Below are positions 1 to 64,000 of a stretch of 64,000 nucleotides of DNA, one piece after another. Below the pieces are notes generated by a model. That model worked only from the letters and a program-made list of their open reading frames with translations. It had not been told where the DNA came from and searched no databases. This DNA comes from Mangrovimonas sp. ST2L15 (GTDB lineage: Bacteria > Bacteroidota > Bacteroidia > Flavobacteriales > Flavobacteriaceae), in NCBI RefSeq assembly GCF_001280515.1, contig NZ_LBIQ01000030.1, forward strand, positions 1,568,501 to 1,632,500, given 5' to 3'. Numbering within the stretch: the stretch's first letter is position 1; the number at the start of each line of letters is the position of its first letter. The position numbers were made by a program, and so were the translations under genes.

Positions 1-741
1 AAACATATAAATACCGTAACCTATTAAACCAACAGAAATAACACCTAATACTAAAGCGCCAAATTGACTTTCAATAAAGCTGAATGCATCTGTTTGGGTA
101 CTTACCGAACTGCTAGAATTTAAACCAGATTTGATTGTTAAAAAAGCCATCAACCCAAACACAAGCCCCCTCGCTGTATGGCCAAATCGTCCCGCATTTA
201 TTAATATTTTTTGCTGGTTTTTACTTAAGTCACTTTCCCTAATTTCGTTTCTGTATTTTCCAGAATAGGCTCTATACAAATCATAGATGGCTTTTATAGC
301 AAATCCTATTCCAACCATCAAAGCAATAAGGTTCCCATAAGATCCTGAAAAAAGATTGTGGGTTAATGACGAATTGCTGGAACCAATAAATCCATAGATG
401 GCAAGTTTAAAAGCGTAAAAGGCTAAGCCTCCATAGGCCAAACCACTTATAAAGTAAGCAATGCGTGTCGCATAGCCCATAAAATCGCTTGTTATATTAC
501 TGGGATTTTTAAAAACTTGGTAGAACCTCCAAAACAAATATCCAAGCAAACCTAAGCCCATTAGAATGAGTAATACTTGTCCAAAAGGTTGTTTTGCTAA
601 GAATTGTAATGCTCCGGTACTTCCAGCCTTCTCGCCACCATTGCTAAAAGCCGCTAAACCCGTAAGTATACCTATAATACAATATACTGTGCCTTTGGCG
701 GCCATTCCGAATCTGGCAAAGTTTTTTTTATGTGAGCTCAT
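1..741 (-). CDS. DUF1206 membrane protein, 3' end outside the window
   Basis: The frame stays open from an ATG at 741 to the window edge, giving the first 247 residues of a protein whose C-terminus is not visible. It is almost entirely hydrophobic and consists of about three similar two-helix units, each opening with a short arginine/glycine segment (FARFGMAAKG, YATRIAYFISG, RFGHTARG). That threefold repeat is the hallmark of the DUF1206 family of inner-membrane proteins, whose function is unknown. The next gene starts its own reading 63 bases upstream in the same direction. The family assignment is fairly secure; no role is inferred. Confidence 0.8.
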   Translation of the reverse strand, partial: MSSHKKNFARFGMAAKGTVYCIIGILTGLAAFSNGGEKAGSTGALQFLAKQPFGQVLLILMGLGLLGYLFWRFYQVFKNPSNITSDFMGYATRIAYFISGLAYGGLAFYAFKLAIYGFIGSSNSSLTHNLFSGSYGNLIALMVGIGFAIKAIYDLYRAYSGKYRNEIRESDLSKNQQKILINAGRFGHTARGLVFGLMAFLTIKSGLNSSSSVSTQTDAFSFIESQFGALVLGVISVGLIGYGIYMF

Positions 742-804
742 ACTATTAAATCTAATTTATTTGTATTTGGTGACAATTTATTATCGTCTTTTTTATGATG
801 TTGT

Positions 805-1260
805 TTAGTCGTTCGTTTTTATTTGCAGTATTTCAATCAATTCAACTTCATACATTAGGGTAGAATCAGGATGTGGAAAGATATGTGCCCCAGTTCGTTT
901 ACTTAATGCTGGAGGTACAATTAGTTTTTTTATTTCTCCTTTTTTCATTCCAACTAATCCCTCGTCAACACCGGCAATAGCTTGACTACCGCCAACCAAA
1001 ACTTTCACGGGGTTTGGTAATGTTCTAGAATCAAATAGCATAGAGTCGTTCATATAGGACATTGTTTCATGAATTAATACTTCCTGTCCCGCTTTCACTG
1101 GTACTCCCTTTCCTTCTTGTATGATTTTGTATTTGAGTCCCGTTGAAGTTTTTATAAATCCAATGTTTTTATCTTTTTTGTTTGAACTACAGCCAACCAT
1201 GAAAGTGCTTGCTATTAGTGAAATCCAAAAAAAGAAGATAACATTGATGTATTTTTTCAT
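805..1260 (-). CDS. FKBP-type peptidyl-prolyl isomerase lipoprotein
   Basis: 151 residues. A hydrophobic signal ends in a lipobox with Cys24 (MVGC), so the mature protein should be lipid-anchored in the cell envelope. Residues about 40-148 form an FKBP domain: GLKYKIIQEGKG, FDSR and GVDEGLVGMKKGEIKKLIVPP follow the family pattern, and the YEVELIEI strand closes the fold. Proteins of this family catalyse cis-trans isomerisation of prolyl bonds and help fold exported proteins. Some aromatic residues of the usual active site are replaced (ETMSYMNDS where VHYTGxLxDG is normal), so weak or chaperone-only activity is possible. It may be co-transcribed with the DUF1206 gene downstream. Confidence 0.85.
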   Translation of the reverse strand: MKKYINVIFFFWISLIASTFMVGCSSNKKDKNIGFIKTSTGLKYKIIQEGKGVPVKAGQEVLIHETMSYMNDSMLFDSRTLPNPVKVLVGGSQAIAGVDEGLVGMKKGEIKKLIVPPALSKRTGAHIFPHPDSTLMYEVELIEILQIKTND

Positions 1261-1497
1261 GAATAAGAGTTTTTTGGTTGGGTTTGTTTGTGGATTAGTT
1301 CTAGGATTTTATTAATGAGAAACAAGATAACAAAAGTACGGTAACTTTTTGTCCAGATATTAATGCTAGCTTCAAACCGCACATAAGATTCAGGAACTCG
1401 AAATCACTGTTAAATTTCTATTTTATCTTTGCTAGTTCTATTAACCTTTCTGAAATAGATAGATTTCATCAACCTTTGCATTTCCCTATTTGAGCTA

Positions 1498-2295
1498 TCA
1501 ACCAAAGGGCGAAAAAGTAATGGCGCCAAATTCCCAATTGGTTGCAAAACCAATAAAAGCAAGAAGCAAGATGCAGGCTTGGAGAATCATTAGAATAAAG
1601 AACAAAAGAATTCTGAGAATTATACCCCATCGGGAATAATCTGAAGCAAAGGCATTGTAATACCCATAGGCAATGTAACATAATACCAATACGGGAGTGC
1701 CATAGTTGATGCTGGTTGCAATCACTTGACTTTTAGTAAATAGATACAAAAAGAATAGCAAATTGCCCATGGTAGATATGAGTAACATCCCTAGTAATAT
1801 CATACCGGCAATAATAAAGTGCTCACTTAAGTTCAAGGATTTTCTTTTGAATAACAGTAAACTGTTGATGGCGGCAAATGGAACGAACAGAAATACAATC
1901 AATTTTCTTTTTTCTGAAATCATGCGATCCAATCTCTTACTGGCCTCGTCTTGTAATGCAGTGTCATTTATAACATCACCTTGAGCCATGGCCAATTGCT
2001 CATAAAAATGACGCAGGAACAAAATCAAACCAAATAAAAACAAGCCAAAAAGGAACAGATTGTAATACCGCCTGCGTTTCCCGTAAATATATTCTAAAGC
2101 AGCTTTTCCAGGGCGAAGTAGGGCCTGTTTAGCTGTAAAGACCATGCCTTTTTCTATGCTAAAAGTGCCATGGAGGATATCATTAAATACAAAGTTCTTA
2201 AAGGAAATGCGACGTGTATCTGCTTTTTGTCCGCAACCAGCACAAAATTCACCTACTAATTCTTTATTACAATTAAGGCAGTGGCTGGTGGTCAT
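1498..2295 (-). CDS. DUF3667 zinc-ribbon membrane protein
   Basis: 265 residues. The N-terminus carries a four-cysteine zinc ribbon (Cys6, Cys9, Cys18, Cys21 in HCLNCNKELVGEFCAGCGQK) followed by RRISFKNFVFNDILHG and a stretch ending KAALEYI. This is the typical start of DUF3667 proteins of Bacteroidota. The remaining two thirds hold about five or six hydrophobic helices. The function of the family is unknown. It is a single gene with short spacers on both sides; the 237 bases between it and the FKBP gene show nothing recognisable. Confidence 0.85.
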   Translation of the reverse strand: MTTSHCLNCNKELVGEFCAGCGQKADTRRISFKNFVFNDILHGTFSIEKGMVFTAKQALLRPGKAALEYIYGKRRRYYNLFLFGLFLFGLILFLRHFYEQLAMAQGDVINDTALQDEASKRLDRMISEKRKLIVFLFVPFAAINSLLLFKRKSLNLSEHFIIAGMILLGMLLISTMGNLLFFLYLFTKSQVIATSINYGTPVLVLCYIAYGYYNAFASDYSRWGIILRILLFFILMILQACILLLAFIGFATNWEFGAITFSPFG

Positions 2296-2432
2296 GTATG
2301 AAAGTTTGGGTTACGCGGTTTAGAATCAAATTAATGCTTTAAATATACTGTTTAAATTGAAAAATGAGCACACAGAATTCTAGAGGCTTTTAATAATTTG
2401 TCTTAAGGAACAGCCTCCAAATCATTCTGATT

Positions 2433-3116
2433 TTAAGGTTCCTTTTTTACCAAATACTTTATATAGATGATTACCAAGATTGGAACAAGAACCAAGCCAC
2501 TAACAAAATTTAATAAGGAAGCCCAATCGGTCAATTCATTTGCGCCTTTAGAAACCAAGATCAGTTCGCCCAAAGGCCCTTTTGAAAATAGGGTGTTGTA
2601 AATGACATTCCATCCTAAGTGAAGGCCGAAAGGTAGCATCATGGATTTTGTTTTAGAAAAAGCCCATGCCCAAGCGTATCCCATTATTCCGGTTCCAATA
2701 AAAACTAAAATCATAGCCATAACATTCCCCAAAACACCGTATGAGAACCAATGATAAACCCCAAAAGCAATAGCAGAAATAAGAATGCCTTTTGATGGGC
2801 CAATTTTTTGGATGAGTATATATAACAAAGCTCCCCTAAAAATAAGTTCTTCGGTAAAGACAGATTTAAAATCCCACCAAAGGGACTTTAGTATTATGGC
2901 ACTTGTAATATTATCATTTAGGATCCAAGTGGATGATTTTAGATGAGCCTCTAAATACTGAACTACAACACAAAGGATTCCAGTAATTAAAAATCCTATT
3001 AAGAATTGTTTCAATCTTTTGGGTGTAGGGAGGATTCCTAAAACTGAAAGAGTCTTGTTTTCAATGAAGTATAATAGCAACCACGAAATAGCAATTACAA
3101 CTAAAATTCCTATCAT
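2433..3116 (-). CDS. CPBP-family intramembrane protease (CaaX/Abi type)
   Basis: 227 residues with about six to eight membrane helices. The three motifs of the CPBP glutamic intramembrane proteases are visible: EELIFRG near residue 90, FGVYHW near residue 118 and HLGWN near residue 167, supplying the paired glutamates, the histidine and the late His/Asn. Known members include the Rce1 CaaX protease and bacteriocin-immunity (Abi) proteins, and many bacterial members have unknown substrates. The gene stands alone between DUF3667 and an SDR gene. Membership is clear; the substrate cannot be inferred. Confidence 0.9.
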   Translation of the reverse strand: MIGILVVIAISWLLLYFIENKTLSVLGILPTPKRLKQFLIGFLITGILCVVVQYLEAHLKSSTWILNDNITSAIILKSLWWDFKSVFTEELIFRGALLYILIQKIGPSKGILISAIAFGVYHWFSYGVLGNVMAMILVFIGTGIMGYAWAWAFSKTKSMMLPFGLHLGWNVIYNTLFSKGPLGELILVSKGANELTDWASLLNFVSGLVLVPILVIIYIKYLVKKEP

Positions 3117-3259
3117 TTCTTAGTTGGTTTTAAATTAGGTTCATGGACCTTATTATTGATTTGATTGCTAAGTTAAGGAATAACAAGTTGTTTTTGAGGT
3201 TGTTGTGTTGTTGTTTGTTTAAGAAGTGAATTAAAAATAACGAATTGTAGGGCAAGATT

Positions 3260-4120
3260 TCACTTAAAATCACCCATTAAATCATCATATTTAAATTCAT
3301 AATTCAACAAGTGCCTCAGTTTCGTGCTATCAATTATTTTGTATTCATTTTTCGAATTTTCATTAAAGGAGATGGAGGAATGTCCTACTTTCTTTGATTC
3401 TTTAAGGTAAAACTCTCGCCTTTTGGGGTGATTGGCGGCACAGGCATTCAAGGTTTCATTCCAAACGTCTTTTAAAATGATTTGCTTGATGATTTCGATG
3501 CAATCGTCTCTATGAATAAAATTAATATACCCTTCTGGATTGTCAACCGCTTTGTTTGGTTTAATGAAATTTCCTGGTTTTCTGTTATAACCAAACAGTC
3601 CGCCAAATCTTAAAATGGTTGTTTTGAATGAGGTGTTGGTAATAAATAATTTTTCAATTTCAACAAGATTACTCTCAGTGGTGGGTGTTTCTTCAGTGAC
3701 AATACCGTTAGTAAATGGATATACAGAAGTGGAACTGATAAATAGGACTTTTTGAACCTTATGGTGTTGTATTTTATCAATAAGCTTCTTAATATCCTGA
3801 ATGTTCTTAGAGGTCATAGAAATGATTAAGACATCAGAATTTAAAAAATTCTGAATGTCCAGATTGGCTGAGCCTATGTCTATAAGAAATGGTTTAACGC
3901 CATTTTCAGAAAGTGTTCTGATTTTATCTTTTGAGGTCGTGGAGCCATACACCTCATATCCTTTTTCAATGAGATCAATAGCTAGGGCTAACCCTAGCCA
4001 ACCACATCCTAATATGCTGATTTTTTGGTTCAATTTTTTTGGTTTGTGGGGTGATAACAAAGTTATCAAATAAAAATAGGTCTTAGATTGGAGGAATGAG
4101 TTTACCTGATGAAATAGCAA
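3260..4120 (-). CDS. SDR-family NAD(P)-dependent epimerase/dehydratase-like protein
   Basis: The protein carries an N-terminal Rossmann motif (ISILGCGWLGLALA), a strand ending in a conserved aspartate region, and VLFISSTSVYP where extended SDR enzymes have the catalytic Ser/Thr-Tyr neighbourhood. FGGLFGYNR and INFIHRDDC are typical of the NAD-dependent epimerase group. Known members act on nucleotide sugars; no substrate can be named here. The ATG at 4120 puts about 30 unlikely residues before the Rossmann fold. A TTG at 4033, directly before NQKISILGCG and giving about 257 residues, is a better biological start. A classical YxxxK is not obvious, so the catalytic role is uncertain. Confidence 0.75.
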   Translation of the reverse strand: MLFHQVNSFLQSKTYFYLITLLSPHKPKKLNQKISILGCGWLGLALAIDLIEKGYEVYGSTTSKDKIRTLSENGVKPFLIDIGSANLDIQNFLNSDVLIISMTSKNIQDIKKLIDKIQHHKVQKVLFISSTSVYPFTNGIVTEETPTTESNLVEIEKLFITNTSFKTTILRFGGLFGYNRKPGNFIKPNKAVDNPEGYINFIHRDDCIEIIKQIILKDVWNETLNACAANHPKRREFYLKESKKVGHSSISFNENSKNEYKIIDSTKLRHLLNYEFKYDDLMGDFK

Positions 4121-4159
4121 GTTTTGAATTCTATATGCTTTTATGTTAAGTTGTTACTT

Positions 4160-4870
4160 CTATTTGATATTCAATTGATTTTTTACTTTTGGATGATTCA
4201 TTATCATCTTTTTAAATACCTCAAAATTTTCGTAGTTATTGGGCGAATCATTAATTTGTTCATAAAAGAAGGATTTGTCCTTTTGAGGATAAATGATGAT
4301 GGTTTCTCCAAATCGTAAATCAAAAAGTTTCATGTTCAAAATTAAAGTTGAATATTCATCTGGACTTGCCGAAAATACCCAATCAAATTCATTGTTTTGC
4401 GCTTCAAAGGTTCCTTCAGCAGTTAAGTAAGGATAATTTCGAGATTCAACCAAGGTATTTTCGCTAGAGTTTTTGTCATTTGTTAAAACAAGCAATGTTA
4501 ATTTATCAATTACGGTGTCACTTTCAGGGTTTTCATAGGCTCCAATTCGCACGCCTTTAAAAACCAAGTCACCAATTTCTATGATAAATGGAACACTAGA
4601 GACCGCATAATCATATGCTGCCACAGGGAAAGGTGATTTGTTTAACGGGTAACCTTTAAATATTTCAGAATATTGGTCATAGGTTTCAATATCTTGTGCA
4701 AACAGTTTTAAATCCCATTTTGTACTGTCAAGATGTTGACGGGATTTAATACTTAATTTTTCAATGTCCCATTCTTTTACTTCTGGACTATCTAAAACAG
4801 CATTCGTTTTTTCTTTCTCCTGACAAGAAAAAATCAATAGTATTAAAATAAAACCTAAGTAGTTTTTCAT
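4160..4870 (-). CDS. Hypothetical lipoprotein
   Basis: 236 residues with a short signal and a lipobox cysteine at position 16 (LIFSC), so it is probably anchored in the envelope. The mature part is acidic, with beta-type spacing, a central DYAVSSVPFIIEIGDLVFKG segment and no motif I recognise. It may be co-transcribed with the next lipoprotein upstream (28-base gap). Function unknown. Confidence 0.7.
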   Translation of the reverse strand: MKNYLGFILILLIFSCQEKEKTNAVLDSPEVKEWDIEKLSIKSRQHLDSTKWDLKLFAQDIETYDQYSEIFKGYPLNKSPFPVAAYDYAVSSVPFIIEIGDLVFKGVRIGAYENPESDTVIDKLTLLVLTNDKNSSENTLVESRNYPYLTAEGTFEAQNNEFDWVFSASPDEYSTLILNMKLFDLRFGETIIIYPQKDKSFFYEQINDSPNNYENFEVFKKMIMNHPKVKNQLNIK

Positions 4871-4897
4871 AACATGAGCGGAAGTTATGGCTAATTA

Positions 4898-5713
4898 TTA
4901 TGTTCTTATTAATTCATGAAATTCGTCCAGATATTTGCAAGGATTATCCTTGACCCAATAAATAGTATTGGTTCCTTTTATTCTAAATATATAATCAACC
5001 TTAGAGGAACAATAAGTTTTATCGTTTTTGTCCAAATTTTTAATGTTAGACACGAATTCCATAAGTTCTTCCTTTACGTCTTTCTTTCCTGAATAAATCC
5101 ACTCGCCTTCATATCTTAATCTGTCTATTTTTTTTCTTAAAGTAATTTTATTGTTTTCATTTGTAATGAATTCAATTAGCTTTGTTGAAGCTCCGAAGCA
5201 CCCCAATTCTTTATAAAGAACTTGAAGAGTGTCATTTTTGGTCACTTTCTTAATGTTCAAATTCTTGATTTCTTTTTCATTGTAAAACTCTTTAAGTTTA
5301 TTTGGAAATTTTAACTCGATGTTTTTTTCAAAATTCAGTTTTTCGGTAATAGTATCATTAAAGCCAGATACGAATTTCAAATTATATTCTCCAAAACTTA
5401 AACTGTCATAAATACGGCTAACGTTTATATCATCGTCGTGGAAAAATAATTTGGAATCTATTTTTTGATCTGACTTCTTAATAATCAAATTATTCCAAAT
5501 TTTAGAATCAGATTCTATCACTTGAATAAAATTTCCTTGTGGTGAATACTTGACAGAAATATTATTTTCTCCAATAAAAGCCTGACCTTGTATGCTATCA
5601 TTCGGTATAGAGATTATACTGATATTTTCATTAGACAAATTTTCACAAGATTGAAAAGAAAGTAGTAAGCATAAAATACCTATAAATGTCAAAATGCGAT
5701 TCGTTCTATTCAT
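4898..5713 (-). CDS. Hypothetical lipoprotein
   Basis: 271 residues. A signal peptide ends at lipobox Cys23 (SFQSC). The rest is rich in Asn, Lys and Ile, with many short beta-strand-like segments and two or three later cysteines (GCFGAS, TYCSS, NPCKY) that could form disulfides. No known domain is recognised. It runs in the same direction as the lipoprotein after it and could share a transcript with it. Confidence 0.7.
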   Translation of the reverse strand: MNRTNRILTFIGILCLLLSFQSCENLSNENISIISIPNDSIQGQAFIGENNISVKYSPQGNFIQVIESDSKIWNNLIIKKSDQKIDSKLFFHDDDINVSRIYDSLSFGEYNLKFVSGFNDTITEKLNFEKNIELKFPNKLKEFYNEKEIKNLNIKKVTKNDTLQVLYKELGCFGASTKLIEFITNENNKITLRKKIDRLRYEGEWIYSGKKDVKEELMEFVSNIKNLDKNDKTYCSSKVDYIFRIKGTNTIYWVKDNPCKYLDEFHELIRT

Positions 5714-5769
5714 CAGAATTTAGTTTCTTTAATTAGTTGCATTGGTCAGAATAAGAGCTATTTATCGAT

Positions 5770-5802
5770 TTAGTTTGTTTGGTTTTTACCACAGTGCTTT
5801 GT
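5770..5802. repeat. Imperfect direct repeat, copy 1 (TTAGTTTGTTTGGTTTTTA type)
   Basis: The 19 bases at 5770-5788 are identical to 6101-6119, and the similarity continues with a few changes to 5802/6133. It lies just past the stop of the 49-residue small gene on the minus strand. No transposase is nearby. It reads as part of a recurring element that follows orphan genes in this region. Confidence 0.7.
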
Positions 5803-5812
5803 AACCAGGATT

Positions 5813-5962
5813 TTATTTATTTATAATTATGACTAAAACAATTATAAAAATAAAAACAAGGCTTAGAATGTAATTATATGGACTATTATCAGATAATATC
5901 TCACCAAATGATTTAGATCTATAAAAATAAATCCAACGAACAAATGCTCCTGGTAATCTCAT
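5813..5962 (-). CDS. Small single-helix membrane protein, 49 aa
   Basis: A short frame starts with ATG at 5962 and stops at 5813-5815. The product begins MRLPGAFVRWIYFYRSKSF, has a polar middle (EILSDNSPYN), one strongly hydrophobic helix (ILSLVFIFIIVLVIII) and ends NK. The ordered layout of basic amphipathic head, short acidic link and one membrane helix is unlikely by chance and resembles other short flavobacterial membrane proteins I have seen starting with LPGAF. It fills the otherwise empty stretch between two orphan genes on the same strand. Function unknown. Confidence 0.5.
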   Translation of the reverse strand: MRLPGAFVRWIYFYRSKSFGEILSDNSPYNYILSLVFIFIIVLVIIINK

Positions 5963-6100
5963 TAAAATTCTATTTAAGAACTGGTTTATCAATTATAATG
6001 TTCTTTTCTAATTTAGCAACTAATTCAATTTTAAATATTTAATTTCAGTATGCATTTTTCAAATGTTGGGTAACTATTGGAATAACAGTCATTTCTCCGC

Positions 6101-6133
6101 TTAGTTTGTTTGGTTTTTAACTCAGTTCTTTGT
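6101..6133. repeat. Imperfect direct repeat, copy 2; also shares GTTTTTAACTCAG with 37330
   Basis: Second copy of the 5770 element. Its second half, GTTTTTAACTCAG plus TTTGTTGT (6113-6136), recurs at 37330-37353 just past the stop of another orphan minus-strand gene. In both places the motif lies directly 3' of a minus-strand stop codon. Confidence 0.65.
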
Positions 6134-6141
6134 TGTGCTTA
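6130..6141. repeat. Inverted repeat flanking the 6139-6570 gene, left end
   Basis: TTGTTGTGCTTA at 6130-6141 is the exact inverse of TAAGCACAACAA at 6580-6591, so the small membrane-protein gene is bracketed by a 12-base inverted repeat. The left copy supplies the gene's TAA stop. Confidence 0.6.
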
Positions 6142-6570
6142 GTTTTTTATTGTTTTTAAATGTTGTATTATGTCAATAAATACATTGTCATTATTTGTTT
6201 TAAAAGTCTTTTTGCCATAAAGTCCATTTTTGTCTACATATTTAAGCGAAATCACGTGAAATGTATCTAAAAATGATTTTGAATTAAATTTTATGGATTC
6301 AACTGATTTTGCATCAGCTAAAAATGTATTCACTTTCTTTTTGGAAAAATTCTTTTGATATTGAATTTCTAGTGAGTCATTTTCGATTGAGTAATTTTTA
6401 ATGTAATAGTCATTTCTAAAATAGAACACTAAACACATTATCGTAAGCATAATTATTAAAATGGTAAATAAGAAAATCCAATCATTCGTTTTTCTGATAT
6501 ATATAAGTCCGAAAAAAAACGTGATTAGAATTGGTCCAAGAAATTTATCTTTTATTATGTTTTTTGTCAT
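6139..6570 (-). CDS. Hypothetical two-helix membrane protein with PH-like tail
   Basis: 143 residues. Two membrane helices lie at about residues 12-25 and 31-51, followed by a soluble beta-rich tail (YSIENDSLEIQYQKNF, VESIKFNSKSF, HVISLKYVDKNG) and a final helix. That outline matches small bacterial PH-like membrane proteins but without a diagnostic motif. The stop codon lies inside the repeat TTGTTGTGCTTA, whose inverted copy stands ten bases upstream of the start. It is an orphan gene in an accessory stretch. Confidence 0.6.
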   Translation of the reverse strand: MTKNIIKDKFLGPILITFFFGLIYIRKTNDWIFLFTILIIMLTIMCLVFYFRNDYYIKNYSIENDSLEIQYQKNFSKKKVNTFLADAKSVESIKFNSKSFLDTFHVISLKYVDKNGLYGKKTFKTNNDNVFIDIIQHLKTIKN

Positions 6571-6885
6571 TTTTTAAATTAAGCACAACAAGCGAATAAA
6601 CACCCCATTGTGTTTATTTCTTAATATATACTCCTTAAAAATACATAAAATTCTTACTTAACGCTACGAGTTTAATAACAGCAAAGAGAAGATCTACTGA
6701 AAATTACTGATAAGATCTTCCTTTTACCTTTTCAATCACAGGTTACAATTCAGGCATTTGTTTTTACAATTGAGTCAGCTTCCTTTTTAAAAGGGCTGCT
6801 TTTGTCGCAATTTTGGGGTATCAATCAAAAACAAAACAGGCATCAATCAATTTAATGTTACCTTTAATATCCCAACAGAGATTAT
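6571..6885. other. Gene-free stretch of about 315 bases before the histidine kinase
   Basis: Apart from the inverted-repeat end at 6580-6591, this AT-rich interval holds no open frame worth reporting and no clear hairpin. It separates the orphan minus-strand genes from the plus-strand two-component operon and must carry the operon's promoter. I could not fix a convincing TTTG/TAnnTTTG pair. Confidence 0.6.
6580..6591. repeat. Inverted repeat flanking the 6139-6570 gene, right end
   Basis: TAAGCACAACAA, the exact inverse of the 12 bases at 6130-6141, sits ten bases upstream of the gene's ATG. Confidence 0.6.
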
Positions 6886-8214
6886 ATGAAAAAGCTTCGT
6901 AAAAATACCATCCTTGTTTTCATCATCGGTAGTGTGGTATTTGGAATAGGAAACTCCCTCTCATCAAAAGGGTTTCATTTTGAGTCTACCAAAGACCTGA
7001 TGATCAATTTTCTGTTCTATCAAGCCTATGCGTTTCTGTTGGGATATAGTAACATGTATTACTTCGCCTTTTTGGAACGCAAACAGTGGAACAATAGCTT
7101 AAAACGCATTTTTGTTGGTATTTTCGGCTCGGTTCTTATAACCCTCTTGGGACTATTTGTACTCAATCTTTTGACAGCGGTTTATTATGACGGTTATACG
7201 GTACGAGCTTTTTTAAGTCAAACCTCTTGGAACCAATATGCCTTTGGAGTGTGGATCACCTTGACCATCGTTATCATTTTTCATCTGGTTTATTTTTACA
7301 ACCGCTACCAACAAAACAAAATCAAGGAACAAAAGGTAATTGCCGGTACGGCTAGTGCCAAGTTTGATGCGCTTAAAAATCAATTGGACCCCCACTTTCT
7401 GTTCAATAGCTTAAATGTGCTGACCAGTTTGATAGAAGAAAACCCCGATGCGGCACAAAAGTTTACCACCTCGCTTTCTAAGGTGTATCGCTATGTGTTG
7501 GAGCAAAAAAATAAGGAACTGGTAGGGGTCGAAGAGGAGTTAAGGTTTGCAAAAACCTATATGTCTTTATTAAAAATGCGGTTTGAAGACAGCATCGTGT
7601 TTAGCATACCAGACCAAGTAAGCGACCCAGAAAGTAAAGTAGTGCCCTTATCGTTGCAATTGTTGCTTGAAAATGCCGTAAAACACAATATGGTAAACAA
7701 CAAGCATCCGTTGCACATTAAGATTTATGAAGATAACGGGTATTTGGTGGTAGAGAACAACCTGCAACCCAAACAAATAGTAGGTAAAAGCAGCGGCGTG
7801 GGACTGAGTAACATCAAGCAGCGTTACCAGCTTTTAACAGACAAACAAGTAAACATCAATCAACAAGTAAACAGGTTTGCCGTAGCAATCCCTATGCTTA
7901 CAAAACAAGTATCAATCATGGAAACAATCAATTTTGACCAAAACGGTTCTTATGAAAGAGCCAAAAAGAAAGTAGAAGAAATTAAAGGATTTTACAGCAA
8001 TGTGTTTTCTTACCTCATTGTAATACCCTTTCTTATTTTTATCAACTACAGAACCTCTTGGGAGTTTAAATGGTTTTGGTTCCCACTTTTAGGTTGGGGT
8101 ATTGGTATTGCATTTCATGCCTTTGGGGTGTATGGTTTTGGAAAATCCTGGGAAGAACGTAAAATCCAACAGATTTTGGATGAAGAAGAACGCAAACAAA
8201 GCAAATGGAGCTAA
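6886..8214 (+). CDS. LytS-type sensor histidine kinase fused to a C-terminal 2TM domain
   Basis: 442 residues. About four membrane helices lie in residues 10-137. The His_kinase (LytS/YehU) domain follows, with phospho-accepting His170 in QLDPHFLFNSLN, an N-box around Asn263 (LENAVKHN) and a G-box at 304-309 (GVGLSN). After the ATPase fold closes at about residue 337 the protein continues into a 2TM domain (residues about 353-432: YERAKKKVEEIKGFY, two helices, SWEERKI). The paralogous 2TM protein is encoded next, two bases after the stop, and the LytTR regulator follows, so this is one operon. The kinase should autophosphorylate and pass phosphate to that regulator. An internal ATG (7918) marks where a separate 2TM gene may once have begun. 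Confidence 0.9.
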   Translation: MKKLRKNTILVFIIGSVVFGIGNSLSSKGFHFESTKDLMINFLFYQAYAFLLGYSNMYYFAFLERKQWNNSLKRIFVGIFGSVLITLLGLFVLNLLTAVYYDGYTVRAFLSQTSWNQYAFGVWITLTIVIIFHLVYFYNRYQQNKIKEQKVIAGTASAKFDALKNQLDPHFLFNSLNVLTSLIEENPDAAQKFTTSLSKVYRYVLEQKNKELVGVEEELRFAKTYMSLLKMRFEDSIVFSIPDQVSDPESKVVPLSLQLLLENAVKHNMVNNKHPLHIKIYEDNGYLVVENNLQPKQIVGKSSGVGLSNIKQRYQLLTDKQVNINQQVNRFAVAIPMLTKQVSIMETINFDQNGSYERAKKKVEEIKGFYSNVFSYLIVIPFLIFINYRTSWEFKWFWFPLLGWGIGIAFHAFGVYGFGKSWEERKIQQILDEEERKQSKWS

Positions 8215-8216
8215 TC

Positions 8217-8528
8217 ATGGAAACTAAATTTGAAAAACAACGCCGAATTGATCGAGCCAAAAGACAAGTAAAACGCATCAAGGGTTTTTATACACATCTA
8301 TTGGTGTATGTGGTAATCAATATTTTTATTTTGGTAGTCAATTTTTCTAGGACAGGCCTAGGAGAAAACACCTTTCAGTGGGAGAATTTCAGCACGTTGA
8401 TATTTTGGGGAATCGCCTTATTGATACATGCAGCTTCCGTGTTTATGCCAAACATTATTTTTGGCACCGAATGGGAAGATCGCATGATCAAAAAGTATAT
8501 GGACAAGGAAAAACAGGGTTGGAAATAA
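8217..8528 (+). CDS. 2TM domain protein
   Basis: 103 residues from the ATG at 8217. An earlier in-frame ATG at 8205 would overlap the kinase gene and is less likely. The domain is DRAKRQVKRIKGFY, two membrane helices, then GTEWEDRMIKKYM, closely parallel to the C-terminal domain of the kinase just upstream. Proteins of this 2TM family are common beside LytS/LytTR systems in Flavobacteria and probably sit in the membrane with the kinase; their biochemical role is unknown. The tandem arrangement points to a local duplication. Confidence 0.85.
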   Translation: METKFEKQRRIDRAKRQVKRIKGFYTHLLVYVVINIFILVVNFSRTGLGENTFQWENFSTLIFWGIALLIHAASVFMPNIIFGTEWEDRMIKKYMDKEKQGWK

Positions 8529-8556
8529 AACACTTATCAAAAGAATTTAAAACACT

Positions 8557-9312
8557 ATGATGCAAGTAATAATTATTGAAGATGAAAAGCCATCGGCCAG
8601 AAGGTTGCAGCGCATGCTGGAAAAACTGGACATGCAGGTTCATACCATGTTACATTCGGTAGAGGAATCTATCGCTTGGTTTCAAAATAATACGCACCCA
8701 GATTTGATTTTCTTAGACATTCAGCTGAGTGATGGTCTGTCGTTTGAAATCTTTGAGGCATTGGATATCAAGTCTTCCATCATTTTTACAACCGCTTATG
8801 ATGAATATGCTCTAAAAGCCTTTAAGCTGAACAGTATTGATTATTTGCTGAAGCCGATAGATGAAGAAGAGTTGGAAGCGGCCGTAAAAAAATACCAGAC
8901 TATGGCTCCCAAACCATCTGTGACACTCAACTTTGATGATATCAAGCAGCTTTTGGTCAATCCGATAGAACGGGAGTACAAAAAGCGTTTCTCGGTAAAA
9001 ATTGGTCAGCATATCAAGCTGGTGAATGTCGAAGATATTGAATGCATTTACAGTGAGAACAAGGGCACTTATTTACATACCGTAGATGGAAGGAATTATT
9101 TAATAGACCCAACCTTGGAGGAACTGGAGGTCGAATTGCCACCCAATCAATTTTTTAGGGTTAATCGTACGTTTTATGTTCAAATCAATGCCATCAAAGA
9201 CATCATAAGTTATACCAATTCCAGACTTCAAATCAAATTGCAAAGCTATCAGGAACAGGATGTGATTGTGGCTAGGGAACGGGTTAAGAATTTTAAGGAT
9301 TGGTTGCAGTGA
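8557..9312 (+). CDS. LytTR-family response regulator
   Basis: 251 residues (or 250 from the second Met). The receiver domain has the acidic pair Glu8/Asp9, phospho-acceptor Asp54 (LIFLDIQL), TTAYDEYALKAF and the conserved Lys in LLKPID. Residues about 145-250 form a LytTR DNA-binding domain (IKLVNVEDIECIYSENKGTYLHT, FFRVNRTFYVQ). It is the output partner of the kinase two genes upstream and probably controls membrane or envelope genes. The gene sits 28 bases after the 2TM gene, consistent with one transcript. Confidence 0.95.
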   Translation: MMQVIIIEDEKPSARRLQRMLEKLDMQVHTMLHSVEESIAWFQNNTHPDLIFLDIQLSDGLSFEIFEALDIKSSIIFTTAYDEYALKAFKLNSIDYLLKPIDEEELEAAVKKYQTMAPKPSVTLNFDDIKQLLVNPIEREYKKRFSVKIGQHIKLVNVEDIECIYSENKGTYLHTVDGRNYLIDPTLEELEVELPPNQFFRVNRTFYVQINAIKDIISYTNSRLQIKLQSYQEQDVIVARERVKNFKDWLQ

Positions 9313-9354
9313 TTTTCGGTTAAATCTCATTTTAAGGGTGTTTATCAAAAAAGT

Positions 9355-9385
9355 TTTGCAAGTTGATTTAATAATAGTAGCTTTA
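9355..9385 (+). promoter_or_regulatory. Bacteroidota-type promoter for the lipocalin-like T9SS gene
   Basis: TTTG at 9355-9358 is followed after 19 bases by TAGCTTTA at 9378-9385, close to the Bacteroidota consensus TTTG-N19-21-TAnnTTTG (last base differs). The predicted start of transcription lies just upstream of the ATG at 9397/9403. Confidence 0.45.
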
Positions 9386-9396
9386 TTTTAAACAAC

Positions 9397-11004
9397 TTGA
9401 AAATGAAACATATAACTACCCTGCTACTATCGCTTTTTATGTTACAATCCTTCGCCCAAGATTGGAACATGTATCCTTACGAACCTGTTGGGCAAATTGC
9501 TTTTCCTTTGGATGAAGGTCGTCATGATGGCGAGGAAGTAGAGTGGTGGTACACCTCGGGCTTTTTTGAAGGCGCTACTTCTGGCACTTCATACAGTTAT
9601 ATGGTAAGCTATTTCTACTATCCCGCGGCTGGCTTTGATGGATTTCGAATACTGAATATCACTAATTTGGATACTGGTACTTTTTACAAAGATGTTCTAC
9701 CAGTCACTTATACAACCATGTCAACGACTTCTTTGGACATAGAAGCAGCCATTTTTTTAGGTGGTACCGAAACTTGGTCCAATGCGTTGGACGGTTCCAA
9801 CAATCCCATACCTTTTGAGTATGACTTGAGTACGGGAGCTAGTTTTGGTGATTTAACCCTGAATATGGATGTGACTAAAAGACCACTTTTGGTTGGGGAT
9901 GATGGCTTTGTAGACCAAGGTTTGGATCGATATTCCTATTATTATTCCTTTACTGGAGTGTCTTTATCGGGATCTTTGACCTTAAACGGCACCACCGAAG
10001 CTATTACTGGAACCGGATGGTTGGATAGGCAATACGGAAATTTCAATCCTTATTCCAGTGAAGATTACGAATGGTTCAGCTTGCAATTATCTAATGGCAT
10101 GGATATCAATCTTTGGAATATTTTTACCGCAGAGAGCAGCATTCCTGATGCGCCGGAATATCGTATTCTTTCAGTGTATGTAGATGAAGATAACCAATAC
10201 ACAACCGCCGACCTAAGCATTGAAAGGGAAGCGTTTTTCTGTACAACCGAAGATGGCGAAGAGAAATGCTATTCCAAACAATGGCATTTAACATCCGATA
10301 TCAATGATGTCGATCTAGTGATGACTGCTCAATATGAAGATTCTGAAATGCAATTGCCTTTCCGTTTTTATGAGGGTGCCACAACCATAGAAGGGACTGT
10401 CAATGGGGTAGAAGTGACAGGGATCGGCTTTGCTGAACTATTACACGGTTATGAACATCCAGAGGTTGCCATAACCACACCTACAACTGTTTTTGAAACG
10501 GGTTCTCCTATAACTTGGGAGTTAAATAATCCTGATGATGGTAGACCAATTTATTATGACCTTTCATACAGTGTGGATGATCAAGCTACCTTTTTACCAT
10601 TGGTAGAGAATACTACAGAATTATCTTATTTATGGGAAAGCCCAAGCATAAGTGAAGATGATGTCTTATACTTTAAATTGTTTGCTTATTCGGTGGATGG
10701 TACTTTAAACAATGAAATTATTGCAGGTCCTTTTACTGTCAATTTGTTGTCTATGGATGAGGTATCTTTTTTTGAAGTTAAAACCTATCCAAACCCGGTT
10801 CAGGATATCTATTATTTACAATTTCCCAATTCTGTAAATGGAACGTGGCAATTGTTTGATATCAATGGCCGAAGCGTATCAAGTGATGCCTTTCAAGGGG
10901 TTTCTTTGCAACAAATTCCCGTTGCAAGTTTGTCCAAAGGCGTTTATTTCCTGAAAGTTGAAGTAGATTCTAAGACTTGGATAAAAAAACTGGTTAAACT
11001 GTAG
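9397..11004 (+). CDS. Secreted CrtC/AttH-like lipocalin-domain protein with T9SS tail
   Basis: 535 residues, or 533 from the ATG at 9403, which gives a cleaner signal peptide (ending SFAQ). The N-terminal part opens with DEGRHDGEEVEWWYTSGFFEG, and TGTGWLDRQYGNF follows later. Both are features of the two-lobed lipocalin fold shared by carotenoid 1,2-hydratase (CrtC) and AttH-like proteins. A beta-sandwich linker follows. The last 75 residues (TYPNPVQD, LFDINGR, LSKGVYFLKVE, KKLVKL) are a type A sorting domain for the type IX secretion system, so the protein is probably released or displayed on the surface. The substrate is unknown. The stop is 3 bases from the convergent next gene. Confidence 0.8.
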   Translation: MKMKHITTLLLSLFMLQSFAQDWNMYPYEPVGQIAFPLDEGRHDGEEVEWWYTSGFFEGATSGTSYSYMVSYFYYPAAGFDGFRILNITNLDTGTFYKDVLPVTYTTMSTTSLDIEAAIFLGGTETWSNALDGSNNPIPFEYDLSTGASFGDLTLNMDVTKRPLLVGDDGFVDQGLDRYSYYYSFTGVSLSGSLTLNGTTEAITGTGWLDRQYGNFNPYSSEDYEWFSLQLSNGMDINLWNIFTAESSIPDAPEYRILSVYVDEDNQYTTADLSIEREAFFCTTEDGEEKCYSKQWHLTSDINDVDLVMTAQYEDSEMQLPFRFYEGATTIEGTVNGVEVTGIGFAELLHGYEHPEVAITTPTTVFETGSPITWELNNPDDGRPIYYDLSYSVDDQATFLPLVENTTELSYLWESPSISEDDVLYFKLFAYSVDGTLNNEIIAGPFTVNLLSMDEVSFFEVKTYPNPVQDIYYLQFPNSVNGTWQLFDINGRSVSSDAFQGVSLQQIPVASLSKGVYFLKVEVDSKTWIKKLVKL

Positions 11005-11007
11005 CAG

Positions 11008-12195
11008 TTATTCTTCAATACGGTTGTCATCAAAAGCAGATGGCAATAATTGGGGAATGATCTTGACAATTAAAGGGAGTAGAAGGGAGCCGCCTGGTAA
11101 TAAAAAGATGGCCAAACTAGGAATAGTCTTTATGATGTCCATTAATTGGTGGTTGACCCTTTTTTGTTCTTCCTCTGTTAAATCTCTTACAGTTGATTTG
11201 GTAATCAATTTCATAAGGTCCTTGCTTTGGGAAACCTCTTTAAGTAAGCGCTTGCTATTCCGTTTCAATAGTAAATTGACCAATTTACTGGAGTTGGAAT
11301 AAAAGGTCTGTACGATGTTTTTGGAACTGAGCAATCCTATTTTTTCCTTATGACTTTGGTAAAAGTAAGTCAATGCACTTAAGGAGTTTTCAACCCTGTC
11401 TTTGGGTAGATTAAGTTGTGTGCCTAATTGCTTTAGGATATCTTGTTCGGTTTTTTCAACCACCATATCGGTCCATGCCGCCATACAAGCCAAATCCATG
11501 ATGTAATACTTTTCTAAATCCTCATTTATGAAGGTGATACCTTCCTCCAAGCTGATGGTGGGATGATTTTGAAAGCGCAAAGAACGCTCCAGCAAATCAA
11601 TTAAGGTATCATCATATTTTGATTTTTTGACTTTAGAGTCCAATACTTTCAAAACGATGGATTCAATTACGGCCTCCAAATGCTGTATATGGCTATTGGT
11701 AATTTTGCCTCGTTTCAAAAAATGTTGGTAGGCCAAGACATCAGTAAACAATAAGGCGTTGGTCACAAAGTAATTAAAACTTTTCCCAATAAACTTATCC
11801 TCAATCAAAACCCTTTTGTGTAGAATATGCTCTAGAAGGGCATGGGATTTCAGTTCTCCCAAAAGCTCTGTGAAAAAGGTGGGTTTATGGGCATCTATTT
11901 CCTTGTAAAATTGAATGACAGAATCCAAAAAGGAAGTGTCTGTAATATGATTGTCCTTATAGATATAATAAAAGGAAAGTGCCAGATTGATTTTACATAA
12001 CTCTTCTTCAGTATAGTCATAAAAATCAAAACTATTATTAATGACCTCAATGTTGCTACCATATATAAAGCCACAAGTCCTTAACTCATCATAAAATTGA
12101 GCAGGTGATTTTTGAGTCCAATCTATGGATTCCTTGCCTAAAACCTTGATGAGTTTCTTGATCCAGCCTTTACTAGAAGGGTTCATTGCTATCAA
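11008..12195 (-). CDS. LETM1-related (biofilm-associated family) protein
   Basis: 395 residues from 12195, or 392 from the ATG at 12186 (MNPSSKGW), which I favour. It is mostly helical. The C-terminal 70 residues (LTEEEQKRVNHQLMDIIKTIPSLAIFLLPGG, then LPLIVKIIPQLLPSAF) match the ribosome-binding-like end of LETM1 proteins, including the proline-rich LLPGG turn. Similar long proteins in Bacteroidota are annotated as LETM1-related and biofilm-associated; the real function is not established. It has its own promoter region and convergent neighbours. Confidence 0.75.
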   Translation of the reverse strand: MIAMNPSSKGWIKKLIKVLGKESIDWTQKSPAQFYDELRTCGFIYGSNIEVINNSFDFYDYTEEELCKINLALSFYYIYKDNHITDTSFLDSVIQFYKEIDAHKPTFFTELLGELKSHALLEHILHKRVLIEDKFIGKSFNYFVTNALLFTDVLAYQHFLKRGKITNSHIQHLEAVIESIVLKVLDSKVKKSKYDDTLIDLLERSLRFQNHPTISLEEGITFINEDLEKYYIMDLACMAAWTDMVVEKTEQDILKQLGTQLNLPKDRVENSLSALTYFYQSHKEKIGLLSSKNIVQTFYSNSSKLVNLLLKRNSKRLLKEVSQSKDLMKLITKSTVRDLTEEEQKRVNHQLMDIIKTIPSLAIFLLPGGSLLLPLIVKIIPQLLPSAFDDNRIEE

Positions 12196-12336
12196 CTTTA
12201 TCGGGGGATAAAGATATTAGATTCTTTCAAATCCATAACATCTTTTTTGTGTTAACAAATATTTAACAAAACCGCTTTTGGAGTAATTGCGTAGGTAGAG
12301 GTGAATGCAAAAAATAATTAATAAAACCTCATGATT

Positions 12337-12987
12337 ATGAAAAAAACAAAATGGATTTTAGGAATCGGTCTACTAGCTGTGGCTGGTTTCTTTTTAGTAG
12401 CAGCAGATCATATTGATGCGCCTGCAGTTCAAGGTGGTTCTAGTGACATCACCGATTTTTATGCCTTTCAAGGTGAAAATACAAACAACATTGTTTTTGC
12501 CGCCAATGTAATGGGATTATTAAGTCCTACAGCAACCGCCGATGCTATGTTTGATGAAAGTGTATTGATTGAATTCAACATTGACAATACTGGAGACAAC
12601 GTAGAAGATTTGGTGATTCAGGCCATACCAAGAGATGGCAAAATGTATTTCTTTGGACCTGCTTCCCCAGGAACCACAGGTTTAAGTAGTACCATTTTAA
12701 CCAACAACATGTTGGGTTCGGTAGATATTTCTGCCTACGGTTCGGCTGCAATGACAAACAGTTACAATGGCGCTATGATGTTCGCTGGACCGCGTGATGA
12801 CCCATTTTTTATGGATTTTGCTCAGTACAGTGAGATTATAGCAGGAAATGCTTCTGGATTTAATGATCCGGGGAGTGACACTTTTGCCGGAACCAATGTG
12901 CTGTCTGTAGTTGTGGAAGTGCCAAAATCTAGTGTTGGTGGTTCAGGAACCATAAACACATGGGTAGAAACAAAAAGAAAACAATAA
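12337..12987 (+). CDS. DUF4331 family protein, N-terminal-half type
   Basis: 216 residues starting at 12337; an ATG two codons upstream at 12331 is possible. A signal peptide (WILGIGLLAVAGFFLVAA) is followed directly by DHIDAPAVQGGSSDITDFYAF, the characteristic opening of DUF4331 proteins, and the chain ends at TINTWVETKRKQ. That corresponds only to the first half of the long DUF4331 proteins of other bacteria; the second half is encoded by the next gene. It is presumably periplasmic or exported. It opens a plus-strand cluster of DUF4331-DUF4331-TPR-TonB receptor. The family's biochemical role is unknown. Confidence 0.8.
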   Translation: MKKTKWILGIGLLAVAGFFLVAADHIDAPAVQGGSSDITDFYAFQGENTNNIVFAANVMGLLSPTATADAMFDESVLIEFNIDNTGDNVEDLVIQAIPRDGKMYFFGPASPGTTGLSSTILTNNMLGSVDISAYGSAAMTNSYNGAMMFAGPRDDPFFMDFAQYSEIIAGNASGFNDPGSDTFAGTNVLSVVVEVPKSSVGGSGTINTWVETKRKQ

Positions 12988-13007
12988 AAACTTTAAATCA
13001 CGAAATT

Positions 13008-13583
13008 ATGAAACGAATAACATACATAACCCTAGCAGTCTTGCTAGCAGCTTTTACTTTTAATTGTTCAAATGATGATGATAATATGATGGGAGATATG
13101 GATAATACCAACCAGCCATCAGAACCTGACTTTTCGGGAACCTACATGCAGGAGGACCAAGTGGCGAGACCTGCTGTAAATACAGTGTTTACATCTCCAT
13201 CATCAAAGGATATGTTTAATATGACCATTCCTTCGGAACAAGGTGCTGCTTTTCAATCCATGTTTCAGACAAACTTGGAGGGCTTAAGTCCGGCTTATGC
13301 CAATCCTGGTGACATGAATGCCTTGGGATTGGATTCAGCCACTTTTACGGGATTATTGGCCACTGACGTCTTAAATGTAAGTCTAGATGGCACCACAACT
13401 TTTTATGATGGCACCAATGTGTTGACGGGTAGAGCCCTGGCTGATGATGTAATAACAGTAGAATTGCTTTTGATTTTTGGAGGTGAAGATTTTACAGAAA
13501 ATCCAACCCTTTCAAATGATCATGTTGATGCAAACGACAAACCTTTTTTGACCTCATTTCCATACCTGGCTTCGCCATGGTAG
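13008..13583 (+). CDS. DUF4331 family lipoprotein, C-terminal-half type
   Basis: 191 residues from the ATG at 13008. An upstream in-frame ATG would run back into the previous gene. A signal with lipobox Cys20 (FTFNC) is followed by an acidic Asp/Asn linker. Then comes QEDQVARPAVNTVF, FNMTIPSEQG and FLTSFPYLASPW, which correspond to the second half of long DUF4331 proteins. Because it has its own signal and lipid anchor it is a separate protein and not the product of a frameshift in the previous gene (gap 20 bases). The two halves may assemble in the periplasm. Confidence 0.75.
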   Translation: MKRITYITLAVLLAAFTFNCSNDDDNMMGDMDNTNQPSEPDFSGTYMQEDQVARPAVNTVFTSPSSKDMFNMTIPSEQGAAFQSMFQTNLEGLSPAYANPGDMNALGLDSATFTGLLATDVLNVSLDGTTTFYDGTNVLTGRALADDVITVELLLIFGGEDFTENPTLSNDHVDANDKPFLTSFPYLASPW

Positions 13584-13591
13584 TATAATAC

Positions 13592-13630
13592 ATATCAGGG
13601 TATAACAGCCCGTTATATTCTGATATTTTT
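13592..13630 (+). terminator. Hairpin with T-run after the second DUF4331 gene
   Basis: The arms ATATCAG and CTGATAT enclose an inner stem TATAAC/GTTATA with loop AGCCC, followed by TTTTT. It looks like a rho-independent terminator or attenuator between the DUF4331 pair and the TPR/TonB pair. Confidence 0.6.
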
Positions 13631-13671
13631 ACCAGTGAACCATCCTACAAACCAAACAAAACTGAAATACC

Positions 13672-14976
13672 ATGAAAACAAAACATACATTTTTATTACT
13701 TCTGGTTTGCCTTGTATTCAGTTGTAATACAGACACCAGAAAGAAGAGAACAAGGAATGTGACAAACGCACATGATTATCGTGGATTTTTTGAGTTGAAA
13801 GAGAATGAGGCGTTGCAAAAGGCAAAAAGCGAATATGCTTTTTGGGAAAAAAAGCTAGAAAAAGAACCGAGTCAATATCCGTACCTTGCTAAAATAGCAG
13901 CGTCTCAATCTCAATTATTCACGATTACAGGAGATATCAAATATCTCAAAGAGGCTGAATCAAATCTTACGGCCTTAAATGAAAAATCTCATTACACTAA
14001 TTCCGGTAGTTTAAGGTCTTTAGCCCATAACTATATTTCGCAACACCGATTTAAAGAAGCGTTAGCACTTTTAAAAATGGCAGAGACTCAGGGAGAGCGA
14101 TTGAAAGCGACCCAAAAGATGCTTTTTGACGTGCATTTGGAACTTGGAAATACCGCCGAAGCCAAACACTATTTGGAAACTATTAAAAACTTAAGCGATT
14201 TTGATTATTTAATTCGCTTATCAAAATGGAGTGATCATCAGGGTAATTTGAAGGCTGCCATTAAGTATATGGAAAAAGCACAAATTATTGCAGAACGTTC
14301 CAATGTTAAGAGCCTTAAGGAATGGTCGTATACCAATATAGCAGACTTTTATGGACACCACGGTGATATTGAAAAATCTTACAAGCATTACATAAAGGCA
14401 TTACAATTAAACCCTAATAACGCCTATGCCAAAAAGGGGATTGCTTGGATTGTCTATTCGCATGAAAGAAATCCAGAGGAGGCTTTAAAAATTTTAAATA
14501 GCGTAAGTAAAGAACATAACGCTCCAGATTATCTGCTTCTTAAAGCAGAAATAGCATCGTATATGGGAAAAAATAAAGAAAAAGAAACCTATCTGGAAAC
14601 TTATGTAGAGGCTGTAAAAAGGCCAGAATATGGCGATATGTATAATGCTTACAACGTTTTAATATACACCGATGAATTCAATCAAGCACAAAATGCCATG
14701 GTTTATGCTCAAAAAGAAGTAGCCAATAGGCCTACGGCTTTATCATATGATTTGCTAGCATGGGCCAATTTCAATGAAGGGAATAAATTAAAGGCTTTAG
14801 AAATTGCCCAGTCTCATGTTTTTGGTAAAACTTTTGAGCCAACAGCGCAATATCATTTGGCGGAAATTTTTAAGGCCAATGGCTTAGAGAATGAAGCACA
14901 AAAAATCAAAACAGAATTGCTTGAAAGCACCTATGAACTTGGTCCTTTAATGGAACAAGAAATTAAGAAAATTTAA
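13672..14976 (+). CDS. TPR-repeat lipoprotein
   Basis: 434 residues with a lipobox cysteine at position 18 (LVFSC). Several tetratricopeptide repeats follow, for example FKEALALLKMAETQG, GNLKAAIKYMEKAQIIAERS, GDIEKSYKHYIKALQLNPNNAYAKKGIAW and GNKLKALEIAQ. TPR proteins serve as protein-protein scaffolds. Its position between DUF4331 genes and a TonB receptor suggests it works with them at the outer membrane or in the periplasm. The TonB gene starts 48 bases downstream, so the two are probably co-transcribed. Confidence 0.8.
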   Translation: MKTKHTFLLLLVCLVFSCNTDTRKKRTRNVTNAHDYRGFFELKENEALQKAKSEYAFWEKKLEKEPSQYPYLAKIAASQSQLFTITGDIKYLKEAESNLTALNEKSHYTNSGSLRSLAHNYISQHRFKEALALLKMAETQGERLKATQKMLFDVHLELGNTAEAKHYLETIKNLSDFDYLIRLSKWSDHQGNLKAAIKYMEKAQIIAERSNVKSLKEWSYTNIADFYGHHGDIEKSYKHYIKALQLNPNNAYAKKGIAWIVYSHERNPEEALKILNSVSKEHNAPDYLLLKAEIASYMGKNKEKETYLETYVEAVKRPEYGDMYNAYNVLIYTDEFNQAQNAMVYAQKEVANRPTALSYDLLAWANFNEGNKLKALEIAQSHVFGKTFEPTAQYHLAEIFKANGLENEAQKIKTELLESTYELGPLMEQEIKKI

Positions 14977-15024
14977 ACATTTGACCCTATTAGTATTTAG
15001 TATTTTCACAAAAAATTATCCCCT

Positions 15025-17253
15025 ATGATTAAATCATTACTTACTTTCTGTTTATTGTTTATTATTAGTTCCTTAGCCCAAGGGCAAACCATGCAAGGTC
15101 ATGTGTTGGATGAAAATAATAAACCTCTAGATGGTGCTTATCTATATAATGAAAATTCAAAAAAGCATGCGCATTCCAACGAAAGTGGCAGTTTTATTTT
15201 GGAAGGTAATCAGGTAAATGACTCCATAACCATAGGGTTGTTAGGATTTGAAAAAAAGATACGTATAGTATCTCAAGAAGATTTGAATAATTTGGTAACC
15301 ATTCATTTGGTAAGTAAAGCATTTTTACTGGACGAGTTGGTATTGACCAATGAGGTCAATGCGTTGCATACCGTAGCAAAATTAGATTTAGAAACCAATC
15401 CTGTTAATTCATCTCAAGATATTTTGAGGAAGGTTCCAGGGCTTATCATCGGACAACATGCAGGAGGAGGAAAGGCAGAACAAATCTTTCTACGCGGTTT
15501 TGATGTGGACCATGGTACCGATGTGAGTATCTCGGTAGACGGTATGCCCGTAAATATGGTTTCTCATGCTCACGGTCAAGGGTATAGCGATTTGCATTTT
15601 CTTATTCCAGAAACAATCAACAATATTGAGTTTGGCAAAGGTCCTTACTACGCCGAGAAAGGAGATTTTGCTACCGCAGCTTACGTCGATTTTAATACAA
15701 AAGAACGGTTGGATGAAAGCGAAGTTCTTTTTAGCTATGGACAATTTAACTCGTTACGAACGGTAGGATTGTTCAATTTAATGGATAAGAGTGGTTCTCA
15801 AAATGCCTATGCAGCTATAGAATACATAGAAACGGATGGTCCCTTTGAATCACCTCAAAATTTTAACCGATTAAACCTCTTCGGAAAGTATACAGCGTTG
15901 TTAAAGGACCATGATAAGATTTCATTTAATGTTTCCCATTTTACCAGTCGTTGGGATGCATCTGGACAAATTCCACAACGGGCGGTTGATAGTGGTTTAA
16001 TTTCAAGATTTGGTGCCATAGACGATACTGAAGGAGGAAATACCTCTAGAAGTAATATCAATGTGTCCTACATGAAATTTATGGATGATAATACGAGTAT
16101 AAAAGCCAATGCATTTTATTCGCACTATAATTTTGAGCTGTATTCTAACTTCACTTTCTTTCTGGAAGACCCTGTAAATGGTGATCAAATAAAGCAATAT
16201 GAAGGTCGAGATATTCTAGGTTTTAATGCCGAAATTAAAAAACACAAACAGCTTGGGGAAATTGATGTGAATATCTCCTCTGGGGCAGGGTTAAGACATG
16301 ATATCATTAACGATATAGAGTTGTCACATACATTGAATAGAATTGAAACTTTGGAATACATGCAATTAGGTGATGTGAATCAGACCAATCTGTTTACGTA
16401 TGTCAACACCGAATTTCTATTTGGCGCTTTAAAGGTAGCCCCAGCCTTACGATTGGATTATTTCAAATTTATGTATAACGATCATTTGACAGATTCATAT
16501 GCAACCCAAAGTAATTCCAAAACCGCTTTGTCTCCCAAATTGAATGTGTTTTTTACGCAGAATGAGAATTTACAATGGTATTTGAAAAGTGGTATAGGAT
16601 TTCACTCCAATGATGCTAGAGTTGTGCTACAGGAAAGAAAAGATATTCTTCCAAGAGCCTATGGTGTAGATCTGGGTACTACATGGAAGCCAATCCCGAA
16701 AATGTTATTGAATGTCGCTGTCTGGACCTTATTGTCAGAACAAGAGTTTGTTTATGTAGGCGATGCTGGTATCGTGGAACCAAGTGGTAAATCGGAAAGA
16801 TATGGGGTAGATCTTGGGGTTCGTTATCAATTTACCAATTGGTTGTATGCAGATACCGATGCCACCTATACCCATGCAAGAGCAGCAGAGGAACCAAGTG
16901 GAATGGATTACATTCCTCTAGCACCAGACTTTACTTGGACGGGTGGTCTGGCTGTGGTTAATTTGAAAGGGTTTAGTGGCGGAATTAGATATCGTTACGT
17001 AGATGATAGACCAGCCAATGAGGATAACTCCATCGTGGCCGAAGGTTATTTTGTGACTGATTTTAATGTAGCCTATGAATATAAAAACATGGGAATAGGG
17101 ATTACTATTGAGAATTTGTTTGATGTAGATTGGAACGAAACCCAGTTTGCCACAGAATCGAGGTTGTTTAATGAACCAGAACCAGTTGAAGAAATACATT
17201 TTACACCTGGAACTCCCTTTTACATTAGAGGAAACCTCACTTATAAATTTTAA
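15025..17253 (+). CDS. TonB-dependent outer-membrane receptor with CarboxypepD-reg-like N-domain
   Basis: 742 residues. A signal peptide (about 1-20) is followed by a carboxypeptidase-regulatory-like beta-sandwich (about 22-105) and a plug domain beginning DILRKVPGLIIGQHAGGGKAEQIFLRG. A barrel follows and ends in an aromatic residue (GNLTYKF). FDVDHGTDVSISVDGMPVNMVSHAHGQGYSDLHF is a histidine-rich plug segment seen in a distinct receptor subgroup. There is no SusD partner, so it is not a glycan-utilisation SusC; metal, siderophore or another small ligand is more likely. It is the last gene of the DUF4331-TPR cluster. Confidence 0.9.
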   Translation: MIKSLLTFCLLFIISSLAQGQTMQGHVLDENNKPLDGAYLYNENSKKHAHSNESGSFILEGNQVNDSITIGLLGFEKKIRIVSQEDLNNLVTIHLVSKAFLLDELVLTNEVNALHTVAKLDLETNPVNSSQDILRKVPGLIIGQHAGGGKAEQIFLRGFDVDHGTDVSISVDGMPVNMVSHAHGQGYSDLHFLIPETINNIEFGKGPYYAEKGDFATAAYVDFNTKERLDESEVLFSYGQFNSLRTVGLFNLMDKSGSQNAYAAIEYIETDGPFESPQNFNRLNLFGKYTALLKDHDKISFNVSHFTSRWDASGQIPQRAVDSGLISRFGAIDDTEGGNTSRSNINVSYMKFMDDNTSIKANAFYSHYNFELYSNFTFFLEDPVNGDQIKQYEGRDILGFNAEIKKHKQLGEIDVNISSGAGLRHDIINDIELSHTLNRIETLEYMQLGDVNQTNLFTYVNTEFLFGALKVAPALRLDYFKFMYNDHLTDSYATQSNSKTALSPKLNVFFTQNENLQWYLKSGIGFHSNDARVVLQERKDILPRAYGVDLGTTWKPIPKMLLNVAVWTLLSEQEFVYVGDAGIVEPSGKSERYGVDLGVRYQFTNWLYADTDATYTHARAAEEPSGMDYIPLAPDFTWTGGLAVVNLKGFSGGIRYRYVDDRPANEDNSIVAEGYFVTDFNVAYEYKNMGIGITIENLFDVDWNETQFATESRLFNEPEPVEEIHFTPGTPFYIRGNLTYKF

Positions 17254-17315
17254 AGTAAACTAACCTCTGTCCAAAGTTATTGGGGGATTTGTTTGGTAGA
17301 GTTTTTGTTGGTTTG

Positions 17316-17354
17316 GAAGCGTCACTTCACATGGTTGGAGGGCGCTTCTTTTTT
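17316..17354 (+). terminator. Terminator after the TonB receptor gene
   Basis: GAAGCG (17316-17321) pairs with CGCTTC (17343-17348), which runs directly into a T-run. The position between two convergent genes suits a rho-independent terminator, though the loop is long. Confidence 0.45.
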
Positions 17355-18567
17355 ATGGCTTCTCGTGAAGATTGGAGGTTCTTATGTCAACAGGTGCCAG
17401 TTGCGGTAAATTGCTGACTGGTGAATCCAAGTAAAAATAGGCGGTAGCAGACACATCATCGCTTCTATAAAAGTTGGTCCAACCATTCAAAATATCAGGA
17501 TGGGTGAGGTCAACAGGCTGTGGCATTTCAAGGAGTTTGTGGAAGCTTTTATTGCTTACGCTTATGGGTTTCATGGGCACGCCGTTCTTAATCATTTCCC
17601 GAACTTTTTCTGCTGGAGCTCCACCAATTTGTTGGATGGTCACCTCCATATTTTCATAAAAAAACACAGGATCAGGAATGTGATATCTGTAGAAAGCATA
17701 TTCCCCTTTTTTAGCATTAGCGATAGGTGAGCCTTGGTATTGATGACTAAAAGGCCCTTGACCATAGGCTGTTCCTATATAGTCTTCAGTCCCCGATCCA
17801 ACCAAACTAGGATAATCTTTATCTCCATCTAAGTAAATTTTAACCTCTCCCTCTCCAAACCAAGTGTCTTCATACACTGGGTCTGTATACACCCCAATAT
17901 TGGTTCCTAAAAACCTCCCAGAGCCTTTGATTTTGGGAAGAACTTTAAAATCCTCAGCCAATTTGGTATGAAGGTCTCGGCTCCAATAAGTATGAAAATA
18001 AAGCACATTTTCTTTATGCTCTTCCATTAGCACATCCACATCAAAAAAAATAGCTTCTAGATCCTTTTGAGATTCATTGGTAACTGTAATTTTTGCCTCA
18101 GTTTTAAATGGCATGGGAATAATACAATTAAAAGATCGTCCTTCTGGGTCACTAAAAAGGGCACTTTCAAAAGGAACACGTTGGCCCAAACCAACTCCGA
18201 AGAAATCCCCTATGGGAGCTGATACGGCTGGCTTGTCACTGCCGTCCCAAAACATTTCAATTTTTAGGGAACGCAACATCTCAGGACTTCTATCACTAAA
18301 TGTTAACCAAATACGCTTAATAGTGCCGCTGCCTTCAAGATTTACCAAATTAACAGACGCGCCTCCTTTGATGTTATCAAATGCATGTCCCTTGGCTCCT
18401 TCATTTTCTATACCACCTTGCCCTTTATCTCCTGATATGTTTTCAAAACTCACCCATTTGGTATGCTTATTTTTAGGAAGTTGATATAACTCTTGGGAGA
18501 ATAGGGTAGGGCTCCCACTTATAATAAATAAAAGGACTAAAAGTGATAGTTTATGAATTAAAGACAT
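17353..18567 (-). CDS. DUF2961 (GH172-type) glycoside hydrolase, secreted
   Basis: 404 residues with a signal peptide ending near SPTLFSQ. The body is a DUF2961 domain: WVSFENISGDKGQGG, GSGTIKRIWLTF, DFFGVGLG, and the region PSLVGSGTEDYIGTAYG with a conserved glutamate. The family is now CAZy GH172, whose characterised members act on fructose- or arabinose-containing glycans; the substrate here cannot be told. The gene starts only 5 bases after the anti-sigma gene, so it appears to be the third gene of an ECF sigma/anti-sigma operon, an unusual pairing. No SusCD pair is adjacent. Confidence 0.8.
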   Translation of the reverse strand: MSLIHKLSLLVLLFIISGSPTLFSQELYQLPKNKHTKWVSFENISGDKGQGGIENEGAKGHAFDNIKGGASVNLVNLEGSGTIKRIWLTFSDRSPEMLRSLKIEMFWDGSDKPAVSAPIGDFFGVGLGQRVPFESALFSDPEGRSFNCIIPMPFKTEAKITVTNESQKDLEAIFFDVDVLMEEHKENVLYFHTYWSRDLHTKLAEDFKVLPKIKGSGRFLGTNIGVYTDPVYEDTWFGEGEVKIYLDGDKDYPSLVGSGTEDYIGTAYGQGPFSHQYQGSPIANAKKGEYAFYRYHIPDPVFFYENMEVTIQQIGGAPAEKVREMIKNGVPMKPISVSNKSFHKLLEMPQPVDLTHPDILNGWTNFYRSDDVSATAYFYLDSPVSNLPQLAPVDIRTSNLHEKP

Positions 18568-18572
18568 AGTTG

Positions 18573-19370
18573 TTATGAATTTGTTTCCACGGCACCCAAA
18601 GTATATAATTGATCCATAGTTGGAGACTCACTACCTCCAGCTGGTTCTAAGGTAATTCCAAAAGCTTCAGAATCATAAATATTCTCTAGGGTGAAAATTT
18701 TATTCTCGTTTTTGGTAAAATCATCAATAGTTCCCAAACTGGTAGGTGTTAATGGGGTAAGCGTTAAAGACCAAATTTGATATACTTTACCACTAGGAGG
18801 GGTTGGAAGTCCTTGCAAATCAAAATAAATCTTATCATTATCTTTATCCCAATAGGCCTTTGCATAAGCCTCCGGATAAACAGCTTGTCCTGTTAAAGGA
18901 ATAGAAATGACATTTTTATCTCTTATAATCGATAAAATTTGTTTGGTTTCTACCAATTTTTGATCTGTTTTTTCTAATTCAACCTCTATCAATTCTTTCT
19001 CGGTTTCTACTGTTTGAATATCAGATTCCAATTGCTGCTTTTGATTGAACAACCAAATAAGTCCGGCAAACAATAAAATAGAAGCTGCCCAACCGGTATA
19101 AGCCATCCAGCGGTTTTTAGGTCTTCTTATTGGCACAACTTGATTTGATAAGCCTAATTTTTCCTTTACTGAGGCAAATAGATATTTAGGATCAGAAGGA
19201 GATGCCATTGCCGTTAAAGAAATAATGGATGCTTCAATTTTTAAAACCTCTGAAAGGACCTCGGGAGATTTTAAAAGCATGTTGTACACTTCCTCATTTT
19301 CTTGGTCTGAGAGCGCACCGGCTACATAAAGCTCTAATATTCCAGATTCTATAAATTCCTTTTCGTTCAT
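18573..19370 (-). CDS. Anti-sigma factor, RskA-like
   Basis: 265 residues. The N-terminal part (ESGILELYVAGALSDQENEEVYNML) is an anti-sigma domain that should bind the sigma factor. One membrane helix lies at about 89-107 (YTGWAASILLFAGLIWLF), then a coiled coil with many Glu/Leu, and an extracytoplasmic RskA-type C-terminal domain (YWDKDNDKIYFDLQGLPTPPSGKVYQIW). It should hold the sigma factor inactive until an envelope signal arrives. It overlaps the sigma gene by 4 bases, typical of translational coupling. Confidence 0.9.
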   Translation of the reverse strand: MNEKEFIESGILELYVAGALSDQENEEVYNMLLKSPEVLSEVLKIEASIISLTAMASPSDPKYLFASVKEKLGLSNQVVPIRRPKNRWMAYTGWAASILLFAGLIWLFNQKQQLESDIQTVETEKELIEVELEKTDQKLVETKQILSIIRDKNVISIPLTGQAVYPEAYAKAYWDKDNDKIYFDLQGLPTPPSGKVYQIWSLTLTPLTPTSLGTIDDFTKNENKIFTLENIYDSEAFGITLEPAGGSESPTMDQLYTLGAVETNS

Positions 19371-19903
19371 GAGTTCACATTGAGCATGTTTCTAAGCTCA
19401 TTAATACAATTTCTGTTTCTTGTTTTAACGGTGCCTATGGGCATATTTAATTCTTCCGAAGCCTCTTTTTGAGTAAAACCTTTGAAGTATAATAACTCAA
19501 TAATTTCAATACATTTATTAGCTAATTTCTTTACAAAGTTTTGAATACCTAAGGCATCCATTCGACTGTTTAAGTTTTCTTGATTCTCTAAAATATCTAC
19601 GAAAAACTGGGCATTGAGGTTTTTTTTAGAATTTTTAAACGTTTTGGAGCGGGTTTTATCAATGGCTGTATTTCTTGCTATATTAAGAATCCATGTAAAA
19701 AAGCGCCCTTTCTTAGCTGAATACGTATGGGAATTATTCCAAGCCTTAATAAAAACATCTTGAGTTAGTTCTTGAGCAATATCGCGATCTCTTACAATAT
19801 TGAAAATAACACCATGCATACTTTCAGCATACATGTTATATAAAGTTTCAAAGGCCTTTTCATCTTTCTTTTGAAAACGTTTGACCAAATGTGTTAAGTC
19901 CAT
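19367..19903 (-). CDS. ECF RNA polymerase sigma factor
   Basis: 178 residues. Region 2 is clear (FETLYNMYAESMHGVIFNIVRDRDIAQELTQDVFIKAWNN), and region 4 has a helix-turn-helix (FTQKEASEELNMPIGTVKTRNRNCINELR). It lacks the conserved domains of vegetative sigma factors. It probably directs transcription of its own operon, including the anti-sigma and GH172 genes. A strong hairpin (19951-19977) isolates it from the SOD gene upstream. Confidence 0.95.
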   Translation of the reverse strand: MDLTHLVKRFQKKDEKAFETLYNMYAESMHGVIFNIVRDRDIAQELTQDVFIKAWNNSHTYSAKKGRFFTWILNIARNTAIDKTRSKTFKNSKKNLNAQFFVDILENQENLNSRMDALGIQNFVKKLANKCIEIIELLYFKGFTQKEASEELNMPIGTVKTRNRNCINELRNMLNVNS

Positions 19904-19950
19904 ATTGTGGGATTTGTAGGTCTGAATTTATAAAATATTATTTTAATAAA

Positions 19951-19977
19951 AAAAGCTACCTGTTTTAGGTAGCTTTT
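19951..19977 (-). terminator. Rho-independent terminator after the Cu,Zn-SOD gene
   Basis: AAAGCTACCT and AGGTAGCTTT form a ten-pair stem around GTTTT. Read on the minus strand it is followed by a T-run, directly downstream of the SOD stop. Confidence 0.85.
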
Positions 19978-20002
19978 TAAAAATATCGTAATAAATAACT
20001 AT

Positions 20003-20584
20003 TTATTCAATAATGCCTCCACAACTCACGCGTCCTCCAGCATCACCAGTAGGTTGCGTAGTAAAGTCATCGGTTCCTTGATGCACGATTACGGCTTTTC
20101 CAACAATATCTCTGTTAGGGTCACCACATCCTATACACCATTCACCACCTGCGTTGAAGGTAATAGTTCCATTACCATTTTCATCGGCAGTAAAGTTTCC
20201 GATGTCTCCTTTATGGAAACCTTCGGCAGCTCCCCATTTTCCATGAGGCTGATTTGTAGGGTTCCAGTGTCCTCCAGTTGAGGTTCCATCTGGAGCCGAA
20301 CAATCTGCTTTTTCATGAATGTGGATGGCGTGAGAACCAGGCTCTAAACCTTCAAAAACGGCCACAACGGTTACTTGCCCATCTTTATCAGTAAAAACGG
20401 CATTTCCAGAAACCTGAGTGTCACTTTTAGGTTCCATAGCCAATTTAATTTTTTTGACTTCTACTTTCGTTTCAACAACTTGTTCTTCTGTTACGGTTTC
20501 TTCATCTGCTTCCTTTTTCTTGTCGCTTTTACAGCTAGCAAATACAAGAGAAAAGGCACATAATGCGATAACTACTTTGTTCAT
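20003..20584 (-). CDS. sodC: Cu,Zn superoxide dismutase lipoprotein
   Basis: 193 residues with lipobox Cys18 (VFASC) and a Glu/Lys-rich linker. The SOD domain has the full metal set by motif: the HIH pair (AIHIHEKADC), GGHWNP, QPHG, GFHKGDIGN with the zinc His and Asp, and VIVHQGTDDF. The cysteines for the structural disulfide (ADCSAP and VSCGG) are present. It should remove superoxide at the cell envelope. It is divergent from hemN, sharing a 138-base intergenic region that holds the hemN FNR-type box, and is followed by a strong terminator. Confidence 0.95.
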   Translation of the reverse strand: MNKVVIALCAFSLVFASCKSDKKKEADEETVTEEQVVETKVEVKKIKLAMEPKSDTQVSGNAVFTDKDGQVTVVAVFEGLEPGSHAIHIHEKADCSAPDGTSTGGHWNPTNQPHGKWGAAEGFHKGDIGNFTADENGNGTITFNAGGEWCIGCGDPNRDIVGKAVIVHQGTDDFTTQPTGDAGGRVSCGGIIE

Positions 20585-20662
20585 AATGGTTGAGTGATTT
20601 TAATGTTTAAAACTAAAATTACATAGAAACCCATAGAATCTAAAATTATTAAGAAAGGTTTA

Positions 20663-20674
20663 TGATAAATGTCA
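20663..20674 (+). promoter_or_regulatory. FNR-type box upstream of hemN
   Basis: TGAT-AAAT-GTCA (extended palindrome TATGAT/GTCATA, 20661-20676) resembles the FNR site TTGAT-N4-ATCAA. Its centre (20668.5) is 36.5 bases from the last G of TAATTTTG at 20698-20705, a perfect TAnnTTTG -7 element. That puts the box near -43, an activator position. The same spacing is found at ccoS and ccoI. Confidence 0.65.
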
Positions 20675-20697
20675 TAGTTTAACCCCAGCCTTACTTG

Positions 20698-20705
20698 TAA
20701 TTTTG
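20698..20705 (+). promoter_or_regulatory. -7 element of the hemN promoter
   Basis: TAATTTTG matches the Bacteroidota -7 consensus TAnnTTTG and lies 17 bases before the hemN ATG. No TTTG is seen at the -33 position, as expected for an activator-dependent promoter. Confidence 0.55.
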
Positions 20706-20722
20706 AATTCATAAAGTTAGGT

Positions 20723-22087
20723 ATGAAAACATCTTTGGTAACAAAGTATAATGTGGCTGGCCCCCGTTATACAAGCTACCCTACGGTGCCTTATTGGAAC
20801 TTGAGCACTTTCTCTAAGGGACGTTGGGAAGATTCTGTAATACAGGCATTTTCTGAAAGTAACACTTCGGAAGGGATCAGTATTTATATACACTTGCCCT
20901 TTTGTGAGAGCCTGTGTACATTTTGTGGTTGTAACAAACGAATTACAAAAAGGCACGATGTAGAGTTGCCTTATATAGACCAACTTCTGAAAGAATGGAG
21001 TCTGTATCTGGAATTGTTTGATTCCAGACCCATAATCAAAGAACTTCATTTAGGTGGTGGGACACCAACCTTTTTTTCCCCAAGGAATTTAACCAAACTC
21101 ATTCAGGGCATTTTTAAAGATGCCGATAGGGCCCCTGAATGGGAGTTTAGCTTTGAAGGGCACCCAAATAACACAACAAAAGATCATTTACAAACACTAT
21201 TTGATCTTGGTTTCAAACGGGTAAGCTTTGGGGTTCAAGATTATAATGAAACTGTCCAAAAGGCGATTCATAGAATTCAACCATTTGAAAATGTGAAGCA
21301 AGTTACCGAATGGGCTAGGGAAATAGGGTATACCTCTGTGGGGCATGATATTATTTTCGGACTTCCGTTTCAAACTCTTGAAGATGTGCTTTACACAATC
21401 AAAAGAACCCAAGAGCTCATGCCAGACCGAATTGCATTCTATAGTTACGCCCATGTACCTTGGATAAAAGGGAATGGCCAAAGAGGGTTTAAGGATGGAG
21501 ATTTACCTGCACCCGAAACCAAACGGTCACAATATGAAATGGGTAAGGATTTATTACAACAAGTAGGTTATACCGAAATAGGCATGGATCATTTTGCCTT
21601 ACCTTCAGATGGTCTTTATGAATCTATGGTCACCAAAAAACTTCATAGGAATTTTATGGGGTATACGGCTTCCAAGACCCAGATGATGATTGGTTTGGGG
21701 GTATCTGCAATTAGCGATAGTTGGTATGGGTTTGCCCAAAATGTGAAGACATTAGAGGAATATCAAGAACTTATTAAAGAAGGAAAATTACCAGTATTCC
21801 GCGGTCACATGTTAAATGAAGAAGATTTAATCATCCGTAAGCATATATTAAACCTTATGTGTCATCAAGAGACTTCTTGGGAAAATCCCAATCAAAAATT
21901 TAAGGAATTACAAAGTACGTTGGCTAAACTTTCTGAGATGGAAAAAGATGAATTGATCAGTATTGAGGCCAACGGTTTGAAAATAACGGAAAAGGGAAGA
22001 CCTTTTGTACGTAATGTGTGTATGGCTTTTGACCTGTTACTGCAAAGAAAACAGGCAGATAAACAATTATTTTCAATGACTGTGTAA
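20723..22087 (+). CDS. hemN: Oxygen-independent coproporphyrinogen III oxidase
   Basis: 454 residues, the usual length for HemN. The radical-SAM cluster motif is Cys61-x3-Cys65-x2-Cys68, followed by Cys70 as in true HemN (CESLCTFCGC). LHLGGGTPTFF, VSFGVQD and GHDIIFGLPFQ follow the family pattern, and the C-terminal HemN domain carries the conserved FRGH segment. It converts coproporphyrinogen III to protoporphyrinogen IX without oxygen, supplying haem when oxygen is low. That fits the adjoining cbb3 oxidase genes and the FNR-type box in front of it. Confidence 0.95.
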   Translation: MKTSLVTKYNVAGPRYTSYPTVPYWNLSTFSKGRWEDSVIQAFSESNTSEGISIYIHLPFCESLCTFCGCNKRITKRHDVELPYIDQLLKEWSLYLELFDSRPIIKELHLGGGTPTFFSPRNLTKLIQGIFKDADRAPEWEFSFEGHPNNTTKDHLQTLFDLGFKRVSFGVQDYNETVQKAIHRIQPFENVKQVTEWAREIGYTSVGHDIIFGLPFQTLEDVLYTIKRTQELMPDRIAFYSYAHVPWIKGNGQRGFKDGDLPAPETKRSQYEMGKDLLQQVGYTEIGMDHFALPSDGLYESMVTKKLHRNFMGYTASKTQMMIGLGVSAISDSWYGFAQNVKTLEEYQELIKEGKLPVFRGHMLNEEDLIIRKHILNLMCHQETSWENPNQKFKELQSTLAKLSEMEKDELISIEANGLKITEKGRPFVRNVCMAFDLLLQRKQADKQLFSMTV

Positions 22088-22151
22088 AAGGTCGGGAGCT
22101 TTAAATAATATTTTTAACTTAGTACAAATTTTAAACAACTTAATCATTACC

Positions 22152-22985
22152 ATGAATAAAATTATTGTACCCATCGATTTTTCTGATTATTCAGAATACG
22201 CCTTACAGGCTGCGGCTTCTTTGGCGAAAAAAAACGACGCTGAAATTCTTGCTTTACATATGTTGGAGCTTTCTGATTTTATGTTGACAATTTCTGGTTC
22301 TGCATTAGATGAGCAAACGGTGTTCTATTTAAAAATGGCAGAGAAGAAATTCCATGAATTTTTAGATAAGCCCTATTTAGAGGGTATAGAAGTTACCCCA
22401 ATAGTAAAGCATTTTAAATCGTTTGTTGAAGTAAGTGAAATCGCAAAGGAGCATAATGCCGATCTAATTGTAATGGGATCACATGGTACACATGGCCTAC
22501 AAGAAATGTTTGTGGGGTCCAATACTGAAAAGGTCGTAAGACATTCTGAAATCCCTGTACTGATTATCAAGGATAAATTGAAAAGTATAGAGTTTGACCA
22601 TGTCATATTTGCTTGTGATTTCTCAGATGAGGCCATCCCAGCTTATAAAAAGGCTACCAAAATATTAGGTGAAATCAGTGGTCAATTGCATATCTTATAT
22701 GTAAACCAACCAGCTGAACGTTTTAGAAGTTCTGACGAAATTGAAAACAAACTAAAAGAGTTTTTAACTAAGGCAGATGGTAACACAGATAACTTTAAAA
22801 ATGTAGCCATAACCAATGCATATACCGTAGAGCACGGAATTTTTGCTTATGCTGATAAAACGTCAGCCGATTTACTAGCACTTGCTACTTATGGAAGAAC
22901 AGGAATAGCACACTTCTTTGAAGGCAGTATTTCTGAAGATGTAGCAAATCATGCGAAGCTACCGGTTTTAACTTTCAAAATTTAA
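22152..22985 (+). CDS. Universal stress protein, tandem UspA domains
   Basis: 277 residues made of two UspA domains. The first begins IIVPIDFSDYSEYAL and carries the ATP-binding pattern GSHGTHGLQEMFVGSNTEKV. The second has ATYGRTGIAHFFEGSISEDV and ends PVLTFKI. Such proteins bind ATP and support survival under energy or oxygen stress. It lies 64 bases after hemN and is convergent with a second Usp gene, the two stops being 2 bases apart. Confidence 0.9.
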   Translation: MNKIIVPIDFSDYSEYALQAAASLAKKNDAEILALHMLELSDFMLTISGSALDEQTVFYLKMAEKKFHEFLDKPYLEGIEVTPIVKHFKSFVEVSEIAKEHNADLIVMGSHGTHGLQEMFVGSNTEKVVRHSEIPVLIIKDKLKSIEFDHVIFACDFSDEAIPAYKKATKILGEISGQLHILYVNQPAERFRSSDEIENKLKEFLTKADGNTDNFKNVAITNAYTVEHGIFAYADKTSADLLALATYGRTGIAHFFEGSISEDVANHAKLPVLTFKI

Positions 22986-22987
22986 TT

Positions 22988-23812
22988 TTAGTGATGAACA
23001 ATCAGTAAGGGCAAAAACAAGCTCTTACTGATTTTCGTTATTGAAGAACCTTCCATTAACCGTTGTAAGACGGTTTCTTTTTTTGCTATAACGCCTGCTA
23101 AATCAATAGTGTGAACTTGCTCATAAGTCAAAACGGCGTCGTGAAGGGATACCCCATGAATGTAATGGTAGCTGTAATTTCCTTTAAATTGAACTAACTT
23201 AAGCTCATCTTCTTTTATTCTTAAGGGATCATCTGTTTTCGTCACTCTCAAGAAATGGAATCTTGGGTTATGGGAGGCCATGACGTTTAATATCTCATTA
23301 AATTCGTCACTGTTTAAATGGTCATCATCACCCAATGGTACCAGGAGACTGTTTGGTTCCTTATAGTTAAAATCCCTTGGTATAACCAAGGTAGGTTTCT
23401 TGATGTTTCTTATGATTTGAAGAGTGTTAGATCCAAAAATCACTTCCATTACATTGGATGCTCCATTGTATCCAGCAACCAAAATATCAATCTTTTTTAT
23501 GGCAATAACTTGGTTAATGGCACTTAAAAAATCATCATAGTCTATAAGGTACTGAAAAGAATGATTGGGGTTTTTATTGGTATTCTCTAATTCCAAACAA
23601 GCTCTTTCTAGAGCCTCCTTTTCATTGGCTAGCAAACTACTGTAGATATCTGCTTTAGGATCTTTGATAAGTTCGCTCATGGTAAAATCATTGGGCCTAT
23701 GCACATACATTAAATAAAATTCACAATGTTCCTTATGGAAAAAATGAAGGGCATAATCAATAGCGTTTACAGCGCTTTTAGAGAAATCTGTAAGTAGGAG
23801 AATACGTTTCAT
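22988..23812 (-). CDS. Universal stress protein, tandem UspA-like domains
   Basis: 274 residues from the ATG at 23812 (MKRILLLTDFSKSAVNAI), the canonical Usp start; an ATG ten codons earlier gives an implausible N-terminus. The first domain has AGYNGASNVMEVIFGSNTLQIIR near the ATP-binding loop. The second is less regular and ends GSSITKISKSLFLPLLIVHH. It follows the SafE-like gene by 46 bases on the same strand and may be the last gene of the cbb3 oxidase operon. It differs clearly from the neighbouring plus-strand paralogue. Confidence 0.85.
   Translation of the reverse strand: MKRILLLTDFSKSAVNAIDYALHFFHKEHCEFYLMYVHRPNDFTMSELIKDPKADIYSSLLANEKEALERACLELENTNKNPNHSFQYLIDYDDFLSAINQVIAIKKIDILVAGYNGASNVMEVIFGSNTLQIIRNIKKPTLVIPRDFNYKEPNSLLVPLGDDDHLNSDEFNEILNVMASHNPRFHFLRVTKTDDPLRIKEDELKLVQFKGNYSYHYIHGVSLHDAVLTYEQVHTIDLAGVIAKKETVLQRLMEGSSITKISKSLFLPLLIVHH
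23000..23033 (+). terminator. Hairpin inside the 3' end of the opposing gene
   Basis: AATCAGTAAG (23000-23009) pairs perfectly with CTTACTGATT (23024-23033) across 14 bases. It lies just after the plus-strand Usp stop but within the last codons of the minus-strand Usp gene. It could end plus-strand transcription; the T-run after it is short, so this is tentative. Confidence 0.4.
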
Positions 23813-23858
23813 AACCTTAATTTTCGTACAATTAAGATACAAAAAAATAGGCTTTTAA

Positions 23859-24560
23859 TTAATGACAATTCATGGAACTTGTAGCCATATCCACCATAGG
23901 TTTTGGAGAAATATATGGGATTCCTAATCCAAGTCCTCTTAAAATAAATAAGATGCCAATAATGATTACAAACACAGGGATGGCTTTTTGAATGCGTTGC
24001 TTAATGTTGGCATTCAAAAACTTACCCAGATAAATGGCTGAGGTCATGAGCGGAATAGTGCCTATGCCAAATAAAATCATGTACATACTGCCTTCCAGGG
24101 CATTGGCGCTTACTAAAGATCCAAACACGGCCATATATACCAAACCACAAGGTAAAAAACCATTAAGGAATCCGATGGTCAAAAAAGTATCTGCTGTTTT
24201 TTTCTTAAGGGATTTTCCTAAAGCCGATTTGACTTTAGAAATTAATTGATAGATAGGTTGAGAGATTTTAAAGCGGTTTAATTTGTGTGCAGGAATTAAA
24301 ACCAAGACAATCATGGCGGCTCCAATAGCTATGGAAAGTTGTTGTTGAAATCCAAATAGATATAAGCCCTTGCCAACCAGTCCAAACATCAAACCAATCA
24401 AGGCATACGCTAGTAACCTTCCTATATGGTAGGTGGTAATCTGACTGACTTTTCTAAAGGAATTGGACCGATCTACGGGCAACATAAAGGCAATGGGACC
24501 ACACATTCCCACACAGTGAAAACTTCCCAAAAGCCCAAATATGAAAGCCGACCACAACAT
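23859..24560 (-). CDS. SafE/TauE-like membrane protein of the cbb3 cluster
   Basis: 233 residues with about six membrane helices. The opening GLLGSFHCVGMCGPIAFMLP with its HCxGMCGP motif is characteristic of the SafE/UreH-2 group found next to ccoNOP genes in Bacteroidota and other phyla. NGFLPCGLVYMA is the matching second-half motif. The Cys/His/Met content hints at copper or haem handling during oxidase assembly, but this is inference. It abuts ccoH with no gap. Confidence 0.85.
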   Translation of the reverse strand: MLWSAFIFGLLGSFHCVGMCGPIAFMLPVDRSNSFRKVSQITTYHIGRLLAYALIGLMFGLVGKGLYLFGFQQQLSIAIGAAMIVLVLIPAHKLNRFKISQPIYQLISKVKSALGKSLKKKTADTFLTIGFLNGFLPCGLVYMAVFGSLVSANALEGSMYMILFGIGTIPLMTSAIYLGKFLNANIKQRIQKAIPVFVIIIGILFILRGLGLGIPYISPKPMVDMATSSMNCH

Positions 24561-25007
24561 TTAATATTGGATATCTTCTTTAAATAAATAATTAATGTTC
24601 TTATATTGCCAATCTACTTTAATGTTCCAACGGCCATCTGATAAACGCGTGTCAGGTATGAGCAAATTATGTGTGGACAATGAGATTGGCGTCTCAAAGT
24701 CCGATTGTTTATCGGATGGCCTATATAGGAACACTTTTCCTGAAATTTTGGTGACATCCATTTCCTCAGGGAATTGAATCACCAAACCATCGTTGGTTTT
24801 ATTTATTTCTAAATTATGTGCCAAATTCTTGGCATTGTTTTGTTTGTTGATATCCTCTTGAAATTTGACTTCTTGCTTATAATAGTCTTCGGTCACCAAT
24901 TCATGGTTGTATTTGTCGTTGGTACTCATGTTAATGACAAAATACATGATAAACGAAATGAATGCTATAAATGCAATAACGATACCGGTTCCCCAATTAA
25001 ATTTCAT
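24561..25007 (-). CDS. ccoH: FixH/CcoH oxidase-assembly protein
   Basis: 148 residues. A single N-terminal membrane helix (GTGIVIAFIAFISFIMYFVI) is followed by NDKYNHELVTEDYYKQEVKFQEDI, the conserved FixH region, and a beta-type periplasmic domain ending LFKEDIQY. FixH is needed for a stable cbb3 oxidase. It sits between ccoG and the SafE-like gene in the same direction, as usual for this operon. Confidence 0.9.
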   Translation of the reverse strand: MKFNWGTGIVIAFIAFISFIMYFVINMSTNDKYNHELVTEDYYKQEVKFQEDINKQNNAKNLAHNLEINKTNDGLVIQFPEEMDVTKISGKVFLYRPSDKQSDFETPISLSTHNLLIPDTRLSDGRWNIKVDWQYKNINYLFKEDIQY

Positions 25008-25025
25008 TTGTTACGAGGTTTATGT

Positions 25026-26450
25026 TTAATTATAACTTCTTGGGCCTAAAAAGTTGACACTGGTAGTTTCAATCAGCTTTTCTTTGCTGTAAACATCAAT
25101 TGTCAGTTTTACTTTATCGTCCTCCAAATTAGCTTTATCAATTTCTATAAATATGGTTCCTTCAGCTAGTCCTTGCTCAGGGACATGAATGACATCTTCT
25201 GTAGAAACCAGTTTGATTTCACCTTCAACACCCCTAAGTCTAAACGTTACATGGTTATACTCATGAGAAGTTTTGTTGATGATTTTATAGGTGAACACAT
25301 TACTTATAATGTTTCCTTCCTTATGTTCATATAGTTGCCCTGGTAATCTCAAAATACGAGCATCTAAATCACTTCGTAATAATAACATTCCGGCAAGCAC
25401 TCCAGTCAAAATGGTCAGAACGGCGATGTAGCCTTTCATTCTAGCTGTAAGCTTGAACTTTTCCTTTTTCTCTATTTCATCTTCACTAGCATACCTAATA
25501 AGTCCTTTGGGCAGATTGATGCTTTCCATAATATGATCGCACTCATCAATACAGGCGGTACAATTGACACATTCCAACTGTGTTCCGTTCCTGATGTCTA
25601 TACCTGTAGGACATACATGCACACATTGAAGACAGTCAATACAATCACCATGTCCCAAGGCTTCGCGATCTTCATTCTTTCTGAACTTTTTACGTCCGTT
25701 TTCACCTTCTCCTCGTTTATGGTCATAGGCTACTACAATGGATTTGTTATCCAAGAGTACACCTTGTAAGCGTCCGTAGGGACAAGCAATGATACACACT
25801 TGTTCTCTAAACCATGCGAAAATAAAATAGAAAACAGCAGTAAAAATTAGTAGTGGGAAAAGAGTGCCCAAATGCTCTGCTGGCCCATCTGTAATGTCAC
25901 TAATCAATTCATCGCTTCCTATCAAATAGGCTAAAAAGATGTTGGCTATCAAAAAGGAAATGATGAGAAAAATAAACCACTTTAAGAGTCTTTTTCTAAT
26001 CTTTTCAGCATTCCAAGGCTGGTTGTCCAGCTTACGTTGCTTGTTTCTGTCTCCGTCAATCCAATATTCAATTCTTCGGAAAACCATCTCCATAAATATG
26101 GTTTGCGGACAAATCCATCCGCAGAAAATCCTTCCAAAACCAACAGTAAAAAGGGTAATGAAAACCACTCCAATGATCATCGAAATAACAAATAGATGAA
26201 AATCTTGCGGCCAAAAAGGAAATCCGAAAATGTTAAAGCGGCGCTCCAGAACATTGAACATGAGGAATTGGTTGCCATTTATTTTAATAAAGGGCGCAGC
26301 AAACAAAAAGGCTAATAGGAAGTAGCTTACTATTTTACGTTTGTCGTAAAACCTTCCACTTGGCTTTTTGGGATATACCCAAGCGCGCTTACCTTCATCA
26401 TTGATGGTACCAATTGAATCTCTAAAGTTTTCGTTTTCTGGAGCTTCCAT
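25026..26450 (-). CDS. ccoG: CcoG/FixG ferredoxin-type oxidase-assembly protein
   Basis: 474 residues. Membrane helices carry GFGRIFCGWICPQTIFMEMVFRRIEYWIDG, the CcoG signature. Two 4Fe-4S clusters are bound by CIDCLQCVHVCP and CVNCTACIDEC. After the fifth helix there is a periplasmic Ig-like domain (FKIINKTSHEYNHVTFRL region). CcoG is proposed to reduce copper for delivery to the oxidase active site. The gene follows ccoP after 6 bases. Confidence 0.95.
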   Translation of the reverse strand: MEAPENENFRDSIGTINDEGKRAWVYPKKPSGRFYDKRKIVSYFLLAFLFAAPFIKINGNQFLMFNVLERRFNIFGFPFWPQDFHLFVISMIIGVVFITLFTVGFGRIFCGWICPQTIFMEMVFRRIEYWIDGDRNKQRKLDNQPWNAEKIRKRLLKWFIFLIISFLIANIFLAYLIGSDELISDITDGPAEHLGTLFPLLIFTAVFYFIFAWFREQVCIIACPYGRLQGVLLDNKSIVVAYDHKRGEGENGRKKFRKNEDREALGHGDCIDCLQCVHVCPTGIDIRNGTQLECVNCTACIDECDHIMESINLPKGLIRYASEDEIEKKEKFKLTARMKGYIAVLTILTGVLAGMLLLRSDLDARILRLPGQLYEHKEGNIISNVFTYKIINKTSHEYNHVTFRLRGVEGEIKLVSTEDVIHVPEQGLAEGTIFIEIDKANLEDDKVKLTIDVYSKEKLIETTSVNFLGPRSYN

Positions 26451-26456
26451 CTTGTG

Positions 26457-27422
26457 TTATTCTCTAAGTAATATATCAGTAGAATCTACTTTTATAACTT
26501 GTTCTTCAATCGTTGCAGGTACTTCCACATCTTCTACATTAACCTCATCCGTGGTCCAAATATCACCTTGCGGTTCTTTTGGTTCAGCTGGAGTGGTACC
26601 TTGTAAAGACAGCACATAACTGGCAACTTGTGCCATTTCTGATGGTTTTAAACTTTGCTTCCAGGCAACCATTCCTTTTCCGGCACGTCCACCTTCTGAT
26701 ATGGTATGGAATACATTTTTAATACCGCCGCCTAAGATCCAATATTCATCGGTCAAATTTGGTCCAATACCACCACCACCATCAGCTTTGTGACATGCTA
26801 CACAGTTTTCTTGAAATATAACTTTTCCAGCATTTAGGTCTGAGGCATCAGTCAATATTTCTACAGTATTGAAATCAACCAAATCTTTTGCCGTTTTTTT
26901 GTACTCTTCAATAGATATTTGGGCTTCAGCATATTCTTGTTCCAATTCTTCAAATTGATTGGCACCATTAAATACATGGTATCTCAATAAATAGATAGCG
27001 GCAAAAATGATAGAGGCGTAGAAGCTATACAACCACCATGGTGGCAGGGAGTTATCAAGCTCTTTAATGCCATCATAATTGTGATCTAAAATAATTTCAT
27101 GTTCTTCCTCAATAGGTTTTTGGTCTAAGGATTTTTTATAAATATTTTGAATCCAACCTATCAATTTAGAAGGCTTTTTGGCTTCAGCCAAATAGGTTTC
27201 TTTGGATTTCTCGTCCAAACTTTGAAAAAGTATATTCTCTAGGGAACTTACAATAGCCTCTATTCCTATCAGGAACATTAATACCAAAACCAAGAATAGG
27301 GCCACCATTGGGAATTTAATAAATGCCGGTTCGTTTCCAGAATCTATAAAATACTCAGCTAAGGCTGCAATAGCAAAGAAGATGACCGGTACTCTGATCC
27401 AGCCTGGAATTTGTCGTCTCAT
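26457..27422 (-). CDS. ccoP: cbb3 oxidase subunit CcoP, one-haem form
   Basis: 321 residues. Two N-terminal helices are followed by a long charged cytoplasmic segment, then the CcoP N-domain helix (NSLPPWWLYSFYASIIFAAIYLLRY). One cytochrome c domain has haem motif CVACH and axial Met in GKGMVAW. Proteobacterial CcoP has two haems; only one is present here, which is normal for Bacteroidota. It passes electrons to the CcoN-CcoO core. The gene overlaps ccoQ by 4 bases. Confidence 0.95.
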   Translation of the reverse strand: MRRQIPGWIRVPVIFFAIAALAEYFIDSGNEPAFIKFPMVALFLVLVLMFLIGIEAIVSSLENILFQSLDEKSKETYLAEAKKPSKLIGWIQNIYKKSLDQKPIEEEHEIILDHNYDGIKELDNSLPPWWLYSFYASIIFAAIYLLRYHVFNGANQFEELEQEYAEAQISIEEYKKTAKDLVDFNTVEILTDASDLNAGKVIFQENCVACHKADGGGGIGPNLTDEYWILGGGIKNVFHTISEGGRAGKGMVAWKQSLKPSEMAQVASYVLSLQGTTPAEPKEPQGDIWTTDEVNVEDVEVPATIEEQVIKVDSTDILLRE

Positions 27423-27604
27423 AATTCTGCGTTTTGTTGGTTATCTAATGGTAATTGGCTTACGGTATTGATGTATTCTTTTTTTGCGGTTATAACCCAC
27501 CAAAAGAGGATAACAAAAAATAAAAAGAATATGAGGAGCGATATCATGGGATAGATTTCTATCCCAGTGATACTTTCTAAGTGATTTTTTACAAATTTTA
27601 GCAT
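27419..27604 (-). CDS. ccoQ: cbb3 oxidase small subunit CcoQ
   Basis: 61 residues with one membrane helix (MISLLIFFLFFVILFWWVI) followed by a short basic tail. The size, single helix and place between ccoNO and ccoP identify it as CcoQ, which stabilises the oxidase. The overlap with ccoP suggests coupled translation. Confidence 0.85.
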   Translation of the reverse strand: MLKFVKNHLESITGIEIYPMISLLIFFLFFVILFWWVITAKKEYINTVSQLPLDNQQNAEL

Positions 27605-27610
27605 GGTTGA

Positions 27611-29806
27611 TTAGTTTTGAGTAGCACCAAGTTCTTGTTCTAATTCCTGAACCTTAATATCGGTTCCAAGGCGTTGTAGATAAGCAATCAAAGCTACAAT
27701 TTCACGGTTTCTCATTTCTACAAAATCACTACCGCCACTTTTCTTATCGGCTTCATAGGTTTCTGCAAAATCAGGATCGGTATAGAGGTTTTCCTCAATT
27801 TTGGTTCCTTGAGCTAGCATGTTTTCTTGTGCTTTGGCAATGTCTTCATCTGTATAAGGCACGCCTAATTTCACCATGGTTCTCATTTTAGCTTCCGTTT
27901 GTGATTTGTCCAATTCATTTTTAATCAACCATGGATAAGGTGTCATAATAGAACCAGAAGATGTACTGGTAGGGTCATACATATGGTTTAAGTGCCAGTT
28001 GTCTGAGTATTTACCTCCCACACGGTGTAAGTCAGGACCAGTACGTTTACTTCCCCATAGGAATGGGTGATCATAAACATATTCACCAGCCTTGGAATAC
28101 TCTCCGTAACGTTCTACTTCACTTCTGAATGGACGCACCATTTGGGAGTGACATCCCACACAACCTTCTCTAATATAGATGTCTCTACCTTCCAATTCTA
28201 GAGGGGTGTATGGTTTGACTGTTGAAATGGTAGGTATGTTCGATTTGACCATTATGGTTGGTACAATTTGAATCACCCCACCTATAAGAATGGTGATAGT
28301 AGCTAAAATGGTTAACTGAATAGGTTTTCTTTCCAACCAAGTATGGAAGCTTTCACCAGCAATTCTTCTTTTAGATACACGCTGTAAAGCAGGAGCTTCT
28401 GCCAATTCATCGGTTACTGAAGACCCTTGTTTCATGGTCATGATGATGTTGTAGGCAAGGATAAACATTCCGAAGATATACAAGGAACCACCAATGGCAC
28501 GCATCCAGTACATTGGGATAATCTCAAATACGGTTTCTAAAAAGTTTCCATATAGTAAAGTTCCATCAGGATTGAATTGCTTCCACATAGTAGCTTGAGT
28601 AAATCCAGCTACATACATAGGTAAGGCGTATAAAACAATTCCTAAAGTGCCTATCCAAAAATGAAGGTTAGCAAGCTTGATTGAGAATAAGGTTGTTTTG
28701 AACAATCTAGGTATCAGCCAGTAAATCATACCAAAGGCTAAAAATCCGTTCCAAGCCAAGGCACCAACGTGTACGTGGGCTATAATCCAGTCGGTAAAGT
28801 GTGCTATGGCATTAACCGTTTTTATAGATAGGGTAGGTCCTTCAAAAGTAGCCATACCATAACCAGTAATGGCCACAACCATAAACTTCAATACAGGGTC
28901 AACTCGCACTTTGTCCCAAGCGCCTCTTAAAGTCAACAGACCATTAATCATACCTCCCCAAGAAGGCATTAACAGCATGATAGAGAAAGTGGTTCCTAAA
29001 TTTTGCGCCCATTCTGGAAGCGCAGTATATAATAAGTGGTGTGGTCCTGCCCAGATATAAATAAAGATCAAAGACCAAAAGTGGACAATAGATAATCTAT
29101 AGGAATAGATAGGTCTGTCTGCCGCCTTAGGTACAAAATAGTACATCAACCCAAGGAATGGTGTGGTTAAAAAGAATGCTACGGCATTATGTCCGTACCA
29201 CCATTGAACCAAGGCATCCTGAACTCCGGCATATACCGAGTAGCTTTTCATGCCACTTACAGGCAATTCCAAACTGTTGAAAATATGTAGTACAGCAACC
29301 GTGACAAAAGTGGCTAAATAGAACCAAATCGCCACATACATATGACGTTGACGACGTTTTAAAATGGTACCGATGAGGTTCCATCCAAAGGCAACCCAAA
29401 TCAAGGCGATGGCAATATCAATAGGCCATTCCAATTCGGCATATTCTTTAGAGGTGGTTAATCCCAATGGTAGGGAAATAGCGGCAGCAACAATAATTAA
29501 TTGCCACCCCCAAAAATTAACATTACTTAAAAGATCACTGTACATCCTGGCTTTAAGCAACCTTTGAGAGGAATAATAAACACCAGCATAAATGGCATTA
29601 CCTACAAAGGCAAAGATGACAGCGTTGGTATGCAAGGGTCTTAAACGACCAAAACTTAACCAAGGGATTCCCTCTGTAAGGGTGGGAAATAGAAACATAA
29701 AGGCAAGGAGTAACCCTACCAACATGCCCACTACGCCCCAAACCATGGTGGCGATCAAAAACTTTTTGACAATTTTGTTGTCATAATAGAACTGTTGAAT
29801 TTCCAT
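27611..29806 (-). CDS. ccoNO: cbb3 cytochrome c oxidase, fused CcoN-CcoO
   Basis: 731 residues joining two subunits. CcoN (about 1-480) carries LRPLHTNAVIF, WWYGHNAVAFFLT (CuB His and low-spin haem side), GPHHLLYTALPEWAQ (the His-His pair) and WIIAHVHVGALAWNG (haem ligands). CcoO (about 500-731) has a membrane anchor and cytochrome c motif EGCVGCHSQMVRPFRSEVERYG. The enzyme reduces oxygen to water with very high affinity and pumps protons. The fusion is the normal Bacteroidota form. It starts 2 bases after ccoS. Confidence 0.97.
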   Translation of the reverse strand: MEIQQFYYDNKIVKKFLIATMVWGVVGMLVGLLLAFMFLFPTLTEGIPWLSFGRLRPLHTNAVIFAFVGNAIYAGVYYSSQRLLKARMYSDLLSNVNFWGWQLIIVAAAISLPLGLTTSKEYAELEWPIDIAIALIWVAFGWNLIGTILKRRQRHMYVAIWFYLATFVTVAVLHIFNSLELPVSGMKSYSVYAGVQDALVQWWYGHNAVAFFLTTPFLGLMYYFVPKAADRPIYSYRLSIVHFWSLIFIYIWAGPHHLLYTALPEWAQNLGTTFSIMLLMPSWGGMINGLLTLRGAWDKVRVDPVLKFMVVAITGYGMATFEGPTLSIKTVNAIAHFTDWIIAHVHVGALAWNGFLAFGMIYWLIPRLFKTTLFSIKLANLHFWIGTLGIVLYALPMYVAGFTQATMWKQFNPDGTLLYGNFLETVFEIIPMYWMRAIGGSLYIFGMFILAYNIIMTMKQGSSVTDELAEAPALQRVSKRRIAGESFHTWLERKPIQLTILATITILIGGVIQIVPTIMVKSNIPTISTVKPYTPLELEGRDIYIREGCVGCHSQMVRPFRSEVERYGEYSKAGEYVYDHPFLWGSKRTGPDLHRVGGKYSDNWHLNHMYDPTSTSSGSIMTPYPWLIKNELDKSQTEAKMRTMVKLGVPYTDEDIAKAQENMLAQGTKIEENLYTDPDFAETYEADKKSGGSDFVEMRNREIVALIAYLQRLGTDIKVQELEQELGATQN

Positions 29807-29808
29807 AA

Positions 29809-30003
29809 TTAATTAGTAGTTGGATTGTGGTTTGATGATTTATTTTTTGACTTGGTTTTAACCAATTCGTCTTCAAAGAGCATTCTAACAGACGGCGTGT
29901 AACTGTCGTCGTACTGTCCGCTCCTGACGGCTGTGATAAAGGCAATAAAGAATATTATTGCTACAATCACACTAATAGTGAGTAGAATATAAATAACGCT
30001 CAT
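29809..30003 (-). CDS. ccoS: cbb3 oxidase maturation protein CcoS
   Basis: 64 residues. One N-terminal helix (YILLTISVIVAIIFFIAFITAV) is followed by SGQYDDSYTPSVRMLFEDE, the CcoS signature. CcoS is required to insert cofactors into CcoN. It is the first gene of the ccoS-NO-Q-P-G-H transcript, with an FNR-type box and a TAAATTTG promoter element in front. Confidence 0.92.
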   Translation of the reverse strand: MSVIYILLTISVIVAIIFFIAFITAVRSGQYDDSYTPSVRMLFEDELVKTKSKNKSSNHNPTTN

Positions 30004-30023
30004 ACCTAATTAAGAGTTTAGTT

Positions 30024-30031
30024 CAAATTTA
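30024..30031 (-). promoter_or_regulatory. -7 element of the ccoS-ccoNO promoter
   Basis: On the minus strand this reads TAAATTTG, a perfect TAnnTTTG. No TTTG is present at -33, as expected for an activator-dependent promoter. The leader to the ccoS ATG is short. Confidence 0.6.
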
Positions 30032-30052
30032 TAATGGCTCCAAGTTTTAAAA

Positions 30053-30068
30053 CATGATTTTTATCATG
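30053..30068 (-). promoter_or_regulatory. FNR-type box upstream of the ccoS-ccoNO operon
   Basis: A perfect 16-base palindrome, CATGAT-N4-ATCATG, holds the FNR core TGAT-N4-ATCA. Its centre (30060.5) lies 36.5 bases from the last G of the TAAATTTG element (30024), placing it near -43, where FNR-type activators of class II bind. Confidence 0.75.
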
Positions 30069-30082
30069 ATTTCTATTTTTTA

Positions 30083-32455
30083 TCATTTTAATTTTCGTCC
30101 TAAATAATTGGTTGCTACCGTAGTAAAAATGACAATGCTTATGGAACTCAATGGCATTAATATGGCAGCGATCACGGGTTTTAGTTGGCCAGTAACGGCA
30201 AAATAAAGTCCGATAACATTATATATGAAGGAAAAAATAAAACTCCACTTAATGATTTTTATGGCCGACTTTGAAGCCATAATGTAGTCGTTGAGCTGGT
30301 TAAATTTACCAGCATCCAAAATAGCATCACAGGCAGGGGAGAAGACATTAATATCTTCTGAAATAGCAATACCTACTTCGCTTTGGGCTAAGGCTCCCGC
30401 ATCATTCAGTCCATCACCTACCATAAGTACTTTAGCACCTTCACTTTGATGGTACTTGATGTATTCTAATTTATCCTGGGGCTTTTGGTTAAAAATCAGT
30501 TTGGTTTTGGTAGGTAATAATTTTTTCAGGTTTTCTGCTTCACCTTCATTATCACCTGATAAAATAACCAAATCAAAGGTCCTCTTTAATTGGTTGAATA
30601 ACTTAGACAATCCCGGACGGTACGAATTGTAAAAGGTATATTTTCCTTTATATTGGTCGTTACTGCTTATGTGGACTGAAGTACTCAATTCAGGTAGGGC
30701 AGATACTTGTCCTACAAAAGCTGGTGATCCTATTTTGATTGTGTTTGAACCATCCGCAGCGACAATCCCTTTTCCTAAGTGTTCTTCAAAATTGGTTAAA
30801 GGTACAATTTGGTGTTCGGCCAGTAGTTGGTACAAAGAGCGACTCAAAGGGTGGTTGGAACCCCTAAGCGAACTCTTTAAAAGAGCTTCTTCTTCTCTTG
30901 AAAGTTGAATGCCTTCATAACTGGCAGTACTTTTTTTATTGGCAGTAATGGTTCCTGTTTTATCAAAAATAATGGTGTTGATCTGCGCCAATTGCTCAAT
31001 AACCGAGGCGTTCTTTAGATAAAATTTCAACTTGCCAAAAATACGTAGCAAATTACCCAATGTAAAAGGGGCTGCTAAGGCTATGGCGCAAGGACAGGCA
31101 ATAATAAGTACGGCCGTGAAGACATTCATAGCTTTAGACATATCCACAAACATCCAATAGCTGGTGGCCAAAAAAGCAATACTTAATACGGCAATGGTAA
31201 AGCGCTTACTTATAGTGTTGGTTAAAGTTGTAAAGGCATCTTCCTTGTTTTTGTTGAAGACATCATTACTCCATAATTGAGTGAGATAACTTTGCTCGAC
31301 AGATTTTAAAGCCTCAACCTCTATAACACCAGACGTTTGTTTGCCTCCAGCAAACAGTTTGTCTCCTGAGACTTTGTGGACAGATTCAGATTCGCCAGTA
31401 ACAAAACTGTAATCCACGTTGGCATTCCCATTTATAAGAATGGCATCTACCGGAATCAATTCCTCGTTTCTTATCAATAACCTGTCACCTTGTTGTATGT
31501 CATAAACTTGGATGGGTGATTCTTCACCTTGATCCAGTTTGGTAACCGCTATAGGAAAATAGGATTTGTAGTCACGCTCAAAGGAGAGGTACGCATAGGT
31601 CTTTTGTTGGAAGAACCGTCCCAGTAATAAAAAGAATACCAAGCCTGTCAAACTATCAAAAAAGCCAGCGCCCAAATCAAATATGATTTCAATGGTACTT
31701 CTAACGAAGAGTACCAAAATACCTAAGGCAATGGGAACATCAATATTGAGTATTTTGGAACGTAGTCCTTTAAATGCGGAAATAAAATAATCTCTACCGG
31801 CATAGAAAACAACGGGCAGTGAGTAGGCAAACATCAGCCATCGGAATAAGCCTTTATATTGATCCAGCCAAAACTCGTTAACCTCAAAATACTCAGGAAA
31901 GGAGAGGAACATGACATTTCCAAAAGCAAATCCAGCCACTCCTAGTTTATAAATGAGACTACGGTTTACCTTGTTTTTTCCAGTATTGTAATCTTCAAGA
32001 GAAATATAGGGCTCATAGCCTATACTACTTAGAAGCAAAACCAATTCTTTTAAGGAAAAAGCGGTTGTTTTATAGGTGGCTCGTACTGTTTTTTGACCAA
32101 AATTAACTTGAGAAGCCGTAATGTTTGGATTTAATTTATTGAGGTTTTCTAATATCCAAATACAGGAACTGCAATGGATGTGTGGAATTTTGAGTGTCAC
32201 TATTTGAGTTTGCCCGTCATTAAATTCCAGTAACTTATCGATGATGGCTTCTTGTTCTAAGAAGTTGTATTTGCCTTCAATTTCTTTGGGAGTCGCACCG
32301 GGGGCTTGTTGTAAATCGTAATAGCAAGTGAGATCATTTTCATGGAAGATCTCATAGACGGTTTTACAACCGTTACAACAAAAAGATTTTTCGTCAAAAG
32401 TGATGCTCTCGTTTTCACATGAATCACCACAGTGGAAACAGTTTGTTTGTTCCAT
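30083..32455 (-). CDS. ccoI: CcoI/FixI copper-transporting P-type ATPase
   Basis: 790 residues. An N-terminal cysteine-rich segment (CFHCGDSCEN, FCCNGCKTVYEIF) is typical of CcoI. A heavy-metal domain with CSSC (PHIHCSSCIWIL), eight helices including the ACPCAIALA copper site, phosphorylation motif DKTGTIT and hinge GDGLNDAGAL complete the P1B-ATPase. It exports copper for assembly of the cbb3 oxidase. It has its own FNR-type box at 32511-32522 and lies divergent from the FNR-like regulator, ahead of ccoS. Confidence 0.95.
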   Translation of the reverse strand: MEQTNCFHCGDSCENESITFDEKSFCCNGCKTVYEIFHENDLTCYYDLQQAPGATPKEIEGKYNFLEQEAIIDKLLEFNDGQTQIVTLKIPHIHCSSCIWILENLNKLNPNITASQVNFGQKTVRATYKTTAFSLKELVLLLSSIGYEPYISLEDYNTGKNKVNRSLIYKLGVAGFAFGNVMFLSFPEYFEVNEFWLDQYKGLFRWLMFAYSLPVVFYAGRDYFISAFKGLRSKILNIDVPIALGILVLFVRSTIEIIFDLGAGFFDSLTGLVFFLLLGRFFQQKTYAYLSFERDYKSYFPIAVTKLDQGEESPIQVYDIQQGDRLLIRNEELIPVDAILINGNANVDYSFVTGESESVHKVSGDKLFAGGKQTSGVIEVEALKSVEQSYLTQLWSNDVFNKNKEDAFTTLTNTISKRFTIAVLSIAFLATSYWMFVDMSKAMNVFTAVLIIACPCAIALAAPFTLGNLLRIFGKLKFYLKNASVIEQLAQINTIIFDKTGTITANKKSTASYEGIQLSREEEALLKSSLRGSNHPLSRSLYQLLAEHQIVPLTNFEEHLGKGIVAADGSNTIKIGSPAFVGQVSALPELSTSVHISSNDQYKGKYTFYNSYRPGLSKLFNQLKRTFDLVILSGDNEGEAENLKKLLPTKTKLIFNQKPQDKLEYIKYHQSEGAKVLMVGDGLNDAGALAQSEVGIAISEDINVFSPACDAILDAGKFNQLNDYIMASKSAIKIIKWSFIFSFIYNVIGLYFAVTGQLKPVIAAILMPLSSISIVIFTTVATNYLGRKLK

Positions 32456-32510
32456 AAAACTTGCTCAATTTACCTAAGACAAAAGTCTGTTTTAAGATAT
32501 TAAAAAAATA

Positions 32511-32522
32511 TGATAATTGTCA
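32511..32522 (-). promoter_or_regulatory. FNR-type box between ccoI and the fnr-like gene
   Basis: TGAT-AATT-GTCA on the plus strand (TGACAATTATCA on the minus). The centre (32516.5) is 36.5 bases from the last G of GACTTTTG on the minus strand (32480-32487), the same geometry as at hemN and ccoS, so it should act on ccoI. The plus-strand distance to any -7 element of the fnr-like gene does not match. Confidence 0.6.
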
Positions 32523-32556
32523 GCTTTTCACTAATTTTACGGTAGATTTCGAAGAT

Positions 32557-33234
32557 ATGAGTAAATGTGAACAATGCATCGTCAAGCAATTTAATTCTTT
32601 AAAAGCCTTAACCAAAGATGAACTGATTAGGATCTCTGGTTGTAAGGAATCTAGAACCATCAAAAAAGGGGAGATTATTTTTGAAGAAGGAGAAATTCTT
32701 AACGGTATATTCTGTATTAGGGAAGGTATTTGTAAGCTTTCCAAATTGAGTTCCAACGGTAAAGACCAAATAGTTAAATTGGTAGCTCGAGGGGACATTA
32801 TGGGGCAACGGTCCTTGATTGGTGATGAGTCGGCCAATCTAAGTGCTGTGGCTATCAATGATATGGAAGTTTGCTTTATTCCTAAAAGTGAGATTCTGGA
32901 CGACCTTCAAAAGAACAATAACTTTTCAATGACTATGCTGCAAAAGATGGCTGATGAACTTAAATTATCAGATAACATTATTGTGGACATGGCTCAAAAG
33001 AGTGTCAAGCAAAGAATGGCAGAAGCCTTGGTTCAGATTTATGAAACCTTTGGAACTGAAGAAAACGAAGCCTTAAGCGTAATTCTTTCAAGAGAGGATT
33101 ATGCTAATATTGTGGGGACAGCTACGGAATCGGCTATTAGAATCCTGTCTCAATTTAAGAAGGAAGGACTTATTAGTACCAAAGGGAAACAAATCATTAT
33201 TGAAGACGTCAACGGATTAAGACGCGTAGAATAG
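32557..33234 (+). CDS. Crp/Fnr-family transcriptional regulator
   Basis: 225 residues from the ATG at 32557 (MSKCEQCIVKQFNSL); an earlier in-frame ATG at 32461 adds an unconserved leader. A cyclic-nucleotide-type beta-roll (IKKGEIIFEEGEILNGIFCIREGICKL) and dimer helix are followed by a winged helix with LSREDYANIVGTATESAIRILSQFKKEGLI. That matches the FNR/Crp recognition helix (E..R). Cysteines at 4, 7, 29, 53 and 59 could hold an iron-sulfur cluster, but their spacing is not that of E. coli FNR. Its position beside cbb3 genes and three FNR-type boxes makes an oxygen-response role likely. Confidence 0.88.
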   Translation: MSKCEQCIVKQFNSLKALTKDELIRISGCKESRTIKKGEIIFEEGEILNGIFCIREGICKLSKLSSNGKDQIVKLVARGDIMGQRSLIGDESANLSAVAINDMEVCFIPKSEILDDLQKNNNFSMTMLQKMADELKLSDNIIVDMAQKSVKQRMAEALVQIYETFGTEENEALSVILSREDYANIVGTATESAIRILSQFKKEGLISTKGKQIIIEDVNGLRRVE

Positions 33235-33243
33235 CAGCCATTG

Positions 33244-33290
33244 TCATCCTGAACTCGCTTAATTTTTTTGAATCTTCGATTTCAGGATGA
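33244..33290. repeat. TCATCCTGAA inverted repeat, spaced form
   Basis: TCATCCTGAA (33244-33253) and TTCAGGATGA (33281-33290) are perfect inverse copies around 27 AT-rich bases, between two convergent genes. The same arms appear at 35535, 35932 and, slightly changed, at 40980. This is a REP-like dispersed palindrome. Confidence 0.75.
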
Positions 33291-33337
33291 ACTTTTGACT
33301 ACAACTTTCCTAATGCCTACCGTTTACTGGATACTGT

Positions 33338-35302
33338 TTACTGACTATTAACGTCATCAACCGCTTCCATATCAGCTTGTGGTAATTCTCCATCCATTTT
33401 TTTGGTTGGGTTTTTGAGGTATTCATCAAGAAAGTCTACTACCTTACTGTAGGCTTCTATTTGATTTTCTTTTTTCACAAAGCCATGGCCTTCATCTTCA
33501 AACAACACATATTCTACGGGAACGCCATTTTCCCTTACCCCAGCAACAATTTCATCACTTTCTACTTGCAGTACCCTTGGGTCTTGTGCACCCTGTAAAA
33601 CCATAAGCGGTTTGGTAACTTTATCGGTGTGGAAAAGGGGAGAGATACGTTTTAATCTAACCGAATCGGCACTGTAGGGATCCCCTAATTCCAAATACAA
33701 TGATTTGCGGAAGGATTCCCAATAAGGGGGAATACTTTTGAGGGTTCTCATCCAGTTGGTTACCCCAAACAGATTAACGCCTACATTAAACTCTTCGGGG
33801 GTGTAGGTTAGGGCAGCCATAGTCATGTAGCCACCGTAAGAGCCACCTATGATTCCTATTTTATCTGCATCAATTTCTGGTTGGGTTTGAAGCCAATTTT
33901 TCCCTTCAACACAATCTTGCAAATCTTTTTCGCCGTGGTTTAAGTCATCCATCTTATAGAAGGTTTTACCATAACCACTACTACCACGATTGTTTACCGC
34001 CAGAACAGCATACCCATGATTTACCATATATTGGAGCAAGGAGAAGTAACTTTGTCTGGTTTGTCCTCCGGGACCACCATGTACCCAAACCATGGCAGGT
34101 ACTTTATGGTCTTTTGAAGCTTGATGTGGCAGGTAGTAAATGGCAGGTATCACGGTGCCATCAAAGGATTTGTAACGCACCACTTGTGCTGTGACCAAAT
34201 CATCGATATTAATGTCTTTGTTTAGAACATTGGTAATCCTGTGTAATGCCTTGTTTTCAATGTTGTAAGTATACAAATCAGAAGGGGTGTTAGACCCGCC
34301 CACATACAAGCGCATCCATTTTTCATCATCGCTAAAACTCACACTGGTAATACTCATTTGACCAAAATCGGGTAGGTCTAGAGGTTGTTTGGTGGCTGTT
34401 TCTGTTACTTCTATGACATTTTTTCCATCCTCATTTATATAGACAACCATATAGGTGCCATTTTCAGTAAAACCTGAACCCATAACATCCCAATCCTTTT
34501 GTACAACGATTGATTTTTCTTTGGTGCTGAGGTCATAAGCCATCAAATAAGAAAATTCCTGACCATCATCGGTGGTGTAGTATAGGGTTGTATTGTCTTT
34601 GGAAAAACCTTGGGCCGAATTCGCACTAAGCTGGTCATTGATCTTAGTAGATTCCTTAGTTTGCATGTTGTAGAGATACAGGTCGCTATCGTTGGTGTTT
34701 AATGATTGACTCAATGCAATATATTGCTCGTCACCAGAAATGGCACTAAAGTTCATACCGTCATTATTCTGGTAGACCAAGCTGGGTTTAAAGGTGTTGA
34801 TATCCATTTTATACACATCAAAATACTTGGGGTCTCGTTTGTTTGATAAATAATAAAATCCTTGTTTATCTTCTGTCCAATCTAGGAATTGGGATTTAGC
34901 CTCTTTCTCTGGGGTAAGATCTGTCAGGGTCCCTGTGGTGTCTCTGAGGTAAATATGATCTATTTCATCGCCATTGCCATCGGCTGACAGCAACATGCGG
35001 TCATCACTTGGAAAAAAAGACTGGGCAAAGTATGAGGTGCTGTCTGAAGCGGTTATGGGCGTGTAGTCCCCTCCTTGGGTTGAAACAGTGTAGGCATTGT
35101 AGATGCCTGATTTGTTACTACTAATGAGTAATTTGGAATTATCATGAGAAAAGCTACCACCGCCTACGGACTCGTTATCCATAAACTGTTCAATAGTATA
35201 TTGTGGGATTTCTCTTTGGGCTGTTTCGGTTTCTTTGGTTTGGTTTTCGTTCTTGCAGGAAACAAGAATAAGTACAAAAATAAGGAGGATGGATTGTTTC
35301 AT
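33338..35302 (-). CDS. S9-family peptidase (prolyl oligopeptidase type), lipoprotein
   Basis: 654 residues with lipobox Cys16 (LILVSC). A seven-bladed propeller-like N-domain (about 40-390, repeated SxDxxxLxxS strands) is followed by an alpha/beta-hydrolase domain. This has nucleophile Ser in GGSYGGYMT, acid near LMVLQGAQDPRV and His in DEGHGF. These enzymes cleave peptides after proline or similar residues, with the propeller limiting access to short peptides. The lipid anchor places it in the envelope. It is an isolated gene. Confidence 0.92.
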   Translation of the reverse strand: MKQSILLIFVLILVSCKNENQTKETETAQREIPQYTIEQFMDNESVGGGSFSHDNSKLLISSNKSGIYNAYTVSTQGGDYTPITASDSTSYFAQSFFPSDDRMLLSADGNGDEIDHIYLRDTTGTLTDLTPEKEAKSQFLDWTEDKQGFYYLSNKRDPKYFDVYKMDINTFKPSLVYQNNDGMNFSAISGDEQYIALSQSLNTNDSDLYLYNMQTKESTKINDQLSANSAQGFSKDNTTLYYTTDDGQEFSYLMAYDLSTKEKSIVVQKDWDVMGSGFTENGTYMVVYINEDGKNVIEVTETATKQPLDLPDFGQMSITSVSFSDDEKWMRLYVGGSNTPSDLYTYNIENKALHRITNVLNKDINIDDLVTAQVVRYKSFDGTVIPAIYYLPHQASKDHKVPAMVWVHGGPGGQTRQSYFSLLQYMVNHGYAVLAVNNRGSSGYGKTFYKMDDLNHGEKDLQDCVEGKNWLQTQPEIDADKIGIIGGSYGGYMTMAALTYTPEEFNVGVNLFGVTNWMRTLKSIPPYWESFRKSLYLELGDPYSADSVRLKRISPLFHTDKVTKPLMVLQGAQDPRVLQVESDEIVAGVRENGVPVEYVLFEDEGHGFVKKENQIEAYSKVVDFLDEYLKNPTKKMDGELPQADMEAVDDVNSQ

Positions 35303-35470
35303 GATTTCGTATGTGATTGATTATAAGCAATAAATATAATCAAACTTTACATAACACCCTTATAATGAGGTAGAAAAGTATATAATGGTTTTAATTCTCC
35401 TGAAAGCTGCAACCTTGACTGTCTGGAAAAGTAATTTACAGCGCAATTCCTGCTGAAATTTAAGGTTAAT

Positions 35471-35560
35471 ATCCTGAACCCCAGCCCTTGTCATCCTGAA
35501 CCCCAGCCCTTGTCATCCTGAACTCCATCCCTTGTCATCCTGAACTTGTTTCAGGATCTA
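35471..35560. repeat. Tandem TCATCCTGAAC repeat ending in a palindrome
   Basis: Three 20- to 22-base units (xTCATCCTGAACCCCAGCCC type, at 35471, 35491 and 35513) are followed by TCATCCTGAAC-TTG-TTTCAGGATC (35535-35558), which folds on itself. The last unit encodes the end of the GIY-YIG protein on the other strand. It is not a CRISPR: units abut without spacers. Confidence 0.8.
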
Positions 35561-35852
35561 ATGGTCGATACAGGTCCTTCCATTCTGGATTAAGGCCTTC
35601 AATAAGATTAATCTTCCAATCCCTGTGCCAATTTTTTAACTGCTTTTCTCTCTTTATAGCGTCATAAACGTATTGATACTCTTCATAATATACCAGTTTC
35701 CTTAATTTATATCGAGATGTAAAACCACTATTAGAACTAAGATGTCGTTCCATTCTATCATCTATACCTCCTGTAATGCCAATGTATAAGACGCCTCTTG
35801 GTTTGTTTGTAAGAATGTAAACCCAATAGTTGTGATAGGCGCGTCTCATCAT
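35535..35852 (-). CDS. GIY-YIG nuclease-domain protein ending in a REP-like repeat
   Basis: 105 residues (or 104 from the second Met). The single domain has YWVYILTNKPRGVLYIGITGGIDDRMERH (both GIY and YIG halves, with the arginine helix). It continues with SRYKLRKLVYYEEYQYVYDAIKREKQLKNW, which carries the catalytic-type glutamate. Small stand-alone members of this family resemble the UvrC nuclease domain; their role is not established. The last residues, DPETSSG and the stop, are encoded by the palindromic repeat at 35535-35558, so gene and repeat are physically joined. Confidence 0.85.
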   Translation of the reverse strand: MMRRAYHNYWVYILTNKPRGVLYIGITGGIDDRMERHLSSNSGFTSRYKLRKLVYYEEYQYVYDAIKREKQLKNWHRDWKINLIEGLNPEWKDLYRPLDPETSSG

Positions 35853-35880
35853 GTATTAAAAATAGTGATTTTGTGATAAG

Positions 35881-35966
35881 ATGCTGAAATAAATTCAGCA
35901 TGACAGTTCGTTTATTGAATCCCATCCCTTGTCATCCTGAACTTGTTAACTTCGATTTCAGAATCT
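35881..35966. repeat. REP-like palindromes between GIY-YIG and the acetyltransferase
   Basis: ATGCTGAA and TTCAGCAT (35881-35901) form a tight hairpin; a degenerate TCATCCTGAAC...TTTCAGAATC unit follows at 35932. The 21 bases at 35894-35914 recur exactly at 40939-40959. These belong to the same dispersed repeat family. Confidence 0.7.
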
Positions 35967-35985
35967 AAATGTCATCAAGACGTTC

Positions 35986-36500
35986 CTATCTGGTTATTTC
36001 AAACAGCAACAACTCGGTGTCATCATTAGGAAGAAAGGTGGTGCCTATCTGTTTCAACCCGAGTTTGATTAATAGGTTTTGGGAGGATACATTGTCTTTG
36101 GTGGTAAATCCTCTGAGGGTTTCTATACCAAAATGGGTAAAGGCCGCTTCCTTAATACAATGGGCGGCTTCAAAACCGTACCCATTTTCTCATAGGCAGG
36201 TAGAAAGGCAAACCCAATATCAATGCAGTCTACGCCTTCCCTAGCGTAGAGTCCGCAGGTGCCTATTTTCTTTCGGTCTTGCTTCCTGATCAAGGTGTAG
36301 TTTGAAAAGCCCAAACGCTCTAGTTGGGGCAGCACCTTCACACGGATGTAACTTTCAGCATCTATCTCTGTTTTAAGGTGGCGATCGCCTATGTACTTTA
36401 ACCACTTGGGGGTGTTTAAAAGCTCTAAAATAAAAGCCGCATCCTTGACACTGGTAGGTCTTAGGAGGAGTCTTTCGGTTTCAAAGGTTTTATAGGCCAT
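35986..36500 (-). pseudogene. GNAT acetyltransferase broken by a one-base frameshift
   Basis: The first 107 or so residues (FETERLLLRPTSVKDAAFILELL, then REGVDCIDIGFAFLPAYEKMG) are a RimJ/RimL-type GNAT domain. After KMG the frame runs to an early stop. In the next frame the protein continues as YGFEAAHCIKEAAFTHFG and ends LLLFEITR at 35986. One missing T at about 36181 (GGTAC where GGTTAC is expected) restores a 171-residue protein of normal length. It is either a real pseudogene or a sequencing error. Confidence 0.8.
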
Positions 36501-36653
36501 GGCTGTTTTTATGACGGGTCACACAAGTAACCGTACCCAAGGTAGTAAATTGGAACAGATTTTCAGTAGAAAAACACTTCTAAGAAATGAGTATCTCTTT
36601 AGTCTTAGGACGCCCTTGGGCTTTTGTAAAGCCAATAACTTAGGCTTATGTGG

Positions 36654-37115
36654 CTACTTCTTTTTAGACTTGCCTTTGCCGTTTCCTTTGCTTTTGCTGT
36701 TTCCTTTGCCTTTGTTCTTGTTTTTGCCGGCGTTGTTTTTTAATTGGTGGAATTCAGGGGAACCAGGTTTGATGCCTAGTTCTTTGGCGATGACGCCCCA
36801 ACCTTTCTTTTTGTTGGTTTCATACACCGTAATCACACGGTCAATAGATACTCTAGAGAGTTTGGAAAGCTCAAATGCCAAGTAAATTTCTCCAGGTGCC
36901 ATGTGCAGGCTTGTGTGCATGTGGTCAATTTTCCTGCTGCTTACACCAAAAGACAGGCTTAGATCGCTTCTAAAGGCGCTAAAGTTGGCCGTAGCTCTTG
37001 TGTTGATCATGTTTAAATCGGAGTCCAGTTGTACGCTGCCGGTGTTAAAGGTAATCTGTGCCGAAGCTGAAAAGGCCATAAGGGCCAGTAGGAAGAAAAT
37101 GCATTTTCTTATCAT
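36654..37115 (-). CDS. Hypothetical exported protein with Lys/Gly/Asn-rich tail
   Basis: 153 residues with a clear signal peptide (CIFFLLALMAFSASAQ). The central 90 residues (LDSDLNMINTRATANFSAFRSDLSLSFGVSSRKIDHM, then LAFELSKLSRVSIDRVITVYETNKKKGWGVIAKELGI) resemble no family I can name. The end is a low-complexity run of Lys, Gly, Asn and Ser, about 25 residues long. Such a basic tail could bind DNA, nucleoid or acidic polysaccharide outside the membrane, but that is a guess. Confidence 0.7.
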   Translation of the reverse strand: MIRKCIFFLLALMAFSASAQITFNTGSVQLDSDLNMINTRATANFSAFRSDLSLSFGVSSRKIDHMHTSLHMAPGEIYLAFELSKLSRVSIDRVITVYETNKKKGWGVIAKELGIKPGSPEFHQLKNNAGKNKNKGKGNSKSKGNGKGKSKKK

Positions 37116-37329
37116 ATCTTTGTAGGTTAATGGTTCATGTTTGCTGTTCTAGTACGAGACACCTTGGGGAGGTAGCAGGTATTTAAACAGGCTTGTATGC
37201 TCTGGTTGCTGATTAGGGCGTTCTATCTCCAGAGGGATAGAATAGCTAAAATAGTCATTTTTTTGGTTTATGGTTGTTTGTTTATGGTTGATGGGAGGTG
37301 CGGATTGAAAGTCTGTGTTGATGGGATTT

Positions 37330-37353
37330 GTTTTTAACTCAGGTTTTTGTTGT
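37330..37353. repeat. GTTTTTAACTCAG...TTTGTTGT repeat, third copy
   Basis: Shares GTTTTTAACTCAG and TTTGTTGT with 6113-6136. It lies ten bases 3' of the stop codon of the minus-strand WD40 gene, mirroring its place at 6.1 kb. Confidence 0.55.
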
Positions 37354-37362
37354 AGGTAATCT

Positions 37363-38325
37363 TTAATAGTTTAACTCTTTTATAATGTTCAGGTTTATGT
37401 CCCAAATAGTTATTCTTCCTTTTTTATCTGTAGTAACAATTCGATTGTCCTTAGGACTCCAATCTATTCCCCATAGTGTATTTTTTGCTTTTTCTTCTCT
37501 AATCAAGTCTCCGGTTTTATCCCATAGCCGAACATAATCACCTGCTGTAGCCAGCACTTCACCATTCTTACTCCATTTAATGTTTCGGTACTCAAGTTTA
37601 CTTTTTTCTATGTTTTTAATGTTGTCTCCATTGGCACTCCAGAATTGAAGTAAAGGCGGATAGTTTTTTTCAAAATCTCCATAGTCTCCAGTTACGAAAA
37701 ACTCACCTGACGGATGCCAATCTATACAAAGCATCAATACCTCCTGATTTCTAGGTTTAATGTTGAATAAATTATCGTTTTCATAATCGTAAATTCCTAT
37801 TTGACTTCCGACTGTTACAATTGTATTCTTTTTAGGATGCCAACTTAATCCAGTTATTGATTTTTGTTTGACGTCAATTTTTTTAATGATATTTCCTTTT
37901 TTATCAAATATGGTCAGCATTCCTTCATTATCTCCAACTGCTAAAAGTTTACCATCAAAATTCCAACCGATTCCTCGTGCTCCATCCTTAGAGATACTGT
38001 CAAGTACAATAATTGCATTATTTTCCAAATCAATAATTTTTGCTTTATCTGTTGAGATTTGTGTGGAAACCGCCAATTTCTTGTCTTTGGGATGCCATTT
38101 TAATTTAGTAATTGTATTTGTTAAAGGGTAATTCTTTTCTCTTTTAAAGTTTTTTCCTAAAAATAATCTCAGAGTGTCCTGATTTCCTCCCGTTGCAATA
38201 TATCTTCCATCTGAACTCCAATTAACTGTCCATAGCAAACCTTTATCAGTAAAACTTTCTTGCTTTTCTGATGCTTTACACCCAAATAAAATGATTGTCA
38301 AAAAAAAGGTTTGAATTTTATTCAT
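37363..38325 (-). CDS. WD40-repeat lipoprotein
   Basis: 320 residues with lipobox Cys16 (ILFGC). At least six WD40 repeats are visible through the recurring pattern W-(S/H)-x-(D/K)-(G/K)-x-(hydrophobic)3, for example LLWTVNWSSDGRYIATGG, LKWHPKDKKLAVS, IGWNFDGKLLAVGDNEGMLTIFD and IDWSPKDNRIVTTDKKGRITIWD. They should form one beta-propeller that binds a partner. It is the last of a run of five orphan minus-strand genes separated by related spacers. Confidence 0.8.
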   Translation of the reverse strand: MNKIQTFFLTIILFGCKASEKQESFTDKGLLWTVNWSSDGRYIATGGNQDTLRLFLGKNFKREKNYPLTNTITKLKWHPKDKKLAVSTQISTDKAKIIDLENNAIIVLDSISKDGARGIGWNFDGKLLAVGDNEGMLTIFDKKGNIIKKIDVKQKSITGLSWHPKKNTIVTVGSQIGIYDYENDNLFNIKPRNQEVLMLCIDWHPSGEFFVTGDYGDFEKNYPPLLQFWSANGDNIKNIEKSKLEYRNIKWSKNGEVLATAGDYVRLWDKTGDLIREEKAKNTLWGIDWSPKDNRIVTTDKKGRITIWDINLNIIKELNY

Positions 38326-38346
38326 TGTTCTTTTTTAGATTACTTA

Positions 38347-38396
38347 GAACTCGTTTTACCCTAACTAAAATAGACTTTATTCCTTGATTTGTGGGG
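38347..38396. repeat. Cassette-spacer repeat R1
   Basis: CTAACTAAAATAGACTTTAT plus TTGATTTGTGGGG (38361-38396). It aligns with R2 at 39363-39399 and R3 at 39987-40020; ACTAAAATAG is invariant. It lies just upstream (minus strand) of the WD40 gene. Confidence 0.65.
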
Positions 38397-38443
38397 AGAT
38401 GGTTGCCTATTTTATCTTAGTTTTTTGGTGTGCATTTGTTTTT

Positions 38444-38812
38444 TTAATATTTATCAAATACTTGGTCAATCAGTACCGTGTCTTTTTCGATTTTTATTTT
38501 TGTTATTTTTTCTAAAGGATAGCCATTTGTATAATAACCAAAAACTTGCGTTTTATTAATTCCGTTCACTAAAAATGTTATTTGGTAAGCTCCATCAGTT
38601 TTTGAGATAGTCGTCATATCAGATTTATATTCGGCTTTTTCTCCTTCTTTTAGTGAAATATATTTTCCTACATCACTAATATTCGGTTCTATTTTCAGAG
38701 AATCTATATTAAATTCCGTGTTGTTCATAATTTCAAAGTCCGCTACAACTTTATTACTACAAGAAGTTAAAATCAAAGTAAAAACTAAAATTCCGATGAT
38801 ATTTTGTTTCAT
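38444..38812 (-). CDS. Small hypothetical lipoprotein
   Basis: 122 residues with lipobox Cys18 (LILTSC). The short mature part has a beta-sandwich-like pattern (VVADFEIMNNTEFNIDSLKIEP, GAYQITFLVNGINKTQVFGYYTNGYPLEKITKIKIEKD). No named family is recognised. It starts 44 bases after the gene before it and is followed by repeat R1. Confidence 0.65.
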   Translation of the reverse strand: MKQNIIGILVFTLILTSCSNKVVADFEIMNNTEFNIDSLKIEPNISDVGKYISLKEGEKAEYKSDMTTISKTDGAYQITFLVNGINKTQVFGYYTNGYPLEKITKIKIEKDTVLIDQVFDKY

Positions 38813-38856
38813 TATTCTCTATTGTCAATTTCGAATTTCATGTTGTTGTGTCGTTT

Positions 38857-39339
38857 TTATTTTAATTCAAAAAATGCATCAATTTTAGAGTACAGTTCAT
38901 TCCTGTCCCCGCCTTGATTTATACAATGAAATAATTCTGCATTAATTGAAGAATCAATAGTTTCTCCATTTCTAATTTTCAAAAGTTGAGGAAATCGAGT
39001 ATAATTTTTAAAGCCATAAAACGCTCTGGATAAGAATTTCGTGTCGTATTTATCAGATTCGATTTTCCGTCCATTTAGAAATAGAACTTCCACTTCTTCT
39101 GGCAAGTTGGGAATAACTTTGTCTTCAATGTACTGACGTCCTTTTTTTCTGTTGTTATAGCAGAAGAAATTAGAGCCATCAATAGTCTGTAAATATTCCA
39201 AGTATTCCTTCTTGAACTTCTTTTCTCTAATCCATAGAAATGGACTTGCAATTATGAAGAAAGGCAACGCAATGACAATCAAGCATAGAGTCAAAATTCC
39301 AATTGGAATAGCTAATAATATGTTTTTTACCGTCTTCAT
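38857..39339 (-). CDS. Hypothetical membrane-anchored protein
   Basis: 160 residues. One long N-terminal membrane helix (ILLAIPIGILTLCLIVIALPFFIIASPFLWI) is followed by a charged cytoplasmic part with YLQTIDGSNFFCYNNRKKGRQYIEDKVIPNLPEEVEVLFLNGR. No known domain is recognised. The helix-plus-soluble layout suggests a membrane-tethered protein. Repeat R2 precedes it, and CACAACAAC follows its stop. Confidence 0.65.
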   Translation of the reverse strand: MKTVKNILLAIPIGILTLCLIVIALPFFIIASPFLWIREKKFKKEYLEYLQTIDGSNFFCYNNRKKGRQYIEDKVIPNLPEEVEVLFLNGRKIESDKYDTKFLSRAFYGFKNYTRFPQLLKIRNGETIDSSINAELFHCINQGGDRNELYSKIDAFFELK

Positions 39340-39345
39340 TTATGC

Positions 39346-39399
39346 TCCACAACTAGTTATATCCCTACTAAAATAGTTTTTATTACTTGATTTGTGGGG
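39346..39399. repeat. Cassette-spacer repeat R2
   Basis: TCCACAAC (39346-39353) is followed by CCCTACTAAAATAGTTTTTA plus TTGATTTGTGGGG (39363-39399). It matches R1 over most of its length and R3 including the TCCACAAC start. It lies in the spacer upstream of the 38857-39339 gene. Confidence 0.65.
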
Positions 39400-39442
39400 T
39401 ATGGTAGGCTTTTCGTCTTAGATCTTTTAGGCATTCGTTTTT

Positions 39443-39958
39443 TTATTTATTTTCTTCAATACAATCATTCATAAATTCTAATACATCAGTGAAATAATGT
39501 TCTAGATTCTTAAATTCTACTTCGCCAGGTTGCCAAGAAGAGAATTTCCAATATTTCCAATTTTCTAAATCTGTTTTTGGAGGGATAAGTAAAAAATATT
39601 GCTCTTCCATACTTCCACCTACTAAAATACCTTGCTCTAATTGCTGTCCTATATCTGAAACTCCTTCTTGATTCCAAACTTTTACTAAAAAATCATCAAT
39701 GTTTTTCAAAAAGTCAATTTTTTCAATCGGTTCAAAAGTAGGTTCTACATTGTTTGGTAAAGAAAATCCATTTGTAATTAAAAGAAACTGTTTATAATCT
39801 ATTGGTAGTTTGACTTTGAGCTTTTTTTCGGTCAGTTCTATATCAGTTTTTAAGGCTGGTTTGATACCTAACCATTTATTTTCAATCTGCCCTGGAGTAA
39901 ACTCAAAATCACCTAATTCAATGGCTTTCTCTGATATTTTTTTTAGTAGTGTGATCAT
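39443..39958 (-). CDS. SMI1/KNR4 family protein
   Basis: 171 residues. ALKTDIELTEKKLKVKLPIDYKQFLLITNGFSLP is the SMI1/KNR4 (SUKH) signature, with a loop and late WKYWKFSSW and FYF-type strands typical of the fold. SUKH proteins are often immunity proteins against secreted or contact-delivered toxins. No toxin gene is adjacent, so this would be an orphan immunity-type gene. It lies between repeats R2 and R3. Confidence 0.8.
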   Translation of the reverse strand: MITLLKKISEKAIELGDFEFTPGQIENKWLGIKPALKTDIELTEKKLKVKLPIDYKQFLLITNGFSLPNNVEPTFEPIEKIDFLKNIDDFLVKVWNQEGVSDIGQQLEQGILVGGSMEEQYFLLIPPKTDLENWKYWKFSSWQPGEVEFKNLEHYFTDVLEFMNDCIEENK

Positions 39959-39969
39959 ATTTCAAATTA

Positions 39970-40020
39970 TCCACAACGGGTTCTATCCTTACTAAAATAG
40001 TTTTTATTCCTTACATGTGT
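39970..40020. repeat. Cassette-spacer repeat R3
   Basis: TCCACAAC (39970-39977), then CCTTACTAAAATAGTTTTTA (39987-40006) and a diverged tail. Same order of motifs as R2. It stands directly upstream (minus strand) of the SMI1/KNR4 gene. Confidence 0.6.
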
Positions 40021-40046
40021 GTATCTGATGCCTTTTTGAATAATTA

Positions 40047-40066
40047 GATCCTTGAGGATGTTATGG
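40047..40066. repeat. Direct repeat GATCCTTGAGGATGTTATGG, copy 1
   Basis: An exact 20-base copy exists at 40903-40922, and similarity continues for about 25 bases further. The two copies bracket the lipoprotein gene at 40123-40809. Confidence 0.75.
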
Positions 40067-40122
40067 AAAAAGCATGAGTTTGGTTGAACCGCCATCATGC
40101 GGTTATAATATTATGTAGCCAG

Positions 40123-40809
40123 TTATTTTATTTCGATTTCCATCTTATAAACACTATCCACTATAAAATTAAATTTTGGAGGCTTCTTTCCTCCGAGTTT
40201 AAGTTTGGTGAAGCTCTTTTTTAGCTCTGTTGCATTGGGTGCAAAAACAGATACCGTTTCCAATCTCACATTTGTTAAACTTCTAACAGAATCGCGCCAT
40301 TTGGCATTTTCAACCATATCTTCTTTGCTGCCATCCAATTTACAGACATAAATACCATAACTTTTTTCGCCTAAAATCTTTAAGTCAGGAATTGTAATTA
40401 CGGAAAAATTCCAGCCTTCTCTGCGAAAAGGTTTGTTGATATCAAGACCTTTCTCTTTCAGTTGTTTATAGGCCATACTATCTGGTAGATTTGTTAATAT
40501 TGTTATTTCTGTAGGCCCAGGTTCATGTTCCGATGAATCAAGATAGGTTTTTATTTGCAAGGAGGCATTTGCTAATTCCAGACTGCCAGAAACAAATCCA
40601 TTTTGTTTAGAAGTCTTGCCCTTATATTGAAGGTTATATTTATTTACCAAAGAGTCTATAGTCCTTTGGGGATTTGGAGTTACAATATTAATTTTCCAAA
40701 ATTCAAAATCTGCAATTTGATTTTCACTTTGACTACAGCTGGATACTAGCAAAGCACCAAATATGGAATAAAGTAAATAATACAATCTAAAAAATGGTTT
40801 ATTATTCAT
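40123..40809 (-). CDS. Hypothetical lipoprotein, possibly glyoxalase/VOC-like
   Basis: 228 residues with lipobox Cys25 (LLVSSC). The mature part starts DFEFWKINIVTPNPQRTIDSLVNKYNLQYKG, a strand-helix opening reminiscent of a glyoxalase-type (VOC) half-domain, and later VRLETVSVFAPNATELKKSFTKLKLGG repeats it. The metal ligands of active glyoxalases are not evident. The gene is bracketed by a 20-base direct repeat. The family call is weak. Confidence 0.6.
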   Translation of the reverse strand: MNNKPFFRLYYLLYSIFGALLVSSCSQSENQIADFEFWKINIVTPNPQRTIDSLVNKYNLQYKGKTSKQNGFVSGSLELANASLQIKTYLDSSEHEPGPTEITILTNLPDSMAYKQLKEKGLDINKPFRREGWNFSVITIPDLKILGEKSYGIYVCKLDGSKEDMVENAKWRDSVRSLTNVRLETVSVFAPNATELKKSFTKLKLGGKKPPKFNFIVDSVYKMEIEIK

Positions 40810-41165
40810 TTTCTCCTAATTGTTTTTAGCTTGTTATATTGCTCTAAATTAATCTTTTATGCTTGAAATGAAGGGAGGGTGATTACTTTTTTTGTTTTAT
40901 AGGATCCTTGAGGATGTTATGGCAAAGGATGGGTTTGGTTCAGCATGACAGTTCGTTTACCAAACCCCCAGCCCTTGTCACCCTGAACTCGTTTCAGGGT
41001 CTATTGGGATACATTACGGTTTATTGATAAGACGCGTCAACCACCCATGGGCCTCCTTCTGAATAACAAATCCCTTGGCTTATAGCCCTTCCTTCCATTA
41101 AAAAAATCATAAAACCCGCCCAAAACTTGACAACCAACCAAAGAATATCGTAATTTTAAAGTGCT
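40810..41165. other. Gene-free stretch of about 350 bases with dispersed repeats
   Basis: No supported gene. It holds the second copy of GATCCTTGAGGATGTTATGG (40903-40922), the second copy of the 21-base element from 35894 (at 40939-40959) and an ACCCTGAA/TTCAGGGT palindrome (40980-41001). An open frame on the minus strand into the VWA gene has no coding features. The VWA gene's promoter must lie near the right end. Confidence 0.7.
40903..41004. repeat. Composite of dispersed repeats: GATCCTTGAGG copy 2, 21-base copy 2, CCCTGAAC palindrome
   Basis: 40903-40922 equals 40047-40066. 40939-40959 equals 35894-35914. 40979-41004 is the TCA(T/C)CCTGAAC...GTTTCAGG(A/G)T palindrome, with both arms changed together (ATCC to ACCC and GGAT to GGGT), so pairing is kept. 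Confidence 0.75.
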
Positions 41166-42293
41166 ATGACAAACCCAAACCCTCAAAGAAAAGGCTTCGT
41201 TTTTAAAACCTACGAGGTACCATACCAATCGCCTTTTGATAAACTCTTCGATATCTTTAAGGAGCTTATTACTTATACCTCTGGAGATTTTGACGAGGCC
41301 ATCGACTGGTTGCGTGATTTGGATGACGAATATAAGTTAACGACTGCCGAGTATACTATTGACGATTTTATTGAAGACTTGAAGAAAAAAGGATACATCC
41401 GTGAGGAGATAGACCCCGACGGACAAGGCGGAATGGCCATTACTGCCAAAACCGAACGGGCCATCCGTCAACAGGCACTCGACCAAATATTTGGGAAAAT
41501 AAAACGCAGTGGTGCTGGTAACCATCGCAGTAAAACCCCTGGGGTGGGCGATGAACATACAGGGGACTTTAGAAGCTATCAGTTTGGGGATGCGCTTGAC
41601 AAGGTCTCTATGACCGAGAGCTTAAAGAATGCCCAGATCAATCACGGTATTGGTGATTTTACCATGGCCGAGGATGACCTAGTGGTTGAGGAGACCCTAC
41701 ACAAATCACAGATGAGTACCGTGCTGATGATTGACATTAGCCATAGTATGATTCTTTATGGCGAAGACCGTATTACCCCAGCCAAAAAGGTAGCCATGGC
41801 ACTAGCCGAACTCATTACCACACGCTACCCCAAGGATACCTTGGATATTTTGGTGTTTGGGAACGATGCTTGGGCTATTGAGATCAAGGACTTGCCCTAT
41901 CTAAAAGTAGGACCTTATCATACCAATACGGTGGCTGGCTTGCAGTTGGCCATGGATCTACTGCGAAGAAAACGAAATACCAATAAACAGATTTTTATGA
42001 TTACCGATGGGAAACCTAGTTGTGTGCGTTTGCCAGACGGGGAGTACTATAAAGACAGTGTGGGGTTGAACCCCTTTATTACCAACAAGTGCTATGCCAT
42101 GGCCCAACAGGCTAGAAGGCTGCACATACCCATCACCACCTTTATGATTGCCAAGGATGAGTACTTGATGCAGTTTGTAAGGGAGTTTACCTATGCCAAC
42201 CAAGGAAAGGCCTTTTATACAGGGCTTAAAGGACTGGGGGAAATGATCTTTGAAGATTATGAAACCAATAGGAGAAAGCGTATTAGGGGATAG
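41166..42293 (+). CDS. VWA-domain protein paired with a MoxR-like ATPase
   Basis: 375 residues. The C-terminal half is a von Willebrand factor A domain with a complete MIDAS motif DISHS (Asp190, Ser192, Ser194), a later Thr in HTNTVAGLQ and the DG pair in MITDGKP. The N-terminal half is helical and charged and has no named domain. VWA proteins of this layout work with AAA+ ATPases of the MoxR or magnesium-chelatase type to remodel or insert metal into target proteins. The ATPase gene follows at 42378, with a palindromic repeat in the 84-base spacer. Confidence 0.88.
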   Translation: MTNPNPQRKGFVFKTYEVPYQSPFDKLFDIFKELITYTSGDFDEAIDWLRDLDDEYKLTTAEYTIDDFIEDLKKKGYIREEIDPDGQGGMAITAKTERAIRQQALDQIFGKIKRSGAGNHRSKTPGVGDEHTGDFRSYQFGDALDKVSMTESLKNAQINHGIGDFTMAEDDLVVEETLHKSQMSTVLMIDISHSMILYGEDRITPAKKVAMALAELITTRYPKDTLDILVFGNDAWAIEIKDLPYLKVGPYHTNTVAGLQLAMDLLRRKRNTNKQIFMITDGKPSCVRLPDGEYYKDSVGLNPFITNKCYAMAQQARRLHIPITTFMIAKDEYLMQFVREFTYANQGKAFYTGLKGLGEMIFEDYETNRRKRIRG

Positions 42294-42337
42294 GGAAATT
42301 GTAATTTTAAAAGTAAGAAAATTGATATATGTTGTCA

Positions 42338-42358
42338 CATCGAGCGCAGTCGAGATGT
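42338..42358. repeat. CTCGACTGCGCTCGA-type palindrome between VWA and MoxR genes
   Basis: On the minus strand this reads ACATCTCGACTGCGCTCGAT, nearly the same core as TCTCGACTACGCTCGAGA at 61315. This second dispersed palindrome family sits inside what looks like an operon spacer. Confidence 0.6.
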
Positions 42359-42377
42359 TTCAAAAAGCGAAATATAA

Positions 42378-43844
42378 ATGAAAATAGAAAACATCAAAAC
42401 CTTTGGACAATTAAAGGAAGCAGGCTATCAAAGCAAGTCTATCAAAGACGAACTTAGGGATAACCTCATTCAAAAAATAAAGAACAACGAGCCTACCTTT
42501 GAAGGTATTCATGGGTATGAAACCACGGTGATTCCTGAATTGGAACGCGCCATCCTGTCTAGGCACAACATCAACCTATTGGGGTTGCGCGGACAGGCCA
42601 AAACCCGTCTAGCCCGATTGATGGTGACTTTGCTAGACGAGTACATTCCTGTGGTGGAAGGCTCTGAGATTCACGATGACCCGTTTCATCCCATCTCCAG
42701 ATATGCCAAGGAGTTGTTGCAGGTAAAGGGTGACGAGACACCTATAGGCTGGTTGCACCGTGAGGAGCGCTTTGCCGAAAAACTGGCTACCCCAGATGTG
42801 ACGGTGGCTGATATCATTGGGGATGTAGACCCCATTAAAGCAGCAAACCTGAAACTGAGTTATGCCGATGACCGTGTGATTCATTACGGAATGATACCGC
42901 GGGCCAATAGAAGCATTTTTGTAATAAATGAGTTGCCCGACTTGCAAGCACGTATACAGGTAGCCTTATTTAATATCTTGCAGGAAGGCGATATACAAAT
43001 TCGTGGGTTTAAATTGCGACTGCCTTTGGATATGCAGTTTGTGTTTACTGCCAATCCTGAGGATTATACCAATAGGGGAAGCATTGTAACCCCACTTAAA
43101 GATCGAATCGGTTCCCAGATTTTGACGCATTACCCCATAGATATAGAAACCGCTAGATTGATTACCGAACAAGAAGCCAAGGTGGTCTCTGGACAAAAGG
43201 AGCATATCATGGTTCCAGATCTGGCAAAAGACCTGCTGGAGCAGATTGTTTTTGAGGCTCGGGACAGTGAGTATATTGATGCCAAAAGTGGGGTGAGTGC
43301 CCGACTGAGTATCACGGCTTTTGAAAACCTTTTGAGTACGGCTGAAAGGCGTGCTTTAAAAGCGGGTGACGAGCATACCATGGTTAGGTTAAGTGACTTT
43401 GTGGGTATTATTCCATCAATAGTAGGAAAAGTGGAGTTGGTATATGAAGGCGAGCAGGAAGGTGCCGCCTTAGTGGCTTACAACCTGATAGGGGAAGCGA
43501 TTAAAACTTTGTTCCCAACCTATTTTCCAAAGATTGAGAAACTTAAAAAGCAGGATGAGGAAACCCCTTATGATGATGTGGTGTCATGGTTTTTTAACCA
43601 AAAGGACGGGTTTGAAATTCTGGATGACTTTAGAGAGAAGGAATACCGACAGTTACTGGATTCTATTTCACCTTTAGATGATTTGATAGGGGAATACCAA
43701 CCCGAATTGCCTAAGGAGGAAACTTACTTTGAGAAGGAGTTTATCTTGTGGGCCCTAGTGGAATTTAAGCAACTGAGTAAATTTAGGTTTACCGAGGGGA
43801 CCCAATTTAAGGATCCGTATGGTAGTTTTATAAGCGGTATTTAA
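42378..43844 (+). CDS. MoxR/ChlI-type AAA+ ATPase
   Basis: 488 residues. Walker A is GLRGQAKT (residues 69-76). The Walker B region reads IFVINELPDL, where Asn stands in place of the usual Asp before Glu. The sensor segment FVFTANPEDYTNRGSIVTPLKDRIGSQILTHYP matches magnesium-chelatase/MoxR-type proteins. The C-terminal 150 residues are specific to this group. Together with the VWA protein upstream it probably forms a two-part chaperone. The target is unknown. The stop overlaps the convergent YdeI gene by 4 bases. Confidence 0.88.
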   Translation: MKIENIKTFGQLKEAGYQSKSIKDELRDNLIQKIKNNEPTFEGIHGYETTVIPELERAILSRHNINLLGLRGQAKTRLARLMVTLLDEYIPVVEGSEIHDDPFHPISRYAKELLQVKGDETPIGWLHREERFAEKLATPDVTVADIIGDVDPIKAANLKLSYADDRVIHYGMIPRANRSIFVINELPDLQARIQVALFNILQEGDIQIRGFKLRLPLDMQFVFTANPEDYTNRGSIVTPLKDRIGSQILTHYPIDIETARLITEQEAKVVSGQKEHIMVPDLAKDLLEQIVFEARDSEYIDAKSGVSARLSITAFENLLSTAERRALKAGDEHTMVRLSDFVGIIPSIVGKVELVYEGEQEGAALVAYNLIGEAIKTLFPTYFPKIEKLKKQDEETPYDDVVSWFFNQKDGFEILDDFREKEYRQLLDSISPLDDLIGEYQPELPKEETYFEKEFILWALVEFKQLSKFRFTEGTQFKDPYGSFISGI

Positions 43845-44419
43845 TAACTGTCCCCGCGGGACTTTTTGTTTGATGCACAATACTTGATGATTTCGAGGAT
43901 GCGTTTTTGTCTGGTGGTGTCGCGTTTGGCGTCATTTAACCAGTACAAATAGCTCTTTCTGTAAGATGGCGCAAACTGATTGTAGTTATCAAAAGCCTGA
44001 GGGTTTTGGTTGAAAGCTCGCTGTAAATCCTCAGGTATGATGCCATTTTCCACATCGTCTAGGGCTGTCCAACTGCCATTTTCTTTGGCAATTGCAATAG
44101 ACTGGTGCCCCGATGGGTGAATCAAATCGGCAGCTGCCAATTCATCAATGTATTTTTTGTTTAGGGCGCTCCAAGCACTTTTGGGGTTTCTCCGGGTAAA
44201 GTACTGCCGGCGTTTGCCATCGCCCAAACTCTTAACGGTAGAATCGATCCATCCATAGCAAAGGGCAACCTTTACGGCTTCTTCCCAACGCATACTGTCT
44301 TTGGGATGGTCTACCTTATAAAATATTAAATAAACACCTGTAAACTCCTCGTGGTTGTCATGCAACCAGTCCCTCCATGCATCATGTGTTTTGAAATAGA
44401 GTTCGAGGAGTTTGGACAC
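43841..44419 (-). CDS. YdeI/OmpD-associated family protein
   Basis: 192 residues. HDAWRDWLHDNHEEFTGVYLIFYKVD, then MRWEEAVKVALCYGWIDSTVKSLGDGKRRQYFTRRNPKSAWSALNKKYI, are signatures of the YdeI family, with the conserved aromatic and basic residues. The C-terminal SYRKSYLYWLNDAKRDTTRQKRI completes the domain. Family members are linked to resistance to antimicrobial peptides, but the mechanism is unknown. It begins 3 bases after the M1 peptidase stop on the minus strand, or may have its own promoter. Confidence 0.85.
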   Translation of the reverse strand: MSKLLELYFKTHDAWRDWLHDNHEEFTGVYLIFYKVDHPKDSMRWEEAVKVALCYGWIDSTVKSLGDGKRRQYFTRRNPKSAWSALNKKYIDELAAADLIHPSGHQSIAIAKENGSWTALDDVENGIIPEDLQRAFNQNPQAFDNYNQFAPSYRKSYLYWLNDAKRDTTRQKRILEIIKYCASNKKSRGDSY

Positions 44420-44421
44420 GG

Positions 44422-46056
44422 TTATATCTTTTTAGGGATGATATAGAAATTAGGGTCAATAGTCACATCATCCGAAGCAATAAAAGCGGTGCGCCATTCT
44501 TGCTTGGGGTAGATCCATTGTTTCTTACCATCATAGGTGATGATTACTGGCATATCAAAGTTTTCAACCACATTGGTCCATCTAAACTTGATTTGCTGAC
44601 CTTCCACTTCATATTCCAAAACAGGAATGCGGGTATCTCTTAAATACTGATTAAAAAACTCAGTAAGGTCATAACCGGTTTTCTCGCTCAAGTAGTCTTC
44701 TACCTGCTTGGTCGTTACCGTTTGGTGGTAGAAATCTTTATTGAGACCTTTTAAAATTTGACGCCACTTGTCATCGTCTTCAATTAATTGGCGTAAGGTG
44801 TGCAACATGTTGGCACCTTTGTAGTACATGTCTCCAGAACCTTCTTTGTTCACATCGTAAAAACCAATGATGGGTTTGTCATTAGAAACAGCTCTACGCG
44901 TTCCGATGACATATTCTGAAGCGGCTTTTTTTCCGTAGAAATAATCTAGGAACAGGTTTTCAGAATAGGCTGTGAATCCTTCATGAATCCACATGTCTGC
45001 AATGTCTTTGTTGGTAATGTTGTTTGCGAACCACTCATGACCAGACTCGTGGATGATGATGAAGTCAAACTTCAGCCCCCAGCCCGTTCCAGAGAGGTCA
45101 CTACCCAAGTAGCCATTTTGATAATGGTTACCATAGGTCACCGAGCTTTGGTGTTCCATTCCTAAATAAGGAACTTCTACAAGCTTAAAGCTGTCTTCAT
45201 AGAATGGATAAGGACCGAACCAATGCTCAAACGCTTCCATCATTTGAGGCGCTTGCTTGAACTGTTCTTTGGCCTTGTCTAAGTTGTAGCTAAGTACCCA
45301 GTAGTCCATATCTAAAGGACCTTTTTCACCTTGGTATACTTCAGAAAAATGGGTGTAATCTCCTATGTTGACATTGACGCCGTAGTTGTTGATTGGGTTT
45401 TTGACCTCCCAATTAAAGGTGGTAGTTGTTGAGTTTTCTACTTTGCTTTTTAAGCGTCCATTGGATACATCTATCAACCCCTTTGGAACCGTAACCGAAA
45501 TGTCCATGCTGTCTACCTCGTCATACATGTGGTCTTTACATGGCCACCAGACGCTGGCGCCCAGACCTTGACAAGAAGTGGCTATAAAGGGATTGCCGTT
45601 TTGGTCTTTTTTCCAAGAGAAACCACCGTCCCAAGGAGCTCTAACTGCTTCTCTGGGTTTTCCGGTGTAGTGAACCACAATTTCTTCGGTATTGCCAACC
45701 TTTTGATATCTTTTTAAGTAAACGAAATGGGCGTTGCCGTCATGCTTTACATACAACCTTTGTCCGTTTTGGGTGACTTTGGTTATTTGCATGGGCTCTT
45801 GCAAATCGATTTGCATCACGCCATTGCGCTCTAGAATCTTATACCTAATGGTATTGGTACCTTTGATGGTTTTGGTTTCTGGGAAAACCTCAATATCTAA
45901 ATGGTAATAAGTTAAATCCCACCAAGCCCGTTCTGGGGTAATGGTACCCCTCAAGGTATCTTGGTGTGTAAAATTCTCCTTCTTTTCTAATAGGCCTTGG
46001 GAATAGCCACTTAGAACAGACAGGGTCATAAACGTCGTTAAAAGTAAGTGTTTCAT
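44422..46056 (-). CDS. M1-family zinc aminopeptidase, exported
   Basis: 544 residues with signal peptide (LLLTTFMTLSVLSGYSQ). The beta-rich N-domain leads to the catalytic part with exopeptidase loop GMEH (299-302), zinc motif HESGH (336-340) and third ligand Glu359 in WIHEGF. The C-domain ends shortly after; the long ARM-type domain of PepN is absent, as in many exported Bacteroidota M1 enzymes. It should trim N-terminal residues from peptides in the periplasm. Confidence 0.92.
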   Translation of the reverse strand: MKHLLLTTFMTLSVLSGYSQGLLEKKENFTHQDTLRGTITPERAWWDLTYYHLDIEVFPETKTIKGTNTIRYKILERNGVMQIDLQEPMQITKVTQNGQRLYVKHDGNAHFVYLKRYQKVGNTEEIVVHYTGKPREAVRAPWDGGFSWKKDQNGNPFIATSCQGLGASVWWPCKDHMYDEVDSMDISVTVPKGLIDVSNGRLKSKVENSTTTTFNWEVKNPINNYGVNVNIGDYTHFSEVYQGEKGPLDMDYWVLSYNLDKAKEQFKQAPQMMEAFEHWFGPYPFYEDSFKLVEVPYLGMEHQSSVTYGNHYQNGYLGSDLSGTGWGLKFDFIIIHESGHEWFANNITNKDIADMWIHEGFTAYSENLFLDYFYGKKAASEYVIGTRRAVSNDKPIIGFYDVNKEGSGDMYYKGANMLHTLRQLIEDDDKWRQILKGLNKDFYHQTVTTKQVEDYLSEKTGYDLTEFFNQYLRDTRIPVLEYEVEGQQIKFRWTNVVENFDMPVIITYDGKKQWIYPKQEWRTAFIASDDVTIDPNFYIIPKKI

Positions 46057-46077
46057 TATGTAGTAAGTGTGGGTAAT

Positions 46078-48288
46078 TTAGTTATCCACAAATCTACTTA
46101 ATAATTCTCTAACACTTTCAGGGTCTTTGACGTAATATTTGGCCTTGGTTTTTTTGAATCCCACTTTAACTGAGTATGAGGACTTTGGAAGATCTTCAAA
46201 CATGTATTCGTCGGTCCAATCATCACCAATGGCAAACACAAAATCATAAGGTGCTTTGTTAAGCCAGCGTGAAGAAGCACGTCCTTTGTTAACACTACTG
46301 CTTTTTATTTCCATAACCTTATTACCGTTTAATACCGCCAAATCCCTATTGGAAATTAAGCTTGTTAACACGGTATTTAGTTCCATAGTCCTGATCTGGG
46401 CCAATTCTGGATCGGCTTTTCGGTAGTGCCAAGCTAAGGAGTATTTTTTCTTTTCTATAAAGGTTCCTGGGGTTCTATCTACAAAGGATTCTAGGATGGG
46501 CATGATGTTTTCCATCCAGTTTATTTTGATGCGTTCCAGCATTTCCCAATCTTTATTTTTGTCTTTGAGCCACACGCCATGATCTGTAATGAGGTTGTAT
46601 GGTTTGTCGCCGAACCAATTTTCAAAGGTTTCTTTGTCACGACCACTAATGATAATGATATCGGTATCGGGTAACTGATTTAATTTATCCAGTAATTTGA
46701 TGAGTTGCTCATCTGGTTTGGCATCTTGTGGGTCGTTCTGAAAACCAGCCAAGGTACCATCATAATCCAAAAAGAAAGCTCTTTTATTGGCCTTCTTAAA
46801 GTCGGCAATCATGGCATCTTGATTGGGGGTATCCATTTTTTTGGCTACAATGACCTCGCCCAGACTTTTAGTGGCATTTAGGGATTTCATGAATTCGCTA
46901 GCCCATTTTTCTATACTATACCTTTGAAGTCGCTTTTGAAGAATTTTCATGCGTTTGTTTTGTTCTTCCAGTGGCATTTCAAGTGCAAACTTCAGGGTGT
47001 CTGCTATTTGTTCAAAATTATTGGGGTTGATCAATAAGGCTTCATTTAATTCTTTGGAAGCCCCAGCCATTTCACTTAATACCAAAACCCCGTCTTGATT
47101 CACTCTGGTAGCTATGTATTCTTTGGCTACGAGGTTCATACCATCACGAATGGGTGTAATTAGGGCCACATTAGATGAGGTATATAAATCGATTAAATTA
47201 TCAAAAGGCATGGACCTATAGAAATACCAAATAGGCGTCCAACTTACCGTGGCAAACTTTCCGTTGATGCGCCCGACCAATTCGTCTGTTTCCCGTTTTA
47301 ACTTCTGGTATTGCGGTACATCAGACCGCGAAGGAACGGCGAGCATGATGAGTCGAACTTTTTCTTTGAACTGTGGGTATTTGTTGAGGAAATATTCAAA
47401 GGCACGGATGCGGTTGGGAATTCCTTTGGTGTAATCCATTCGGTCTATGGATAGGATCATTTTTGTGTCTTCTCCTGCCTGGATGTGATCATCTAACCGC
47501 TTTTGGAGCTCTGATTTTTCATCCTCACTTTGATTGAGTTGTTTGTTGGCCGCATCATAAAATTTGTTGTAATCTATTCCCATGGGGAAGGAGTCTACCT
47601 TCACAACCCGGTCATGGTAGGATACCTCATTGAACTGGACATCCAAACGTAAAATTCGTTTGACCGAACTTAAAAAATGTCTTTCATAATCATAGGTATG
47701 GAACCCTAAGAGGTCTGAACCTAGCATGCCGTGTAATAATTCTTCACGCCATGGGAAGGTTCTAAAGATTTCGTAAGAGGGATAAGGTATATGTAAAAAG
47801 AAGCCAATGGTTGAGTTTGGTTTCTTGTCTTTGATTAATTTCGGGAGTAATAGTAATTGGTAATCGTGTACCCATACATTGTCTCCGTCTTCAATGTGTT
47901 CGAGAACAACATCAGCAAACTTTTGATTCACTTTTTTGTAGGCTTCCCATTGCTCACTATCAAACTCTGTATATTCTAAAAAATAATGAAACAGTGGCCA
48001 AAGGGTTTTGTTGCTGAAACCGAAATAAAATTTATCGATATCATCTTGGTTTAACGGAACTCTGGCGCATTTGGCATTGGCCAGTTCCTTTTCAACTTCT
48101 TGCGTTAAGTCCTCTGTCAATTCTTCTTCTGTTAGGCCAGACCACCCAATCCAAATTCCGTCGCCCTCCTCATGAATTGATTTTAATCCTGTGGCCAAAC
48201 CACCCACACTGGGCTTGACGTTCAATTGATTATCTTCTAGTTTGATTTGTAAAGGAAGTCGGTTGGAAATGATAATGGTTTTATTCAT
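46078..48288 (-). CDS. Bifunctional trehalose-6-phosphate synthase/phosphatase
   Basis: 736 residues from the ATG at 48288 (MNKTIIISNRLPL). An ATG 29 codons earlier adds an unrelated leader. The first two thirds are an OtsA (GT20) domain: SVGGLATGL, IGWSGL, VWVHDYQLLLLPKLI and RDGMNLVAKEYIA. The last third is an OtsB HAD phosphatase: AFFLDYDGTLAGF, IIISGRD and FAIGDDWTDEYMF. The single protein makes trehalose from UDP-glucose and glucose-6-phosphate. It is divergent from a GH15 gene with 80 bases between, a pairing seen in many Bacteroidota. Confidence 0.95.
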   Translation of the reverse strand: MNKTIIISNRLPLQIKLEDNQLNVKPSVGGLATGLKSIHEEGDGIWIGWSGLTEEELTEDLTQEVEKELANAKCARVPLNQDDIDKFYFGFSNKTLWPLFHYFLEYTEFDSEQWEAYKKVNQKFADVVLEHIEDGDNVWVHDYQLLLLPKLIKDKKPNSTIGFFLHIPYPSYEIFRTFPWREELLHGMLGSDLLGFHTYDYERHFLSSVKRILRLDVQFNEVSYHDRVVKVDSFPMGIDYNKFYDAANKQLNQSEDEKSELQKRLDDHIQAGEDTKMILSIDRMDYTKGIPNRIRAFEYFLNKYPQFKEKVRLIMLAVPSRSDVPQYQKLKRETDELVGRINGKFATVSWTPIWYFYRSMPFDNLIDLYTSSNVALITPIRDGMNLVAKEYIATRVNQDGVLVLSEMAGASKELNEALLINPNNFEQIADTLKFALEMPLEEQNKRMKILQKRLQRYSIEKWASEFMKSLNATKSLGEVIVAKKMDTPNQDAMIADFKKANKRAFFLDYDGTLAGFQNDPQDAKPDEQLIKLLDKLNQLPDTDIIIISGRDKETFENWFGDKPYNLITDHGVWLKDKNKDWEMLERIKINWMENIMPILESFVDRTPGTFIEKKKYSLAWHYRKADPELAQIRTMELNTVLTSLISNRDLAVLNGNKVMEIKSSSVNKGRASSRWLNKAPYDFVFAIGDDWTDEYMFEDLPKSSYSVKVGFKKTKAKYYVKDPESVRELLSRFVDN

Positions 48289-48368
48289 TGAATGTATATC
48301 TTGGTTTAAAGAATAGATTTTCGTTAATTTAAAGAAAAAATAGCTGTTAACCTCATAAAACATAAGAT

Positions 48369-50171
48369 TTGACAAATAATTTAGATTATGGAATTATAGG
48401 AAATTGTAGAAGTGCCGCTTTAATTTCAAAAACAGGATCTATTGATTGGTGTTGTTTGCCTGAGTTTGATTCTTCTTCGGTTTTTGCCAAATTATTGGAT
48501 GACCAGATAGGAGGAAGTTTTGAGCTGGAAGTAGATGATAGTTATAGTATTAGTCAGTACTATTTGGACGGAACTGCCATACTGGTAACTAAATTTAGCA
48601 ATGGGATAGATGTTTTTGAAGTTCATGACTTCATGCCACGATATTATAAACACAATGGCACTTACAATGCCCCACCAGAAATAGTTAGATATTTTAATAG
48701 AGTATCGGGGAAACCCACTTTTAGGGTGAAATACCAACCTAAATTAGAGTATGCCAAGGGAGAAACCAAAACCTATGTCAAAGATGATTTTATAGTGAGT
48801 TTGACCTATGGTGAAAAATTTGACACCCTTTTCCTATATACCAATTTCAACAAGGAGGAAGTTGTTAATGGTGATGAGATATCCTTGATGGAAGATGGTT
48901 ATTTCTTGATGGGGTATAATGAAAAGATTTTTGAAACGTCTACAGAAAAGATGTTTTTGGAGCATCAAAGGACTAAAGTGTATTGGTTGAATTGGCTTGA
49001 CGTTACTCCAAAATTTAACCTATATCAAAAAGAAATATTACGAAGTGCTATGACCTTAAAGCTTTTGACTTATGATAAGTCAGGGGCGGTTCTGGCAGCA
49101 GCCACTACTTCCTTGCCTGAAACCATAGGAGAAGTAAGGAATTGGGATTATCGATTTTGTTGGATACGTGATGCCTCCATGGTAATCAAGGTGGTGTCGC
49201 AATTGGGTCATAAAAATATAGCTAAAAGGTATTTGAAGTTTATTATTGATCTAATACCAGATAAAGATGAGAAGCTTCAAATCATGTACGGAATTAATAA
49301 AGAAAAGATTCTTACCGAATACAGTCTGGATCATTTAGATGGTTACCAAGGTTCTAAACCAGTAAGGGTTGGAAACGCTGCTTACAAACAGAAGCAAAAC
49401 GATATCTATGGTATTTTGATGGATGTCATTTACCAGCAATTTGTCAATTTCTCCATGGATATTGAGAACACAGAGGAGTTGTGGACCATTACTAAAGGCA
49501 TTGTTTGGGTGGTTAATAAACACTGGCGGGAGCCTGATAAAGGAATTTGGGAATTTAGAGCTGAAGACAGGCATTTTACTTTTTCTAAAATCTTATGCTG
49601 GACGGCAGTGGACAAAGCCATTAAGGTTGCTGAGATTTTAGGCAAATCCAGAAAAATAACGAAGTGGAAGTTGATTGAGTCTGAGATTCGAGAAGACATT
49701 ATGGCCAATGCTTGGAACAATGAGGTGAAAGCCTTTACGCAATCTTATGGTTCTAAGGATTTGGACGCTTCAGTTTTATTGATGGAATCTTATGGGTTTA
49801 TAGATGCTAGAGACCCTAAATATGTGAGTACCGTAAATGCTATAGAACGTGAATTAAGTAATGACGGACTTTTATACCGCTATAAAAATCAGGATGATTT
49901 TGGGCTGCCATCATCCTCCTTTACTATTTGTACCTTTTGGTTTATCAACAGTTTATTTAAAATAGGAGAGGTACAGAAGGCTAAAAAGCTGTTTGATAAA
50001 TTGTTGTCTTACAGCAATCATTTGGGCTTGTTTAGTGAGGATATCGATTTTAAAACTAAGCGCTTGTTGGGTAATTTCCCGCAGGCCTATTCCCATTTGG
50101 CACTCATAGAAACAGCCATCAATCTTTCTTCCACCACAGAGGAGGAGCGGATTAAGGAGACGATAGGGTAG
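48369..50171 (+). CDS. GH15-family glucoamylase/trehalase-like enzyme, TTG start
   Basis: 600 residues. The only usable start is TTG at 48369; an in-frame stop lies just upstream. The N-terminal beta-sandwich (YGIIGNCRSAALISKTGSIDW) and the (alpha/alpha)6 barrel with RNWDYRFCWIRDAS, LDHLDGYQGSKPVRVGNAA, and later WEFRAEDRHFTFSKILCW define GH15. Enzymes of this type hydrolyse alpha-glucosides or trehalose inside the cell; the pairing with the trehalose synthase supports a trehalose link. The GH95 gene follows 34 bases later. Confidence 0.9.
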   Translation: MTNNLDYGIIGNCRSAALISKTGSIDWCCLPEFDSSSVFAKLLDDQIGGSFELEVDDSYSISQYYLDGTAILVTKFSNGIDVFEVHDFMPRYYKHNGTYNAPPEIVRYFNRVSGKPTFRVKYQPKLEYAKGETKTYVKDDFIVSLTYGEKFDTLFLYTNFNKEEVVNGDEISLMEDGYFLMGYNEKIFETSTEKMFLEHQRTKVYWLNWLDVTPKFNLYQKEILRSAMTLKLLTYDKSGAVLAAATTSLPETIGEVRNWDYRFCWIRDASMVIKVVSQLGHKNIAKRYLKFIIDLIPDKDEKLQIMYGINKEKILTEYSLDHLDGYQGSKPVRVGNAAYKQKQNDIYGILMDVIYQQFVNFSMDIENTEELWTITKGIVWVVNKHWREPDKGIWEFRAEDRHFTFSKILCWTAVDKAIKVAEILGKSRKITKWKLIESEIREDIMANAWNNEVKAFTQSYGSKDLDASVLLMESYGFIDARDPKYVSTVNAIERELSNDGLLYRYKNQDDFGLPSSSFTICTFWFINSLFKIGEVQKAKKLFDKLLSYSNHLGLFSEDIDFKTKRLLGNFPQAYSHLALIETAINLSSTTEEERIKETIG

Positions 50172-50205
50172 TATTTAAAATTGTCCCCATTATTAATAGT
50201 TACAT

Positions 50206-52689
50206 ATGAATTATTTAAAACAACTGACGGATAAGTTTCTTTTCATGTCAGTAATAGGGATGTCCTTTTTAGGATGTTCATCAAAAATTGAAGAGGTTAA
50301 ACCTATTGAGAGCCCTTATAAATTATGGTATCAACAACCTGCAGAAATTTGGGAGGAAGCTCTTCCCATTGGTAATGGAAGACTTGGAGCCATGGTTTTT
50401 GGAGGAATTGGCACAGAAACCATACAATTTAATGAGGAAACAGTTTGGGCAGGAGAGCCTGGGAACAATGTGCTTCCTGAAATAAAAAAGTACTTGCCTG
50501 AAATACGTCAATTAATTTTTGAAGAGAAGTATGAAGAAGCGCAACAATTAGCAAATACTTATTTGCCAAGACGCGCTACTTCAGACATGAATTATGGGAT
50601 GTGTTATCAGCCTGTTGGGAATCTACAAATGGTTTTTCCAGATAGTGTTCAAACAGATGATTATTACAGAGATTTGGATATTTCAAAGGCTGTTAGCCAT
50701 GTTAGGTATAAAGCTGGGGATGTTACCTATACGAGGAAATACATAGCTTCTTTAGGAGATGATATTATGGCTGTTGAAATTTCAGCTGATAAGCCCTCTG
50801 CTATATCATGCACCTTGTCAATGAATAGTCCGCATGAGCACCAAGAAGTTAAAATTGAAAATGATGAAATTTGGTTGCGAGGAACGAGTAGTGATTATGA
50901 AAACAAAAAGGGAAAGGTCGCTTTTGCCACCATTGTTAAACCCAAGGTTTATGGGGGTAATTTATTGGCAACGGATAGTTCCTTGGTGATTTCGGGAGCT
51001 GATCGACTCGTTGTTTTTTTATCCGTTGGAACGAACTTTAAATCCTATAATGAACTTTCCAATAATCCAGATAATATTGCGAGGACTAAATTAAATGCTG
51101 CTTTTGAGAAACAGTTTGATGAGCTAGAACAATCCCATGTTAGTACCTATAAAAACTATTTTGATCGTGTAGCGATTGATTTAGGAGAAACCGATTCCAT
51201 TAAAAACCCAACAGACGTCAGGTTAAAGGATTTTAGTGAGGGTGATGATCCCCAGTTGGTAGCCTTATATTACCAATTCGGAAGATATCTTTTGATCTCT
51301 AGTTCCCAACCTGGTACACAAGCTGCCAATTTACAAGGAATTTGGAATCATTTGTTACGTCCTTCTTGGGATAGTAAATATACGGTGAACATTAATACAG
51401 AAATGAATTATTGGCTTGCTGAACCTACTCATTTGTCTGAGTTGCATGAACCACTGTTCGATTTAATCGAGGATGTTTCCAAAACGGGACAAGAATCTGC
51501 AAGGGATATCTATGGCGCTCGAGGTTGGAACATGCATCATAATACTGATTTATGGCGTATTACAGGTGTTGTAGATGGTGGGTATTACGGTTTATGGCCA
51601 ATGGGCGGCGCCTGGTTGAGCCAGCATATTTGGTATCACTATTTATATAGCGGAGACGAAGCTTTTTTAAAGGAGAAGTATCCTATTTTAAAAGGAGCAG
51701 CTTTATTTCTTGAGGATATATTGGTAGAAGAACCAAAAAATGGTTGGCTAGTAGTGAGTCCTTCCATGTCTCCAGAAAATGCGCATCACAGTGGCGTTAC
51801 CATAGCTGGAGGAACCACTTTGGATAACCAATTGGTTTATGATGTATTTAGTAATATCATTCAGGCTTCTGATGTTTTAGGGGTTGACAAAACCTATGCC
51901 GATAGCTTAAGAGAGAAGTTAAAACAATTGGCTCCTATGCAGGTTGGTAAATGGGGGCAATTGCAAGAATGGATGGAAGATTGGGATCGCCAGGGTGATA
52001 ATCACCGCCATGTTTCACATTTGTATGGCCTGTATCCTTCCAACCAAATATCTGCTTATCACTCACCAGCTTTATTCACGGCTGCCAAGACTTCCTTGGA
52101 AGCTAGGGGTGATGAATCTACTGGATGGTCTATGGGGTGGAAAGTGAATCTTTGGGCACGAATGTTGGATGGCAACCATGCTTATAAACTCATAAAGGAC
52201 CAATTGACGCCTTCTATTCAAGCAGATGGGACTCAAAAAGGAGGTACTTACCCTAATTTATTTGATGCGCATCCACCTTTCCAAATTGATGGAAACTTTG
52301 GATGTACTTCTGGTATTACCGAAATGTTGTTGCAAAGCCATGACGATGCTATTCATTTGTTGCCTGCATTGCCTGATACTTGGGAGGAGGGGCATATTTC
52401 TGGTTTAAGAACCCGAGGTGGTTTTGAAGTTGACATGAAATGGAAGCATGGGAAACTGAACCAAGCCACTATTAGGTCAACCATAGGAGGTACATGCAGA
52501 ATTCGGTCCTATGTGGCTTTAAAAGGCCAGGGTTTGAAACCAGCAGAAGGAAGTCATCCTAACACCTTGTTACATAGTAGAGCCAATTCATTTCAAGAAG
52601 ATGTTTTGGTGGAGAATTTGAAAAAGGTCTATGAGTATGATGTACAGACCGAAAAAGGGGATGTTTTAATTCTGGAGGTTATTCAATAA
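50206..52689 (+). CDS. GH95-family alpha-L-fucosidase-type lipoprotein
   Basis: 827 residues with lipobox Cys24 (SFLGC). The N-domain has [26 protein letters not shown] and [13 protein letters not shown], the GH95 opening. The barrel carries [16 protein letters not shown] (the Asn pair that positions catalytic water) and FQIDGNFG with the catalytic Asp. GH95 enzymes remove alpha-1,2-linked L-fucose or related L-galactose from glycans. No SusCD pair is close, so this is a stand-alone surface or periplasmic enzyme. Confidence 0.92.
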
Positions 52690-52730
52690 ATTTTCAGAAA
52701 GTAACTTTTTTCAGTTCCACATAAAATAAC

Positions 52731-52759
52731 AAAAGCCAACTCAAAGGAGTTGGCTTTTT
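52731..52759. terminator. Bidirectional terminator between GH95 and acyl-CoA dehydrogenase genes
   Basis: AAAAGCCAACTC and GAGTTGGCTTTTT form a strong stem with a four-base loop and a T-run on one side and an A-run on the other. It serves both convergent genes. Confidence 0.9.
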
Positions 52760-52784
52760 ACTTAGATTCATTATAAGACTCTTA

Positions 52785-54587
52785 TTAAAAACAATACTGG
52801 TTTTCGCTTTTAACTTTTTCAGCAATCCTATTTCTTAAATCAACCACATTGGGCATGTTGGTGTATTTGGTAAAACGTTTTAAGCCCATAAGCATCATGC
52901 GTTGTTCGTCACCTTCTGCAAAGGACACAATACCTTCCTTGGCATTTTTCATGGTAATTTCCACAGCATTATATAGGTATAGTTGTGCCATGGCAATTTG
53001 TTCTTTTTGGGAGTCTGCTCCAAATCGTTTGGCATTCTTTTCAGCACGCAAAATACCAGATTCTGCCATATAGATTTCGATAAGAATGTTTGAAGCAGCC
53101 ATCATCAATTGTTGGTGTTGCTCTAAATCGGGTCCGAATTTTTGAACCGCCGCTCCAGCAACCATTAAGAAGACTTTCTTTAAGTTGGCCAATACGGCTT
53201 TTTCTTCTGAAAATAATTCAGAGTAATCAGGTGTGTCAAATGACGGAATACCCATCAAATCTTCCTGAACTTTCATGGCTGGACCCAATAAATCTACATG
53301 ACCTTTCATGGCCTTTTTAACCAACATACCTACAGAAAGCATTCGGTTAATTTCATTGGTTCCTTCATAAATCCTGGCAATTCTAGCATCTCTCCAAGCG
53401 GCTTCCATAGGAGTATCTTCAGAGAATCCCATACCTCCAAAAATTTGGATACCTTCATCGGCGCAATTTTGAACATCTTCAGAAACGGCCACTTTTAAAA
53501 TGGAACATTCAATGGCATATTCTTCAACGCCTTTCAATTCGGCTTCCTGATGGGAATTCCCTTGGTTTAGTCTAATCTCGATGCGGTCTTCAATATTTTT
53601 AGCAGCTCTGTATGAGGCAGCTTCCCCAACATAGGCATTGGTTGCCATTTCGGCTATTTTGGCTTTGATAGCACCAAAATCTGAGATTGGTGTTTTAAAT
53701 TGTTTACGCTCGTTAGCATATTGTACCCCAGTTGTAGTAATACGTCTTTGCGAATCTAAACAGGCTGCGGCCAATTTAATGCGACCAATGTTCAAAGCAT
53801 TCATGGCAATTTTAAAGCCTTCACCGCGACCTGCCAACATGTTTTCAACTGGTACTTTGGTATCATTGAAAAAGACTTGTCTGGTAGATGATGCACGAAT
53901 ACCCAGTTTGTGTTCCTCTTCTCCCAAGGTAATCCCGTTTTCAGGATTGTTTTCCACAATAAACCCGGTGATGTATTTGTCGTCTTCAATTCTTGCAAAG
54001 ACAATAAACATGTTGCAAAAACCGGCATTGGAAATCCACATTTTTTGTCCGTTGATCAGGTAATGTTTTCCATCTTCGGACAATGTGGCGGTCGTTTTAC
54101 CAGAATTGGCATCACTTCCGGCACCTGGTTCTGTAAGGCAATAGGCACCAAACCATTCCCCAGTAGCTAATTTGGGGACGTATTTTTGTTTTTGTTCTTC
54201 CGTACCATACAAGGTAATCGGCATGGTTCCAATTCCAGTATGGGCTCCAAAGGCCGTACTAAAGGAACCGGTTCCACTAGAGATGTAGTCACAGACTAAC
54301 ATGGTAGATACAAAGCCCATACCCATTCCGCCATATTCCTCAGGGACAGCAACACTTAAAAAACCCATTTCTCCAGCTTTTTTCATGCATTGCTCAGTAA
54401 AAGCATAGTCTTTGTTTTCAAAACGGTCTCTGTTTGCAATAATTTCACGGTCATTGAATTCCTTTACGGATTCTTTCATCATTTGTTGCTCCTCGGTAAA
54501 ATCTTCAGGAGTGAATACATCTTCACAAAGGGTTTCTTTGACCAAAAATTGGCCGCCTCTTAAAATATCTTTTTCTGTAGTTTCCAT
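52785..54587 (-). CDS. Acyl-CoA dehydrogenase, long form
   Basis: 600 residues. The N-terminal helical and middle beta domains are clear (FGAYCLTEPGAGSDANSG, MWISNAGFCNMFIVFARIED), with the FAD-binding C-domain (YANERKQFKTPISDFGAIKAKIAEM, IQIFGGMGFSEDTPMEAAWRDARIARIYEGTNEI). The extra 180 residues at the end are as in the VLCAD-like long form. It catalyses the first oxidation of fatty-acyl-CoA. It is the last gene of the marR-fadB-fadA transcript, but a four-helix-bundle gene and repeats lie between it and the thiolase. Confidence 0.93.
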   Translation of the reverse strand: METTEKDILRGGQFLVKETLCEDVFTPEDFTEEQQMMKESVKEFNDREIIANRDRFENKDYAFTEQCMKKAGEMGFLSVAVPEEYGGMGMGFVSTMLVCDYISSGTGSFSTAFGAHTGIGTMPITLYGTEEQKQKYVPKLATGEWFGAYCLTEPGAGSDANSGKTTATLSEDGKHYLINGQKMWISNAGFCNMFIVFARIEDDKYITGFIVENNPENGITLGEEEHKLGIRASSTRQVFFNDTKVPVENMLAGRGEGFKIAMNALNIGRIKLAAACLDSQRRITTTGVQYANERKQFKTPISDFGAIKAKIAEMATNAYVGEAASYRAAKNIEDRIEIRLNQGNSHQEAELKGVEEYAIECSILKVAVSEDVQNCADEGIQIFGGMGFSEDTPMEAAWRDARIARIYEGTNEINRMLSVGMLVKKAMKGHVDLLGPAMKVQEDLMGIPSFDTPDYSELFSEEKAVLANLKKVFLMVAGAAVQKFGPDLEQHQQLMMAASNILIEIYMAESGILRAEKNAKRFGADSQKEQIAMAQLYLYNAVEITMKNAKEGIVSFAEGDEQRMMLMGLKRFTKYTNMPNVVDLRNRIAEKVKSENQYCF

Positions 54588-54600
54588 AATGTTTTAATTT

Positions 54601-54633
54601 GAGAGAAGAGAGTATAGAATATAGAGAATAGAC
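54601..54633 (+). repeat. AG-rich inverted repeat, left of the four-helix-bundle gene
   Basis: AGAGAGTATAGAATATAGAG and following GAATAGAC (54601-54633). Its inverse, with small changes, lies at 55003-55035 on the far side of the 54636-54986 gene. A same-direction copy is found at 56241-56273. Confidence 0.75.
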
Positions 54634-54635
54634 TA

Positions 54636-54986
54636 CTAGTTAAGACCATTTTGGAAACCCATGGTCATTCTTTGAAATTCTTCTATTTTCTCTTCAAGTG
54701 TGGTTAATGTTTTTTTATTAATATAATTTCTATGATGAGCAATTAATAGTTGGGTGCTAAGTTCGAAGGACGAACCGAGTGCTATATCCAAATAATTACT
54801 AAAGGACTTATTACTTTTTGCCGAACCTTCTGCTATATTACTGGGCATAGAAACCGAACTTCGGCTTATTTGAGATGCTAGGTCATAACGCTCGTGCTTA
54901 GGAAAATCAACTAAAATATCAGAAATGGTATTTGCAATTTCTAATCCCATCTGGCTAATCTTAAGATTTTTATAGTTGTGTCTCAT
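54636..54986 (-). CDS. Four-helix-bundle protein (23S rRNA IVP / Avd-like family)
   Basis: 116 residues, all helical. NLKISQMGLEIANTISDILVDFPKHERYDLASQISRSSVSMPSNIAEGSAKSNKSFSNYL is the family signature (LxxQixRaavSiPsNIAEG). The domain was first noted in intervening sequences of 23S rRNA and is related in fold to the Avd protein of diversity-generating retroelements. Its function here is unknown. The gene interrupts the beta-oxidation operon and is bracketed by AG-rich inverted repeats. Confidence 0.88.
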   Translation of the reverse strand: MRHNYKNLKISQMGLEIANTISDILVDFPKHERYDLASQISRSSVSMPSNIAEGSAKSNKSFSNYLDIALGSSFELSTQLLIAHHRNYINKKTLTTLEEKIEEFQRMTMGFQNGLN

Positions 54987-55002
54987 AAGGTTTAAGAGTC
55001 AA

Positions 55003-55035
55003 GTCTATTTTCTCTATTCTTTTTTCTATACTCTT
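55003..55035 (-). repeat. AG-rich inverted repeat, right of the four-helix-bundle gene
   Basis: Read on the minus strand: AAGAGTATAGAAAAAAGAAT and then AGAGAAAATAGAC, the counterpart of 54601-54633. Confidence 0.75.
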
Positions 55036-55037
55036 CC

Positions 55038-56228
55038 CTATGATAGAAATTCAAAAATCCCACAAGCTCCTTGACCTGTGCCTACGCACATGGTTACAGC
55101 GCCATATTGGCCTTTCATATTTCGTTTTCTCATTTCATCAAGTAATTGTACGGTCAATTTAGCACCAGTACATCCCAGTGGATGTCCCAAAGCAATGGCC
55201 CCACCATTCACGTTGACGATATCGCTGTTTAAGCCAAGTTCTCTTATGACTGCCAAAGATTGGGACGCAAAGGCTTCATTTAACTCTATCAAACCTAAAT
55301 CATCTTGTTTTAGGCCTGCTTGTTTTAAGGCTTTTGGAATGGCCTTTACAGGACCAATTCCCATAATTCTAGGTTCCACACCAGCCGCGGCATAATTGAC
55401 CAAACGGGCAATAGGTTCTAGATTGAGTTCTTTAACCAGTTCTTCGCTCATAATCATCACAAAAGCAGCGCCATCACTCATTTGTGATGAGTTTCCTGCC
55501 GTCACACTTCCATTGGCCGCAAATACTGGGCGTAGTTTTCCTAATACGTCTAAACTGGTATCGGCTCTTGGGCCTTCATCTTTTGTAACCGTATAGTTTT
55601 TTGTCGTTTTCTTACCATTGTCATCTAGGAATACATGTTCCACATCTATGGGAACAATTTGATCCTGAAACCGGTTTTCAGCCTGAGCTTTTAAAGCTTT
55701 TTGGTGCGAATTATAAGCGAATTCATCCTGGTCTTCACGCGAAACCTTAAATTCATTGGCAACGGCTTCGGCTGTCAGTCCCATTCCCCAATAGTAGTCT
55801 TCATGGCCAGCTTTAGCGGCTTTATAATCGGGTACGGGTTTGTAACCTCCCATAGGGATGTAACTCATGCTTTCAACACCACCGGCAATAATACAATCGG
55901 CCATTCCTGCCTGAATCTTAGCAGTTGCGATACCAATGGTTTCAATTCCAGATGCACAGTATCTATTTACGGTCACCCCCGGAACGTCTTCAATTTGTAA
56001 GCCCATGAGCGAAATCAAACGTCCCATATTAAGACCCTGTTCTGCTTCTGGCATCGCATTACCAACAATGACATCATCAATGCGGGTTTTATCAAAATTA
56101 GGAAGCTTGTCCATCATAAATTGAATGGTTTCTGCCGCCAATTCATCTGGCCTTTTGAATCGGAAAACCCCTCGAGGAGCTTTACCTACGGCCGTTCTAT
56201 ATCCTTTTACTATATATGCTGTTTTCAT
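55038..56228 (-). CDS. fadA: Acetyl-CoA acyltransferase (beta-oxidation thiolase)
   Basis: 396 residues, the normal thiolase length. The nucleophile is Cys91 in NRYCASGIETI. The second site has GGAIALGHPLGCTGAK (His) and CVGTGQGACGIF (catalytic Cys). It cleaves 3-ketoacyl-CoA to acetyl-CoA and a shortened acyl-CoA. The gene follows fadB by 85 bases that hold an AG-rich palindrome. Confidence 0.93.
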   Translation of the reverse strand: MKTAYIVKGYRTAVGKAPRGVFRFKRPDELAAETIQFMMDKLPNFDKTRIDDVIVGNAMPEAEQGLNMGRLISLMGLQIEDVPGVTVNRYCASGIETIGIATAKIQAGMADCIIAGGVESMSYIPMGGYKPVPDYKAAKAGHEDYYWGMGLTAEAVANEFKVSREDQDEFAYNSHQKALKAQAENRFQDQIVPIDVEHVFLDDNGKKTTKNYTVTKDEGPRADTSLDVLGKLRPVFAANGSVTAGNSSQMSDGAAFVMIMSEELVKELNLEPIARLVNYAAAGVEPRIMGIGPVKAIPKALKQAGLKQDDLGLIELNEAFASQSLAVIRELGLNSDIVNVNGGAIALGHPLGCTGAKLTVQLLDEMRKRNMKGQYGAVTMCVGTGQGACGIFEFLS

Positions 56229-56240
56229 ATTTTATTTTTT

Positions 56241-56316
56241 GAGAGAAGAGAGAATAGAAAAGAGAAAATAGACGTCCTCAAAAATCTCTATTCTATGTTC
56301 TTTATTCTATTTTCTA
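56241..56316. repeat. AG-rich palindrome between fadB and fadA
   Basis: AGAGAATAGAAAAGAGAAAA on the left is faced by TCTATTCTATGTTC and TATTCTATTTTC on the right, forming a long imperfect hairpin. Sequence and orientation match the repeats flanking the four-helix-bundle gene, as if a cassette without its gene lay here. Confidence 0.65.
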
Positions 56317-58722
56317 ATTACGTAAGGGTTTTCCTGTTTTTAACATATGCTGAATACGTTCCAGTGTTTTTCTTTCTGTGCATAAACTTAAGAAGGCTTC
56401 ACGTTCTATATCCAACAGGTACTGTTCGCTTACAAGTGTCGCTTCAGAAAGGTCTCCACCTGCCATGACATAGGCCAATTTGTTGGCTATTTTTTTGTCA
56501 TGTTCACTGATGTAGTGACCTGCTTCCATAGAATCTGTACCAACTAAAAACATTCCTAAGGCTTGTTTACCCAATACTTTGACATCTGTTCTTTGAATGG
56601 GTTTGGTATAGCCTTGGTCGGCCATCAACCTAGCATAAGCCTTGGCTGTTGCAATCTGTCTGTCTTTATTCACAACCACCACATCTTTTCCTTTTTGAAG
56701 AACGCCTAAATCAAAGGCCTCATAAGCGGATGTTGATACTTTTGCCATACCAATGGTTAAGAAATATTCTTGGAGCACATTTAATTCTACATCATTCTTT
56801 CTAAAGGTATCAGAGGCTCTCAAGGTCATTTCTTTAGAACCACCGCCTCCAGGAATCACTCCGACTCCAAATTCTACCAAACCAATATAAGTTTCGGCTG
56901 CTGCTACCACCTTATCTGCGTGCATAGAAAGCTCACAGCCCCCACCTAGAGTCATACCATGTGGTGCTGAAATGGTAGGGATAGAGGAGTACCGCATACG
57001 CATCATGGTATCTTGGAAGTACTTAATGGCCATGTTCAACTCATCATATTCTTGTTCTACCGCCATCATGAATATCATGCCAATATTGGCACCTACAGAA
57101 AAATTAGCTCCTTGGTTTCCAACAACCAATCCATCAAACTCTTTTTCTGCTAAATCAATAGCCTTGTTGATTCCCGCTAGAACATCACCACCAATGGTGT
57201 TCATTTTAGATTGGAATTCACAATTAAGGATACCATCTCCCAAATCTTCGATAACCACACCTGAGTTTTTAAAGACTTCTTTAGATTTTCTGATGTTATC
57301 TAAAATGATAAAGGCATCTTGTCCAGGGATTTTGGTTTGTTTTTTGGAAGGGATATCATAATAATAGGTAGCCCCGTTTTGAACACTGTAAAACGATTTG
57401 CTACCAGATTCAAGCATCTCATACACCCAAGCATTTGGTTCATAGCCCTCTGCTTTCATAATTTCGATACCTTTTTCTACGCCAATGGCATCCCAGATTT
57501 GAAAGGGACCATGTTCCCAACCAAACCCAGCTTTCATGGCATCATCTATTTTATATAGGTCATCAGATATTTCTGGAATGCGGTTTGATACATAGGCAAA
57601 CATAGCCGCAAAGTTCTTTCTGTAAAACTCTCCAGCTTTATCTTTTCCGCTAACCAATATTGGGAAGCGATTGATAACCTTGTCAACCGTTTTGGTAAGC
57701 TCTAAAGTGGCAAACTTGGCCGATTTTTTAGCTCGGTATTCTAACGTATCTAAGTCTAAAGACAGGATGTCGCTGCTTCCGTCGTTATTTTTTACTTTTC
57801 TATAAAAACCCTGACCTGTTTTGCTTCCCAACCAATTGTTGTTCATCATGGTTTGAATAAACCCTGGGAGTTTAAAAAGGTCGTGTGCTTCATCGTTAGG
57901 GCAGTTTTCATACAACCCATTGGCTACATGAACCAAGGTGTCTAACCCAACTACGTCTACGGTTCTAAAGGTAGCTGACTTGGGACGACCAATGACAGGA
58001 CCAGTCAATTTATCAACTTCTTCAATAGTGAGTCCCATGTCCTTTACTTGATGGAAAAGACTCATAATTCCAAAAATCCCAATACGATTACCAATAAAGG
58101 CTGGTGTATCTTTGGCAATAACTGACGTTTTTCCTAAGTATTGCTCACCATAACTGTTAAGGAAATCCAATACATCTTGAGATGTTTTTGGTCCAGGAAT
58201 GATTTCAAATAATTTCAAATATCTCGCTGGATTGAAAAAGTGAGTTCCACAAAAATGCTTTTGGAAATCTTCACTTCGTCCTTCGCTCATGAATTGAATC
58301 GGAATCCCAGAGGTGTTAGAGGTTATAAGTGTTCCCTCTTTTCTGTGTTTATCTAGATTTTCAAAGACCTTCTTTTTTATATCCAATCGTTCAACAACCA
58401 CCTCAATGATCCAGTCTGCTTCAGAAACTTTGGCGATATCATCTTCTAAATTACCGGTGGTAATTCTACTGGCAAATTTTTGATGGTAAATAGGAGATGG
58501 TTTGGATTTCAACGCTGCTTTTAAGGAGTCATTTACCAAACGGTTTCTCACCATTTTGTGCTCTAAGGTTAAGCCTTTGGCTTTTTCGGCCTCTGTTAAC
58601 TCTCGAGGCACAATATCTAAAAGTAATACCTCGACCCCAATATTTGCAAAATGACAGGCAATGCCACTTCCCATAATTCCAGAGCCGATTACAGCTACTT
58701 TATTAATAATTCGTTTGCTCAT
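56314..58722 (-). CDS. fadB: 3-hydroxyacyl-CoA dehydrogenase/enoyl-CoA hydratase fusion
   Basis: 802 residues in the FadN-like order. The N-terminal NAD-binding dehydrogenase (VAVIGSGIMGSGIACHFANIG; catalytic region GTHFFNPARYLKLFEIIPG) comes first, and the second dehydrogenase domain follows to about residue 470. The C-terminal crotonase domain has LVVGNQGANFSVGANI and APHGMTLGGGCELSMHADKVVAAAETYIGLVEFGVGVIPGGGG. It performs the two middle steps of beta-oxidation. It starts 10 bases after marR and so should share its promoter. Confidence 0.92.
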   Translation of the reverse strand: MSKRIINKVAVIGSGIMGSGIACHFANIGVEVLLLDIVPRELTEAEKAKGLTLEHKMVRNRLVNDSLKAALKSKPSPIYHQKFASRITTGNLEDDIAKVSEADWIIEVVVERLDIKKKVFENLDKHRKEGTLITSNTSGIPIQFMSEGRSEDFQKHFCGTHFFNPARYLKLFEIIPGPKTSQDVLDFLNSYGEQYLGKTSVIAKDTPAFIGNRIGIFGIMSLFHQVKDMGLTIEEVDKLTGPVIGRPKSATFRTVDVVGLDTLVHVANGLYENCPNDEAHDLFKLPGFIQTMMNNNWLGSKTGQGFYRKVKNNDGSSDILSLDLDTLEYRAKKSAKFATLELTKTVDKVINRFPILVSGKDKAGEFYRKNFAAMFAYVSNRIPEISDDLYKIDDAMKAGFGWEHGPFQIWDAIGVEKGIEIMKAEGYEPNAWVYEMLESGSKSFYSVQNGATYYYDIPSKKQTKIPGQDAFIILDNIRKSKEVFKNSGVVIEDLGDGILNCEFQSKMNTIGGDVLAGINKAIDLAEKEFDGLVVGNQGANFSVGANIGMIFMMAVEQEYDELNMAIKYFQDTMMRMRYSSIPTISAPHGMTLGGGCELSMHADKVVAAAETYIGLVEFGVGVIPGGGGSKEMTLRASDTFRKNDVELNVLQEYFLTIGMAKVSTSAYEAFDLGVLQKGKDVVVVNKDRQIATAKAYARLMADQGYTKPIQRTDVKVLGKQALGMFLVGTDSMEAGHYISEHDKKIANKLAYVMAGGDLSEATLVSEQYLLDIEREAFLSLCTERKTLERIQHMLKTGKPLRN

Positions 58723-58732
58723 TATTTGATTG

Positions 58733-59176
58733 TTATTTGTCTTGGTTATATATTTTTTTGTTTGAAATCATCTCGTTGATTAATTCGGCCACTTCATAAA
58801 AGTGATTTAGTTTTTCCTCTGATATGTTGGCCCTTATAGCGTCATTGAATGTGATTACTTTTTCTTTTGAATAGGCTCTTTTTTTTCTGCCAAACTCCGT
58901 AAGGTGAATTAATACGCCTCGGCCATCTTCAGGATTTGGTTTTCTTTCTATTAATCCTCGGGTTTCCATGGTTTTTAAAATTCTGGAGAGGCTAGTGGCT
59001 TCCATTCCCATTTTGGGACCCAAGGCCGTTGAAGGTGTGCCTTTTTCGGGATCAATGCTCAGTAAAGTGAACCCCGTAGCCATTGTACTTTCAAATTTGG
59101 CGGCTTCTTCATTATACATTTTATTGACGGCTAACCAGGTGGTTCTTAGAACATAGTCAATTGTTTTATCTTTCAT
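58733..59176 (-). CDS. MarR-family repressor of the beta-oxidation operon
   Basis: 147 residues. A winged helix-turn-helix of MarR type (GMEATSLSRILKTMETRGLIERKPNPEDGRGVLIHLTEFGRKK) with flanking dimerisation helices. As first gene of the marR-fadB-fadA-acyl-CoA dehydrogenase run it probably represses the operon until an acyl-CoA binds. A 12-base palindrome overlaps its promoter. Confidence 0.9.
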   Translation of the reverse strand: MKDKTIDYVLRTTWLAVNKMYNEEAAKFESTMATGFTLLSIDPEKGTPSTALGPKMGMEATSLSRILKTMETRGLIERKPNPEDGRGVLIHLTEFGRKKRAYSKEKVITFNDAIRANISEEKLNHFYEVAELINEMISNKKIYNQDK

Positions 59177-59194
59177 GGTTGATTTTTAGTCTTC

Positions 59195-59225
59195 CAAATA
59201 TAAAAAAATATGCTATGCATGCATA
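59195..59225 (-). promoter_or_regulatory. Promoter and palindromic operator of the marR-fad operon
   Basis: On the minus strand TATATTTG (59202-59195) is a perfect -7 element ending 18 bases before the marR ATG. The perfect palindrome TATGCATGCATA (59214-59225) covers the -33 position, so a dimer bound there would block RNA polymerase. A half-copy (ATGCATA) occurs upstream of the acyl-CoA ligase at 61103-61109. Confidence 0.6.
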
Positions 59226-59290
59226 ATAAAAAATAATAATTTAACATAAAATAGGCAGATTGATTAGAGGCTTCGCAATTTTATGGGGTG

Positions 59291-61090
59291 TTAATTGTAT
59301 ATCTTATCGTAAAGATCCTTGTAAAGGTTAAGGATAATATCTCTTTTCATTTTCATGGTAGGTGTCAAATGCCCTCCTTTAATGGACCACTCATCTGGGG
59401 TGAGTTCAAAGCGTTTAATTTGCTCCCACTTTCCAAATTTGGAATTGCATTTATCTACTTCTTGTTGGATCCTGTCTATGACTTCTTTAGAGGTATAAAT
59501 GGCATCATTGGTTGGGTCAATGGCTTTCCCTTTGAATTTGATCCATTCTTTGATAAATTCAAAATTAGGTTGAATCAAGGCTGCTGGCATTTTTTGGCCT
59601 TCGCCTATCACCATGACTTGTTCGATGAATCGAGATTGTTTTAACTCATTTTCCAATAGGGTAGGGATAACATACTTTCCGCCCGAGGTTTTGAACATTT
59701 CTTTTTTACGTCCCGTGATTTTCAAGAAACCTTCAGAATCAATTTCTCCTTTGTCTCCAGTATGGAAATACTCTTCTGTCATGACAGAAGCTGTTTTTTC
59801 AGGATCTTTATAATAGCCTTTCATCACATTAGGACCTTTTATAAGGATTTCACCATCTTCTGCTATTTTGACTTCTACATTACGAATAGGAATTCCTACG
59901 GTTCCAACTTTAAACATATGGTCAGCATATTTTCCAACGGCTACTACCGGAGACGTTTCTGTAAGCCCGTAACCTTCCATGACCTGCATGCCTGCTGCAC
60001 AAAATATGCGTATGAGCCTAGGTTGCAAAGGCGCACTACCAGATACCATAGTGCTTAATTCACCGCCTAAAGCTTCTTGCCATTTGCTGAAAACGAGTTT
60101 TCGAGCTAAATTAAGTTTGAAGTGATACCAAGATCCGTTCTTTTGATAAGGCTCCCATTGTTCACCAAGACCTACCGCCCAGAAAAATATTTTTTGTTTT
60201 AAGGGAGATAATTCTTCAGCCTTGTGAACAATTTTATCGTACACTTTTTCCAGTAGACGCGGTACCACACTCATTAAATGAGGTTTGATCTCTTTTGCAT
60301 TATCTCCAATTTTATCCAAACCTTCAGCAAAATAAATGGTGGCACCCATATATTGATAAATGTAAATTAAGACACGCTCAAAAATGTGACAAATAGGTAA
60401 AAAGCTGAGAACTCTGGTGCCTGCACCCGATATAGGTAACCTAGGAACACTATCTAAAGCATTACTTACAATGTTTTTATGCGTCAGCATAACTCCTTTG
60501 GGTCTTCCGGTTGTACCTGAGGTATAGATAATGGTTGCCAAGTCATCTTCATGAACTTGATTTTTTCGTTCCTCTACTTCCGGTTGATTAATTGGGTCTT
60601 TCCCTAACTCTAGTAGTTCTGAAAAATGTTTGCATCCTTCAATGTGATTGAAGGAATATACTTCTTTTAGCTTGGTATTGCCCTTTACTTGATTTAATTT
60701 GGCTAAAACATCTGCATCAGAAACAAAACAATAGATTGATTCACTATGGTTGAGTACATACTCATAATCTTCAGCTGAAATGGTTGGATAAATAGGTATG
60801 TTCTGTGCACCAACTTGCAAAATACCAATATCCATGATGTTCCACTCTGTTCGGTTTGTCGAAGAAATAACAGCTATTTTATCATCTTTTTGAATTCCCA
60901 ACTTAAGAAGTGCTCTACTTATGGCATTTGCCTGATCAATATAAGCTTGTGTTGAGGTAGGAGTCCAGACCTCATCATACTTGGTTACAAGAGCCTCTTT
61001 TAGTTTGTAAGTCTCTAACTGATAATAAGGAAAATCGAAAAGTCTGGTTATATCTGTCATTTGTTCTATAGAAAAATTGAAGTTCTGCAA
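59291..61090 (-). CDS. Long-chain acyl-CoA ligase
   Basis: 599 residues. The AMP-binding P-loop is IIYTSGTTGRPKGVMLTH; LSFLPICHIFER, VMEGYGLTETSPV and the hinge region GDKGEIDSEGFLKITGRKKEMFKTSGGKYV are typical of FadD-like long-chain enzymes. It activates fatty acids to acyl-CoA at the inner membrane for the operon downstream. It has its own promoter region, which carries a half-match to the MarR palindrome. Confidence 0.92.
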   Translation of the reverse strand: MQNFNFSIEQMTDITRLFDFPYYQLETYKLKEALVTKYDEVWTPTSTQAYIDQANAISRALLKLGIQKDDKIAVISSTNRTEWNIMDIGILQVGAQNIPIYPTISAEDYEYVLNHSESIYCFVSDADVLAKLNQVKGNTKLKEVYSFNHIEGCKHFSELLELGKDPINQPEVEERKNQVHEDDLATIIYTSGTTGRPKGVMLTHKNIVSNALDSVPRLPISGAGTRVLSFLPICHIFERVLIYIYQYMGATIYFAEGLDKIGDNAKEIKPHLMSVVPRLLEKVYDKIVHKAEELSPLKQKIFFWAVGLGEQWEPYQKNGSWYHFKLNLARKLVFSKWQEALGGELSTMVSGSAPLQPRLIRIFCAAGMQVMEGYGLTETSPVVAVGKYADHMFKVGTVGIPIRNVEVKIAEDGEILIKGPNVMKGYYKDPEKTASVMTEEYFHTGDKGEIDSEGFLKITGRKKEMFKTSGGKYVIPTLLENELKQSRFIEQVMVIGEGQKMPAALIQPNFEFIKEWIKFKGKAIDPTNDAIYTSKEVIDRIQQEVDKCNSKFGKWEQIKRFELTPDEWSIKGGHLTPTMKMKRDIILNLYKDLYDKIYN

Positions 61091-61281
61091 ATTATGAAAT
61101 TAATGCATATTTACAAATGTGTTTTATTTTGGCGAATAAATTCTAAAATTAATAATAATAGGAGTATAAAATTTTTAAGTTAACAAAAGGTTAGTATAAA
61201 GGCAGTTAAAACAATTTTTTAAATCAGGATTTTTTTTCGAAAAAAACTTGATAAAAACCATAAAAATGTGACATGAAACTT

Positions 61282-61289
61282 TATTTTTG
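61282..61289 (+). promoter_or_regulatory. -7 element of the tRNA-Pro transcript
   Basis: TATTTTTG is a perfect TAnnTTTG. It lies 14 bases before the CGGGATG of the broken tRNA copy, so transcription should begin at about 61296, run through the GIY-YIG gene and reach the intact tRNA. No separate promoter is visible directly before the intact tRNA. Confidence 0.5.
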
Positions 61290-61302
61290 TACCCCTATAA
61301 TT

Positions 61303-61384
61303 CGGGATGTGGCCTCTCGACTACGCTCGAGACAAGCTTCCTTCCGGTTAGCGTATTCCGCCAATAGCGGAATGGTAGCAGGTT
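61303..61384 (+). pseudogene. Broken tRNA-Pro copy
   Basis: CGGGATGTGGC (61303-61313) equals the 5' end of the intact tRNA. Then the palindrome TCTCGACTACGCTCGAGA (61315-61332) intervenes, then TCCGGTTAGCGTA (61343-61355) of the D-arm resumes. A changed anticodon-like hairpin (TTCCG/CGGAA) and GCAGGTT of the T-arm follow, right before the GIY-YIG ATG. The 3' acceptor strand is missing, so it cannot fold as a tRNA. Confidence 0.75.
61315..61332. repeat. TCTCGACTACGCTCGAGA palindrome inside the broken tRNA copy
   Basis: Six-base perfect arms TCTCGA/TCGAGA around CTACGC. The same core, with one base changed, is at 42338-42358 in the VWA-MoxR spacer. It separates the two preserved parts of the broken tRNA. 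Confidence 0.7.
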
Positions 61385-61621
61385 ATGGGACACTATGTAT
61401 ACATACTTTGGAGTGAATCGTTAGGAAGGTATTATTGTGTGGAATCCAAAGATGTAGATAACCGATTGTTGGTTCATAATAAAGGTGGGAATAAATATAC
61501 CACTAAAGGAATTCCTTGGAAACTTCAAGAAGTTTTTGAGGTTTCTAATCGCTCTGAAGCGAGAAAACTTGAAAATAAAATAAAGAAGCGAGGTATTAAA
61601 CGTTTTCTTGAAGATAGATAA
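61385..61621 (+). CDS. Small GIY-YIG-like protein lodged in a tRNA locus
   Basis: 78 residues. HYVYILWSESLGRYYCVESKDVDNRLLVHNKGGNKYTTKGIPWKLQEVFEVSNRSEARKLENKIKKRG follows the small GIY-YIG family throughout. However, the glycine normally present in YYVGS is replaced (YYCVES), so nuclease activity is doubtful. The ATG directly follows the broken tRNA copy, and the stop ends 2 bases before the intact tRNA-Pro. The gene and tRNA probably share one transcript. Confidence 0.7.
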   Translation: MGHYVYILWSESLGRYYCVESKDVDNRLLVHNKGGNKYTTKGIPWKLQEVFEVSNRSEARKLENKIKKRGIKRFLEDR

Positions 61622-61623
61622 TT

Positions 61624-61698
61624 CGGGATGTGGCGCAGTCCGGTTAGCGTACACGGCTGGGGGCCGTGTGGTCGCAGGTTCAAATCCTGTCATCCCGA
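61624..61698 (+). tRNA. tRNA-Pro (anticodon GGG)
   Basis: A full cloverleaf: acceptor CGGGATG/CATCCCG with discriminator A; D-stem GCGC/GCGT; anticodon stem CACGG/CCGTG around loop CTGGGGG (anticodon GGG); T-stem GCAGG/CCTGT around TTCAAAT. CCA is not encoded. A pyrimidine at the first base is unusual but pairs with the G at the acceptor's other end. Confidence 0.93.
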
Positions 61699-61815
61699 CA
61701 CTTTAAAGCAAAGGTTAATGTAGAAAGTTTACTTTCTTAAATTAGCCTTTTTGCTTTATATGAAATTAAAGCAACGCTTTAATTTGCAACATAAGCGATG
61801 ACAAATCGATTCTGT

Positions 61816-61833
61816 AAATCCTGTCATCCCGAC
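61816..61833 (+). repeat. Duplicate of the tRNA-Pro 3' end
   Basis: AAATCCTGTCATCCCGAC is identical to 61682-61699, the T-loop/acceptor end of the intact tRNA. With TCTGT before it, it looks like the 3' remnant of another tRNA-Pro copy. Confidence 0.8.
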
Positions 61834-61840
61834 GAAATGA

Positions 61841-61872
61841 AGTCCAACATGTATAATGTTGGACTTTTTTTA
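61841..61872 (+). terminator. Terminator of the tRNA-Pro transcript
   Basis: AGTCCAACAT and ATGTTGGACT pair perfectly around GTATA and run into seven T's. It lies just beyond the duplicated tRNA 3' end. Confidence 0.9.
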
Positions 61873-61905
61873 TAAACATTATTTTCATTGAGAGCATTTG
61901 TTTTG

Positions 61906-63693
61906 CTAATGCCCGACAATAATTTTTTTAGAGACAATGTGTTCAGTGTCTTGTACTAAATGTACAATATAGGCTCCAGAACTTAGATCTTTTGTTGAAT
62001 AATGATATTCTTGATTTTGTGATAAATCAACGTCATTCAAAATTTCTTTTCCTGTAATGTCATATAATGATACCTGCTGAAGGGTCAAATAATTTGGGTT
62101 TTTAATGATGATTTCAGATGTTGTTTGGTTATGAAAAACTACAATTGAATTTGAAATGGGTTCATCCATGCTTAGTGCTTCTTGAGTGAATGTAATTTCA
62201 AAACGATCGTTATAATTTTCTGCGTTTATCATTAATTCAAGGTTTTGCTCCCTTAAGTTTACATAAGAATCTGTCAACATATCATGTAAATAAATGGGCT
62301 GTACCTCATCAAAATTCTGTACATCAAAAATTCGAAAGCGAATGAGTTGTTGGCTATTTGATTTTACTATTAAGGGAATATGCAAGTCCTGATCAAAATT
62401 ATATGCTTGGATGCAGTAGGGATCGTTATTCCAAGTCCAGTGAGCATCTGAACTAAGGAATTCAGGACTTTTTGCTTCCAATCCATAGTCAAATCCACTG
62501 CTTGCACTTTCATGGAAATTCATCAATAGTTGTCTTGTATGGGTGTCGTTGAAATCAACATTAATTCGGAATCTTTGATAGTCACCTGGTACGATAGTCA
62601 AACCATTTTCATCATAACTTATTGGGGTTGAATTGGTCAGGTTGGTGTCAGACTCTTGATTTCTAAAAAAGAAACTGTTGCCATCAGATTCTTTAACAAA
62701 ATCCCTGTGGGCATTTTTAAAATAAGCTACTCCGGTGGAGCCTGTTTTCCCTTCTACCATAAATCCCTGTCCTATGGGGATGTACCTTTTAGCAATTTTG
62801 TTGCCTGATCCTGCTGGAAAATTAGTTGGTATACCATTGCTTAAATAGGTGGTGAAAGCAGCGGGGGTGAAGGAATCTACAAGACCATCAGAAGAAATAG
62901 TATAAGAAGCATAGCCACCCACATAATCGCTTAAAAAATGGGAGGTAGCCCCGGGAGCTTGTTCCCAATAGTACAGATATCCTGTTATGGCATTTTGATT
63001 GTCAGTATCCCAAATAAAATCTCTTGCGTCTAAAGCAGATGGATATGGATTGCCTACCAGAGTTAGTTGTTCAGCTAAAACACTAGTGGAAATTGTTCCG
63101 GAATTTGGTTTTCCTCTGAAGTCATACATTTGGTTGTTTCCAGACCCGTTAGTTCCTTTCATTGTAAAACCATAGGCTGTAGCAACATCCCCACTGTCAC
63201 CAACATAATCCCATTCACTGTATGCCGTTCCTGGGTCAAATTTCCATATCCAGTAATTTGAAATTACTAAAGGACTGGAAGTACCATCATAACCAGAGGT
63301 AAAGGATGCTGGTGCACTTGTTATAGGAGCGCTCATCACCTCATAAATATTATTATTGGGCCTAAATGGTCTATTACCAACGGAATTGGCTAGAGTATTA
63401 CCTACAGGTGAACACCAATAGTTATAAGCATATTCATTGACAGTGCCCCATTGGCAGACACTTAAAAGTCCTGTGCCAGAATTGCCAACTGTCCCTGTTC
63501 CTTGAAGAAGTTGTGCTTCATCTCTTAGGTAAAAAAGTGCCGTTGATTCCTGAATATTTACTTGGTCATTTACAAAAACCACCACGTCTGAGGCATATAC
63601 ATAGGCATTATTTCTTATCGTAAGCTGAGCATACCCGCCAAAATTTAGTAAAACAAAGAGAAAGAGTATGAAGTAGTTGCTTCTCATAAACAT
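61906..63693 (-). CDS. Secreted T9SS-sorted protein of unknown function
   Basis: 595 residues, or 593 from the ATG at 63687. A signal peptide ends at about NFGGYAQ. The large middle part is rich in Ser, Thr, Asn, Tyr and Trp (YAYNYWCSPVGNT, NYWIWKFDPGTAYSEWDYVGDSGDV, LVGNPYPSALDARDFI, IPIGQGFMVEG), as in Bacteroidota surface proteins with a repeated beta-domain. The last 80 residues (SLYDITGKEIL, YSTKDLSSGAYIVHLVQD, KKIIV) are a type A sorting domain. It should be secreted and attached at the cell surface; no enzymatic motif is visible. Confidence 0.8.
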   Translation of the reverse strand: MFMRSNYFILFLFVLLNFGGYAQLTIRNNAYVYASDVVVFVNDQVNIQESTALFYLRDEAQLLQGTGTVGNSGTGLLSVCQWGTVNEYAYNYWCSPVGNTLANSVGNRPFRPNNNIYEVMSAPITSAPASFTSGYDGTSSPLVISNYWIWKFDPGTAYSEWDYVGDSGDVATAYGFTMKGTNGSGNNQMYDFRGKPNSGTISTSVLAEQLTLVGNPYPSALDARDFIWDTDNQNAITGYLYYWEQAPGATSHFLSDYVGGYASYTISSDGLVDSFTPAAFTTYLSNGIPTNFPAGSGNKIAKRYIPIGQGFMVEGKTGSTGVAYFKNAHRDFVKESDGNSFFFRNQESDTNLTNSTPISYDENGLTIVPGDYQRFRINVDFNDTHTRQLLMNFHESASSGFDYGLEAKSPEFLSSDAHWTWNNDPYCIQAYNFDQDLHIPLIVKSNSQQLIRFRIFDVQNFDEVQPIYLHDMLTDSYVNLREQNLELMINAENYNDRFEITFTQEALSMDEPISNSIVVFHNQTTSEIIIKNPNYLTLQQVSLYDITGKEILNDVDLSQNQEYHYSTKDLSSGAYIVHLVQDTEHIVSKKIIVGH

Positions 63694-63731
63694 GATGTTT
63701 TCAATTCATCAATATAATTAGATAGGAAAAG

Positions 63732-63789
63732 AGGATACATAAGAGAATTTCCTTGGCCTAAGATAAAGACCATTATACTTATGTATCCT
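63732..63789. repeat. 12-base inverted repeat with 34-base loop
   Basis: AGGATACATAAG (63732-63743) and CTTATGTATCCT (63778-63789) are exact inverses in the spacer between two minus-strand genes. It could end transcription of the coiled-coil gene or mark the leader of the T9SS gene; there is no T-run on the minus strand. Confidence 0.5.
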
Positions 63790-63837
63790 TCAATCCCAGT
63801 TGGCAGTGTGGTTATTCTGCCATGATTAAAATTGCTA

Positions 63838-64000
63838 TTAATCGGTTTTGGTTGGCTCATTAGAAGCGCTGGTGTTAGTTGTGTTTTGCAATTGTAATTG
63901 AACTAGAATGTTTTGAATGCTTTCTTCCATGTTTAGGACCTGAGCTTGTAATTGATCATTTTTCTCCAAAATGAGTGTTTGCGACTCTTTGAGTTTTTTG
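63838..64000 (-). CDS. C-terminal end of a coiled-coil protein, 5' part outside the window
   Basis: The last 53 residues are visible: KKLKESQTLILEKNDQLQAQ and on to LQLQNTTNTSASNEPTKTD before the TAA at 63838. The heptad-like Leu/Ile/Val spacing with many Gln, Glu and Asn points to a coiled-coil end, as in trimeric surface or tail-fibre-like proteins of Flavobacteria that carry an intramolecular chaperone. The body of the gene lies beyond the window. Confidence 0.65.
   Translation of the reverse strand, partial: KKLKESQTLILEKNDQLQAQVLNMEESIQNILVQLQLQNTTNTSASNEPTKTD

Follow-up and report, generated by a model that had tools for sequence, protein, structure and literature searches.

Small GIY-YIG nuclease genes lodged between complete and partial tRNA copies in Bacteroidota: a tRNA-Pro(GGG) locus of Mangrovimonas sp. 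ST2L15 and its family

The window, a stretch of 64,000 nucleotides from Mangrovimonas sp. ST2L15, contains a 78-residue GIY-YIG nuclease gene between a broken and an intact tRNA-Pro(GGG). This anatomy is shared by a family of tRNA-lodged GIY-YIG elements: a typical member has a nuclease gene for about 77-98 amino acids, flanked on one side by a complete tRNA and on the other by a partial copy of it. They look like an overlooked family of tRNA-gene parasites. We favour, with fair but not strong confidence, the view that these minimal elements form a family spread across the phylum and home via tRNA homology arms, and that the copy in the window is one of them, probably inactive by now. The first-pass annotation had read the locus as a minimal element that enters a tRNA gene and keeps one copy functional, and this reading is supported with corrections. 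Two contrary outcomes were sought: relatives that all share the arrangement without an empty form, and an intact tRNA with its own promoter beside partial copies due to chance or tandem decay. Neither was found.

Results

Anatomy of the locus

The only tRNA in the window is tRNA-Pro(GGG), placed at 61624-61699 by ARAGORN and at 61624-61698 by Rfam. A search of the whole assembly with this tRNA returned itself as the sole match, which excludes near-identical copies only, because the TGG tRNA of the genome also went unreported. The features of the locus are listed in order.

61282-61289, plus strand: promoter-like box TATTTTTG, fitting TAnnTTTG, the presumed old tRNA promoter; also found upstream of the empty tRNA in three congeners
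61297-61302, plus strand: leader bases ATAATT, repeated before the intact tRNA (repeat search)
61303-61384, plus strand: broken 5' part of tRNA-Pro(GGG) with two altered arms (comparison with 61624-61699, folds)
61314-61332, plus strand: hairpin 1, CTCTCGACTACGCTCGAGA, which with a 10-nt tail replaces D-arm GCAG (folds; same hairpin type elsewhere)
61356-61372, plus strand: hairpin 2, TTCCGCCAATAGCGGAA, in place of the anticodon arm (folds; covarying family of such hairpins)
61385-61621, plus strand: gene of a 78-aa GIY-YIG nuclease, YIG glycine replaced by valine (Pfam match, alignment)
61618-61634, plus strand: repeat of ATAATTCGGGATGTGGC, which includes the gene stop TAA at 61619-61621 (repeat search)
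61624-61699, plus strand: intact tRNA-Pro(GGG), sole match found in the assembly (ARAGORN, Rfam, assembly search)
61700-61833, plus strand: gene-less 134-bp 3' insert with strong hairpins, ending in a copy of the tRNA 3' end at 61816-61833 (fold z -5.5)

The repeat ATAATTCGGGATGTGGC had been described as present twice, at 61297-61313 and 61618-61634. These are the only two occurrences in the window at up to two mismatches (chance expectation 0.00). Compared with 61624-61699, the broken copy runs from base 1 of tRNA-Pro to the T arm and carries two substitutions. The first exchanges GCAG of the D arm for hairpin 1 and its 10 nt; a hairpin of the same type occupies this tRNA position in L012, L017, L055, L056 and L061. 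The second exchanges the anticodon arm for hairpin 2. As described before, the nuclease gene begins directly 3' of the remnant ending in GCAGGTT and ends two bases short of the intact tRNA, with its stop inside the second ATAATT copy. The open reading frame matches the Pfam family GIY-YIG (PF01541) with 42.8 bits at a curated cut-off of 22.6. The nuclease gene is free-standing: the adjoining tRNA is complete and no intron family reaches the Rfam gathering score in the window.

The 3' end of the tRNA, AAATCCTGTCATCCCGAC, had been reported to recur downstream. Two exact copies are indeed located at 61682-61699 and 61816-61833, 134 bases apart (chance expectation 0.01), and no further copy exists in the window even with two mismatches. 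The stretch 61700-61833 is better interpreted as an insert of its own, which lacks a gene, than as the other end of the GIY-YIG element. L026, L027, L059 and L060 also carry its core, GTAGAAAGTTTACTTTCTTAA, near tRNA-Pro. The T loop of the window tRNA-Pro (61682) reads TTCAAAT; it is TTCGAAT in three congeners.

Empty and filled sites

Comparison with relatives had been proposed as a check for an empty site. All three congeneric genomes compared have the insert-free form at tRNA-Pro(GGG). In each, the tRNA adjoins the same acyl-CoA synthetase gene (76-79% identical over the first 300 residues) and is preceded by the same TATTTTTG box, and the GIY-YIG gene is absent there. When the window flanks were joined, they aligned with the congeners up to and through the tRNA; the 3' flanks aligned poorly. 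A search match at E 0.01 inside the acyl-CoA synthetase gene (L010, L011) was discarded as spurious, being located within the coding region and not beside the tRNA. Congener G003 has, upstream of tRNA-Pro(TGG) at two loci (L012 and L017), a CTCTCGA...TCGAGA hairpin and a repeat of the tRNA 5' end with no nuclease gene. These gene-less hairpin inserts lie at the same tRNA position as the hairpin of the window.

Both states were also found at tRNA-Ala(GGC) of one large genus. Of 101 genomes searched with a filled site as query, 91 matched, and the best-scoring 30 loci comprised 15 filled and 15 empty sites; since these loci are the best-scoring ones and the query was filled, the counts establish that both states exist and are not a frequency. 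At a Ser-Pro-Arg tRNA cluster, the best 30 of 149 genomes were all empty, with gaps of 3-38 bp; best scores favour empty sites here, and the survey is uninformative on frequency. Several element-free tRNA-Pro(TGG) leaders in the gap between tRNA-Ser and tRNA-Pro (L134-L163) read TAGATAACCATTT or similar. Such leaders resemble the 3' terminus of nuclease genes at filled sites and may be a scar or an old target site. Taken as a pair, empty and filled sites point to entry of the elements into tRNA genes.

A family of tRNA-lodged nuclease genes

Relatives of the window protein were found in 47 of 149 genomes of its family, its own included. A GTDB species scan with 11 proline-type proteins returned 252 relatives; the best 80 were kept and all belong to Bacteroidota by their titles. 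With a valine-type relative as query, 239 of 395 genomes of the phylum matched, this one included, and not all of these matches are necessarily tRNA-linked. Four samples gave 180 loci: 30 from the window-protein search (the window locus included), the 80 best from GTDB, 30 from the valine-type search and 40 further places from the search of the window protein against its family. A tRNA was located within 250 bp in 153 of the 180, on the same strand in all 153, and a partial tRNA copy of at least 11 nt lay on the other side of the gene in 137. Removal of six repeats between samples left 174 distinct loci, with the window among them.

The suggestion that many small GIY-YIG genes lie beside a tRNA, with a partial copy opposite, was borne out by the distinct loci: 149/174 had a tRNA within 250 bp and 133/174 a partial copy of at least 11 nt on the other side, which speaks against chance as the source of the partial copies. 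For comparison, the genome has six other GIY-YIG genes, and no tRNA lies within 1.5 kb of any of them. Of the 25 loci without a tRNA, 12 were within 300 nt of a sequence end and 13 were not; two of the latter, L032 and L047, still show broken tRNA pieces. Clean open reading frames in the first sample coded for 77-98 aa in 28 of 30 cases. The other two were 36 aa, cut by a contig end, and 144 aa with a doubtful start. ARAGORN called some broken copies within these counts as tRNAs, namely SeC (L036), Stop (L205) and one Pro (L084); automatic tRNA counts at such places may therefore be inflated.

Two layouts were distinguished. Class A, the window type, has a broken 5' part, the gene and the intact tRNA. 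Class B has the intact tRNA, usually a terminator-like hairpin, the gene and a broken 3' part, often with a copy of the terminator. Targets include tRNAs for Pro, Val, Asn, Ala, Arg, Asp, His, Phe, Met, Ser and Leu. Tandem arrangements with two or more gene copies occur in 43 of the 174 loci. Tandem units are about 300-390 bp long, with a spacing of 304 bp in L019, 349 bp in L026 and, judged by the match positions, about 315-391 bp in other genomes.

Each nuclease clade is for the most part faithful to a single tRNA. On a protein tree there are 26 changes of the target label, compared with 63.5 in shuffles (0/200 as low), and six of the class label. The tree is a quick one with few columns from 106 proteins (103 different); its shuffles ask only for clustering of labels, which near-copies help, and the place of the window protein is weak. 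Some clades switch target, for example between Pro GGG and TGG. At the genus level, the tree looks largely vertical, with elements of Arenibacter, Dyadobacter and Lacibacter grouping by host, and horizontal movement is thus not demonstrated by it.

Other GIY-YIG genes of this genome, with a different context, were noted. A second small gene (L002, 35607-35831, minus strand) has GTCATCCTGAACTTG-type repeats on both sides and no tRNA within 1.5 kb. A third (L001:1393-1754) lies between two TCTCGACTGCGCTCGA palindromes, a type also present in the broken tRNA of the window.

Hairpins in the broken tRNA copies

In the partial tRNA copies, foreign hairpins often take the place of one or more arms. 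Within 100 nt on the broken side, 73 of 81 class A loci had a perfect stem of 6 bp or longer, an enrichment partly due to the tRNA's own arms because 61 of the 81 intact tRNAs also reach 6 bp. The class B count, 39 of 44, includes terminators; 12 of the 44 intact tRNAs have such a stem. Shuffles gave an expectation of 11.1 for class A and 6.7 for class B; a control stretch at a distance of 600 nt gave 10 and 8.

The proline-type hairpin replaces the anticodon arm or the T arm. Its apex is almost fixed and its lower stem covaries. Paired cells amounted to 98.6% (shuffled 87.2), cells with double changes to 34 (shuffled 10.9) and the covariation score to 0.354 (shuffled 0.134), each reached by 0/500 shuffles. 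Two of the five measures stayed within the shuffles: pairs changed on both sides (3; 155/500) and further pair types (8; 57/500). The alignment was built from 43 + 36 rows extracted by their flanks, less 11 + 5 mis-extractions and the odd-length hairpins of L025, L085 and L123; 41 distinct sequences were kept. Extraction failed for 21 of 90 source loci, including the window's own (L018), whose hairpin was added.

Similar hairpins were searched in 12 genomes. In G029 and G128 the proline-type pattern TCACGCYNNNRGCGTGA is confined to the arrays, whereas G103 and G021 have it at other places and G133 has it next to a GIY-YIG gene; it is absent from the seven other genomes scanned. The palindrome TCCCGATAGCTATCGGGA is dispersed in 9 of 12 genomes, with 48 copies in G079 (reversed control 0), and also adjoins some element genes.

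Promoter position

The first-pass annotation had proposed that the promoter was displaced to the front of the broken copy. In the window, the promoter-like box TATTTTTG lies there (61282-61289) and no such box is found in the 60 bases upstream of the intact tRNA. Its pattern TAnnTTTG is what we take to be the Bacteroidetes -7 box. The idea also fits the family. Of 52 class A loci, 28 have a TAnnTTTG box in the 60 nt upstream of the broken copy and 3 have one in the 60 nt upstream of the intact tRNA; for the intact tRNA of class B the count is 21 of 47. The stop codon of class A nuclease genes lies inside the tRNA in 48 of 80 loci and at most 20 nt before it in 28 more, counted from a single open frame, with eight loci lacking one clear frame left out. 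Because the box precedes the broken copy and the stop codons lie in or near the tRNA, the intact tRNA probably relies on transcription through the nuclease gene. Joint transcription of nuclease and tRNA is what these positions suggest.

The protein and its selection

The protein of L019 was modelled (pLDDT 90) as a bare GIY-YIG domain. Its best match in the PDB was the UPF0213 protein BH0048 (1zg2, E 2e-4), followed by Slx1 (E 0.009). These single-domain UPF0213 proteins, kin of YhbQ/YazA, and Slx1 are the nearest solved folds; in titles and abstract starts of the open-access literature, neither is described as lodged in tRNA genes. The proteins of the family appear to consist of the GIY-YIG domain alone, leaving no space for an additional DNA-binding domain.

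In an alignment of 11 proteins, the glycine of the YIG motif is conserved in 10 and is a valine in the window protein. The Tyr, Arg, His and Glu positions are invariant, also in the window protein. The SegB mutants Y17A/G19A and Y17F/G19A are dead according to the accessible part of the SegB report (PMC13096335). Because of the Gly to Val exchange and these Tyr17 and Gly19 double mutants, the nuclease copy in the window is probably inactive.

Across 41 congeneric pairs, dN/dS was 0.04-0.66, and 0.04-0.41 in 40 of them. The broken copies are conserved to different degrees. They differ at 0-1 of 44 nt in Dyadobacter (pS to 0.61), 1 of 44 nt in Lacibacter (pS to 0.11), 1-4 of 68 nt in Winogradskyella (pS to 0.52) and 1-7 of 66-68 nt in Arenibacter GGG elements; Eudoraea was unreadable and is excluded. 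In Arenibacter TGG elements the differences go up to 43 of about 109 nt, with 41-43 between copies that have additional hairpins and copies that lack them. Either constraint or gene conversion from the intact tRNA may underlie the conservation.

Discussion

Homing as the preferred explanation

Most likely, the elements are homing-type parasites that use the tRNA as homology arms. The nuclease would cut the tRNA gene of an element-free allele near the arm that the hairpin replaces. Repair would copy the element in, with homology arms provided by the partial copy and by the complete tRNA. With two arms derived from the tRNA, a working tRNA would always be rebuilt, and the element could move between hosts that share only that tRNA. 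The hairpin would strip the partial copy of the cut site and of the tRNA fold. Occasional self-cutting with misaligned repair could yield the tandem arrays, and an essential tRNA read through the nuclease gene would shield the element from simple loss. Cutting and mobility are proposed here from sequence patterns. Empty and filled sites, tRNA linkage, clustering of targets, tandem copies, hairpin covariation, the position of the promoter box and dN/dS agree with homing, for which phage SegB offers a precedent. Some observations argue against it. The intact tRNA of the filled allele should also be cut, and its escape is unexplained. The proteins look like single domains, 13 of the 174 loci have no tRNA within 250 bp despite their distance from sequence ends, the elements look largely vertical within genera, two of the five covariation measures stay within the shuffles and the window protein has lost the YIG glycine.

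Known systems

SegB is a phage gene product with further domains. The closest tested relative is this free-standing GIY-YIG homing endonuclease in the tRNA region of T-even phages (PMC13096335). According to the accessible part of that report, SegB cuts inside tRNA genes, and its nuclease activity is required for tandem amplification of a tRNA together with segB. A GIY-YIG nuclease beside tRNA genes, a tandem unit of tRNA and nuclease gene and a microhomology between the tRNA 5' end and the nuclease gene 3' end are common to both systems. The SegB repeat unit is 718 bp, compared with about 300-390 bp in Bacteroidota. SegB favours no particular tRNA isotype, whereas the Bacteroidota clades are chromosomal and largely tRNA-specific. 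The hairpin-altered partial tRNA copy is a feature of the Bacteroidota elements that is not described for SegB in that part of the source (PMC13096335).

By sequence, the window protein does not group with SegB: it had no PHROG or NCBIfam match at E 0.01. L019 and L046 matched models of homing or intron endonucleases weakly, with scores under the NCBIfam cut-off. A group I intron endonuclease was rejected, as Rfam at gathering score finds the tRNA alone in the window. For the fungal mitogenome of Endoconidiophora, the accessible text describes C-terminal partial copies of atp6 and cob near GIY-YIG or LAGLIDADG ORFs, downstream of the gene (PMC6279837). That case concerns protein genes in mitochondria, unlike the tRNA targets in Bacteroidota, and the same text neither mentions hairpin arms nor states the endonuclease as the cause of the duplication; it is an analogy only. 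Within titles and abstract starts of the open-access literature, chromosomal tRNA-lodged GIY-YIG elements of Bacteroidota are undescribed; most subscription papers and bioRxiv were outside the scope of this search.

Other explanations

The hairpins may also be read as the site of transposition. Much like the transposases of IS200/IS605 or REP/RAYT, the GIY-YIG protein would then transpose DNA by acting on single-stranded hairpins; element hairpin and tRNA arm would be equivalent substrates, and the insert would enter next to the arm. We regard this as unlikely, though it is the best of the alternatives. As far as the available descriptions go, these systems are likewise small, with hairpins at the insertion junction and gene-less derivatives. 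Many proline-type partial copies end where an arm starts and continue with a hairpin, whose apex is nearly invariant above a covarying lower stem. Gene-less hairpins with duplicated tRNA ends exist at the two G003 loci (L012, L017), a dispersed palindrome (up to 48 copies per genome, reversed control 0) lies beside some element genes, and Slx1, a branched-DNA nuclease by PDB titles, is among the structural neighbours. However, the hairpins vary from one tRNA type to another and may occupy the D, anticodon or T arm, and in G029 and G128 the proline-type pattern is confined to the arrays. GIY-YIG enzymes are not known to rejoin DNA. By the same descriptions, IS200/IS605 and REP/RAYT carry an HUH transposase; the elements carry a GIY-YIG gene. 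IS200/IS605 or REP/RAYT elements proper were rejected, since the GIY-YIG gene is the sole family-matched ORF between the repeats and the other ORFs are short or antisense.

A function kept by the host is less probable still. The nuclease gene and its tRNA-like leader would serve the host, for example in tRNA dosage by amplification or in tRNA processing, and be inherited vertically. Purifying selection on the gene, the vertical look within genera and broken copies that differ at only 0-4 of 44-68 nt in Dyadobacter and Winogradskyella at pS up to 0.61 would fit. The patchy presence (47/149 family genomes; empty sites at 15 of the best-scoring 30 loci in one genus), the choice of different tRNAs by different clades and the 41-43 differences in about 109 nt of Arenibacter TGG copies do not.

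Ordinary tandem tRNA duplication and decay next to a chance GIY-YIG neighbour is very improbable: gene-less partial tRNA repeats do occur downstream of tRNAs as well, but the family counts contradict it, with 149/174 loci tRNA-linked, always on the same strand, 133/174 with partial copies, no linkage for the six other GIY-YIG genes of this genome and tRNA labels clustered on the tree. We give the least credence to the footprint of a tRNA-integrating island or phage with the repeats as attachment sites; the duplicated tRNA 3' end at 61816-61833 would suit it, and the 3' insert may still be one, but for the GIY-YIG insert it is contradicted by flanking repeats that are tRNA 5' ends, by ORFs between them that are all below integrase size and by the lack of matches at E 1e-5 for the window protein in 50,697 annotated phage records and for its relative L019 in 72,556 plasmid records. 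An origin from known phages or plasmids was rejected on the same searches; a scan of viral contigs returned six relatives that were partial or at 30% identity.

Implications

Homing via the tRNA thus remains the preferred reading. It is conceivable, on balance slightly doubtful, that these elements form a class of mobile DNA in its own right: minimal tRNA-gene parasites with a single GIY-YIG domain, one tRNA per lineage, a hairpin-edited portable homology arm and an essential tRNA that is rebuilt on entry and put under the element's own transcript. If this is true, such elements, spread over Bacteroidota, would rank among the main sources of partial tRNA copies and of tandem tRNA repeats in this phylum. 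They would explain the tiny GIY-YIG genes beside broken tRNA pieces in many Bacteroidota genomes. This raises the question of how a 78-residue single-domain nuclease finds one tRNA gene, and the natural pairs of empty and filled sites provide a setting for testing tRNA-targeted homing. The family would show how a parasite lives inside an essential RNA gene without breaking it.
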